Below, piece by piece: positions 1 to 48,480 of a stretch of DNA of 48,480 nucleotides. Source of the stretch: Rubripirellula sp. (lineage in GTDB: Bacteria; Planctomycetota; Planctomycetia; Pirellulales; Pirellulaceae); assembly GCA_022425745.1 (NCBI GenBank), contig JAKMEW010000137.1, forward strand, positions 1 to 48,480. The letters run 5' to 3'. A program made the position numbers and the translations under genes. The notes beneath the pieces were generated by a model that did not search any database, was not told the DNA's origin, and saw only the letters and a program-made list of their open reading frames with translations. The first letter of the stretch is position 1; each line of letters starts with the position of its first letter.

Positions 1-2028
1 ACACAGAGCACTGATCCATCTCAATGGCTAGAAAGAGACTTCTGGACAACCGTCGATGGCAAACCGAGCGTCGGGCACTGGGATTTCTCTGGTGATGAGA
101 TCCAACTTACGCATCCTCGTGGTGGCCCCGGTAGTCTTCTCAGTCCACCACTGCCACCCAACTTTGAACTGGAATGGGAATGGAAAATTGAAGCAGGAAC
201 AAACTCCGGACTTAAATATCGCGTGCATAAGTCAGATGGTCGATGGCTCGGTCTTGAATATCAGATCATTGACGAAAAGATGACGAAATTTGGTAAGGCG
301 AGCACAGCATCTATTTACGATTTAGTTGCACCTCAGTCTGGTAAACCAATCCTACCGCCCGGTCAGTGGAATCACTCGAAAGTAATTGCCTCTGGCAGCC
401 ACGTTTCACACTACCTCAATGGGGCGTTGATTTCAGAGTGTGTCACTGTTGGGGCAACGTGGGAAGAAAAATTGGCAAAAAGTAAGTTTTGGGCGGTACC
501 CAATTTCGCCTCCGAGCAAAAACCACAACGGATCATGCTTACGGATCACGGCGGCAAAGCATCATTCAGAGATTTTTCCTTTAGAGTAATTGAATCATTC
601 GAACAAAGTGCACAACAATCTCATGCTCCGTATCTGGCAAACGGAATAAAAACAAGTTGGGTAACAGAGAACTCTGCAACCGTATGGTCGCGAACCACCA
701 AAAGTTTCGCAATGAATTCGGGAGGCGCAAACTTTCTCGACATACCAGAATCAAAACTTCTTTCGAAGGAACTCACGCTGTCGGAGCAAGATTTCGCCAA
801 ACTACAAATGCCACCTGGGCATGACTTAGATCAAATGCTTGGAGCTTGCCCAGGTCTTCAGGGCGAAATCCGACTGAGTTATTTTCCCGAAAAACAAAAT
901 AAAGCAATTAGCACCACTGACTGGGTGAAGACGGATGCTACTCGAGACTTTACCCATCAATGGAAATTGACCGGACTACTTCCTGACCGTCGATATGCAG
1001 TTGTTGTGGAAGCCCGACCAATTGATGAAACGACCGTCTCATCTGTACTACGTGGGCATTTCCAGACGGCTCCCGCATCTAATGCCTTAAGGCCCATCAC
1101 CTTTTGCATGACAACGTGCCATGATTTTATCAGGCGTGATGATGGCATGAATGGCCACAAAATCTATCCAAGCATGAACAAACTCAATCCTGATTTTTCC
1201 ATTCATGCGGGCGACATTGAATACTATGACAAGCCTTTTCCTTGGGCAACTTCCAAAGAACTGATGCGGTTTAAATGGAATCGAATTTTCGCTCTTTCTA
1301 GTAATCGTGATTTCTATTCAAACCACACAGCCTATTTCCTCAAGGATGATCATGACACTCTTAGAAATGATTGCTGGCCGGGTCAAACCTATGGATCCGT
1401 AACCTTTGAAGAAGGAAAACAAATCTTTAATTTGGAACAGTTTCCTAGCATCCAACAGCGATATCAAACCATTCGATGGGGGAGAGATCTGCAAGTTTGG
1501 TTTTTGGAAGGACGAGACTACCGAAGCCCAAACAACATGCCGGATGGCCCGGCAAAGACGATTCTAGGATCAGAGCAAAAACAATGGCTGTTTAAGACGA
1601 TTGAAGAGTCAGAATCACGATTTAAATTAATCATTAGCCCAACACCAATCATCGGTCCGGACCGCAAAAACAAACGCGATAATCACGCGAATGCTCCATT
1701 TACGCATGAAGGCGAAGAAATCCGGAGTCGCCTATCAAGGCATTCTGGAGTCATCATTTTCTGCGGTGACCGACACTGGCAATATGCATCCAAGGACCGA
1801 GATACCGATCTCTGGGAATTTGGCTGTGGCCCAGGTAGTGAGAAACATCAGCTCGGCTGGAGAGAGGGTGAACTACACCCATTACATCAGTTCCTCCGTG
1901 TCGCAGGAGGTTTCTTATCGGGCCAACTGACCTATGGCCGTGACGATTCTGCGTCACCTACTCTAACACTCCGTCATCACAAAGTTTCAGGCGAAGTGGT
2001 AAGTGAATTCAATTTTGCAACGCAATAA
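1..2028 (+). CDS. DUF1080 (3-keto-disaccharide hydrolase-like) domain fused to PhoD-like metallophosphatase; 5' end cut by the window edge
   Basis: Frame 1 is open from base 1 (...DFWTTVDGKPSVGHWDFSGDEIQLTHPRGGPGSLLSPPLPPNFELEWEWKIEAGTNSGLKYRVHKSDGRW...) into the listed ORF 223..2028; the GTG at 223 is probably internal. C-terminal half has PhoD-like motifs (FSIHAGDIEYYD, FLKDDHDTLRND, IIFCGDRHWQYAS). Confidence 0.85.
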   Translation, partial: TQSTDPSQWLERDFWTTVDGKPSVGHWDFSGDEIQLTHPRGGPGSLLSPPLPPNFELEWEWKIEAGTNSGLKYRVHKSDGRWLGLEYQIIDEKMTKFGKASTASIYDLVAPQSGKPILPPGQWNHSKVIASGSHVSHYLNGALISECVTVGATWEEKLAKSKFWAVPNFASEQKPQRIMLTDHGGKASFRDFSFRVIESFEQSAQQSHAPYLANGIKTSWVTENSATVWSRTTKSFAMNSGGANFLDIPESKLLSKELTLSEQDFAKLQMPPGHDLDQMLGACPGLQGEIRLSYFPEKQNKAISTTDWVKTDATRDFTHQWKLTGLLPDRRYAVVVEARPIDETTVSSVLRGHFQTAPASNALRPITFCMTTCHDFIRRDDGMNGHKIYPSMNKLNPDFSIHAGDIEYYDKPFPWATSKELMRFKWNRIFALSSNRDFYSNHTAYFLKDDHDTLRNDCWPGQTYGSVTFEEGKQIFNLEQFPSIQQRYQTIRWGRDLQVWFLEGRDYRSPNNMPDGPAKTILGSEQKQWLFKTIEESESRFKLIISPTPIIGPDRKNKRDNHANAPFTHEGEEIRSRLSRHSGVIIFCGDRHWQYASKDRDTDLWEFGCGPGSEKHQLGWREGELHPLHQFLRVAGGFLSGQLTYGRDDSASPTLTLRHHKVSGEVVSEFNFATQ

Positions 2029-3142
2029 GGGAAGCAAGTCCAATACGTTCTAGTTGCCAATGTATCGTCCCAATCCCCGCATAGATTCCGATGTCTTCTC
2101 GGTAATCCGCGGCATTGCATACACCGACCAAGCGACCATATTGATCAAATAGCCCGCCACCACTACGACCATCAATTGGTGCGCCTTGGATTTCATAGTT
2201 TGATAAGCCAAGATGCTGATCGTATTTATTCACACCTGTGATGCGAGTATCTAAGCGTGTTGGCTGGCTGCCTCGATCGCATCCAAAACTAAATACCGGA
2301 TCGCCACTTCTCGTCGCGTTATACAACGCACCGATCTTTACCGGCTCAACTGTTTCCTTTGTTCGAATTGAAACCAGCGCGATATCGCGTTTCTCAGCGT
2401 CATAGTCGATAATCTTCCCGAGTACCGTTTTGCATGTTCCACTACGAAAAATATCTACCTCAACTCGTGCGGTAATTCCTGCATCTCTAAATAAATGCCC
2501 GCATGTCAGAATCAACACCTCGCCTGCTCGAGAATCGATCATTGTCCCAGTACCAACACCATAACCGCTCGAGTCGTAAACTCGCAGTCGAACAGTTGCG
2601 GACTTAGCTCGTTCAATTGCGTGAGCTGTTACGCGGTTCGGCATCACTTCGCTGTATCGATCCACTCCGCCCGATACCAGGCCGCCTACTGAATTTGAGA
2701 TTACACGTTCATCCCGCAAACGGCTTTGGGTTTTTGTTGCATGGAGTTCATGTATTGAGCGAGTGGGCACGAGTGTCCTCTCTCGTGTGATCAGAAGCGC
2801 TCGCTTCAATTGATCAGAACTCTGCACCCCGACTAGTCTTGTTACTTCCTCACCACCGCAGAGAACAATAAAAGTGGGGGTCAACCGCACTCCAAAACGG
2901 GCAGTAAGGAAAGGCTCTTGAAGCACATCCACCTTTCTCACGGGAGTGCCCTCTGCCACCAACCGAGTCAGAGTAGGATGAATCGTCTTACAAGCACGAT
3001 TTTGTGAGGATTCAAAACAAAGTAGCACCGCGTCGTTTTGTTCTGCCAAACCAATGATTGGAAGCTCAATCGCAAAAACAAAAAAAACCATCCATATTCG
3101 GAAGTATTCCACGCCAATTCCTCCTTGAAATGGCACTCTCAT
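2009..3142 (-). CDS. Secreted trypsin-like serine protease with N-terminal thioredoxin-like domain
   Basis: N-terminal hydrophobic segment; thioredoxin-like AVLLCFESSQNRACKTIHP...RFGVRLTPTFIVL; trypsin motifs ILTCGHL (His), RDIALV (Asp), DGRSGGGLFDQYGRLVGV (Ser). Confidence 0.8.
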   Translation of the reverse strand: MRVPFQGGIGVEYFRIWMVFFVFAIELPIIGLAEQNDAVLLCFESSQNRACKTIHPTLTRLVAEGTPVRKVDVLQEPFLTARFGVRLTPTFIVLCGGEEVTRLVGVQSSDQLKRALLITRERTLVPTRSIHELHATKTQSRLRDERVISNSVGGLVSGGVDRYSEVMPNRVTAHAIERAKSATVRLRVYDSSGYGVGTGTMIDSRAGEVLILTCGHLFRDAGITARVEVDIFRSGTCKTVLGKIIDYDAEKRDIALVSIRTKETVEPVKIGALYNATRSGDPVFSFGCDRGSQPTRLDTRITGVNKYDQHLGLSNYEIQGAPIDGRSGGGLFDQYGRLVGVCNAADYREDIGIYAGIGTIHWQLERIGLASLIALQN

Positions 3143-3447
3143 TCATCGTAATTGCAGGATTAAAACGATTTGTGAGGTCAGAACAAAAACTATCCGACAG
3201 ATGGCGGATTTCTCACGACCCGCCTTTTCTGTTACTCCAAGATGGTCTTCCAAGTGCCACGGCTAACACAAGGCCAAACCAGCAGTGATTCTCGGATCGC
3301 CTTTAGAAATCCCCAACTATCGTTTGGGCCGTTTTGGACCCAGTCATAGGGTTCAGATACCTGTACAGAATCCCGGTCGTCCAATACTCGATCGTTAATT
3401 ACAATTCCTACTCGGCGATGCGAATGCTGAGTCGCACAGTGTCTATT

Positions 3448-3453
3448 TATAAT
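3448..3453 (+). promoter_or_regulatory. Candidate -10 element (TATAAT) upstream of metG
   Basis: Exact TATAAT 51 bp before the metG ATG; no convincing -35 seen. Confidence 0.35.
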
Positions 3454-3460
3454 TTTTCAC

Positions 3461-3486
3461 GAGACCGACAATCGTGTCGTGGTCTC
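3461..3486 (+). promoter_or_regulatory. Hairpin in the metG 5' leader
   Basis: GAGAC-CGACA-ATCG-TGTCG-(TG)-GTCTC: 10 bp stem with one 2-nt bulge, 17 nt before the ATG. Confidence 0.45.
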
Positions 3487-3503
3487 CACCGTAAAGCCGG
3501 CCC

Positions 3504-5540
3504 ATGAACCGCCAGATTCTCGTCACTAGCGCCCTACCGTACGCAAATGGCCCCATTCACTTAGGCCATTTGGTGGAATACATCCAAACCGATATCTGGG
3601 TGCGGTATCAAAAATTACGGGGCAATCGCTGCATTTATCTGTGCGCTGACGACACGCACGGTACCGCAATCATGATCCGCGCGAAGAATGAAGGTCAAAG
3701 TGAAGAAGACCTCATCGCATCGATGAGCCAATCTCACCAACAAGATTTTGCGAGATTTGGAATTCAATTTGACCATTACGGGAGCACAAATTCTCTGGAA
3801 AACAAAGAACTGTGTGGTATCTTTTGGACCGCCCTTCGAAACGCCGGACTTATCACTGAAAGAACCATTGAACAACTATATGATCCTGAAGCAAACACCT
3901 TTCTTGCAGATCGCTTTGTTCGTGGCACTTGCCCAAAATGCGGCTTGACTGATCAGGCAGGTGACAATTGCAACTGTGGCCACACTTACAGCCCAACCGA
4001 CCTGATTGATCCGAAAAGCACCTTAAGCGGCTCGACGCCGGTACTTCGAAATGCTATCCACCTGTTCGTAGAGTTAGAAAAGTTGCGTGGATTTCTGACC
4101 CAGTGGGTCGAAGAAGGCAACCACCTACAGACCGAGGTTGCTAATTATCTCAAAGGCCACTTTCTAAGTGACGAACTTCGAGATTGGGATATCAGCCGTC
4201 CGGCTCCTTACTTTGGATTTGAAATCCCTGATGCACCCGGACACTATTGGTACGTGTGGTTCGACGCACCAATTGGCTATATCGCAACGACGGAACAGTG
4301 GTGCCAAGCAAACGGCGAATCCTTAGCGGCTTGGTGGAAAAATGATGAGTGCGAGATTCATCATTTTATTGGAAAAGATATCACCTATTTCCATACGTTG
4401 TTTTGGCCGGGGATGCTTCAAACAGCAGGTTTCAATTTACCAACCCAGGTTCACATCCATGGTTTCTTAACCATTAATGGCGGAAAGATGTCAAAAAGCA
4501 AAGGCACCTTTATCGCAGCAGATACCTATCTCAAATACAACAACCCATCATACCTACGTTATTTCTATGCAACGAAATTGACGCAGCGTGTTGAGGATTT
4601 GGATCTCGGAATTGATGAATTTGCGAGGAAGGTTAATACGGATCTCGTTGGTAAGGTCGTAAATCTCGCAAGTCGGGTAGGTAAATTTGCTCACCAAACA
4701 GGACTCGCTGATCACTATCCGGATGACGGAGGTTTGTTCGACCAAGGCGTCAAAGCCGGTGACGAAATCGCTGCAGCCTACGAGTGCAAGGATTACTCGA
4801 AAGCCATTCGCCGAATCATGGAACTTGCTGATGCGGCCAACCCTTACGTTGAGCATGCAAAGCCTTGGGAGATGAGAAAAGATCCGGCGAGAGAAAATGA
4901 TCTACGCGCGGTGTGCACCGTGGCGATCAATCTGTTCCGACAATTAACCATTTACTTAGCACCCGTGCTACCAGATCTTGCAGAGCAATGTAGCCAATGG
5001 TTGGGCGAGCCTATTGAGTCGTGGGACCAAAGCAAGTCACACTTGCTGGGGACCAAGGTGGGCAAGTTCAATCGAATGCTGGATCGAGTACAAATCGAGG
5101 ACCTTGAAAAAATGATCGAAGAAAGCAAGAACACGGCTGAAGAAACACAAGAGACCGCGAGCAGTTCCTTCTGTGACAGTGATCAACCACTAAAAGACGA
5201 ACCACTTGCAGACGAAATTAGTATCGAAGACTTTGCAAAGGTAGATCTTCGAGTCGCAAGAGTACTCGCTGCTGAACATGTTCCCGAAGCCAATAAACTT
5301 CTGAAACTTCAGTTGAGTCTAGGTGGAGATGAGAGAAGACAGGTTTTTGCTGGCATTAAAGCAGCATACGAGCCCGAGCAACTTGTCGGACGTCTCGTTG
5401 TAATGGTTGCGAACCTCAAGCCACGTAAAATGAGGTTTGGACTGAGCGAAGGAATGGTCACCGCTGCAGGACCAGGTGGAGCAGAGGTATTCATTCTCGG
5501 GATAGACGATGGTGCTCTACCGGGCCAGCGCGTTCACTGA
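3504..5540 (+). CDS. metG: Methionyl-tRNA synthetase with C-terminal tRNA-binding domain
   Basis: [31 protein letters not shown], zinc-knuckle region [30 protein letters not shown]-terminal [34 protein letters not shown]...[11 protein letters not shown] (Trbp111/EMAP-like). Confidence 0.97.
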
Positions 5541-5576
5541 TGTAGGTCAAAAAAGTAAACAACAAGGAGTCATTGG

Positions 5577-6377
5577 ATGCTGACCCAGTTCAGACAGTTC
5601 CTCCTTGACCGCCTCGTTTTAAGACCCACAAGAGACGCAGTCGCGCCGCACACTCAACGGCGCTCCGAAGTTCAGCTCAGTCAATACTCCATCGAGTTCT
5701 TCGTGCAGAAGAACTTTGACGAAGAGGTGAAACCAGATCTTCTAATTTTAAAATTCCCTGGAACTGCTGGGCGTGCTGAACGCAGTTCTCCGTTTCCCGC
5801 CGACCATTTCGAAGATCTAAATGTTGAAATATGGACTTGGAATCCTCCCGGATACGGTAAAAGTGAAGGTCAAGCAAGGCTAACAGAGATAGCAAAGACT
5901 GCCGCGGAATTTTGCAAATACGCAGAGTGCAACCGAGGAAAAAATTCGGTTCTGTGGTTGATGGGTAATAGCCTTGGCTGCCTATCCGCGCTTCACATCG
6001 CCTCCAAGATGAATCAAGGATCTAATGTTGGACTCATTCTACGCAATCCACCACCATTGATTTCCGTTGTTAAAAACGTTGCAAAACGATACCCCTTTGG
6101 TTGGTGCATCAACCCTGTGGCTGATAGCGTTTGCGATCCGATGAACGCAATGCTTAGTGCTCCTCAATGCCACTTCCCTGCTCTCTTTCTCCAATCCGAA
6201 TTGGACACCCTCGTTCCCCCACACTTGCAGAATGAAATCGTCGAAGCTTACCTCGGTGAAAAACGCACAGTGGTCTTGGAGGCCATTGGGCATGACGGCA
6301 CACTTACTAAAAACCATCAGATGCAAGTGATTGATAAACTCCGTTGGCTCTGGTCCTTGACAAAGCAAACCAGATAG
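5577..6377 (+). CDS. Alpha/beta hydrolase fold protein
   Basis: WNPPGYGKSEG; nucleophile elbow LMGNSLGCLSAL (GNSLG); LFLQSELDTLVPP; late His in AIGHDGT. Confidence 0.75.
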   Translation: MLTQFRQFLLDRLVLRPTRDAVAPHTQRRSEVQLSQYSIEFFVQKNFDEEVKPDLLILKFPGTAGRAERSSPFPADHFEDLNVEIWTWNPPGYGKSEGQARLTEIAKTAAEFCKYAECNRGKNSVLWLMGNSLGCLSALHIASKMNQGSNVGLILRNPPPLISVVKNVAKRYPFGWCINPVADSVCDPMNAMLSAPQCHFPALFLQSELDTLVPPHLQNEIVEAYLGEKRTVVLEAIGHDGTLTKNHQMQVIDKLRWLWSLTKQTR

Positions 6378-6388
6378 GGATTCCGTCT

Positions 6389-6901
6389 ATGCTGAACCAA
6401 GATTCGATACACAACGAAATAAAATATCGCAAAGTAGAATCCCAAGACATCGAGAGCATCTGCGCAATCTACAATTCGCACATTGATCTCGGGGGCTCGA
6501 CTTTTGAAAAGGAATATTGGCAAGCATCAACACTTGAGAAACAAATCATCAACAACCAAGATGATTTCTGGTTCGTAGCACAACTAACGGATAAAATTAT
6601 CGGTTGGTCTGCTGCTCGACGCTATAGCGACAGATTCGGTTACCGTCTGACGCGAGAATTTGCGATTTACTTTGCAACTGAATACACGGGTAATGGGTAT
6701 GCCGCGAAGCTCTTGGAAATGACCGAAAGAGCGTGCAGATTAGCAGGCATTCACCATCTGGTATCTCGAGTGATCACCAACAACGAAAAAAGCATTCGCT
6801 TTCATCACCGATTTGGGTATGAGACGGTTGGTACTCAGAGAGAAATCGGTTACTTAAATGACCAATGGCTAGACGTAGCGATCCTGCAAAAGATCCTCTA
6901 G
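6389..6901 (+). CDS. GNAT-family N-acetyltransferase (phosphinothricin acetyltransferase-like)
   Basis: YRKVESQDIESICAIYNSHI...EYTGNGYAAKLLEMTERACRLAGIHHLVSRVITNNEKSIRFHHRFGYETVGTQREIGY. The listed ORF starts at 6344; ATG 6389 is the more likely start. Confidence 0.85.
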   Translation: MLNQDSIHNEIKYRKVESQDIESICAIYNSHIDLGGSTFEKEYWQASTLEKQIINNQDDFWFVAQLTDKIIGWSAARRYSDRFGYRLTREFAIYFATEYTGNGYAAKLLEMTERACRLAGIHHLVSRVITNNEKSIRFHHRFGYETVGTQREIGYLNDQWLDVAILQKIL

Positions 6902-6924
6902 TCCAGCGATTCTCCGGCCACGAA

Positions 6925-7938
6925 TCAATTTAGGTTCGCGCGGGCCTCTTCCAGCATTTCCAGCATCTCAGGCAATATCAGCGAGGCAGGAAGTAGGTAA
7001 CTGACTACTCGCCCAGCGCGGGCAATATTGATTCCAATTGCTCGCCCCTGTGAATCGAGAACGGGTCCTCCACATTCTTCAGGGTCAAGCACGGTATCGT
7101 GTTGGATGACACGGTCAAACCCACTTAGGCGGATGTTTCTTGGCCCATTAACCTTGGCATCACTCGCGGACTCCTGGAGCATGCCCATATCACGAATCTG
7201 CGCATCAATATCGATTGAGTCGAACTCGCTAAGCTCATTTGGACGGAGAATCGTAAGAGTAACGTTCTCTCCCGGATACATTTGTTTCAAACGACTAATC
7301 ACAGCATCACGGCTATCTTTTGCTTCACCATTCACCGCAACAATTCTGTCCCCTGGATTGATCCCTGCGATAGCCGCTCCAGATTCTGGCAACACCAATT
7401 GGACCAATGCTCTTCCCTTTGCGTCATCTTCCAGCATCACTCCAAGCCTGCCTTGATGTTTAATAGGGCGTTCCTTAACACCTACGACGCCCAATCCAAT
7501 AGGCCGACCTGTTCTCCCTATCGTGATGAGAAAACTCGCTATTTCTGGCGAATAGGCGTCAAAGACTAAGGGTTCAAAAGAGATATCGGCATCAACATGA
7601 AGTAGCACCAAATCATTGCGGCGCCGGACTGCTGAAACACGAGCGGGGAAAAGACGCCCGTCAGACAGGCGAACGCGAATCGGATCACTCGTCAATTCGC
7701 TCCGTTTAGTTATTACGAAACCGTCAGCGGACACCACGGTACCCAAAGCCACCGGCGTGCCACCGCACAGGATTTGCACCACCGAATTTTGAACTTGCTC
7801 GCCAAGTGGCCGAAAAAGATCCAGTACCTCCGGATGGTCTCTTCTCTCGTCAGCCAGAATATTGCCTTCAGTCAATGCACATTGAACTAGCAATGCAGTT
7901 GCAGCAAGAAGGTTTCGTGTGATGAACTTCATAAGCAC
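6925..7938 (-). CDS. HtrA/trypsin-like pseudoprotease with internal PDZ domain
   Basis: Order: ADGFVITKRSEL (His-site region), RRNDLVLLHV (Asp site), LITIGRTGRPIGLGVVGV, PDZ RLGVMLEDD...LPESGAAIAGINPGDRIVAVNGEAKDSRDAVISRLK..PGENVTLTILR, then FDRVIQHDTVLDPEECGGPVLDSQGRAIGINIA (Ser-site region). Confidence 0.8.
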   Translation of the reverse strand: MLMKFITRNLLAATALLVQCALTEGNILADERRDHPEVLDLFRPLGEQVQNSVVQILCGGTPVALGTVVSADGFVITKRSELTSDPIRVRLSDGRLFPARVSAVRRRNDLVLLHVDADISFEPLVFDAYSPEIASFLITIGRTGRPIGLGVVGVKERPIKHQGRLGVMLEDDAKGRALVQLVLPESGAAIAGINPGDRIVAVNGEAKDSRDAVISRLKQMYPGENVTLTILRPNELSEFDSIDIDAQIRDMGMLQESASDAKVNGPRNIRLSGFDRVIQHDTVLDPEECGGPVLDSQGRAIGINIARAGRVVSYLLPASLILPEMLEMLEEARANLN

Positions 7939-7974
7939 TCAATTCAACTTTTAATGTTGCAGCCGGTTCTTGAA

Positions 7975-9141
7975 TCAGGGATTACCAGCACGACCAATCT
8001 CAACGACCACCACGCGAGTCCGACCATCACGATTGACGAGCAACCGTACTCTCTCTCCCGGCATGGTATCTGCAACCGCGTCTTGTAACGACTTAAAATC
8101 AGTTAGCAGTTTATCGCCAAACTCTTCAACAATATCTCCTTCTCTCAGACCGCCTCGATCTGCCGGAGAACCAGCTCTGACCACTTCAATGACCGCTTTC
8201 TCGGAAGATGGACTGCCACGAACGCCTAGAATTGGCTTGAATCCCGGCAGATACCCCCATGATTCGCCCTGCTGCATGCGTTCCCATGAATCCGCATAAT
8301 GATTTATCGGCACATGCAAATTATCAGCCACATCGTTTCCAATTCGACTATGAACAGCAATCAATTCGCCTGCTAAGTTAAACAGCGGCCCACCGCTGTC
8401 CCCGCCGATTAAGGCGCAATCGGTGACGATCGCAAGATCTCGAATAGCTAAAATTCTACCAACTCGTGTTACGGAACCCCTCTGCTGATCGTAGCCCCCT
8501 GGATGTCCCGTTGCGACACACCACATTCCAGGAATTAATTGCTCACTAGAACCTAACGATGCATGAGGCCACGGCTCACCATTATTCTGATCCGGATTGA
8601 TTTTCATGAGTCCAGCATCAACGCTACGATTCATACCCAATGACTTCGCTTTTACAACTCGGCCATCTTCTAGAAAAATCTCTGCATTCATGCCCGGACG
8701 CATCGCGACATGGGCAGCGGTGAGTACATAACCACTCTTCGTGATAATCACACCACAGCCTTTGGCTGCTCCAATTTTCACACCCACAGTACAAGCAGCA
8801 ACCGCTCGAGCTACCTCACTCTGTTGAACCTCTAAAGCCCTCAATTGGCTAACACTCGTTGGTACGCCACCCTTACTGAGAATCGGTAATAGAGAGTCAT
8901 CAACGTCGCATCTGGTACCATCCCCATTGAGTTCGCCTAGAGTCTCTGCAATTGACCCATGATTCTTCTGAAAAACGAACTGGCTCTGCCGCTGCGTTTT
9001 GTTCGCTTGCGTTTGAAACTGGCCAAAAAGCTCACCTGAAGTGCTGCACACCAACAAAAATATCGAAACGTACTTCAATCCAAAGCTCATTGGCGGTCGC
9101 CGCACCAAAGCTCTTTTCAAACTCGGATAAAGATTAATCAC
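7975..9141 (-). CDS. DegP/HtrA-type serine protease with C-terminal PDZ domain
   Basis: SGYVLTAAHVAM, VDAGLMKI, LIGGDSGGPLFNLAGELIAVHS; C-terminal PDZ VVRAGSPADRGGLREGDIVEEFGDKLLTDFKSLQDAVADTMPGERVRLLVNRDG. Confidence 0.9.
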   Translation of the reverse strand: MINLYPSLKRALVRRPPMSFGLKYVSIFLLVCSTSGELFGQFQTQANKTQRQSQFVFQKNHGSIAETLGELNGDGTRCDVDDSLLPILSKGGVPTSVSQLRALEVQQSEVARAVAACTVGVKIGAAKGCGVIITKSGYVLTAAHVAMRPGMNAEIFLEDGRVVKAKSLGMNRSVDAGLMKINPDQNNGEPWPHASLGSSEQLIPGMWCVATGHPGGYDQQRGSVTRVGRILAIRDLAIVTDCALIGGDSGGPLFNLAGELIAVHSRIGNDVADNLHVPINHYADSWERMQQGESWGYLPGFKPILGVRGSPSSEKAVIEVVRAGSPADRGGLREGDIVEEFGDKLLTDFKSLQDAVADTMPGERVRLLVNRDGRTRVVVVEIGRAGNP

Positions 9142-9222
9142 GGGATGATTCCTAGAAAGCCGCTCGAGAAACTCAGCTGTTATGTTATCAGTGTAGTCAG
9201 GATTCCAGAGTGAGGAGAAATC

Positions 9223-10113
9223 GTGCCAAAATCCAACCTAAGTCCGCCAAACCCCCATCCTCACAAAAACGTACTGATTTACGGTTGTGGTTATTTGGGT
9301 CGTGAATTGGGACAACAACTACTTTGCCAAGGTTGGGATGTTTGCGGCAGCACGCGACGTCGCGAAAATGCGAGGAATTTATCGAATACAGGGATTCATC
9401 CGATTATCTCGGATTGGAACAACACACGAACGTTGGGGCACCTAGACTCCTTTTCCAACGTCGTAATCTCCGTAAGTCGAAGTGTGTTCTCAAAACGAGA
9501 TCACTGGGAAACGCTGGTTTTGGGACTTCAAAACCTTCTACCGCGAATTTCACCTGATGCGCGTATCACTTACATCAGCTCGACAGGGGTTTTTCATCAG
9601 AAAGAAGGCGAGTGGGTGGATGAAACGTCACCAACGCATCCCAACCGCCCTAGCACTCGATCTCACTTAGCCGCTGAAAACCTACTGCGTAAAAATCGTT
9701 TACCCAATTCATGGAGTATTCTCCGGCTTGCTGGAATCTACGGTCCAAACCGCGTTCCAAATAGTCGCAACCTGACTGAGCGAAAGCCAATTTTTGCGGA
9801 TCCCGACAGCTATCTAAACTTGATACATGTGGAAGATGCCGCACAAGCGGTCATCGCAACCTTGGAAAGGTCCGATCAAAGGGTCTATGTCGTCTCGGAT
9901 GATCGTCCCGTACTTCGAGCTAATTATTATGGATTCATCGCAAAACATCTGGGATGTCCCGAGCCGATTTTTGCTACTAGAGAAGCAATGGACACGGTTA
10001 ACACGAGATCCAGTGGGAACAAGCGTGTCTGGAACCGACGGATGAAAAAAGAGCTTCTGCCAAAGCTACGTTATCCAACATTTATCGAAGGACTCACTCC
10101 GCTTCTCGATTAA
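9223..10113 (+). CDS. NAD(P)-dependent epimerase/SDR-family protein (YeeZ-like)
   Basis: VLIYGCGYLGRELGQQLLCQGWDVCGSTRR; ITYISSTGVF; SILRLAGIYGPNR; LIHVEDAAQAVIATLE. Confidence 0.85.
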   Translation: MPKSNLSPPNPHPHKNVLIYGCGYLGRELGQQLLCQGWDVCGSTRRRENARNLSNTGIHPIISDWNNTRTLGHLDSFSNVVISVSRSVFSKRDHWETLVLGLQNLLPRISPDARITYISSTGVFHQKEGEWVDETSPTHPNRPSTRSHLAAENLLRKNRLPNSWSILRLAGIYGPNRVPNSRNLTERKPIFADPDSYLNLIHVEDAAQAVIATLERSDQRVYVVSDDRPVLRANYYGFIAKHLGCPEPIFATREAMDTVNTRSSGNKRVWNRRMKKELLPKLRYPTFIEGLTPLLD

Positions 10114-10222
10114 GTCCGTTAGTTCGGGCCGCATGCAAGCTTGTCGCACTCTGCAAAACAGTAAAACGATCGAGTTACATAGCTCTGAAGCGACTAGATA
10201 ATCACTAATTCCGAACCGCACC

Positions 10223-11011
10223 ATGCTCACTCGTAAAATCATTTACCCCGGCCTCATTGAACTCAATTTCCAAGCGGGTGAAGTCCTAGGCTGTAACGTC
10301 TACCTCGTATTCGATGCAGACGAATGGGTTTTAGTGGACATCGGTTATGAGGAAACAGTTGAGGATTTTATTGAAATCATCCGCCAATTGGATTTCCCAC
10401 TATCGAGATGCAAGACGTTAATTGCCACTCATGCGGATGTTGACCACATTCAAGGCTTAGCTCGAGCCAAACAATCTTTGAAAACTTCTGTGACTTGTCA
10501 CCCCAACGCCGTCAAACCACTTGAAAATGGTGACACTCTCCTGACGATGGCAGAGATCGCCGCGCAGGGTCTACGAATGCCGATGCCATCGGTCACCGTT
10601 GACAATCAAATTCAAGATGGTGATTTGATCCACGTTGGTGAAATTGAAATGGAAGTGTGGCATACACCTGGTCACACCGATAGCCAACTCGCCTTTCGTA
10701 TTGGCGACGTGCTACTGAGTGGAGATAACATCTACCGGGATGGATGTATCGGCGCCATTGACGCTCATCATGGCAGTGACATTAAAGCATTTATAAAGTC
10801 GCTTGAAAGAATTCGTGATAGTGATGTCACTTGGTTGGCACCGAGTCACGGCCCCATTTTTAGAAAAGACGCTGCAATGATTGATCAAACCATCAATCGC
10901 TTACGGGGCTATCTTCAAATGGCGGACTTTGGAACACTTGCGGAGCACTGGCCTCTCATGGACGAATGGGAACAAGAAGTTACGGAAGGCAAACTACCTG
11001 AAGGTCTGTAA
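10223..11011 (+). CDS. Metallo-beta-lactamase fold hydrolase
   Basis: LIATHADVDHIQGLA, VWHTPGHTDSQLAF, LLSGDNIYRDG, APSHGPIF. Confidence 0.88.
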   Translation: MLTRKIIYPGLIELNFQAGEVLGCNVYLVFDADEWVLVDIGYEETVEDFIEIIRQLDFPLSRCKTLIATHADVDHIQGLARAKQSLKTSVTCHPNAVKPLENGDTLLTMAEIAAQGLRMPMPSVTVDNQIQDGDLIHVGEIEMEVWHTPGHTDSQLAFRIGDVLLSGDNIYRDGCIGAIDAHHGSDIKAFIKSLERIRDSDVTWLAPSHGPIFRKDAAMIDQTINRLRGYLQMADFGTLAEHWPLMDEWEQEVTEGKLPEGL

Positions 11012-11108
11012 ATCATTGAGCACGCATTTCAATGCATCCTGTTGAATAATCTCGAACCGTAAGCCACAACTTGATTTATCATCTCATCACAATCCCTTAA
11101 ACAAAAGT

Positions 11109-12113
11109 ATGACCGACGCATCATCACCTCCACCAACAGACACGAATCGGTACTTAGGTATCGATGTGGGTGGAACAACTATCAAGTTTGGTTTATGCGA
11201 CAGCGATGGAACCATACGATCTAAAGCTTCCACACCAACGGACGTGCTACCAGAACCTGAAGCGGTGATCCGGCATGGAATGGAGTTTGCCCACGCATCC
11301 TTAGGTGCATCTGAAACGCTAACTGGCATTGGACTCGCAGTCCCAGGCGTACTAGACACCTCCACTTGGAGCCTTAAGGAAGTCGTCAATCTCCCGCATT
11401 GGACAAATCGTCCTTTGCTTGCGATTTTGGAGGAAGAATCCCAACTTCCATGTGCGGTGGTCAATGATGCTAATGCGGCTGCTTTAGCGGAACATCAGCT
11501 TCGTGGACTCACGGACGAATCATTGGCGCTGATTACTTTAGGAACGGGAATTGGCTGTGGTTTAGCGATAGGAGGAAGAGGTTTATCAGGAGATCATGGA
11601 TGTGCCGGTGAAATCGGCCATCTGGCAATCAATTTTTCAACAGATGCGAACCTATGCAATTGTGGGCGTCGTGGTCACCTCGAGGCCTACGCCGGAGCCC
11701 CTGCAGTAGTAGAACGAGCTAAAAAGGCATTCGAAAGCCTGAATGCGAATGAAATCCCCGATACGCTTCTTCAATCCGAATTGGACCCGCGTGACTTGTC
11801 TCGTGCCGCTGAAGATGGCTTCAAACCTGCACTAGAAATCATCATGGAAACCGGTACTTACCTTGGTCAGGCAATTGGAATTCTTGGCCAAGTGATCGAC
11901 CCAGCGGTAGTACTCTTAGGCGGAGCAATGACATTTGGAGGAGAAGCTAAGTCGACGGGCAGAGATTTCCTCAATGCAGTCAAGCAGGCGATGGTGAGCA
12001 CAACCCTTCAGCAGGTGGGGAGTCAGATGACCATCGATTACGCTTCTTTAGGTAATACGGCGGGGGTAACCGGCGCAGCACTGGTCGCACTTCAGAAAGG
12101 CCACAAATCATGA
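11109..12113 (+). CDS. ROK-family sugar kinase/glucokinase
   Basis: YLGIDVGGTTIKFGLCD; GIGLAVPG; VVNDANAAALAE; LGTGIGCGLAI; CNCGRRGHLEAYAG. Confidence 0.93.
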   Translation: MTDASSPPPTDTNRYLGIDVGGTTIKFGLCDSDGTIRSKASTPTDVLPEPEAVIRHGMEFAHASLGASETLTGIGLAVPGVLDTSTWSLKEVVNLPHWTNRPLLAILEEESQLPCAVVNDANAAALAEHQLRGLTDESLALITLGTGIGCGLAIGGRGLSGDHGCAGEIGHLAINFSTDANLCNCGRRGHLEAYAGAPAVVERAKKAFESLNANEIPDTLLQSELDPRDLSRAAEDGFKPALEIIMETGTYLGQAIGILGQVIDPAVVLLGGAMTFGGEAKSTGRDFLNAVKQAMVSTTLQQVGSQMTIDYASLGNTAGVTGAALVALQKGHKS

Positions 12114-14032
12114 CAATAAGTAACGAACGTATCCCAGCCCGTATCTTTTCTCGCGCATCTGAAGCGAGTATCGCTGCCGCGGATGAAATTGAGAATCTAA
12201 TTACGGAGCGAGCCGCTGCAGGTGAGATGTGCGTGCTCGGTTTAGTCACTGGCTCATCACCAACGGGCATTTATGAAGAACTCGTACGAAGACATCGGGA
12301 GGACGGTTTATCCTTCAAAAACGTTATCACCTTTAACTTGGATGAATTCTTCCCGATGCAGGCGCATGAGTTGCAGAGCGTAAACCGCTTCATGCACGAG
12401 CATCTTTTCGATCATATCGATCTCCCAGCTGAACAGATTCATATTCCAAAAGGAAACATCCCCAAAGAAGAAGTTTCTAGTTTTTGTCAGGACTATGAAA
12501 CGTCAATACGAGAAACTGGAGGTATTGACCTGCAAATACTGGGAATCAACCGAACGGGTCATATTGGACTGAATGAACCTGGATCGGATCGCAACTCCCG
12601 CACCCGCATGATTACGCTTGACGGCGTCACACGTACCGACGCAGCCAGCGATTTCTTTGGAGCGGAAAATGTTCCGAGGTACTCTATCACGCTGGGCGTT
12701 GGCACGATCTTAGAAGCGAAGCGCATTGTGCTGTTAGCGTTTGGTGAGGGCAAAGCAAAAATCATTTCCAAAACGGTCGAGGGTTATGCGACTTCGACTA
12801 TTCCCGCAACCTTTTTGCAAGATCACCCGAACACCACGTTCTTCCTCGATGAGGCAGCGGCATCAAATTTAACTCGGATTCAATCCCCTTGGCTACTCAA
12901 CGAAATCGAATGGGATCCTACCACCATACGTCGTGCCGTTATCGACCTTTCGGAAGACGTTGGAAAAGCAATCCTTAAACTGACCGATGCAGATTACAAC
13001 GAACAAGGCCTACAAGACCTACTCGCAGCACATGGAAGCGCATACGACATCAACCTGAGGGTCTTCAGGGATCTTCAATCCACCATCACAGGTTGGCCCG
13101 GAGGAAAACCCGAACACGAAAAAAAGATTGGTGATCGACCAGGTCATCGAGATGATATTTTTCCGAAACGTGTGATCATCTTCTCTCCCCATCCTGATGA
13201 CGATGTAATCTCAATGGGAGGTACACTAATTCGACTGGTTGACCAAGGCCATGAGGTTCACATTGCATATCAGACATCAGGAAACATTGCTGTCTTTGAT
13301 GAGGATGCTCTTCGATTCTCAGAATTTGTTGAGGACTTCTGTCGGGAATTCAAAATACACACGGAAGGCCTCGAACAACTTGAGACTCACGTTGATGAAT
13401 TCCTGCGGAATAAAATACCGGGCAACGTAGATAGTGAACCAGTGCAAAGAATCAAAGGGCTGATCAGAAGAGGTGAAGCAAGAGAAGGTGCACGTTGCTG
13501 CGGTGTACGAGATGAGCATCTACATTTTCTTGACCTGCCCTTTTACCAAACTGGCCGGGTCACAAAGAGTCCAATCTCGGATGCGGATCGACAAATCACG
13601 CTCGACCTACTCAGAAAAATAAAACCTCATCAGATCTATGCGGCAGGAGATCTTTCCGATCCTCATGGTACTCATCGAACCTGCTTGTCGGTAATTCTAC
13701 AATCCTGCACGGCGTGCCAAGACGAAGATTGGTTCTCTGATTGTGCGGTTTGGCTTTACCGTGGAGCGTGGCAAGAATGGGCGCCTCACGAAATCGAAAT
13801 GGCCGTTCCACTGAGCCCCCAAGAGGTCGCAAGGAAAAGAGCTGCAATCTTTAAACATGAATCACAAAAAGATCGCGCTCTTTTTCCAGGCTCCGATGTC
13901 CGTGAGTTTTGGCAACGCGCTGAAGCGAGAAATTCTGAAACTGCAAAACGATACGATTCGCTCGGACTAGCTGAATACGCAGCCATCGAAGGATTCGTGC
14001 AATGGGACGGTAAAACTGGACTAGACCTCTAG
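12110..14032 (+). CDS. nagB: Glucosamine-6-phosphate deaminase (NagB) fused to a PIG-L/LmbE-type deacetylase domain
   Basis: NagB motifs LGLVTGSSPTGIYEELV, FNLDEFFPM, LGINRTGHIGLNEPGSDRNSRTR; C-terminal PIG-L motifs IIFSPHPDDDVISMGGTLIRL and GDLSDPHGTHRTC. ATGA overlap with the ROK gene stop. Confidence 0.92.
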   Translation: MTISNERIPARIFSRASEASIAAADEIENLITERAAAGEMCVLGLVTGSSPTGIYEELVRRHREDGLSFKNVITFNLDEFFPMQAHELQSVNRFMHEHLFDHIDLPAEQIHIPKGNIPKEEVSSFCQDYETSIRETGGIDLQILGINRTGHIGLNEPGSDRNSRTRMITLDGVTRTDAASDFFGAENVPRYSITLGVGTILEAKRIVLLAFGEGKAKIISKTVEGYATSTIPATFLQDHPNTTFFLDEAAASNLTRIQSPWLLNEIEWDPTTIRRAVIDLSEDVGKAILKLTDADYNEQGLQDLLAAHGSAYDINLRVFRDLQSTITGWPGGKPEHEKKIGDRPGHRDDIFPKRVIIFSPHPDDDVISMGGTLIRLVDQGHEVHIAYQTSGNIAVFDEDALRFSEFVEDFCREFKIHTEGLEQLETHVDEFLRNKIPGNVDSEPVQRIKGLIRRGEAREGARCCGVRDEHLHFLDLPFYQTGRVTKSPISDADRQITLDLLRKIKPHQIYAAGDLSDPHGTHRTCLSVILQSCTACQDEDWFSDCAVWLYRGAWQEWAPHEIEMAVPLSPQEVARKRAAIFKHESQKDRALFPGSDVREFWQRAEARNSETAKRYDSLGLAEYAAIEGFVQWDGKTGLDL

Positions 14033-14180
14033 CGTGCTCTCCTGAAACGGAAACATAGAATCACATGGCGAGGACCAAACACATCTCCAGAAATGCTCAC
14101 CCACCCGTTGAGCATTGGCGAGAAAATCGATTCAATATGTTTCGCGGGACCCTTAACCTGACGTCAAACCAGCGATTTGC

Positions 14181-14789
14181 ATGACACTGACCAGCCACGC
14201 TATCGTACTACTCGCCAAACTTTTTAGCGGCTTTACTGTCCGCTGGATTGACTGCCAACCTGAAACCTCACAACGCATCTACTTTGCGAATCATACAAGT
14301 CATCTCGACGCCGTGCTTTTATGGTCTGCTTTGCCACGTAACCTAAGAAAGATTACGAGACCCGTTGCTGCAAAAGATTACTGGGCAAAAGGCTGGCTAA
14401 AGCCACACATGGCAAAAAGCTTCAATGCCTTGCTAGTCGATCGGAAGGAAATTAAAGTCCACAAAAGTCCGATCGACATCATGCTTCAGCAAATGGGTGA
14501 TGTTTATTCACTGATTATTTTCCCGGAAGGCGGACGATCTTCTGGTGATGAAGAGATGGGGGCATTCAAAAGCGGTCTGTTTTATATGGCAAAAAAAAGA
14601 CCGGACCTCGAACTGGTTCCGGTTTATATAGATAACGTCAATCGGATTCTACCCCGAGGCGAAGTTCTACCGGTTCCGCTTTTGAGCTGCATCACCATCG
14701 GTGCACCCATTTTCCTGGAAGCTGGTGAGCCCAAATCCGAGTTCCTCCAGAGGGCTCGAGAGAGCGTGCTGAAACTCAAAGAAACATGA
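14181..14789 (+). CDS. PlsC-like 1-acylglycerol-3-phosphate acyltransferase
   Basis: NHTSHLDAVLLW (HX4D motif), FPEGGRSSGDE, ELVPVYIDNVNRILPRGE. Confidence 0.85.
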   Translation: MTLTSHAIVLLAKLFSGFTVRWIDCQPETSQRIYFANHTSHLDAVLLWSALPRNLRKITRPVAAKDYWAKGWLKPHMAKSFNALLVDRKEIKVHKSPIDIMLQQMGDVYSLIIFPEGGRSSGDEEMGAFKSGLFYMAKKRPDLELVPVYIDNVNRILPRGEVLPVPLLSCITIGAPIFLEAGEPKSEFLQRARESVLKLKET

Positions 14790-14812
14790 TTTCTGGCCCA
14801 ATAAATGAATTG

Positions 14813-14835
14813 GAGAGCCATAACGCTAGGCTCTC
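14813..14835. terminator. Inverted repeat between convergent genes; possible bidirectional terminator
   Basis: GAGAGCC-ataacgcta-GGCTCTC, 7 bp perfect stem, between convergent stops at 14789 and 14869; no clear T-tract. Confidence 0.4.
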
Positions 14836-14868
14836 AATCCATGGTGATTTCGTGCCATAGAATCAATG

Positions 14869-17800
14869 CTACTCCACTTCGTCAGCACTTCTTGGATCCG
14901 TTGTCAAACTTGAAAGATAGGCAACCAAATCCCGAAGCTGGCGCATTGTCAATTTATCAATCAGATCATCAGGCATTGATGATTTCCCTTTACGTCTAGC
15001 TTCAACGTCGTCTAACTCAAGGCGTACGATTGAACCATCCGCCTTGATGAGATCAAGGAAATCCTCGTTTTCGGATTTTACAATCCCAGCAATTGTCTCA
15101 CCATCAACAGTCAGTACCAAAGCGGTTTCAAATCCTTCTGCCACCACCGCATTTGGAGTGCAGATCGATTCCAATAGATATCGGCGGTCTTTTTTTGCAG
15201 CGATCGTCGTGAGATTCGGCCCTACTTGCCCCCCGGCACGTCCGACCTGATGACAACGAAGGCATGACAAGCGAGTATCTTCAAAAAAAAGTTTACGTCC
15301 ACTTTCTATATCACCCCCCTCCATGGCAAGCGACCAACGCCCCAAAGGATCTTGCTCACTCAGCTCTTCTTGATGAGAACGAATCCTATTCAGCAGGTCC
15401 TCGGTCACATTCCCGTCAGCACCTTCCAAGACATTTAACGCAACTGCCACTGGAAGATCACCGGTGAGGTATTGCTCAACACCGCGATTGAAGACTTCAC
15501 GTACTTCGTTGCCCTCCAGCTTAGCGAGCAGATCCCATGCAAGTTGCCTCACTCGTATGTTGCGGCTTTCAGTAGCCTCAACTAATCGCGATTTTGCAAG
15601 GGTTGGTGCGTGTGCCGCTAACACTCTCAAGCCTGCAAGCAGCAACTCATCCGCAGGAAGCATTCGAATATCCGAGGCGATCTTAATTGCCACGGACACA
15701 TCAAGTCGCTCAAGTGCCTCCAATGCACCTGCCCGCTCTGCGGAACTCAGCTCGATGTTAGCGACTCGTTCAACCAGCAAAGGAGCAATGCCCTTAATAC
15801 CTAACTGTGATGCGACTCGTATCGCTTCATCACGAACTTCCGAACTACCTACCATCAATCTTTGCAATTGAGGCTCCAACGCGTTTACCGCGAGATCAAG
15901 CGATCTATCTAATATGGGACGATAGTCATTCAAGACGCGATCGCGAGGATCAGATTGACACCAGTTTTCTAGCAGTTTGAGCGCCTCAAGCCTCATAGAA
16001 ACATCATTGGAAGATGATGCAGCGAAAGCAACGATTCGGCTTGCCGCATGGGCTGTACCTACTCGATGGTTCGAGTTGAGGGCACGTCGTTGAAATTCTA
16101 TCGGACGATTTTCAAGGTTCACTGACTCGCTCAATCGAGGCATCGCCTCAAGAATTGGCAAATCGTAAATCGCGTTTCCAGCTTCGGAAGTAACCCTATC
16201 ACTTGGGTCGTCGAGAAAAGCAGCGACGTTAGCATGGCGTAGTCGACGCAGGGCCACGACAGCTGATACGCGGACTATTTCACTCGAGTGGTTTTTGAGT
16301 GATTCCAGCGCCTGTGGAGTCTGAGTCTTGGCTAAAGCAACAATCCCTGCATGCCTTAATGCGATATCCGATTCAGAGTTCTCGCTTATCTCTGCCAGGA
16401 TCTGATTCAGGCTACCTTGGTCGTGCAATGCCGACAAAGCCAGTAACGCAAAATACTTTACTCGAGCCGATTCATGTTGCAGGCTCTTCCTTATCGATGA
16501 GAGGGACTCTTGGTCGCGGTGTTCGCCAGCGAACTTGATTGCAGCGCTACGAACTAAATTATCATCAGCTGCTATCAAGGGGCGAATGCTCTGAATAATG
16601 CTGGTCGACAACTGATCATGCTGCCGAGCAATCTGATCAGCTCCCCAAATTCCGTGCAAACGAAAAACCGCATCCAAGGAACTATCCTTCGCTACATTTA
16701 CCAGTGATTCCCAATCTCGACGTTGCGCAAGCTGCCACTGGGATTCCAGCCGGATTCTACGATCAACATGTGTGAGGCCCTCGACTAGACGTTGTGTATC
16801 TAAATCGTCCCAATTAGATGACAACCAGTCCCTTACCTCCGAAACTATGTTGCTTTCGGAATGCTCTGGATCCGTAAATCGATAGATTCGCCCTTTACCA
16901 AGCCCGTCCCAACCGTTGACCCAATCGCTCACATAGATTGCTCCATCCGGTCCAAAACCTATGTCCGTGGCTAAGACTGTCCAGATTGGATTGTCATCTG
17001 AAGCGAATCGGTACGAGGCTCCCTCCGCTTCCAAACGAAACGTTCTCACACCGCTGTTTGCTGACCCACCGCGAAAATCACAGATGAAAAAAGTGTCGTT
17101 AAACTGATCACCAAATCCCGTGCCCGGATAATAAGCCAGACCACTCGGCCCATCAGTGAAATTTGCGAGCGGCGGTACGATGTACGCTGGTTGCCCTGGC
17201 TGGATCGGCTTCCAAATTGCTTCACGATTAAATGGCCCACGATCCGGCAAATACTGATAATACATACGCCAACCGCTATCACTCCCCTCAAGTAAATGAA
17301 CAACTCGTGCTTGATCACCACTGTCACTGTTGTTGTCCACCGTGAAAAAGTCACCAATATCATTGAAAGCGAGTTCTTGAGGATTCCGCAAACCACTCGC
17401 AAACACTTCAAGTCGTGACCCATCCAATTCGCAGCGAAAAACGGCTCCCGATACCGGATTCGCTAAAACGTCGCCCGCCTCTGTTGTGACGTGGTAGCCG
17501 CGATCTCCAATACTAAAGTAAAGACGACCATCTGGGCCAAGAACCAGTCCATGTAAATCATGCCCACGAAAGGCAACTCGCACACCGTATCCATCAGACA
17601 TTACGATTCGCTCATCGATCACGCCATCTGCATCGGAATCAATCAATCGCCAAAGCTTTGGGATACATGTGTAATAAATACCTGAAGGTCTCCAAAGCAC
17701 ACTGGCGCCTGTCCCTTCCTCTAAATGATTAAAACCGTCGGCGATCACTTTGCTGGCGTCTGCTATTCCATCTCCGTCAGTATCCTCGAGAAGCCGAATG

Positions 17801-18267
17801 CGATCGTCATGCTGTTCATATGTAACAGCAGCATCTCCAAGCAACCTTCGGTGATAGTCGATTCGATCTTGCACCGTTTCTGCAGCCAAATCTGCGAGCA
17901 GCCACTGATCATTGTGGCCGCGGTTATCAGTCACCCCTCGATTTTGTCTAAACGTTTCGCAGACATAAAACCTACCTTGATGATCAATATCAAATGCGAC
18001 CACATTCGCGACGTTTGGCTCTGCTGCAAAAAGCTCAACCTTCCAACCATCAGGGACGCGAATAACCCCCATTGCCTCCTTACCCTCATCTGATGCTTCG
18101 GCAACGTCAGGCTCGATTATCTCGGCCGCCACCGAACGAATACCTCCCGTCGATAATAGAATGAGGCTCCAAGACAAACAGACTAAGGTCAACAATTCAC
18201 TTAAGCCGCCAGATAGAAAGTAATTGTTCCCCTTACCTGTCAAATCACAATCACTGCAAAAACGCAT
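14869..18267 (-). CDS. PVC-type membrane-bound dehydrogenase/propeller domain + HEAT-like repeats + C-terminal cytochrome c haem-binding domain
   Basis: IRVPDGWKVELFAAEPNVANVVAFDIDHQGRFYVCETFRQNRGVTDNR; LLEDTDGDGIADASKVIADGFN; helical repeat region with many ESL/RxxA motifs; SCLRCHQVGRAGGQVGPNLTTIAAKKDRRYLLESI (CXXCH). Confidence 0.92.
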   Translation of the reverse strand: MRFCSDCDLTGKGNNYFLSGGLSELLTLVCLSWSLILLSTGGIRSVAAEIIEPDVAEASDEGKEAMGVIRVPDGWKVELFAAEPNVANVVAFDIDHQGRFYVCETFRQNRGVTDNRGHNDQWLLADLAAETVQDRIDYHRRLLGDAAVTYEQHDDRIRLLEDTDGDGIADASKVIADGFNHLEEGTGASVLWRPSGIYYTCIPKLWRLIDSDADGVIDERIVMSDGYGVRVAFRGHDLHGLVLGPDGRLYFSIGDRGYHVTTEAGDVLANPVSGAVFRCELDGSRLEVFASGLRNPQELAFNDIGDFFTVDNNSDSGDQARVVHLLEGSDSGWRMYYQYLPDRGPFNREAIWKPIQPGQPAYIVPPLANFTDGPSGLAYYPGTGFGDQFNDTFFICDFRGGSANSGVRTFRLEAEGASYRFASDDNPIWTVLATDIGFGPDGAIYVSDWVNGWDGLGKGRIYRFTDPEHSESNIVSEVRDWLSSNWDDLDTQRLVEGLTHVDRRIRLESQWQLAQRRDWESLVNVAKDSSLDAVFRLHGIWGADQIARQHDQLSTSIIQSIRPLIAADDNLVRSAAIKFAGEHRDQESLSSIRKSLQHESARVKYFALLALSALHDQGSLNQILAEISENSESDIALRHAGIVALAKTQTPQALESLKNHSSEIVRVSAVVALRRLRHANVAAFLDDPSDRVTSEAGNAIYDLPILEAMPRLSESVNLENRPIEFQRRALNSNHRVGTAHAASRIVAFAASSSNDVSMRLEALKLLENWCQSDPRDRVLNDYRPILDRSLDLAVNALEPQLQRLMVGSSEVRDEAIRVASQLGIKGIAPLLVERVANIELSSAERAGALEALERLDVSVAIKIASDIRMLPADELLLAGLRVLAAHAPTLAKSRLVEATESRNIRVRQLAWDLLAKLEGNEVREVFNRGVEQYLTGDLPVAVALNVLEGADGNVTEDLLNRIRSHQEELSEQDPLGRWSLAMEGGDIESGRKLFFEDTRLSCLRCHQVGRAGGQVGPNLTTIAAKKDRRYLLESICTPNAVVAEGFETALVLTVDGETIAGIVKSENEDFLDLIKADGSIVRLELDDVEARRKGKSSMPDDLIDKLTMRQLRDLVAYLSSLTTDPRSADEVE

Positions 18268-18568
18268 CGCCTACCTCAGTTATCTCTATCTTTAGTTTCA
18301 GATCAGAACCGGACAAGTCTTGCGGTCGACCGACCGTCTCGAGGCACACCTACCAAGCCAAAATCGACAAAGAGTGATTCGGAAGATATGACCAACGCTC
18401 ACCAAAATGCAGAAAAGGGCAGAACCAGAATAACCCAATTTTTTAAGGCGTCTCGCCAAGCGTTCTTATTCGTGAGAGCAAGACATTGCTGCTAGCATCA
18501 GATGTCGCAAGGATAACCTGAGATCGCGATTTATGACAAGATTCACAAATAGGGGACAATGGTTTCTA

Positions 18569-18583
18569 TGAGAATCTTTCTCA
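18569..18583. promoter_or_regulatory. Palindromic operator candidate (Fur-box-like 7-1-7)
   Basis: TGAGAAT-C-TTTCTCA in the divergent intergenic region 18268-18797; resembles TGATAATNATTATCA at 11 of 14 half-site positions. Confidence 0.3.
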
Positions 18584-18797
18584 AGGTTCCTGTACGCGGA
18601 TTGCAAAAAGCTACAACCTCCTAGGAGCGAATCATACCCAAAATCCCCAGAATCCGATCCTTCTCGAGTTCCTTTAACTAATTCAAGACACCGAATCCGA
18701 TATGGCTATAATCAGTGCGTGAAAAGCTGGGGATGGTCCATCCACTCCAACTGATACTCCGTAGCTCGTATCCCAACACTCTTAGTTAGAACCTCGC

Positions 18798-20240
18798 ATG
18801 ACAACACTGAATCGAAGATCATTCCTGCACACCTCCACAGCGGCAGCAGGTAGCACCATTCTTTCTGGGGCAAACGCCCGAGCAGCACAGGCAAATGAAG
18901 AGATCAACCTTGGATTCATCAGCTGCGGCGGACGAGCAGGGCAGCTGATGGGTCAGTTCTCGAAGGTTCCAGGAGTAAATATTGCTGGACTATGTGATCC
19001 AGACGAAAATCGACTTGGTTTAGCCAAGCAACGTTTCCCAAAAGCAAACGGCTGGAAAGATCTCCGTTCTTTAATCGATTCAGATTCGATTGATGCGGTT
19101 GTGGTTGCGACGTGCAATCACTGGCATTGCTTGGCCGCAATTTGGGCGATGCAAGCCGGCAAAGACGTTTACGTCGAAAAGCCGTTATCCCACAGCCAGT
19201 GGGAAGGAAAACAGACCGTTGCTGCAGCACGTAAATACAACAAAATATGTCAGCTGGGAACGCAACAACGTTCTGATCCCATGCAGACGGAAATCAAAAA
19301 TTTTCTACATCAAGAAAAAGGCCTAGGGAAACTCCTCGCCGCAAGAGTCAATCGCTACGGAATTCGTCCATCAATTGGGAAACGTGACTCACCGCTGCCG
19401 ATTGATAATCAAGTTGCATATGATCTTTGGCTGGGACCGGCACAGGACCGACCAATCTTTCGTAATGCTCTTCATTACGATTGGCATTGGGACTGGAACA
19501 CCGGATCCGGAGAGATGGGTAACTGGGGAGTACATGTGCTTGACGACGTTAGAAATAACGTCTTTCAAGACAGTGTTGCCTTGCCGAAGCGAATCCTCGG
19601 AGGGGGTGGCCGAGTTGGACTAAACGATGCGGGCGAATCCCCGAATGTCCATTTCGCCTATTTCGACACGGGTAGTATCCCCGTCGTGATTGGACTTTCT
19701 AACCTACCTGCGGAGCCTAAAGGCAAGAAAAGCCCAGCCCATCCTGGCCCGAACAGTGGATACGTCGTCTACTGCGAGGGAGGACGCTTCGAAGGCCAGC
19801 GTGGTCGTGCTGTAGCCTACGATAACAATGGCAAAGTGATTAAAGAATTCCGAGGAAACGGTGATGTTAGGCACCAACAAAACTTTATTGACGCACTCCG
19901 TGCACAAGACCGGAACCTACTCAACGCCGAAGTGGCTGTTGGTAACGACAGTACTGGCTGGTGCAACCTCGCCAACGTGGCGGTTCGCTGCGGAACCAGC
20001 TTTTCAGGAGAGCGGGCAAATAGCATTGCACTCAATGAATGGAATGTATTGCTGGGTGAAATGAACGAGCATTTGCAATCGCACCAGATCACAATGTCAG
20101 ATGATTCGATCAGACTCAGTCCGATACTCGAGCTCAACTCAGAGACAGAAATGTTTGAAGGCGACCACTCCGAATCAGCTAATCAATTCTTGAAACGCGA
20201 ATATCGACCTCAATTCGCGGTACCTGAAATCACTGCCTAG
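18798..20240 (+). CDS. Gfo/Idh/MocA-family oxidoreductase with Tat signal
   Basis: NRRSFLHTSTAAAGSTILSGANARA (Tat-like); LGFISCGGRAGQLMGQFSKVPGVNIAGLCDPDENRL; GKDVYVEKPLSHSQWEGKQ. Confidence 0.93.
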   Translation: MTTLNRRSFLHTSTAAAGSTILSGANARAAQANEEINLGFISCGGRAGQLMGQFSKVPGVNIAGLCDPDENRLGLAKQRFPKANGWKDLRSLIDSDSIDAVVVATCNHWHCLAAIWAMQAGKDVYVEKPLSHSQWEGKQTVAAARKYNKICQLGTQQRSDPMQTEIKNFLHQEKGLGKLLAARVNRYGIRPSIGKRDSPLPIDNQVAYDLWLGPAQDRPIFRNALHYDWHWDWNTGSGEMGNWGVHVLDDVRNNVFQDSVALPKRILGGGGRVGLNDAGESPNVHFAYFDTGSIPVVIGLSNLPAEPKGKKSPAHPGPNSGYVVYCEGGRFEGQRGRAVAYDNNGKVIKEFRGNGDVRHQQNFIDALRAQDRNLLNAEVAVGNDSTGWCNLANVAVRCGTSFSGERANSIALNEWNVLLGEMNEHLQSHQITMSDDSIRLSPILELNSETEMFEGDHSESANQFLKREYRPQFAVPEITA

Positions 20241-20263
20241 CGGCAGAGAATCGTCATCCTTGC

Positions 20264-20299
20264 AAAGTTGGACGCTCCGTAGTGACGTCCAACTTTTTT
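20264..20299 (+). terminator. Rho-independent terminator of the Gfo/Idh/MocA gene
   Basis: AAAGTTGGACG-ctccgtagtga-CGTCCAACTTT followed by TTT: perfect 11 bp stem 24 bp after the stop codon. Confidence 0.85.
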
Positions 20300-20348
20300 A
20301 TTGCGCGTAACTTAACCGGAGTCTTGGGAGACTCTAGGCATCATTGGT

Positions 20349-21269
20349 TTAATCTCTACTGGTCAAATAAATCGCCTCGCCAGTGAATCGCTCTTGGAGC
20401 TCTTGATCAGACCACAGCGTTTCTCCGAACGCGGGATCCGAGATGATCCAGCAGCCTTGACTATCTTGCCCCCGAACGACTACTGCATGGCCTTCACTGC
20501 CAGCAGACGCGTTCCAAAGCTCGGTACCAAAAAACATCGCACCCAATTGATTTTCCCTCGATCCACCCAGCCGCACGAGACAGATATTGGGAACAGCCAT
20601 CTGCTCCATCCATTTTGACGGATCAGATGGTGCAACTTTTAGCGTCAAGCTTGATTGAGCCAACGCCCGATTTAAGCCTCGATATAACCCTAATGCCTCA
20701 GTCCCCTTGCCGCTCGTTAAACACCATCGCGCAAGATCTTGCTCGGTTGACTCACAACCCTTGAGATTTAGAAGGGTAACCGCAGCAGCCGGTGCACAAC
20801 TAGACGGATGACTCTGAAGACAGTTGTTATCCTTCCAGATTGTTGAGTCACTCAACTCGATAGGAAACAACACAGGACGAACACAAGGAAGAATGATGTA
20901 GCCACAGGCGAGTGTCAAAAATAAGCCAGCGCACAATGGCCGCCACAGTTGATTCACATGATGGCTCTTCAAGCAAAAACCAGCAGCAACACTCAGCAAC
21001 AGTGGTGTTAGATTCGAAATGAATAAGACATGTTCGCTTGGAATCAACTTGGCCCACAAAAGTCGGCCTGACAAGAAACTACCGACCCACAACGTCGCGA
21101 GTAAGACGCAAGAGAACAAGACCGGTTGCTGCCCCCCTCTGAGAATGACAGAGAGCCTGAAAGCAACAAAGCAAAGAAAGAGTAACGAGGAAACGCCAAT
21201 CAGCAATTCGCCTACCATGCCCGATGCTCCTATCACAGAAATAAGAAGATTGCATGAACAATCTGCCAT
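20349..21269 (-). CDS. Multi-pass membrane protein with C-terminal C39-like cysteine peptidase domain
   Basis: Several hydrophobic N-terminal helices; CLQSHPSSCAPAAAVTLLNLKGCESTEQDLARWC (Cys site), EGHAVVVRGQDSQGCWIISDPAFGE (His/Asp sites). Confidence 0.75.
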   Translation of the reverse strand: MADCSCNLLISVIGASGMVGELLIGVSSLLFLCFVAFRLSVILRGGQQPVLFSCVLLATLWVGSFLSGRLLWAKLIPSEHVLFISNLTPLLLSVAAGFCLKSHHVNQLWRPLCAGLFLTLACGYIILPCVRPVLFPIELSDSTIWKDNNCLQSHPSSCAPAAAVTLLNLKGCESTEQDLARWCLTSGKGTEALGLYRGLNRALAQSSLTLKVAPSDPSKWMEQMAVPNICLVRLGGSRENQLGAMFFGTELWNASAGSEGHAVVVRGQDSQGCWIISDPAFGETLWSDQELQERFTGEAIYLTSRD

Positions 21270-21334
21270 GTTCTCGTAAAGGTTAATCGGGTTTAAAGCA
21301 AGATTCCAACAGACATCTAATCTGGATTGTGAAT

Positions 21335-21356
21335 ATTAAGAGAAAATTAAGAGAAA
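21335..21356 (+). repeat. 11-bp tandem duplication attaagagaaa x2
   Basis: attaagagaaa|attaagagaaa at 21335-21345 and 21346-21356; overlaps the terminator U-tract. Confidence 0.7.
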
Positions 21357-21389
21357 AAGTGCCTTTTGCCGGCTATTCAAGGGAGGCAC
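21346..21389 (-). terminator. Rho-independent terminator, minus strand, downstream of galM
   Basis: Minus strand reads GTGCCT...AGGCAC followed by TTTTTCTCTTAATTTT; 6 bp GC-rich stem plus possible G-U extension. Confidence 0.6.
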
Positions 21390-21524
21390 CCTAAACAATT
21401 ACGGGGTGTCAGTGAGCCCCAATTGAAAGCCTCAGCGAATATTATCTTCTCGTGGATAAGGAATCGTTCAACAAGGGTTTACTAATACTGCTGAACTGAA
21501 CTCTCATTCGCAGTTAACATCCAA

Positions 21525-22646
21525 TTATTCGCTACCGAAACGGTGAATCGTGACCTCATGTAGATTCTGTCCTGGCCTAAGAAGCGTGCTAGGAAAGCTA
21601 GAGACGTTGGGCGAGTTTGGATAGTGCTGTGTCTCGAGGCAAAAAGCGTCATGGCTAGCGTGGCCATTGGAACGCTCGTTACCCGGCAAATGATTGGCGG
21701 TGTATAGCTGCATCCCCGGTTGTGTGGTTTCAATCTCCAAAGTGCGACCGGACTTTGGATCCACAACTTTTGCCGCCGGTCTTAGGGTTCCAGCTTCACC
21801 TCGAACCACGTAGCAATGATCATAGCCATTGGTCCCTACCAGAGTAGCGATTCTGTGGCCGAACGCTTGCGGCTTGCGAAAATCTAACGGAGTCCCCTCA
21901 ACAGAATTCAATTTACCTGATGGTATTAAATCCTCATCTACATCTAACCAATTATCCGCCTGAATGATTGCTACATGATCTTTTGCTGTGCCGGTGCCCG
22001 CCCCTGCGAGGTTCCAGTAACTGTGATTGGTCAAATTCACGTGAGTCGGAGCATCCGTTTCTGCGGAATACTCAATGATCAACTCGTTTTGATCATTCCA
22101 TTTATAAAAAGCCTGTGCCTTAACATTACCGGGGTAACCTTCGTCCCCATCTTTGCTGGTTAGGCTAAAACAGACGCCGACAAAGTTGTCTCCTTCGACG
22201 ACTTCGGCGAGCCAAAGTTGATAGGAAAAATTATCTTTCCCACCGTGCAGATGATGCTTGCCGGAATTTACTGTCACCTGATAGTCGACGCCATCAATCT
22301 GAAATTTACCTTCCGCAATTCGATTACAGAATCGACCGACCGAACTCCCAAAATAAGGATGCCCGGCTTCATACGGAGCAAATGTATCAAAACAAAGATT
22401 CACGTTTGCGAGCTTACCATCACGGTCAGGCACCATCACCTCAAGTAGAGTAGCCCCAAAATCGGTCAGTGAAACCGAATACCCGTGAGAGTTGGTTAGG
22501 GTAAAACGACTCACCTTCTGGTCTGAACTCGTCGTACCAAAAGACTCTGTTTCGATCTTCATCGTGAGATTATTTGCGTGTGCGTTGGCAAGTATGAAAA
22601 GAACTGGCAAAATCGTAACCTTACGTTGTATTGACGCAAATACCAT
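21525..22646 (-). CDS. galM: Aldose 1-epimerase (galactose mutarotase), apparently secreted
   Basis: SLTDFGATLLEVMVPDRDGKLANVNLCFD; YFGSSVGRFCNRIAEGKF; HHLHGGKDNFSYQLW; THVNLTNHSYWNLAG; N-terminal signal-like segment. Confidence 0.93.
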   Translation of the reverse strand: MVFASIQRKVTILPVLFILANAHANNLTMKIETESFGTTSSDQKVSRFTLTNSHGYSVSLTDFGATLLEVMVPDRDGKLANVNLCFDTFAPYEAGHPYFGSSVGRFCNRIAEGKFQIDGVDYQVTVNSGKHHLHGGKDNFSYQLWLAEVVEGDNFVGVCFSLTSKDGDEGYPGNVKAQAFYKWNDQNELIIEYSAETDAPTHVNLTNHSYWNLAGAGTGTAKDHVAIIQADNWLDVDEDLIPSGKLNSVEGTPLDFRKPQAFGHRIATLVGTNGYDHCYVVRGEAGTLRPAAKVVDPKSGRTLEIETTQPGMQLYTANHLPGNERSNGHASHDAFCLETQHYPNSPNVSSFPSTLLRPGQNLHEVTIHRFGSE

Positions 22647-22665
22647 CAGTTGACCCTACTTACAA

Positions 22666-23820
22666 TTGAATCCAATAAATCGCGACTGCTCGCGCTTAGC
22701 TTCTCACCTAGGAACACTAGAGATGTTCGACCAACCTCAAACTGGTTCGGTAACAGACGCCCCAAGCTCAAGGTTGTCATCGCTGAAAATTGGCAACATT
22801 GAAATTGGATTTCCGATTGTACAGGCTGCCCTTTCCGGCTACAGCGACCTTCCCATGCGAGTCATCGCGAGGCGTCATGGGGCAGCGTACAGCATCTGCG
22901 AAGTGATGTTGGACCAGTTCCTGCTAGCCCTCAGCAAGCGTCAGAAAACAAAACACTTTCTTGATATTCATCCTGACGAACATCCGGTTGGCGGCCAACT
23001 AATGGGTGCTGAGCCAGAACAGTTTGCCGCGGGAGCGTTGAAATTAGTCGACGCTGGATTTGACGTGATAGATGTTAACTTCGGCTGCCCAGTAAAAAAA
23101 GTACTTGGACGGTGCCGAGGCGGTTTTCACCTATCGCAACCCACGGTGGCGTTGGAGGTGCTTGCAAGAACTCGCGAATCGGTTCCTGATTACATACCGG
23201 TGACCGTCAAAATGCGGCGAGGCATTGATGACTCAAACGAGAGCAGAGATAAGTTTTTCACTATCTTAGATGGTGCAATGGCGATCGGACTAGCAGCCGC
23301 AACGATCCATGGGAGAACCGTCGAACAACGATACATTGGGCCAAGCCGTTGGGCTTTTCTGCGAGAGGTAAAGGAATATGTAGGAGATCGCATAAAGATT
23401 CTAGGAAGCGGTGACCTGTTCACGGCACAGGACTGCCTCAACATGATTTCAGAAACCGGAGTCGATGGAGTTACCGTTGCGAGAGGCGCGATCGGGAACC
23501 CTTGGATTTTCGGACAATGCGCTGCCTTGTCCAATGGTGAACCTTTGCCTCCACCACCGAGCACGAAAGTACAGGCCGATGTAATGCGGGAGCATTTTGA
23601 CCTCTGTGAATCAACCTACCCAGAAAATCGTGCTCCCCTTCTCATGCGCAAATTCTGCATCAAGTATTCACAGAGCCACCCGGAGCATGAAAAAGTTCGT
23701 CTTGCAATGGCGCGAATTCGATCACGAGAAGACTTTGAATCCGTCCTATCAGAGCACTACTGCGAAGATACGGCAGGACAGTACATCAATCCAGAAAGCC
23801 ACCGATCACAGGAAGAATAG
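22666..23820 (+). CDS. tRNA-dihydrouridine synthase family protein
   Basis: VQAALSGYSDLPMRVIARRHGA; VGGQLMGAEPEQFAAGA; DVNFGCPVKKVLGRCRGGFHL; PVTVKMRRGID; IHGRTVEQRYIGPSRW; VARGAIGNPWIF. Listed ORF start used; an internal ATG at 22723 is possible. Confidence 0.93.
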   Translation: MNPINRDCSRLASHLGTLEMFDQPQTGSVTDAPSSRLSSLKIGNIEIGFPIVQAALSGYSDLPMRVIARRHGAAYSICEVMLDQFLLALSKRQKTKHFLDIHPDEHPVGGQLMGAEPEQFAAGALKLVDAGFDVIDVNFGCPVKKVLGRCRGGFHLSQPTVALEVLARTRESVPDYIPVTVKMRRGIDDSNESRDKFFTILDGAMAIGLAAATIHGRTVEQRYIGPSRWAFLREVKEYVGDRIKILGSGDLFTAQDCLNMISETGVDGVTVARGAIGNPWIFGQCAALSNGEPLPPPPSTKVQADVMREHFDLCESTYPENRAPLLMRKFCIKYSQSHPEHEKVRLAMARIRSREDFESVLSEHYCEDTAGQYINPESHRSQEE

Positions 23821-23961
23821 ACACTTGTCTCGTATTGTCAGCACGAACGTGAACTAAATCGTCCCGGCTCAACAGCCGAACTCACCATCGTGCACCGACA
23901 AAAGATGCAAAGCCGAAGCCCAAGTTTACGAATCCACCACCATGAACAGACGGACTCAAGA

Positions 23962-25410
23962 TCACTCGTCTTTTTTATATTGATCGAGTCTTCGATACAA
24001 AGTCCTTGCTCCGATACCTAAGACCTTAGCCGCTTCATCGCGATTATCATGGGTCAACTTTAGCGTTTCTTCAATTGCCCATCGTTCGATCACGGCGAGT
24101 GGCTGGCCGATCAAACCTGCTTCCGATGAAATCACTGGCGTCGTTTCCGTAGCAGGCTCATCGGAGTGGGTACATAGTTCAGGCGGCAAATCATCGAGAT
24201 CAAGTTTACCATCGGTATCCAAGACAACCATCGTCTCAACGAAGTTTCTTAGTTCACGAACATTTCCCGGCCAAGCATACTCAAAAAATCGTTTTGTCAC
24301 GGCAGGTGTGAAGTGGGCCACAGGCTTGTCATGACGCCTAAGAAAAAACTTTCTGAAGTGATCCATCAATGGGACCACATCTTCCAACCTTTCCCGCAAC
24401 GCGGGCAACTCAACTGTCACCACTTTTAGGCGGTGATAAAGATCTTTCCTGAAACCGCCCTCATCAATCATCTGATCTAGTGGCCGGTTGGTTGCGGAGA
24501 TCAATCGGACATTTACTTTGATCGTCTTGTTATCACCAACACGCGTGATCTGATTCTCTTCCAAAACTCGCAATAACTTGATCTGTGTACTCATCGGCAT
24601 ATCACCGACTTCATCAAGAAATAACGTTCCACCATTGGCATACTGAAATGCGCCTTCACGATCCGCCACAGCATCAGTGAACGATCCCTTAACGTGACCA
24701 AACAATTCACTCTCCACGAGGTTTTCAGCAATTGCCCCGGTATTCATTGCAACAATGCGTTTGCTACGACGAGGGCTATTCTGATGAATCGCCTGCGCTA
24801 TCACCTCTTTACCGGTACCATTTTCACCGGTGATGAGAACTGTCGCGTCCGTCGCTGCGATGCGGCGTATCCGATCGACCACATCCTGCATTTTCTTGCT
24901 GACGTAAATAATTCCTTCGAAGCCAAATCGTTCATCAAGCCTCTGAAGGAGTTCCGTGTTTTGTCGCTTCAGCAACACCGCTTCCGCAGCTTTCTCAGCA
25001 ATTGCTCGCAAGCGATTCGGAGTGATCGGTTTTTCGAGAAAATTAAAAGCACCCCTCTGCATCGCCTCTACAGCGACAGGTACCGTTGCGTGTCCGGTAA
25101 CCATGACGACTTGGCAATCTGGAAGCCGTTCGCCCGCTAGCTTGAGAATCTGCATTCCATCAACATCATTCATCACCATATCGGTGATCACGATGTCGTA
25201 GTTTTCTCTCTCGATGAGTTTTGCAGCTTCGGGTCCACTGGTTGCTACCTCACAACGATACCCAACCTTCTCAAGGCTCTCAGTCATCGCTCTAGCATGA
25301 GCCGCCTCATTATCCACCACGAGTAGTTTGAGCATCGAGGTATCAACCGGACCATGTCCCTCTACCATCTTTGCACCTGTATTAGTGGTTGTATCGTCGC
25401 TCGGTGTCAT
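23962..25410 (-). CDS. NtrC-family sigma-54-type response regulator (REC + AAA+ + Fis HTH)
   Basis: REC: KLLVVDNEAAHARAMTESLEKVGY...DIVITDMVMNDVDG; AAA+: LITGENGTGKEVIAQAIHQNSPR, GSFTDAVADREGAFQYANGGTLFLDEVGDMP; HTH: EAAKVLGIGARTLYRRLDQY. Confidence 0.95.
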   Translation of the reverse strand: MTPSDDTTTNTGAKMVEGHGPVDTSMLKLLVVDNEAAHARAMTESLEKVGYRCEVATSGPEAAKLIERENYDIVITDMVMNDVDGMQILKLAGERLPDCQVVMVTGHATVPVAVEAMQRGAFNFLEKPITPNRLRAIAEKAAEAVLLKRQNTELLQRLDERFGFEGIIYVSKKMQDVVDRIRRIAATDATVLITGENGTGKEVIAQAIHQNSPRRSKRIVAMNTGAIAENLVESELFGHVKGSFTDAVADREGAFQYANGGTLFLDEVGDMPMSTQIKLLRVLEENQITRVGDNKTIKVNVRLISATNRPLDQMIDEGGFRKDLYHRLKVVTVELPALRERLEDVVPLMDHFRKFFLRRHDKPVAHFTPAVTKRFFEYAWPGNVRELRNFVETMVVLDTDGKLDLDDLPPELCTHSDEPATETTPVISSEAGLIGQPLAVIERWAIEETLKLTHDNRDEAAKVLGIGARTLYRRLDQYKKDE

Positions 25411-25477
25411 GGTTATTTATCGCTATCCGCATCGTAATACAGACAGCACCTGCAATCACAAAAGTCAACTAAAGCAG

Positions 25478-28400
25478 TCAATTACTCTGGCTATAACGAC
25501 TCTGCAATGATTGAACTTCGAGCGGCGTTTCCTTGGTGGCTTTCATTGCTCTCAATGCCGCTTCCGCTGCAGCGATGGTGGTAATACAGGGCACTCCGTG
25601 CTGCACTGCGGATGCTCTGATTCGCCCCTCATCGGTACGTGCACCCTTGCCACTAGGTGTATTCATGATCAATTGAACATCACCATTTTTAAGGTAATCA
25701 ATCAGGTTTGGATGCCCCTCTGCAAGCTTCTTGACCGTTGTTACTTCAACGCCCTCTTCACTCAGACGAGCTGCGGTCCCTGCGGTCGCGAGTATTTCAA
25801 ACCCCAGCTCTTGAAGCTGAATTCCGAGATCCTTAGCAGCATCTTTATGCCGTGAGGTCAAACTGATGAAGACCTTCCCTGATTCAGGAAGGACACTACC
25901 AGCAGCGATTTGACTTTTCGCAAAAGCGGTTGAGAACTTATCACTAATTCCCATCACCTCACCGGTGCTTCGCATCTCGGGTCCAAGCACGATATCTACA
26001 CCCGCAAACTTTCTAAACGGGAATACACTCTCTTTGATGGAAACGTGTGAGGGGATCGGCTCTTCAGTGATACCCAGATCCTCAAGTTTTATCCCAGTCA
26101 TAACCTTGGTTGCGATATTAGCAACGGGAACCCCCGTTGATTTTGCAACAAATGGTGCCGTACGACTTGCTCGCGGATTCACTTCCAAGACGTATAACAA
26201 AGACTCATTATCCGTTCGCTTTACAGCAAACTGAATGTTCATTAACCCGACAACACCCAATGCAGAGGCAAGTTTCTTCGTGGCTTCTCTGATCTGCTGG
26301 ATCACTGGCTGAGTAAGGCTGAAAGGCGGAATCGCACAGGCAGAATCGCCGGAATGGACTCCAGCCTCTTCGATATGCTCCATGATCCCCATGATGACAC
26401 AATCCTCTCCATCCGAGACTGCATCGACATCAACCTCTGTAGCATCCTCCAAGAAGCGGTCAATCAATACAGGCTGCCCATCGGCCACCACAAAAGCCTC
26501 AGCGACGTAGCGATCGAACTGGCTTTGGTCATAACAGATCTCCATGGCACGGCCGCCCAAAACGAAACTGGGTCGAACCAATGCAGGGAAGCCAATTGCT
26601 TTGACCTCGCGGCGAGCCTCGTCCATATTGCGAGCGATTCCGCTAGGAGGCTGCAACAACCCCAAGTCATCGATGAGCTTTTGGAACCGCTCGCGATCTT
26701 CAGCAGTCTCGATGGTATCCACGCTGGTGCCGATGATAGGCACCCCTGCTTCTTGGAGGCCTCGAGCGAGATTCAATGGTGTCTGCCCACCGAACTGCAC
26801 AATGACGCCATCGGGCTGAATCGCGTCACAGATATTGAGCACGTCTTCAATCGTAAGCGGCTCAAAAAACAACACATCAGAGGTATCGTAGTCGGTACTG
26901 ACCGTCTCCGGGTTGCTGTTGACCATCACGCTTTCAATACCAAGGTCCCGCAAAGCAAAACTTGCATGGCAACAGCAATAGTCAAACTCGATTCCCTGCC
27001 CGATTCGATTAGGTCCTCCGCCTAAGATCATCACGCGTTTCTTATCGGCACGCGGCGGCAACTCATCTTCGAGTTCGTAAGCACTGTAATAATACGGGGT
27101 GTATGCTTCAAACTCTGCAGCGCAGGTATCCACACTCTTATAAACAGGCTTTACTCCCAACTCCAACCGGCGTGCCCTCACCTTCAGTTCAGTTGTACCC
27201 GTGATACATGCCAACTGACGATCTGAAAATCCGTTACGTTTTACGTTCCTCATGCAATCTTCATCAATTGCCTCGAGGGATCCAAGCTCTCGCAGTTGAT
27301 CCTCTAGTTCAACTAATTGAACTAGGTGGTCCAAAAACCATATGTCAATGTGTGTGATTGCGTGGACTTCGGCCGCCGACATCCCAGCCTTCAATGCGTA
27401 ACGAATGTAAAAAACACGCTCTGCATTGGGAGTACTTAATTTTGCTCGTATCTCGTCTTCATCTGGCTGGGCATCGGTTCCCCACAAATCGCGATGATCG
27501 CTGCCGAAACCGAAGGCACCAACCTCCAAACCTCGCATCGCCTTTTGGAAAGACTCTCGAAAACTGCGGCCGATAGCCATCGTCTCACCAACGCTTTTCA
27601 TTTGCGTCATAAGAGTCGCATCCGCTTCCGGAAACTTCTCAAAAGCAAAGCGAGGGATCTTCGTAACGACATAGTCGATAGTGGGCTCAAAGCATGCTTT
27701 TGTCTGCTTGGTGATATCGTTGGGCAATTCCCAAAGTCGATAACCAATTGCAAGCTTTGCAGCGATCTTCGCAATAGGAAATCCTGTCGCTTTACTCGCT
27801 AACGCACTCGACCGGCTCACTCGCGGGTTCATTTCAATCACGATCATGCGCCCTGTTGCTGGCTCAATCGCAAACTGAATATTGCTTCCTCCCGTTTCAA
27901 CTCCAATCTCACGAATCACCGCAAGCGACGCATCTCGCATACGTTGATATTCTTTATCGGTAAGGGTTTGAGCTGGAGCCACGGTGATCGAGTCACCGGT
28001 GTGCACACCCATTGGGTCAAAATTCTCGATACTACAGATAATGACGACATTGTCATCCTTATCTCGCATTACCTCCATCTCGTACTCTTTCCAACCGATA
28101 ATGGATTCTTCAATCAGCACCTCTGTCACGGGCGACTGATCTAATCCACTCTGCACAAGCACATCGAAGTCATCACGGTTATATGCAATTGCGGAACCGC
28201 TCCCCCCCATCGTGAAGCTGGGACGAACCACTGCAGGAAGCCCCACCTCTTTCAATGCAACTCTCGCTTCATCAAGCGCGTGCACGGTGAAACCTTTGCA
28301 GACATCGAGCCCGATCTTCTCCATCGCTTCTTTGAACTGATCACGTTCCTCGGCTTTCGCAATCACCGCTGCATTCGCGCCGATCATTTCAACGCCGTGC

Positions 28401-28729
28401 TTTTCGAGAACACCGTTTGCCTCGAGATCCATCGCGCAGTTCAAGCCAGTTTGACCGCCAAGTGTCGGCAGCAACGCGTCTGGTTTTTCCTTTTCAATGA
28501 TCTTCTCAATCATTTGCCAGGTGAGTGGTTCGATGTAGGTCGCATCGGCCAGACCTGGATCGGTCATGATGGTTGCAGGATTGCTATTGACCAACACAAC
28601 TTCATATCCCTCTTCCCGAAGCGCTTTGCAAGCTTGAGTTCCCGAGTAGTCAAACTCACAGGCTTGCCCGATCACAATCGGACCACTTCCAATAATCAGG
28701 ATTTTCTTGATATCGTCGCGACGTGGCAC
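25478..28729 (-). CDS. carB: Carbamoyl-phosphate synthase large subunit
   Basis: [51 protein letters not shown]; duplicated ATP-grasp halves; [29 protein letters not shown]-terminal MGS-like domain; 1083 aa. Confidence 0.98.
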
Positions 28730-29075
28730 TTTGGTTCTTCCAGCAAATCAAATGAAAGAGGTATTGAAAATAGCTGGCAGCATTGAATCGGAATGGCAGG
28801 TCTCCCCGTGCAGCCCGAACCACTGCTGCGATATGTACCGATCTGCGGCACACACCAGTAACCTGCAAGAGGCGAATTGGACTCTACAGCCCATCCGAAT
28901 CCACCTTCAGAGTAGGCGGACTTCATGCAAATTGCCGCAGAGGATAACAAAAAAAACGATGTGCGTAGAGCGGATGGGGCACGGATTAACGGAAGAGAAG
29001 AAATTTCCGCACTTTTAGCCGATTATGGTCGCTTTTATCCGCAATGCTGAGCAGCAACCGCAAAGAAAATCAAGA

Positions 29076-29966
29076 CTACTGATCGACTGAACCCGTGAAC
29101 CCAACAAGCACACGCACCGGTTGGTGGTCGCTTGCGAACCTACCGGAATCCGTTTTCGGGTCGTCGACCGAGTAATTCAAAATCCCGATTTCCCCTCGAA
29201 CAAAGATATGATCAATACGCCGATCCTTCGCAATTTCTCTAAAACCATTCCAAGTACTATCGGGGCCTGCCGGACTCCGCTGCGAGATCTCTCTCGCGTC
29301 ACTCAAAATCTTAGATTTTGTGATTGCCGCGTACGATGATGTGTCAGGAGAAAAATTGAAATCTCCCATCAATAGGAAAGGTAAATCTTCAGCCAGCCGA
29401 ATCAATTGATCATGAAGAAGAAGACTGCTGTTGTAGCGAGCCATCTCACCTCGATGATCAAAATGCGTGTTGGCCACCAAGAACTTTTTCCCGGAAGCGA
29501 GGAGTTCTAGTTTTAACCAGGTACACGTGCGTGGTAGTGCGGCGTCCCAACCTGCAACACCGACTTGCTCAGGGTTTTCACTCAACCAGAAAGTCCCCTT
29601 GCTGATGAGCTTTATGAGGTCTTTTCGATAGAAAACAACAGCATGCTCACCAGCGTTAACCCCATCGTCACGCCCAACACCATACATTTGGAATTCAGGC
29701 AACCTCGCTTTTAGGTCTTCTAGCTGCGAGTAGGTGACCTCCTGTAAGCCAAATAGATCCAAACCCCGCAGGTACTTAACCACTGCGTCGACTCGCTTAT
29801 CCCACCGATCCTCGCCATCGCCCGCATTCTCGTAACGGATGTTGTAGGTGGCTAAACGAATCGTTTCTTCTGCCTGCGTGGCATGAGGACACGCTAAAAA
29901 TAGCCAAGATAGAACAACAACACTTGATCTGATAGATAAGCAATTCAACACCTGGCAGGCACCCAC
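29076..29966 (-). CDS. Endonuclease/exonuclease/phosphatase family protein, secreted
   Basis: IRLATYNIRYENAGDGEDRWDKRVDAVVKYLRGLDLFGLQEVTYSQLEDL; NTHFDHRGEMAR; LLMGDFNFSPDT; RRIDHIFVRG; SDHQPVRV. Confidence 0.92.
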   Translation of the reverse strand: MGACQVLNCLSIRSSVVVLSWLFLACPHATQAEETIRLATYNIRYENAGDGEDRWDKRVDAVVKYLRGLDLFGLQEVTYSQLEDLKARLPEFQMYGVGRDDGVNAGEHAVVFYRKDLIKLISKGTFWLSENPEQVGVAGWDAALPRTCTWLKLELLASGKKFLVANTHFDHRGEMARYNSSLLLHDQLIRLAEDLPFLLMGDFNFSPDTSSYAAITKSKILSDAREISQRSPAGPDSTWNGFREIAKDRRIDHIFVRGEIGILNYSVDDPKTDSGRFASDHQPVRVLVGFTGSVDQ

Positions 29967-30089
29967 TCAGTCGGAAAGTCAAAAAACAGACACTTGCGAA
30001 TTCTAAATCTCTTGATTCATGTGCCTGCTGAGCACAATTCATTTGTTGGCGAGCAGCAACTTCCAACTAATCGCTGATCATCCAGCCGA

Positions 30090-31421
30090 TTACTCGTGTC
30101 TTAAAGCTTCAATTGGATTCATTTTGGCTGCTCGGATTGCTGGGTATAGCCCACTCACCAACCCTACTCCAACAGCAATTGCAACAGCCAGCGGAATCGT
30201 CCAGTAAACGACCGAAGGCTCAGCCTCGCGAATCGCTGCGGGCAAGGCATTGAACTTCTCTTCCATCGTATTACGGACAAACCAAATCATCGTTCTATAC
30301 GCGGGAATACTCAACAAACCCACTACGATACCGAGCATCGCCCCAGCAAAACTCAAGACGATGGTTTCCACCAGGAACTGTCGAGTGATGTCACCCTGCT
30401 TGGCACCCAAAGCACGTCGGATACCAATTTCACGAGTTCTTTCGGTGACACTTGCGAGCATAATATTCATGATGCCAATGCCGCCGACCACCAGCGAGAT
30501 GCATGCAATCAAGATTCCGATACCTAGGAACATCAGCTTCATATTCCTAGCTTGCTCAAGTAATTCGAGGGGTACGACTACAGCTGTATCGCTTAGAGCA
30601 TCATGCTTCGGCGCGAGGATGTCCTCAATCAAGGCAGCGGATGTCCGAACCTGCTCTTGGCTGTTGGCTTGCAGCGTGATTTGGTTCAACTCCATGATTT
30701 CTGCTTGGAACTGACCACTCCTACGAGTCACGATTGTGTCTCCAATTCGTTTTCTCAGAGTCCGAATTGGAATGTATATATCAGTGGAAAAGTCCTGAGA
30801 ATCCAGAGAGCCGCCGATGGCAGCTGATGGATTTCGGTGCTCCACAACGCCAACAACCTTATATTTGTCTGTATGTTCAGGGACGGTTACCCGCTTACCG
30901 AGTGGCTCCTCAAAGGGAAATAGGCGTTCAGCAACGCCCGCAGATAAAACACATACCGTATCCGCTTTTAACTCATCAACGTCGGTGAGGAAACGCCCAC
31001 CACTGGGACGAATCTTTAAATGATTCACATCGGCGTATAGCGGGGTACAGCCCACGAGTCGCCCATCCACCATGCGATCTCGGTAGGTGAACTGGCGTCT
31101 TATTTCTCTGATAGGGATAGCGGTTTCAATGGTTGGTACATTCGCCAATATCTGTTCGAGGTCACTTCGGAGCAAACCGTACTTAGATGCCCCCATTCCG
31201 GTTAGCTTGTCTTCAGTGGGCTTCTGACTACGAACAATAATCGTCGTGGATCCAAGCGACTCAATCTGCTTTTGAACTTGATCACTCGCGCCTTGACTAA
31301 TCGCAGTGAGGACAATCACGGCCCACACACCAATCATGATGCCGAGCATTGTGAGTCCGGTGCGTAATGGATGGAGAGCGAGGCTCTTCGTTCCGAGCTT
31401 CCAAGTTCTAAGCCAAAGCAT
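30090..31421 (-). CDS. MacB-like ABC transporter permease (FtsX family)
   Basis: LHPLRTGLTMLGIMIGVWAVIVLTAISQGASDQVQKQIESLGSTTIIV; GGIGIMNIMLASVTERTREIGIRRALGAKQGDITRQFLVE; AIRAAKMNPIEALRHE. Confidence 0.93.
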   Translation of the reverse strand: MLWLRTWKLGTKSLALHPLRTGLTMLGIMIGVWAVIVLTAISQGASDQVQKQIESLGSTTIIVRSQKPTEDKLTGMGASKYGLLRSDLEQILANVPTIETAIPIREIRRQFTYRDRMVDGRLVGCTPLYADVNHLKIRPSGGRFLTDVDELKADTVCVLSAGVAERLFPFEEPLGKRVTVPEHTDKYKVVGVVEHRNPSAAIGGSLDSQDFSTDIYIPIRTLRKRIGDTIVTRRSGQFQAEIMELNQITLQANSQEQVRTSAALIEDILAPKHDALSDTAVVVPLELLEQARNMKLMFLGIGILIACISLVVGGIGIMNIMLASVTERTREIGIRRALGAKQGDITRQFLVETIVLSFAGAMLGIVVGLLSIPAYRTMIWFVRNTMEEKFNALPAAIREAEPSVVYWTIPLAVAIAVGVGLVSGLYPAIRAAKMNPIEALRHE

Positions 31422-31441
31422 GAGTGACCTTAACGATAAAC

Positions 31442-32248
31442 CTATTGCCTTTTCAGGAGTTCCTCGACAGCAGCCCGCTGAGCGTCTCTGGCTGCTGACC
31501 GTTTTTCCTCTGATATCACCTCATCGGTGTGGAGCATGCCGTCCTTAAGACGCACCACTCTCTTTGCTCGTTCCGCAACATCATCTTCGTGAGTCACAAG
31601 AATAATGGTGCGTCCTTCCTCATTTAGCTCGTCAAAGAGTGCAAGAATTTCGTCGGTTGTCACCGAATCCAAGTTTCCCGTCGACTCGTCGGCGAGAACG
31701 AACAACGGATCGTTAACCAAGCTACGAGCGATTGCAACTCGCTGTTGCTGTCCACCAGAGAGTTGTGAAGGACGATGGTCGAGCCGATCCTTGAGTCCAA
31801 CTCGCTCAGCAAGGCGAATCGCACGCTCCCGTTCTGCAGCGCCCAGCTTTCCTTGGTAGTACAACGGAACCTGAATGTTTTCAACAACACTTAGCTGCTG
31901 AATGAGGTTGTACGATTGAAATACAAAACCGATGCGTTGACTTCGTATGTCCGCTAATTGGTCGTCTGTCATTTGGGCAATGTCGTCATCACCTAGGAAC
32001 AAACTTCCACTCGTCGGCTTATCCAAGCAACCGAGCAGATTGAGAAGCGTACTCTTACCACTCCCAGATGGTCCCATGATCGCGACATAGTCCCCCTCAG
32101 GAACATCGAATGAGACACCCCGCAGCGCACGCACGGTCTCACTTTTGAGGACGTATTCCTTGGTAAGGTTTTTTATGGACGTTGCTAAACGTCCTCTACC
32201 TTTCAAACCGTTGACAATGCCAGAAGAATTCGGACTCTCGATACTCAT
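31442..32248 (-). CDS. MacB-like ABC transporter ATP-binding protein
   Basis: GPSGSGKSTLLNLLGCLDKPTSG (Walker A), LSGGQQQRVAIARSLVNDPLFVLADEST (signature/Walker B), VTHED. Confidence 0.96.
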   Translation of the reverse strand: MSIESPNSSGIVNGLKGRGRLATSIKNLTKEYVLKSETVRALRGVSFDVPEGDYVAIMGPSGSGKSTLLNLLGCLDKPTSGSLFLGDDDIAQMTDDQLADIRSQRIGFVFQSYNLIQQLSVVENIQVPLYYQGKLGAAERERAIRLAERVGLKDRLDHRPSQLSGGQQQRVAIARSLVNDPLFVLADESTGNLDSVTTDEILALFDELNEEGRTIILVTHEDDVAERAKRVVRLKDGMLHTDEVISEEKRSAARDAQRAAVEELLKRQ

Positions 32249-34068
32249 GGACGACCTCCGCCGCCACCCATTCGCGCCTGAAACGACTTTGTCAACTCTT
32301 CTTTTGTAACTTCACCGTCTCCGTTTGCATCTGCAGCCTTAACCCCGTCTTTGAATTGGCTGTCAATCGCTTCAATTTCGGCTGAAGAAAGCTTTCCGTC
32401 ACCATCGGTGTCATTGCGTTGCATGCTCATGTTAACGATCGTGGATAGATCTGGCCGACCACCTCCACCAGCACCACCACGAGGTGCACCAGAGCCGCCA
32501 CCTGGAGGCCTCTGGCCACCAAATCCACCTCGACCACCGGTATCTGAACCCGCTGAAGGGGGCGATCCGCCACCTCCGCCCTGAGTACCTGCCCCAGTAT
32601 CCCGGGAAATATCGCGCATCGCACTATTATCTTCTGTGGCCAACTCGGGGAGGTCCATGAGATCGAGATGATCCCTCAGGTTCAGGATAACAGCGTCGCC
32701 GTCATCCAAGCCAGATGCAATCGCCGCCATCTGATCATTTGTTGCTTGGACCTCGACCACAGCGGTTTCAAAGGTCGCGTCACCTCGACGAACGAGCGTG
32801 TAAAAATCTTCTCCATGCTCATACAGGGCCTGAATCGGAACCTGAAGGGCATCGGGTAGTTGCTCTACAAATATCTGCGCTTCTGCCGTCATTCCGGTGC
32901 GAATATTTTCTGGCGGGTCAATGATCTCAACGATCGTCGCATACTCTTTAACCGAAGAGCTCATCCAACTTCCTGGCTCAGCGTAACGATTGACTTTTTT
33001 GACCCGCCCTACCAGCTTCAGACCTGGGATTGCATCGACAGTGATTTTGGCGGGCATCCCTTCTCGGATGAGCGTTACTCGAGACTCATTGATCTTGCAG
33101 CTGACCTGCATCAATGTTGGATCTGGAAGCCGAATCAATTCCTGACGCTCACGAACAGTCGCTCCCGCCTCAACCACAAATTCGGCATTGCCTCCACGAC
33201 TACTGTATCGGTTAGCATGAACCACAACGCCGTCGGATGGAGCGTAAAGAATACATTTCTTGATCTGTAGAGCGATGTCCTCATATTCGGCCTGCTCTTC
33301 GAGCAATTCACTTTCTGCTGCTGATCGGGACGCAGTTGCCGCTTCGATGTCACTGTCATACTGAACCAACATCTTCTGCTTTGTAAGGTTTTGGAGAACC
33401 GAAAGTTGTGCATCCGCGATATCAAGCTTGTTCTGAGCGTTAGCGACAGCGTAACGATCCGCTTCGAGCTGTAGCGATTTCACAAGTCCCTTGGCCACGA
33501 GACGTTCACTGCTCTCAATTGCTAACTTAGCTTTTCTCAAATCTTGCTCAGCGGTCGCTTTACTCGCAAGAATTTGCTTTTCGGCGGTCTTATACTCTCC
33601 ATCAATATATTCTTTCCGAGCAATAACCGCCTGCTCAAGCTGAGCCTTCGCGGTTGCCAACCTCGCCTCAGCTGTGATCACAGCAATTTTTTGCTCTTTC
33701 TCCCTCGTCTCGAGCTCCGATGAATCGAGCTCAACCAGCTTGTCGCCTTTTTTGACCCGAGTACCCTCGTCAACGACCCAAAGAATGGCTACCCCGCTAC
33801 CTCCACGTGACTTTACCTCACAGGTCACAACCTGATTACTGCTGCTCTCGACCTCTCCTTGCTCGAGAACGATATGGTCAAAAAAACCTCTCCAGGCAAT
33901 ATCTTGGATTAGCATGGCAGTATCGATGCGACCTTGATCTGCATAGAAAACCCGATACCCAGCAGCCGCTGATACACCCACCAAAAGTAGGCAAATCAAC
34001 ACCACAAGCCCCGCTCCACCGCGTCGTCCTAAACTAGCTTTCAGTCGTCGATTCTGTATTTTTCTCAT
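32245..34068 (-). CDS. MacA/HlyD-like periplasmic adaptor with C-terminal Gly-rich linker and paired EF-hands
   Basis: TCEVKSRGGSGVAILWVVDEGTRVKKGDKLVELDSSELETREKEQ; long coiled-coil; LRTGMTAEAQIFV-like barrel region; tail DTDGDGKLSSAEI and DANGDGEVTKEEL. 4 bp overlap with the ATPase gene. Confidence 0.92.
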   Translation of the reverse strand: MRKIQNRRLKASLGRRGGAGLVVLICLLLVGVSAAAGYRVFYADQGRIDTAMLIQDIAWRGFFDHIVLEQGEVESSSNQVVTCEVKSRGGSGVAILWVVDEGTRVKKGDKLVELDSSELETREKEQKIAVITAEARLATAKAQLEQAVIARKEYIDGEYKTAEKQILASKATAEQDLRKAKLAIESSERLVAKGLVKSLQLEADRYAVANAQNKLDIADAQLSVLQNLTKQKMLVQYDSDIEAATASRSAAESELLEEQAEYEDIALQIKKCILYAPSDGVVVHANRYSSRGGNAEFVVEAGATVRERQELIRLPDPTLMQVSCKINESRVTLIREGMPAKITVDAIPGLKLVGRVKKVNRYAEPGSWMSSSVKEYATIVEIIDPPENIRTGMTAEAQIFVEQLPDALQVPIQALYEHGEDFYTLVRRGDATFETAVVEVQATNDQMAAIASGLDDGDAVILNLRDHLDLMDLPELATEDNSAMRDISRDTGAGTQGGGGGSPPSAGSDTGGRGGFGGQRPPGGGSGAPRGGAGGGGRPDLSTIVNMSMQRNDTDGDGKLSSAEIEAIDSQFKDGVKAADANGDGEVTKEELTKSFQARMGGGGGRP

Positions 34069-34238
34069 CTAATCCCAGCAGGAAAGGGTTCCAAAGGGTT
34101 TGGGGAAGCAAACCGAGAATTCTAATCTGTAAAACTCTTATTGGGCGAAAAAGTTCCGAATATCGAGCACTTCAAACCTTCTTTGGAGAACATTTCACGG
34201 CTTTGCGTTTACTGGCCGACGCCCTTATGAGGTTCCGT

Positions 34239-35639
34239 TTACCCAAAAAAACAATCCTCCGTAATCGTTTTACCTGGAACCACCTTGTTGCCTAGCTCCA
34301 ACGAATCCAATGCAAAATGCGGGCTGATCTCCACTTTGACCCCATCGGAGACCACAACCCCCGCCTCTGCTAACCAGCTGCGATGCAAATCACACATCGC
34401 CACTTGGGCCAATTCGGCGGTGTCGGTTTCGGCACCTGCGGCATTTTTAACCGGCGCGAAGGAATCACGTGGATCCGACTCAACGACAGACGCATGCTTA
34501 GCGTGTGGCAAGAGATCGAAGATGAACCGCTCGAATTTGACTGCATTCGGCGTCGCGGGCTCAACCAAACGACCACGGCTGTCAAGGCAAGATACTTTCT
34601 TAATCGCACGGTGATATGGAAGCGTATCTGCTCTCAAAAGAGATTGCTTGAGGAAACTCAATTCAAACCAGTGGACCGCAATATTACCGGCCCAAAGGCG
34701 GAGTTGACCATCATCACCTTTTTGAAATGCCAGCTCGTCGGGAAGATCACTGTACTCAACAATATGCACCTCATCTCCGATGCGCACGACGTTCCCAACC
34801 CTCTCCAGGGGGTGCCTTTTTTTGACCACTTGAGTCGTCATTTCACTCTTGGATATTAGATGATGACCCAAAAATGCAGGGTCGCATAATTGCGCGAGCG
34901 GGTTATCGACCTGAATATATGCAAGATGCTTTACACCTCGCCTTTCGGCATCATCGAGGCAGCCGTTTTGTTGCAACGCTGCTAAAGTCCCTCCATGCCC
35001 GTCGGGGCTGAGCGCAAGCGAACTTGGGGACGCCAACAAGCACCTACCGGTTGCGACATCAACCGCCGGCATCGTTCCTTGCTTGAAAATTGTTACAAGG
35101 TCATTTGGTAAACCAAAAAAACGATTGGCTTCAAAATAATCCTTGGTTTCACGATGCGTTGCATCACTCGTCATCAGGTAAAGAGGAATGGATACACCGA
35201 ATCTCTGACCGGTCGCCTTAATTCGATCGATAAAAATTTGAAATAGCGTCCGGCTCGAAACTGGCCCGATAGGATACATCCCCTTGGGATGCTCGAACCC
35301 CAACCTTGTTCCTTGACCTCCCGCAACCATCACCACTGCCACGGTGCCAGCCTTGATTGCTGATGTGCCTGCTTCAATGGCTTCCGCTACCGTCCAATCA
35401 GCATCTGCGTCATCACTTCGGAATGCACGTGGTGGCTCAAGCTCTTCGAAATCAATCTTATTTTTTATATCGCTTACGCCACCCGCGGCGAGGTTTGCCA
35501 CGAGATCCCAATCAATCGCTTGCAATTGCCCGAGCAAACCAGCCTGCTCGCTATCTTTTAGTTCATCCCAATACTGCAACAGATGCAGTTGATCACTTCG
35601 CTTCAATTTATCGCGAAGTGAATTTGGCAAAGTAATCAT
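34239..35639 (-). CDS. UDPGP-family nucleotidyltransferase (UAP1-like UDP-N-acetylglucosamine pyrophosphorylase)
   Basis: VVMVAGGQGTRLGFEHPKGMYPIGPVSSRTLFQIFIDRI; GHGGTLAALQQNGCLDDAERRGVKHLAYIQVDNPLAQLCDPAFLGHHL; NIAVHWFELSFL; AVKFERFIFDLLPHA. Confidence 0.93.
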   Translation of the reverse strand: MITLPNSLRDKLKRSDQLHLLQYWDELKDSEQAGLLGQLQAIDWDLVANLAAGGVSDIKNKIDFEELEPPRAFRSDDADADWTVAEAIEAGTSAIKAGTVAVVMVAGGQGTRLGFEHPKGMYPIGPVSSRTLFQIFIDRIKATGQRFGVSIPLYLMTSDATHRETKDYFEANRFFGLPNDLVTIFKQGTMPAVDVATGRCLLASPSSLALSPDGHGGTLAALQQNGCLDDAERRGVKHLAYIQVDNPLAQLCDPAFLGHHLISKSEMTTQVVKKRHPLERVGNVVRIGDEVHIVEYSDLPDELAFQKGDDGQLRLWAGNIAVHWFELSFLKQSLLRADTLPYHRAIKKVSCLDSRGRLVEPATPNAVKFERFIFDLLPHAKHASVVESDPRDSFAPVKNAAGAETDTAELAQVAMCDLHRSWLAEAGVVVSDGVKVEISPHFALDSLELGNKVVPGKTITEDCFFG

Positions 35640-35694
35640 TGGCTCAGCCTATTCGGTCGTTGAACGCAAACGCGAACACGCAATAAATACTTGA

Positions 35695-36414
35695 CTAATG
35701 CCGTTTATGCCAACTGTCACGATCGTAACGATCGCATCGAATCTGATGCATTCGTGATTGATAGTCTGTTGAATCAACGGACTCCGTAGCATCAAACTGA
35801 AGTCTTAGGCTTTTTCCAAAACCAAGCGGGTCGACAGGCACATTAGTCACGAAATCAAAGTGATCCCGTCCTTGCCTGTATTCGGGTTGGCGAGGCGCGA
35901 ACTTGAGACATCGATGAAGAAAGCGAAGATCAAAGTTGTAGAGGATCGTTCCGTGATACAAGAGATGATCTCGATGCACCCTTAGGCTATTTCCTGAACA
36001 CTTTCTCCCGTTCCAAGCCAAGTCGCATATCCCACATAACTGAACATTCGGCACATACTCCTGGAGTGCGCTCAATACTCGCGACATAACGTATTGGTGA
36101 GCGTAATCAATCTTCCGCAAGGCAGGGTTTTGGATCGTGCTCAAAACGATGCTGTACATCAAACAACCGGGGCCACCAACCACGCTTGCGCCACCACTGC
36201 ATCGACGCAAAACGTCCACACCAGCTCGCTCACAAAAGGCGAGATCAATCTCAACTTCCAAACGCGTTGATCGACCGGCGACGACAGTTGGAGATTCAAA
36301 CTCCCAAACCCTCAATGCTTCACCTTGATTCGCTTCCTCTGCAGACATCAGCATTGCTTCATCAAACGCTAACTGGTCGCGCGCATCCAAACCCACAGCA
36401 TTGATGAACTTCAT
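35695..36414 (-). CDS. Lipoate-protein ligase A-like (BPL/LplA family)
   Basis: DEAMLMSAEEANQGEALRVWEFESPTVVAGRSTRLEVEIDLAFCERAGVDVLRRCSGGASVVGGPGCLMYSIVL; WNGRKCSGNSLRVHRDHLLYHGTILYNFDL. Start may be 36438 instead. Confidence 0.88.
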   Translation of the reverse strand: MKFINAVGLDARDQLAFDEAMLMSAEEANQGEALRVWEFESPTVVAGRSTRLEVEIDLAFCERAGVDVLRRCSGGASVVGGPGCLMYSIVLSTIQNPALRKIDYAHQYVMSRVLSALQEYVPNVQLCGICDLAWNGRKCSGNSLRVHRDHLLYHGTILYNFDLRFLHRCLKFAPRQPEYRQGRDHFDFVTNVPVDPLGFGKSLRLQFDATESVDSTDYQSRMHQIRCDRYDRDSWHKRH

Positions 36415-36430
36415 GAGGCGACCCCAACGG

Positions 36431-39400
36431 TTAAGCAATTTCCCGACGCAGCGTATCCAACAATGGCAATTTCACAACCTGTCTGACGGAGAGAAGCGAC
36501 GCCACCAACCCTATCAACACAATGCCTAACGAAACCATTACAGGCTCCATCAAGGGTGGATCGATTCCGGCAACTAAAGCGTGTGGAAGAACAGCTAATA
36601 CGGCACACAAAAGACCAATTACGACCCCAAAGATGAGTAGCAACAACGTCTCTCTAACAACCAAAGCACCCAATCTTCGAAGTGGAAAACCCATTGAACG
36701 CAGGATAGCAAACTCATTTTGGCGTTCTAAGACGCTGCGAAGCTGAGCAATACCAAGCCCGATTGTTCCCAACAGCAAACCAATCGCACCTAAACTCTGA
36801 AAGGTTTTCAAATAAGTATTCTGAACCGCCAACATTTTAGAGAGAACGACTGAAGCATCGGAAAGATCCATGCCAACATCACCCAAACGGCTCTCCATCA
36901 CCACTTGGACCTCCGTACTCGATTCTGCGTCGCACGCGACCATAAAGTATTGATAACCATTGACCTCGGGGAAGACAGATTCAAAATTTGACTCACCCAT
37001 CAAAATTTTGCCCTGCAGGACCGAGTTCGACAACAAACCAACAACCTTAAAAAACAGCACCCGGCCCTCGGTGAACTCAAACTGCTTTATCTCTCCGAGC
37101 CCCTTCATCATCTGCAGGCTCCACATCGCGGTATTCTGATCGAGAACAATCGGTATGGGATCACTCTCCATTCCTGAAGCAGCTACTTCTAACGCATCCC
37201 AATTAAGATGGGACTTCGATCCGCTTGACCCTGCAGCCCAACTGAAACCTTCCAAGCCTTCTTGCGACATCAACTGTGAAAAAGAAGCTGGAACACCAAT
37301 CACAGTTGGTTGGGTAGCTTGATAAAGATTATTGCAACTGGCGTCTTGACCAGCTTTCTGACGAAACATCGCGACAACACTACCATTCAGTTTGCTGGCA
37401 TCAGTACCAAACAATTGCTCCCTGACTAAGGAATCATCTAAGTCATCAAACAACGGTTGCGATGCCTCCCCGATGAGCTCAAAACCTCCTGTGCCTTCGT
37501 GCGTTGGTCTTAACTGGAATGCGGAAATGGAAAAGATCAAAAAAGCAGCTGAAGAAATAAGCCCAACTGTCATCGTACTACGTGCCGGTGAGCGGGAGAT
37601 ATTACGAAGAGCCAAACTGCGAGTCGAACTACAAAACGTACCAGCACGATTCTGAATGGTGTCGCTGATTTGGTTAAGTAGCAAGTACTGCGCCACTAGA
37701 GCACCAGCAAGCAAACTCATTCCACCACCGACAAAGGCTCCCGCAGCAACCTGCCCCCCAGAGATCGCTCCGACCACGGCCAATCCTATTGAACAAATCA
37801 CGAACGCTAGAACAACCTTGAACAACGCGACGCGACGCCCAGAACCTCCTCCAAATGTTGAATCGGGATTCCTACCCGAGATTAAGAATTGCGGTGACAA
37901 TCGAGAAATCCAGCGTGTAGAAATCCAAAGTGTTGCGGAGGAAATCACCAATCCCAAAACCGATCCAATCAATAAGCTTCGATAGGACCAATGGAATTCA
38001 AGGAATGGAACCGTCACGGCTCCAACCCACCAAGTGCGTAGAGCATGGAGAATAAGCATGGCATAAAATACGCCGCATACGACTCCGAGGCTAACGCCGA
38101 CCAGTGCCGTTACAAGGCCTTCGGCAAGCACATAACGCACCAAATCAGCTGGCGACCAACCTGTCACACGCAGAACGCCATATTGCCGCATTCGCTGAAT
38201 CAAGCCCAACCGAAATAACATGGCAATCAGCAGCACAGCAGCAGCAATCACGAAAAAACTCAGAGACAAAAAGAGCAAATCAAACGGAGTGGTACCGCCC
38301 GATGAAGCTAATTGGTTGACCTTTAAGGGCACGACGGACCAACCTAAGCTGCTTTTTACCGCAGTCAACGAACTCGCTATCTCGCTAGACAATCTGCTAC
38401 CGTCAGACACTGATGTATTTGGAAATCTAATACCGGTCACCACACCAAATCGACTGCCAAAATATTGACGCCCCACAGAGAGCGGCAAAAACAATTTAGG
38501 TGTTAAACGATACTGGTTCCAATACTCATCATCCGCCTTAGTTATGTCTCTGGTTAACTTGAATGGTAAATCCCAATCTGAGATGGATGCCTGATCCGTT
38601 ACCCCAGGAACCGTTGGCGTTAAATCAGGATCGTTATAGCGAGATAATGGCTTCCGAAAAACTGCCGGACGTGTACGTCGATATGGTTCATCTGGAGCGA
38701 CAAGTGGCACGATTGACGTGACCACGGCGTCAAAGAAATTTTCTACTTCAACTCCTTGCTCCACTTCAGGCTCAAAGTAAGAAATCCGAATCGCATCACC
38801 AACTTGAGCTTGTAAACGCGAAGCAGCCCATTCGTTTAAAACCACGGGCACCACATCTTTTCCTTCCTGCTCAGTATTTAATCCAAAATCCAACTTCAGA
38901 TCAGCGCTCGAATCGACCGCCGTGATTGTGCTGTATGGGATTGTCGCAACAATCTCGCCGTCTTTATCCAAACGGTCGATTGCATTAGCTAAGTATGTGG
39001 ACTGAGCAATGGCACCCTGATTAGCAAAATCATTCAAGATCTGGTTAACCACAACTTCTGACAACAACAGTGAATTCGAAGTCAGAGAGTTGTAGGTGAA
39101 GACGTCTTCTACATCACCCTCTTCATTTAACCAACGTCCCACAACTGGAGTCAGATTCATGCCCATTGCCTGCAGATCAACTGACAGAGTGTCTGATGAA
39201 ACCGGACGATCAAAAAGAACCATGTTCGCTTGACCTTCTCGATCAAGGATCGAAGCAATCATGTCCCGAGAGAGGAAAACATTCATCGGAGCCGCCTGAC
39301 TCGCGGACAAACTAAATCTTCCCAAGCCCCTGTCAGCGACAATCTGTGTAACTTTTAACCTCGGTATACCCTCGGTACCGATTTCCTTTTTCCCTAGTGG

Positions 39401-39901
39401 ACTGTCCGCCGGAACCGCTTGTTCAATAGGCAAACGAACGGTGACGAGATCTCCCACAGAGACTCCCAATTCTTCTGCCGCCGACTGGTTCAACACAACT
39501 TGGTCTTCTTGGAGTTCTGAAACCGGTTCAGAAAGATACTCATCCAACTGCCAGAAAGTCGAATCGCAACCAATGATTTGAATTTTGCCGGACCTTCGAA
39601 CGGCTTGGCCGGACACCGAGCGCTCAATGACTCCTTTGTCAAAAAATATCAGCGGTGAATAACCCGATTCCAAGGGAACCACCCTTGCGAAATCAAAAAA
39701 CTGCCGAGGATAAAGCATCGCTTCAATCCGCCCTAAACGCTCGAGCGTCAAACCTCGAAGGCTTCCGCGCATCGAGTCACCAACAAGCAGGGCTCCAACA
39801 ATCACTGCGGTAGCGACCCCAACTCCCAATGCAACTGAAACGCCTATTTTCCAAGAGTGCTTGAAGGACAAAAAGGCTATCCGCAATAAAGACAGCTTCA
39901 C
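36431..39901 (-). CDS. Large FtsX-like ABC permease (LolC/E- or YtfE-permease-like, two FtsX-type blocks)
   Basis: N-terminal VALGVGVATAVIVGALLVGDSMRGSL; repeated TM blocks incl. LFRLGLIQRMRQYGVLRVTGWSPADLVRYVLAEGL and LRSVLERQNEFAILRSMGFPLRRLGALVVRETLLLLIFGVVIG. Confidence 0.88.
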   Translation of the reverse strand: MKLSLLRIAFLSFKHSWKIGVSVALGVGVATAVIVGALLVGDSMRGSLRGLTLERLGRIEAMLYPRQFFDFARVVPLESGYSPLIFFDKGVIERSVSGQAVRRSGKIQIIGCDSTFWQLDEYLSEPVSELQEDQVVLNQSAAEELGVSVGDLVTVRLPIEQAVPADSPLGKKEIGTEGIPRLKVTQIVADRGLGRFSLSASQAAPMNVFLSRDMIASILDREGQANMVLFDRPVSSDTLSVDLQAMGMNLTPVVGRWLNEEGDVEDVFTYNSLTSNSLLLSEVVVNQILNDFANQGAIAQSTYLANAIDRLDKDGEIVATIPYSTITAVDSSADLKLDFGLNTEQEGKDVVPVVLNEWAASRLQAQVGDAIRISYFEPEVEQGVEVENFFDAVVTSIVPLVAPDEPYRRTRPAVFRKPLSRYNDPDLTPTVPGVTDQASISDWDLPFKLTRDITKADDEYWNQYRLTPKLFLPLSVGRQYFGSRFGVVTGIRFPNTSVSDGSRLSSEIASSLTAVKSSLGWSVVPLKVNQLASSGGTTPFDLLFLSLSFFVIAAAVLLIAMLFRLGLIQRMRQYGVLRVTGWSPADLVRYVLAEGLVTALVGVSLGVVCGVFYAMLILHALRTWWVGAVTVPFLEFHWSYRSLLIGSVLGLVISSATLWISTRWISRLSPQFLISGRNPDSTFGGGSGRRVALFKVVLAFVICSIGLAVVGAISGGQVAAGAFVGGGMSLLAGALVAQYLLLNQISDTIQNRAGTFCSSTRSLALRNISRSPARSTMTVGLISSAAFLIFSISAFQLRPTHEGTGGFELIGEASQPLFDDLDDSLVREQLFGTDASKLNGSVVAMFRQKAGQDASCNNLYQATQPTVIGVPASFSQLMSQEGLEGFSWAAGSSGSKSHLNWDALEVAASGMESDPIPIVLDQNTAMWSLQMMKGLGEIKQFEFTEGRVLFFKVVGLLSNSVLQGKILMGESNFESVFPEVNGYQYFMVACDAESSTEVQVVMESRLGDVGMDLSDASVVLSKMLAVQNTYLKTFQSLGAIGLLLGTIGLGIAQLRSVLERQNEFAILRSMGFPLRRLGALVVRETLLLLIFGVVIGLLCAVLAVLPHALVAGIDPPLMEPVMVSLGIVLIGLVASLLSVRQVVKLPLLDTLRREIA

Positions 39902-40211
39902 GATTGACTCCCCGATGTACCCATTAGGCGTGGATCCTACTAACTCATTTAGATGAATGATGTGGCGTGCGACCGCAATAGCGAGACGACCGTGATAGCC
40001 GATATGATTTCACATGCGGTCATGCACCACGATTCGCAACTAAAACTACGCGATAAATTAGCATCGCATTATCCCATACGGTAGTAATGGCTACAGTTTA
40101 CAGAAGGCAAAGCAGTATCACGCTGATTAACAAGCGTGTGTTTCTCATGCATCAAGCTATCCGCAGTATCTGACTTACCTAATTTTTAAATGCAATTATC
40201 AAGCAGCAAGC

Positions 40212-40550
40212 ATGTCCACAACTGAATCACTTATTCTTGTTCTAACAACGGTCTCTACCGAATCATCTGCAAACGAAATTAGCCAAAAACTGCTTGAAGA
40301 TGGACTCGCGGCATGTATCCAGGTCGAGGAAAAAGTCAGGAGCCATTACCGCTGGCAAGGCAAACTGATTATCGAGAATGAATGCCGGCTCGCTATTAAA
40401 AGCATCGACTCAAGATGGAAGTCCCTTAGAAAATCACTTGAGGAATGCCACCCGTACGAAATCCCGGAGATCATTAAGGTGAACATCGATGACTGCTCAG
40501 ATGACTACAGACGGTGGATCATTTCGCAAATGACGCAAGCTAATACTTGA
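40212..40550 (+). CDS. cutA: Divalent-cation tolerance protein CutA
   Basis: ILVLTTVSTESSANEISQKLLEDGLAACIQVEEKVRSHYRWQGKLIIENECRLAIKS...HPYEIPEIIKV. Confidence 0.95.
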   Translation: MSTTESLILVLTTVSTESSANEISQKLLEDGLAACIQVEEKVRSHYRWQGKLIIENECRLAIKSIDSRWKSLRKSLEECHPYEIPEIIKVNIDDCSDDYRRWIISQMTQANT

Positions 40551-40587
40551 ACAAACGTCTGAATAACTGAATCGACAACAACCTCAA

Positions 40588-43500
40588 CTATTCTAGACCA
40601 TCAGCACCCGGCGGAGGAATCATACCACCACCGAGCATTCCCAGTCGGGGTGAAGGCCAGAAACGCGGTTCGATAGAAAATCCGACGCCAACATTATCGC
40701 GACCTTGATCAACATTCACACCAACACGAATCAGCATCGATTCGCCAATGCGTGTAAGCGCGAGGGTCTGTCCGATATTCCCCGTATCATCGAAGTCATA
40801 AGCCGCTCCCGCCGAAGCAATCCATTTTTCATTTAGCCGATAGTCTAAATTCGTTCGAAAAACAGTACTGCTTATTGGGCCTCTGAGAGAAAGTAGACCG
40901 AGGTAAAGCTCACCCATTCCCGGCCTACTTGTTTGCAGGCCAGCACTGACTGAATGCAAGCCGCTTGAAAACAGATCGAAATATCCATCACTGAGAAATG
41001 CGACGCGATCTCCAATGTGATACATCAACCCGTAAGTCGTCGGGCCAATTGCTTCAGAAAAGTTATCTCGATCCGAACTGGGGAAAATCGAAGTATCAAT
41101 ATCAAACTGCAATAAATCGACAATCCGCTCCTTACCCTGAAGGCCTCGCTTTGTTTGCCATCGCTGATGCAAACCGAGACGAAACTGCTGCAGATCATCC
41201 GCGATGACACCGCTGGGATTTGCAACCAACCACTGAAAACCTTGACGGAGTGCATAGTAACGTGGATCAAATTGCGGACTTAAAACGCCGCCGAAGCTGG
41301 AATTGATGAATCGGCTTCGAAACTGTTCCTGAGAGTTGTCATCCAAAGAATCATAAAGCGGTAACTCATCTAGGCTAACGTTGCTATCACCGTAATGGTA
41401 GCCAGCTACCCATTCGACCTTGTGTGCTAGGCCCCTGACATTGAGTAATGCACTTTGAACAGATGGGTCTGCTTTCCAAGCGGAAAGACTCGCGGTTAAC
41501 CCCGCCTGACCGATTAATCGAGTGATCGGCTGGCCCGTTACATCTTGGCCGTAATGAGAGGCTTCTCCGGCTAAAGAGGGTACGGCACGTACCGGACCCA
41601 TCTGAAACGGCAAGCTTACTTCTTGCTTTGTCGACGCGACCAAACCTTTTGCGAACACCTCACCCGGTACAGGTGCATAAAACGCTGCCTCTGCTGGATC
41701 CAAGGGTAAAGTCCCAGGTTTAAGCCGCTGATAACCAATTCGACTGTGCCCTGATAGAGTCAATCGGTCACCAAACAACGATCCGCCAAGAAGGTAATGA
41801 TCAAGCTGCGGGAGCTTTTCAGTAACTGTGTAAAAATCATTAACCTTACCTGCAACGGTCAAATCCAAGAGATGACTGTGGTGGTAACGCCTCAGATGGA
41901 GTTCCGATCGATGATCCACATCCTGATCCCACTCATTCTCTAAGTATTGCTCCAAGAAGTTGCGATCACTCACCCACCCGAGTTCGGCCGTAAGCTCACC
42001 GGACACACCCAATGACTGGCGATGTTGGAGAATGACACGACCTCGGTTCCGGGTTTCTGGCGTTAAGTTCCTCCGAAGATTGCCGAGAACATCCTCACCT
42101 CGATCACGAATGAACCACGCATCCAAAAATCCATCGGCCTTATTTTTTGTTCCCAGAAAGCTGTCCGTTTCGTAATCAAAATCTGTACCAACCGCAAAAC
42201 CTCGGTCGCTCAGATAGTCCAACGACAACGCCCAATCACTTCCCTTACCGACACTTTGTATTCCAAGAAGCTGGAATAAATCTAAGTCCAATAAGAACTG
42301 CGTGCCAAACACACTATCGTTGTTTAGACCAACGCTTGAGACATACGAAGTAGGACGATCGAGGCTTGTAGAAAATTTCGGCCAATAAAGGATTGGCACT
42401 CCGCTCAGGTAAACAAAGTTATTGCGACTGTCCACAAACGGCTCTCGATAGACCTTCGCTGAACCTGTGATAGAGTCCGTTTGCACCTTCTCTGATTCTC
42501 TCAAGCTCAATTGCTGACTTTGCAACCAATATCTTGGGATTCCCATCCTACTGCTGGTAATTGCAGCATCAAAGGCAATGAAGTTTCCTTTCGCTACCTG
42601 CTGCAGTACATCGGCTTTCAGACGCACCAAACCCATTTGATTTGGCACCGTAGTGATTGCCTCGGCCTCAAGTACTAAGCCTCGTTCCATCGCGACGTTG
42701 TAATACATTGCATCGGCATAAATAATTCGTTCGCCTTGTCGAAATACAATATCACCTTCCAGGTACAACTCACCTTGGGCTTCGGATAGATCTTCAGCTC
42801 CATTGAAAAGATTGGCGACCAAAGGCAACCAGCCAACCACGCGATCCGCAGATATTGAGATTGTTCCGAGATCCATGGTATCGCCCGAGGCTAGCCTCGC
42901 CGCGACATCACGGATGAGAACCGTCATACCACCTCTTGCGACGATGACCGTTTCACTCAATTCAGGTCGATTAACCGTTTCCACTTGTGGAGCAGTGGAC
43001 GCACCACGGGGAACAATCTCTACCGAACGGCTACCCCCACCAACAAGAAACTGCAGACCTCGCCTCTCTTCCTTCTGGATATTTTTTGGTTGAGTTTCAG
43101 CAACCACCGGACTCGCGAATTGAACTTGATTTACTGTTGGATAAACAGATTCTCGGATATCATCAGTCGCTAAGAGATCCAGTAGACTGTCAACTTCGTC
43201 GGGCTTGCTAACATACGAACCTGCATCGATGATTGGCTCATGCCTTAGACGGACAGACTTCACAATCGGAGGGTTTTGATCTAACGGGGAAAGATTCTCG
43301 GAATCCAGCAATACCATTTGACCTCGCAGTTGCTCGGGTGCGCCATTGACGATCAGCAAAACCGCCTGTGCTCTGATCGCTTCGCCATCCAAAAGGACGT
43401 TACAGTCGCCCGTTATCAACGATGCGTCAGATGTCCCTTCTTTCCAGCGAGCCACTGTCCGCCCATGTAGCTGCAGAACGGAACCATGAATCTCTTCGGC

Positions 43501-43653
43501 GTATAACGAACAACGCACAGCTGAGGGATGCGAGCAGCAACAGAAAAGCAATAACAGCGCGCAACAGAGACTTTCGCAGAAGCTGACTAAGCGATTGCGA
43601 AATTGGAGATTCTTTACAGCGGTGGCTTCCGTGCCGACCAAATCTTCATCCAC
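40588..43653 (-). CDS. LptD/OstA-like outer-membrane beta-barrel protein
   Basis: Organic-solvent-tolerance-like IIYADAMYYNVAMERGLVLEAEAITTVP..GLVRLKADVLQQVAKGNFIAFDAAITSSRMGIPRYWLQS; SRNNFVYLSGVPILYWPKFSTSL; long beta-rich C-terminus. Confidence 0.75.
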   Translation of the reverse strand: MDEDLVGTEATAVKNLQFRNRLVSFCESLCCALLLLFCCCSHPSAVRCSLYAEEIHGSVLQLHGRTVARWKEGTSDASLITGDCNVLLDGEAIRAQAVLLIVNGAPEQLRGQMVLLDSENLSPLDQNPPIVKSVRLRHEPIIDAGSYVSKPDEVDSLLDLLATDDIRESVYPTVNQVQFASPVVAETQPKNIQKEERRGLQFLVGGGSRSVEIVPRGASTAPQVETVNRPELSETVIVARGGMTVLIRDVAARLASGDTMDLGTISISADRVVGWLPLVANLFNGAEDLSEAQGELYLEGDIVFRQGERIIYADAMYYNVAMERGLVLEAEAITTVPNQMGLVRLKADVLQQVAKGNFIAFDAAITSSRMGIPRYWLQSQQLSLRESEKVQTDSITGSAKVYREPFVDSRNNFVYLSGVPILYWPKFSTSLDRPTSYVSSVGLNNDSVFGTQFLLDLDLFQLLGIQSVGKGSDWALSLDYLSDRGFAVGTDFDYETDSFLGTKNKADGFLDAWFIRDRGEDVLGNLRRNLTPETRNRGRVILQHRQSLGVSGELTAELGWVSDRNFLEQYLENEWDQDVDHRSELHLRRYHHSHLLDLTVAGKVNDFYTVTEKLPQLDHYLLGGSLFGDRLTLSGHSRIGYQRLKPGTLPLDPAEAAFYAPVPGEVFAKGLVASTKQEVSLPFQMGPVRAVPSLAGEASHYGQDVTGQPITRLIGQAGLTASLSAWKADPSVQSALLNVRGLAHKVEWVAGYHYGDSNVSLDELPLYDSLDDNSQEQFRSRFINSSFGGVLSPQFDPRYYALRQGFQWLVANPSGVIADDLQQFRLGLHQRWQTKRGLQGKERIVDLLQFDIDTSIFPSSDRDNFSEAIGPTTYGLMYHIGDRVAFLSDGYFDLFSSGLHSVSAGLQTSRPGMGELYLGLLSLRGPISSTVFRTNLDYRLNEKWIASAGAAYDFDDTGNIGQTLALTRIGESMLIRVGVNVDQGRDNVGVGFSIEPRFWPSPRLGMLGGGMIPPPGADGLE

Positions 43654-43769
43654 CCGAGGCTAATAATCCTAGTGCCCGTCTAGAGAACGCAGTCGGAGTG
43701 TACGAAGAGGTTTTGATCACTCACAAGCGAGAATGGACTTGGCGGCTTCACTTTTTCTGGCGATTTCTG

Positions 43770-43791
43770 ACTTTTTCTTCACCGAAAAAGT
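43770..43791. promoter_or_regulatory. Inverted repeat in divergent intergenic region
   Basis: ACTTTTTC-TTCACC-GAAAAAGT, perfect 8 bp stem between the LptD-like and DUF885 genes. Confidence 0.45.
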
Positions 43792-43799
43792 AATTGGAC

Positions 43800-43829
43800 T
43801 CGTGAAACACTCGATGAAATCGTGAAACA
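43800..43829. repeat. Helically phased direct repeats (TCGTGAAACA)
   Basis: TCGTGAAACA at 43800-43809, degenerate TCGATGAAA at 43811-43819, TCGTGAAACA at 43820-43829. Confidence 0.55.
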
Positions 43830-43905
43830 TAAATTTCCGACGGCCGCGTTGAGACTTTCAAGCGGTCAAAGTCTTCATCATTTGCTCGTATAATCCTGCG
43901 GTGTC

Positions 43906-45780
43906 ATGTTGGATCCCCCACGCCTCACCGAGAATTCATCAATGCAAGTTGCCCGGACACCACGCACCAATGCCTGTGGCAGGTCTTTCTCAAATACCAT
44001 TTCGATCGCAACTCGCACGCTTGCTGTTTTCCTGATTTCTGTAGGATCGAATGACATTGCTAACTCTGAGCAAACAGCAACAAACTCGGCGCAAGAAGAC
44101 TCCTTCTCCGAACTACTTGATGAGATTTGGAACTTTGAACTGGTTGAATCACCTCTCTTAGCAACAAATGTGGGTGACCCACGCGGTCAATCAAAGCTCT
44201 CTGATGACAGTATCGAAGCAATACAACGCCGGCACTTTGAACGAAATCAATTCTTAACGCGTCTTAAAAAGTTCAACCCCAAGACACTGAGTGACCTATC
44301 GCAAATTGATTACGAGCTGACCAAACTGCGTCTCTCTTCACAATTGGATTCTTTTGATTTTGAGTCCCATCTTTTACCGATCAACAATCGTGAAGGGTTT
44401 CACCTCAGCTTTCCTGAATTAGCGCACGTGATGCAACCGGAATCGATTGAAGATTTCCAAAACTACCTTAATAGGCTTCTCGATTTCCCACGCTACACTA
44501 ATCAGCAAATCACCCTAATGAGGCTGGGGATAGAACGAGGGCTCACGCAGCCGGCAATTATCATGCGTGATTCCGCGAGTCAGGCAGAGTCACAGGTGGT
44601 GGACGATCCTACCGCATCGATCTTTTTCACCGATGCAGAGGCAGCGGCAAAACGGACGTTGAGCACCGAGCAATGGAATGATCTCTCGGTCGCTATTACC
44701 GAAGCAATTGCACAAAGCGTGATCCCATCTTACCGACAGTTTGCAAAATTCCTGCGGAATGAATACTTGCCCGCGTGCAGGGGAACTATAAGCGTTGCCG
44801 CCCTTCCCCGCGGACGAGATTTTTATCGCAACCGGATCGAATTTTTCACAACGCTTAAGATCACTCCAGAGGAACTGCACGAGACAGGCATTCGAGAAAA
44901 CAAACGAATCAGAAACGAAATGAACGGAATTCGTGAAAAACTTGGGTTTGAAGACGACCTCAAGGCTTTTCTCGAACACTTACGTACCGACCCTAAGTTT
45001 TACCCACAGACTCCAGATGAGTTATTGAAAGAGGCTGCATTCATTCTGAAAAAAGCTGACGGAAGACTACCCGAGCTATTCGGGCATCTACCACGAATAC
45101 CCTATGGCTTACGTGAAATACCCGAATACGTTGCAGCTCAAACAACCTCCGCATATTACTGGCCTCCGGCAACTGACGGCTCTCGGGGAGGATTTTACTA
45201 CCTCAACACCTACAATCTTTCTTCACGGCCTCTATACCAACTCGAAGCTCTATCGCTACACGAAGCCGTCCCAGGTCATCATCTCCAGCTTTCTATACAA
45301 GCGGAACTAAAAAACCTGCACCCAATGAGCCGTGAAAGCAACTTGAATGCATTCATCGAAGGTTGGGCTCTTTACAGTGAACGCCTTGGTAAAGAGATTG
45401 GGTTTTATGAGGATCCCTATCAAGATTTCGGTCGTCTAAGCATGGAAGCATGGCGTGCGAGTCGACTTGTTGTTGACACTGGAATTCACTGGTTCGGATG
45501 GACGCGGCAGCAAGCAATTGATTACATGTCAGAAAATACCGCGTTGAGCCGTCATAACATCGTTGCGGAAGTAGATCGCTACATCGGATGGCCGGCGCAG
45601 GCTCTCAGCTACAAGACGGGCGAACTCGCGATCCGAAGAATTCGTCAGCAAGCGGAAGAAACCCTTAAGGACCAATTCGATATCCGTGAATTTCATGATC
45701 GAGTGCTCGAAGCAGGATCCATCCCACTTCCGTTGCTTGAATCAAGAATCAATCGTTGGGTGCTTGAGAAACAGAAATAA
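43906..45780 (+). CDS. DUF885 family protein (putative secreted metallopeptidase-like)
   Basis: LEALSLHEAVPGHHLQLSIQAEL...NLNAFIEGWALYSERLGKEIGFYEDPYQDFGRLSMEAWRASRLVVDTGIHWFGWTRQQAIDYM; YIGWPAQALSYKTGELAIRRIR. Confidence 0.92.
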   Translation: MLDPPRLTENSSMQVARTPRTNACGRSFSNTISIATRTLAVFLISVGSNDIANSEQTATNSAQEDSFSELLDEIWNFELVESPLLATNVGDPRGQSKLSDDSIEAIQRRHFERNQFLTRLKKFNPKTLSDLSQIDYELTKLRLSSQLDSFDFESHLLPINNREGFHLSFPELAHVMQPESIEDFQNYLNRLLDFPRYTNQQITLMRLGIERGLTQPAIIMRDSASQAESQVVDDPTASIFFTDAEAAAKRTLSTEQWNDLSVAITEAIAQSVIPSYRQFAKFLRNEYLPACRGTISVAALPRGRDFYRNRIEFFTTLKITPEELHETGIRENKRIRNEMNGIREKLGFEDDLKAFLEHLRTDPKFYPQTPDELLKEAAFILKKADGRLPELFGHLPRIPYGLREIPEYVAAQTTSAYYWPPATDGSRGGFYYLNTYNLSSRPLYQLEALSLHEAVPGHHLQLSIQAELKNLHPMSRESNLNAFIEGWALYSERLGKEIGFYEDPYQDFGRLSMEAWRASRLVVDTGIHWFGWTRQQAIDYMSENTALSRHNIVAEVDRYIGWPAQALSYKTGELAIRRIRQQAEETLKDQFDIREFHDRVLEAGSIPLPLLESRINRWVLEKQK

Positions 45781-45830
45781 CCATGTCATCACCCAACAAC
45801 TTAAAGAATTCTGCTGAACATCAATCAGGA

Positions 45831-46331
45831 TCAATGATTGGCTTGACCCTTGATGGTTCTTTGAGCAATTTCCCAAGCCTGCTCTAAATGGGAGGCATAC
45901 TGCTCGGGGCTCAAGCACTCCGTAGAAGTTTTTAAGTCAATCGCTAACATCCACCCTTGAGAATACGGATCTGCATTAATCAGGGAAGGATCCTCGATCA
46001 CTTTCTCGTTCAACTCAATTAATTCGCCAGCACATGGGGCGAACAAATCACTCTCTGCTTTTTTACTTTCGATTGAACCGACTTGCTGACTCTTTGCCAA
46101 TGCAGCAGGTGCCTCGACAAGCCAATCTAAAAAGTAAACGTCCTGTAACAGTCGGACAGCATAGGCTGACAACCCAAGGTGCCAAACACCAGAGGGTACT
46201 TGCTTGGCCCACATGTGATTTGAAAAGTAGTTACGGTCGCAAGGAAACCTTGCCTCGAACTCGCCCATCATGAAACTAAACCAATCGCTCGAATCAGATG
46301 ATGAGGCATTCGATTCCGAGTTTTGAATCAC
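45831..46331 (-). CDS. GcvH-like lipoyl-carrier protein
   Basis: NYFSNHMWAKQVPSGVWHLGLSAYAVRLLQDVYFLDW...GSIESKKAESDLFAPCAGELIELNEKVIEDPSLINADPYSQGWMLAIDL; lysine conserved at the lipoylation position (ES-x-K-A). Confidence 0.88.
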   Translation of the reverse strand: MIQNSESNASSSDSSDWFSFMMGEFEARFPCDRNYFSNHMWAKQVPSGVWHLGLSAYAVRLLQDVYFLDWLVEAPAALAKSQQVGSIESKKAESDLFAPCAGELIELNEKVIEDPSLINADPYSQGWMLAIDLKTSTECLSPEQYASHLEQAWEIAQRTIKGQANH

Positions 46332-47650
46332 GTGTAACGAACCCCTTGAAACTGAGGCTCAAAGAAATGATTCAACAATCCGTCAACGCGGAGTAAACCT
46401 TGACCGGTCAAGCGAATGGCATCCCCGTGGATCGTAATGTCATTTGAACCGGCCAACGACTCCCATTGTTTTTTGAAAAGGGAGGTGATTTCAACACCGA
46501 ACTTCTCGCGAAAATAGGCAGCATCAAGGTAGCCGCGTTTCAGCAAGAGGATTAGCTCACGAACAATTTTTTGATGCTCGGACGGCACGAAACCTCGTCC
46601 TAAAGGCAACCGAGAATGTTCCTCAATCGCTTCATAATAGCGATTCAGATCTGCGAGATTCTGGTAGTGCACCCCGTTCGCGTGTCCAAAACTCGCCACC
46701 CCAGTAGCCAGCAAATCTGCTCCCATCCAAAGGTTATCACGATAGCTAAAATTAACTTTCGAAGGATCCTTTACGACAGTGTATGCGCTGCTGACGCTGT
46801 ATCCTGCAGACTTAAACTGATCAAACGCGTACTCAACCCATGCTCGTTTAGTTTCCCAATCCGCGACAGGGCTTTCAGTCTGATTGCCAAGAATGTCCTT
46901 GCTGAAAACCGTGTTATAAGGAAGTTCCATTTGATAGATTGTCACGCTCTCGGGTGACAACTCTAGAGTCTTACGGATATTCTCCCGCCAATTGTCCCAA
47001 GTCTCACCGACCATCCCGGAAATCAAGTCGATATTCACATTTGGGAATTGGGCGTTCTCAATCCAATCCCACGCTCGGTAGACCTCCTTCGACAGGTGTG
47101 CTCGGCCATTGAGGTCCAGCAGCTCATCTGAAAAATTTTCTACCCCGAGACTTAAACGCGTGACCCCCATCTCATCTCGTAGAGTTTTGACCTTCGTTTC
47201 ACTTAAGGTGCCGGGTTCACACTCAAATGTAACCTCCTCGGCTCCATCCCAACTGATATGTTGCTTCAGACGATCTGCGAGTTTCTTCAGTTGCTTGGGC
47301 GAGAGAAAACTCGGTGTACCGCCGCCAAAATAGACGAATCGAAACGATCGCTCGCCCATCACAGGGAGTTGACTGACCAATGAAATTTCATTGCAAAGAG
47401 CGTCAACATAACGTTGAACCTCAGTTGCATTAACGTCGGTGAAAACCTTGAAGTAGCAAAATTTGCAACGTTTTCTGCAGAAGGGAATATGGAGATAGAG
47501 TCCGAGAGGTGTTTTCGCAACAGAATCGGAAGCCAACGCTGCTTCAACATCAGACAGACATTCCGTGGTCCACTGACTGTATGGGGGATAGTTGGAAATA
47601 AAATAACTTCCAACATCGGTTTTTTCGTTTTTGCCTTCGGTGGATGTCAT
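46328..47650 (-). CDS. Radical SAM protein, HemN/HemW-like (coproporphyrinogen III oxidase-like)
   Basis: LGLYLHIPFCRKRCKFCYFKVFTD (CX3CX2C); RFVYFGGGTPSFLSPKQL; EVTFECEPGTL; TRLSLGVENFSDELLDLNGR; NVNIDLISGMVGET; SVTIYQMELPYNT. Overlaps the GcvH-like gene by 4 bp. Confidence 0.9.
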   Translation of the reverse strand: MTSTEGKNEKTDVGSYFISNYPPYSQWTTECLSDVEAALASDSVAKTPLGLYLHIPFCRKRCKFCYFKVFTDVNATEVQRYVDALCNEISLVSQLPVMGERSFRFVYFGGGTPSFLSPKQLKKLADRLKQHISWDGAEEVTFECEPGTLSETKVKTLRDEMGVTRLSLGVENFSDELLDLNGRAHLSKEVYRAWDWIENAQFPNVNIDLISGMVGETWDNWRENIRKTLELSPESVTIYQMELPYNTVFSKDILGNQTESPVADWETKRAWVEYAFDQFKSAGYSVSSAYTVVKDPSKVNFSYRDNLWMGADLLATGVASFGHANGVHYQNLADLNRYYEAIEEHSRLPLGRGFVPSEHQKIVRELILLLKRGYLDAAYFREKFGVEITSLFKKQWESLAGSNDITIHGDAIRLTGQGLLRVDGLLNHFFEPQFQGVRYT

Positions 47651-47716
47651 TTCAAGTACGTTCGATTTTAAGAATTGAAAAGTCGATCTAGATGAACCAA
47701 TTGAATGTGATTAATT

Positions 47717-48480
47717 TCATGAACCACGAACCGATGCATCTCCAAAGCACCTCAACACCCCGTCGTCATCACCTATAAAAAGTCGGTTACCAAAGATTGC
47801 AGGAGCAGCAATGAATGAGCCGCGGATTTCATAGGACCATTTTTCTTCTCCCGAAGCCAGAGACAACCGTATCAATCGACCATCGGTTGCAGCGATCCAG
47901 ACATCGCCTCCGGCAATGACTGGCGATGCATCAGCCCTTCGTTTCAAGTTATATCGCCACCTCAGGTTACCAGTCTCTAGAGATAACGCGTCGACCTGTT
48001 TGCTTTGACTGCTGACCACCACAAGATCATCGGATATCGCTGCACTACTTCGGTACTCCATTGGTCTCTCGGCATCCTCGTAAGACCAAAGTTGCTCCTG
48101 CTTTTTCCAATCAAAAGCTAAAACCGCGCCATCCATAATAGGTAGTACCACCTTTGATCCCGAAATAGCGGGTGTACTGCCCGTTGGCCCACCGAGCGGT
48201 AACGGTTTACCGATAGTCATACCCGTCTTCAGATCAACTTGATGTAATTGTCCATCACACCCACCTAGAAAAGTTTGGCGGCCAGCTATCGATGGACTAC
48301 ATCTAACCTGATCCTCTGTTTGATAGGTCCACTGAAGAGTTCCGTCGCCCAGAGAAAAGCAATAAAGCTTCCCATCTTGGCTCGCAATCACCACCGTTTC
48401 CTCGAAAAAACCGGCCGATCCGTTGATTTCACCACCCGTTTCCGACCGCCAAATTTCCTTGCCGTCATCAGCATTTAACG
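47717..48480 (-). CDS. PQQ-type beta-propeller protein (BamB-like), N-terminus beyond the right edge
   Basis: Propeller repeats DGKLYCFSLGDGTLQWTYQTEDQVRCSPSIAG, DGAVLAFDWKKQEQLWSYE, LSLETGNLRWRYNL; minus frame open to the edge as ...LNADDGKEIWRSETGGEINGSAGFFEETVVIASQDGKLYCF. Confidence 0.9.
   Translation of the reverse strand, partial: LNADDGKEIWRSETGGEINGSAGFFEETVVIASQDGKLYCFSLGDGTLQWTYQTEDQVRCSPSIAGRQTFLGGCDGQLHQVDLKTGMTIGKPLPLGGPTGSTPAISGSKVVLPIMDGAVLAFDWKKQEQLWSYEDAERPMEYRSSAAISDDLVVVSSQSKQVDALSLETGNLRWRYNLKRRADASPVIAGGDVWIAATDGRLIRLSLASGEEKWSYEIRGSFIAAPAIFGNRLFIGDDDGVLRCFGDASVRGS

Follow-up and report, generated by a model that had tools for sequence, protein, structure and literature searches.

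Overall architecture of the nested pseudo-HtrA

The window, i.e., the whole 48,480-nucleotide stretch of Rubripirellula sp. DNA analyzed in this study, encodes a degenerate HtrA-type protein in which, according to the model, a PDZ domain lies inside the second barrel of the trypsin fold. This nested architecture is well supported, and we infer that the protein probably serves an active HtrA encoded just upstream as a regulator or adaptor. The gene (6925..7938, minus strand) is read as 337 amino acids from a GTG start; the ATG at 7932, which gives 335 amino acids, is the likelier start. The N terminus carries a short hydrophobic, signal-like segment, recognized by eye in the sequence, and the protein may be located in the periplasm.

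Pfam assigns PDZ_2 to residues 163 to 240 (E = 2.3e-11) and splits Trypsin_2 over two separate stretches (E = 7.7e-11). The N-terminal trypsin part (residues 36 to 158; 7465..7833, minus strand) comprises a six-strand first barrel and two strands of the second barrel. It is followed by the inserted PDZ domain (residues 161 to 247; 7198..7458, minus strand), which is delimited by the Pfam PDZ_2 match and the model, and by the C-terminal trypsin part (residues 266 to 333; 6940..7143, minus strand), which holds Gln279-His280-Asp281, Cys289, a GGP motif, and NIARAGR, the last of which sits in a shortened L2 loop. The insert matches the PDZ profile PF13180 and has a carboxylate-binding loop, RLGV, at residues 164 to 167; the family form of this loop is xLGV/I, and Gly166 is present in 80/80 homologues. 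The first-pass annotation had described a PDZ domain nested in a degenerate HtrA trypsin fold, and the Pfam matches, the profile blocks, and the AlphaFold2 model all agree with this description. Two details need small corrections: the PDZ domain runs on to about residue 247, and the C-terminal trypsin piece starts at about residues 266 to 274.

The AlphaFold2 model calculated with alignment A2 (80 homologues) has a mean pLDDT of 92.5 and a pTM of 0.85, with scores above 90 for almost every residue past about position 32; in single-sequence mode, i.e., without homologues, the pLDDT is only 37. In the homologue-based model, six strands at residues 53 to 115 are followed by two strands (136 to 140 and 146 to 159), the PDZ domain (167 to 247), four further strands (274 to 280, 292 to 294, 300 to 307, and 313 to 317), and a C-terminal helix. 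This predicted order, 6 + (2 + 4) strands, is that expected for a chymotrypsin-type double barrel whose second barrel is broken after its second strand, and the profile matches DegP-like chains with an E value of 2.7e-47. The strand order and the model confidence together suggest that the two trypsin segments pack into one double barrel around the PDZ domain, which was the structural expectation attached to the original claim. In a Foldseek search against the PDB, HtrAs rank first (E = 9e-15), yet the TM scores are 0.23 to 0.40 and the RMSD exceeds 10 Å; since a sequential aligner cannot superpose a mid-chain PDZ domain on a trailing one, this search was given no weight as structural proof.

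Insertion of the PDZ domain at loop L3

The position of the insertion was located by aligning a profile of the 80 homologues with DegP-like proteases of known structure. Profile positions 51 to 149 correspond to chain residues 97 to 200, and positions 260 to 313 correspond to residues 206 to 264, while the middle of the profile (positions 159 to 253) aligns with the DegP-like PDZ domain at 290 to 385. The three blocks thus occur in an altered order relative to the DegP-like chains, and a whole PDZ domain takes the place of about five protease residues. The insertion falls between the equivalents of the L3-loop arginine and the glutamine that follows it: Arg157, which aligns with the L3 arginine, is kept in 76/80 nested homologues, and Gln279, which aligns with the glutamine of the activation cluster, is kept in 74/80. 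The PDZ-less homologue L070 also counts for this insertion site, its trypsin match being one continuous stretch (Pfam Trypsin_2 profile positions 3 to 144). A profile-profile comparison of the nested protein with the partner HtrA aligned only the N-terminal part and the PDZ domain, in sequential order.

Canonical HtrAs sense PDZ occupancy through the L3 loop, which spans residues 176 to 189 in DegS; the activation cluster includes Arg178/Gln191 in DegS and Arg187/Gln200 in DegP (PMC11642142). L3 has also been described in HtrA2, where the S276C substitution is located in this loop (PMC6172425). Because the PDZ domain of the nested protein is built into the L3 position, its peptide groove would be covalently joined to the element that relays PDZ occupancy in DegS, DegP, and HtrA2. 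The RLGV loop starts seven residues past Arg157, and a direct mechanical link between the two may exist.

Loss of the catalytic site and conservation of the scaffold

The His-Asp-Ser triad of active HtrAs is replaced by Ser, Asp, and Cys in nearly all members of the family. Ser80 occupies the His57 position (Ser in 79/80 nested homologues) and Cys289 the Ser195 position (Cys in 79/80, or 80/81 of a closer set), while Asp109, the Asp102 equivalent, is kept in 80/80; these alignments bear out the three residue assignments made from the window sequence alone. The oxyanion-hole glycine is lost as well: position 287, the equivalent of Gly193, is Gly in 0/80 homologues. Deep members have Gln or Ile instead of Cys289, and L146 has Val, with the rest of the motif left in place. 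The lost residues and the PDZ insertion are conserved across the family, so that the homologue check proposed with the original claim came out in its favor; Cys289 is not universal. As judged from the sequence, the catalytic site appears to be dead and to stay dead across the family; the original proposal, "inactive or re-purposed," draws strong support from the loss of His57, Gly193, and Ser195 together.

The scaffold is kept by selection, which, with the HtrA fold and the lost catalytic residues, fits an HtrA-type pseudoprotease such as MamO. Compared with the nearest species, the dN/dS of the nested gene is 0.021 overall, which indicates strong purifying selection, and 0.007 in the C-terminal half, where the dead site is located; more distant pairs are saturated at synonymous sites. 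Lys78, Gly150, His280, Asp281, Gly290, Pro292, Gly302, Asn304, and Arg310 are invariant in alignment A1. The members of A1 were not picked by motif, and this alignment is a fair test of Arg310 invariance; in the 80-locus set, the invariance of Arg307 and Arg310 is circular, since the set was gathered with the pattern G[IML]NIARA[GDS]R[VT].

Distribution and phylogeny

The family was found at E ≤ 1e-20 in 62/293 sampled genomes of the phylum. The named relatives among the best 80 of 285 matches are nearly all planctomycetes; the record labels outside this group, given as recorded, are Verrucomicrobia for L122 and only "bacterium" for L150. Full-length homologues with the same domain order occur across the taxonomic order. 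Because this order of domains is shared across the taxonomic order and the phylum, and because dN/dS is about 0.02, the nested arrangement is not a product of chance.

In a phylogeny restricted to the trypsin parts, 28/28 nested sequences form one clade and 28/28 partner HtrAs form another, both with support values of 100/99, and a tree of the PDZ domains alone gave branching without resolution. An origin of the nested protein as a duplicate of its partner is unsupported, as the two separate clades do not group together; the deep branches of this tree are weak.

Variable number of inserted PDZ domains

The count of inserted domains relied on profiles of each trypsin half, the nested PDZ domain, the partner, and the partner PDZ domain. 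One PDZ domain lies between the trypsin halves in nearly all members, two in L151 to L153, four in L154 and L155, and none in L070/L170. In the search of the phylum, the two-PDZ pattern was present in twelve genomes of one family. The multi-PDZ members group in one clade with the single-PDZ members L157 and L166, and the PDZ-less L070 is most simply explained by a loss, because it branches inside the single-PDZ members. L154:2253-5684 (1143 amino acids) and L155:4605-7838 (1077 amino acids) are single ORFs that contain an active HtrA, a PDZ domain, and a pseudo-HtrA with four PDZ domains in the same loop; Pfam finds five PDZ domains in L154, one of which is outside the insert. In genome G047, the PDZ-less copy (L070:6210-7091) lies beside an HtrA gene, and a separate PDZ-bearing copy (L046:78-1079) does not.

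Association of the nested gene with an intact HtrA

The gene for the partner HtrA (7975..9141, minus strand) precedes the nested gene on the same strand, with 36 bp between the two, or 42 bp if the ATG start is used. Its 388-amino-acid product has a trypsin domain with an intact His144-Asp175-Ser249 triad and a canonical C-terminal PDZ domain. Among 81 sequences (that of the window and L071 to L150), 69 nested genes lie directly downstream of an HtrA gene, and 5 nested sequences are fused to HtrA in one ORF. A single gene is at a contig end, and the remaining 6/81, i.e., six of 80 complete loci, are unlinked. Each of these six genomes has a strong match to the partner-type HtrA at another locus (E = 1e-100 to 1e-148; about 1e-46 at best for the next HtrA). 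An independent set contains further fusions (L035, L036, and L050, and the paralogues L055 to L058, L060, and L061) and one more nonadjacent nested copy (L046). This tight linkage or fusion to an intact HtrA, together with the variable number of inserted PDZ domains, is the strongest context for the nested protein, and neither was part of the first-pass annotation. Linkage and fusion show a functional association rather than physical contact.

The catalytic triad is intact in 74/74 partners. Trp207, His213, Arg226, Arg229, and Asn274 are invariant in the partner subfamily, Cys242 and His276 are nearly so, and the glutamine of the activation cluster is missing in most partners. An intersubunit disulfide bond between Cys289 and partner Cys242 (Cys in 71/74) is unsupported, because the close member without Cys289, L146, still has the partner cysteine.

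In L061:710-3331, an ORF of 873 amino acids, a nested pseudo-HtrA comes after two HtrA-type domains, and L069:4309-6314 is a fused paralogue split over two ORFs, with the C-terminal trypsin part in the second, possibly by a frameshift in the assembly or in the gene. The window itself encodes a second unusual HtrA-type architecture at 2009-3142 (minus strand), a 377-amino-acid protein in which a thioredoxin domain at the N terminus is combined with a trypsin-like domain; the latter apparently retains His, Asp, and Ser. At 12110-14032 (plus strand), a 640-amino-acid protein fuses a glucosamine-6-phosphate isomerase-type domain with a PIG-L/LmbE-type deacetylase domain.

Comparison with known systems

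In the S41 protease CtpB and in RseP/S2P proteases, PDZ domains are inserted within the protease unit instead of following it; the folds of these proteases are unrelated to that of HtrA proteases. In the HtrA/Deg family, the protease domain by definition comes first and is followed by zero to three PDZ domains at the C-terminal end (PMC3640471). Like DegS, DegP, and DegQ (HtrA, S1C), the nested protein combines a predicted trypsin-like double barrel with a PDZ domain and keeps the L3 arginine and the following glutamine. In contrast, its PDZ domain is inside the second barrel at L3 and not C-terminal, His57, Gly193, and Ser195 are absent, and L2 is shortened. The nested protein therefore fails as an active HtrA in its triad, oxyanion hole, and domain order, and it fits as a pseudo-HtrA.

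The nearest functional precedent is the MamO/MamE pair, in which a degenerate HtrA is likewise encoded with an active one. MamO is required for MamE-dependent proteolysis in the magnetosome, where it works through a C-terminal transporter domain, and MamE-MamO contact was not detected (PMC4794232). MamO belongs to another lineage, and the passages covered describe no PDZ domain nested in its protease domain. Plant Deg5 and Deg8 likewise illustrate the variation of PDZ content in the HtrA family, although no PDZ domain is nested there; Deg5 is PDZ-less, and its activity was not detected, but it keeps the catalytic triad and was crystallized as S266A (PMC3640471). Planctomycete HtrAs are classified in a survey that spans 7,852 microbial PDZ proteins, the sections covered of which describe no nested form (PMC6411480). 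The open-access literature covered yielded no mention of a PDZ domain placed within a trypsin-like domain, with subscription journals mostly outside the scope of the search.

Proposed role

Because the dead copy almost always adjoins or is fused to a working HtrA, a role as regulator or substrate adaptor is probable. The explanation we favor, with some reserve, is that the nested protein serves the active HtrA of the adjacent upstream gene as its dedicated regulator or adaptor subunit and acts by a relay through L3. The L3 element, as in DegS, DegP, and HtrA2, would communicate the occupancy of the PDZ domain to the active site in a neighboring subunit. The nested PDZ domain or PDZ array would bind exposed C termini or unfolded segments of envelope proteins, binding would shift the L3-equivalent Arg157 and the neighboring Gln279, and the pseudoprotease, in a putative complex with its partner, would then hand the substrate to the partner HtrA, switch it on, or both. 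MamO offers only a partial precedent, since it works through another domain and contact with MamE was not detected. Against a regulator, L070 has no PDZ domain, which means that the scaffold is able to persist without the sensor, and the two genes are apart in the unlinked loci.

The unlinked genes also fit a different explanation, in which the nested protein was repurposed as a stand-alone binder, with the PDZ domain and the altered S1 region (His280-Asp281, Arg307, and Arg310) binding a ligand or metal and with the tie to HtrA reflecting only shared regulation in an envelope-stress operon. The His-Asp pair and NIARxxR are among the best-conserved positions and lie in a loop pair beside the former S1 pocket, and MamO was repurposed for metal binding. 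However, fusions to HtrA in one chain recur, and the partner is retained in all six genomes of the 81-sequence set in which the two genes are unlinked, and we regard this explanation as unlikely on balance. Less likely still is an inhibitor or decoy that would keep the partner HtrA switched off as long as the nested PDZ domain is without ligand. Linkage, fusion, and the L3 geometry fit it as well as they fit a regulator, and contacts between the unliganded PDZ domain and L3 are autoinhibitory in DegS (PMC11642142); the present data do not separate activation from inhibition, but arrays of up to four PDZ domains are more suggestive of substrate capture. An active enzyme with a new mechanism, in which Cys289 would be the nucleophile aided by residues other than His57, is very improbable despite the near constancy of Cys289 and Asp109, and identity as a Cys protease was rejected, as His57 is Ser, Gly193 is lost, L2 is shortened, and the cysteine gives way to Gln, Ile, or Val in motifs that otherwise persist.

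As a tentative extension of the regulator explanation, the pair might form a two-component protease, composed of an active HtrA and a pseudo-HtrA whose L3 sensor is replaced by one to four PDZ domains, in which ligand would activate the partner in trans and the number of PDZ domains would set substrate range or avidity. Control of HtrAs is usually pictured as a C-terminal PDZ domain touching L3, which relays the signal to a neighboring subunit. Here, the subunit with a PDZ domain at the L3 position is a dead one, and this arrangement is kept across planctomycetes. The presence of 0, 1, 2, or 4 PDZ domains at one site provides a natural series for the relay from PDZ occupancy to L3, and the nested family offers a handle on whether pseudoproteases regulate HtrAs in trans.
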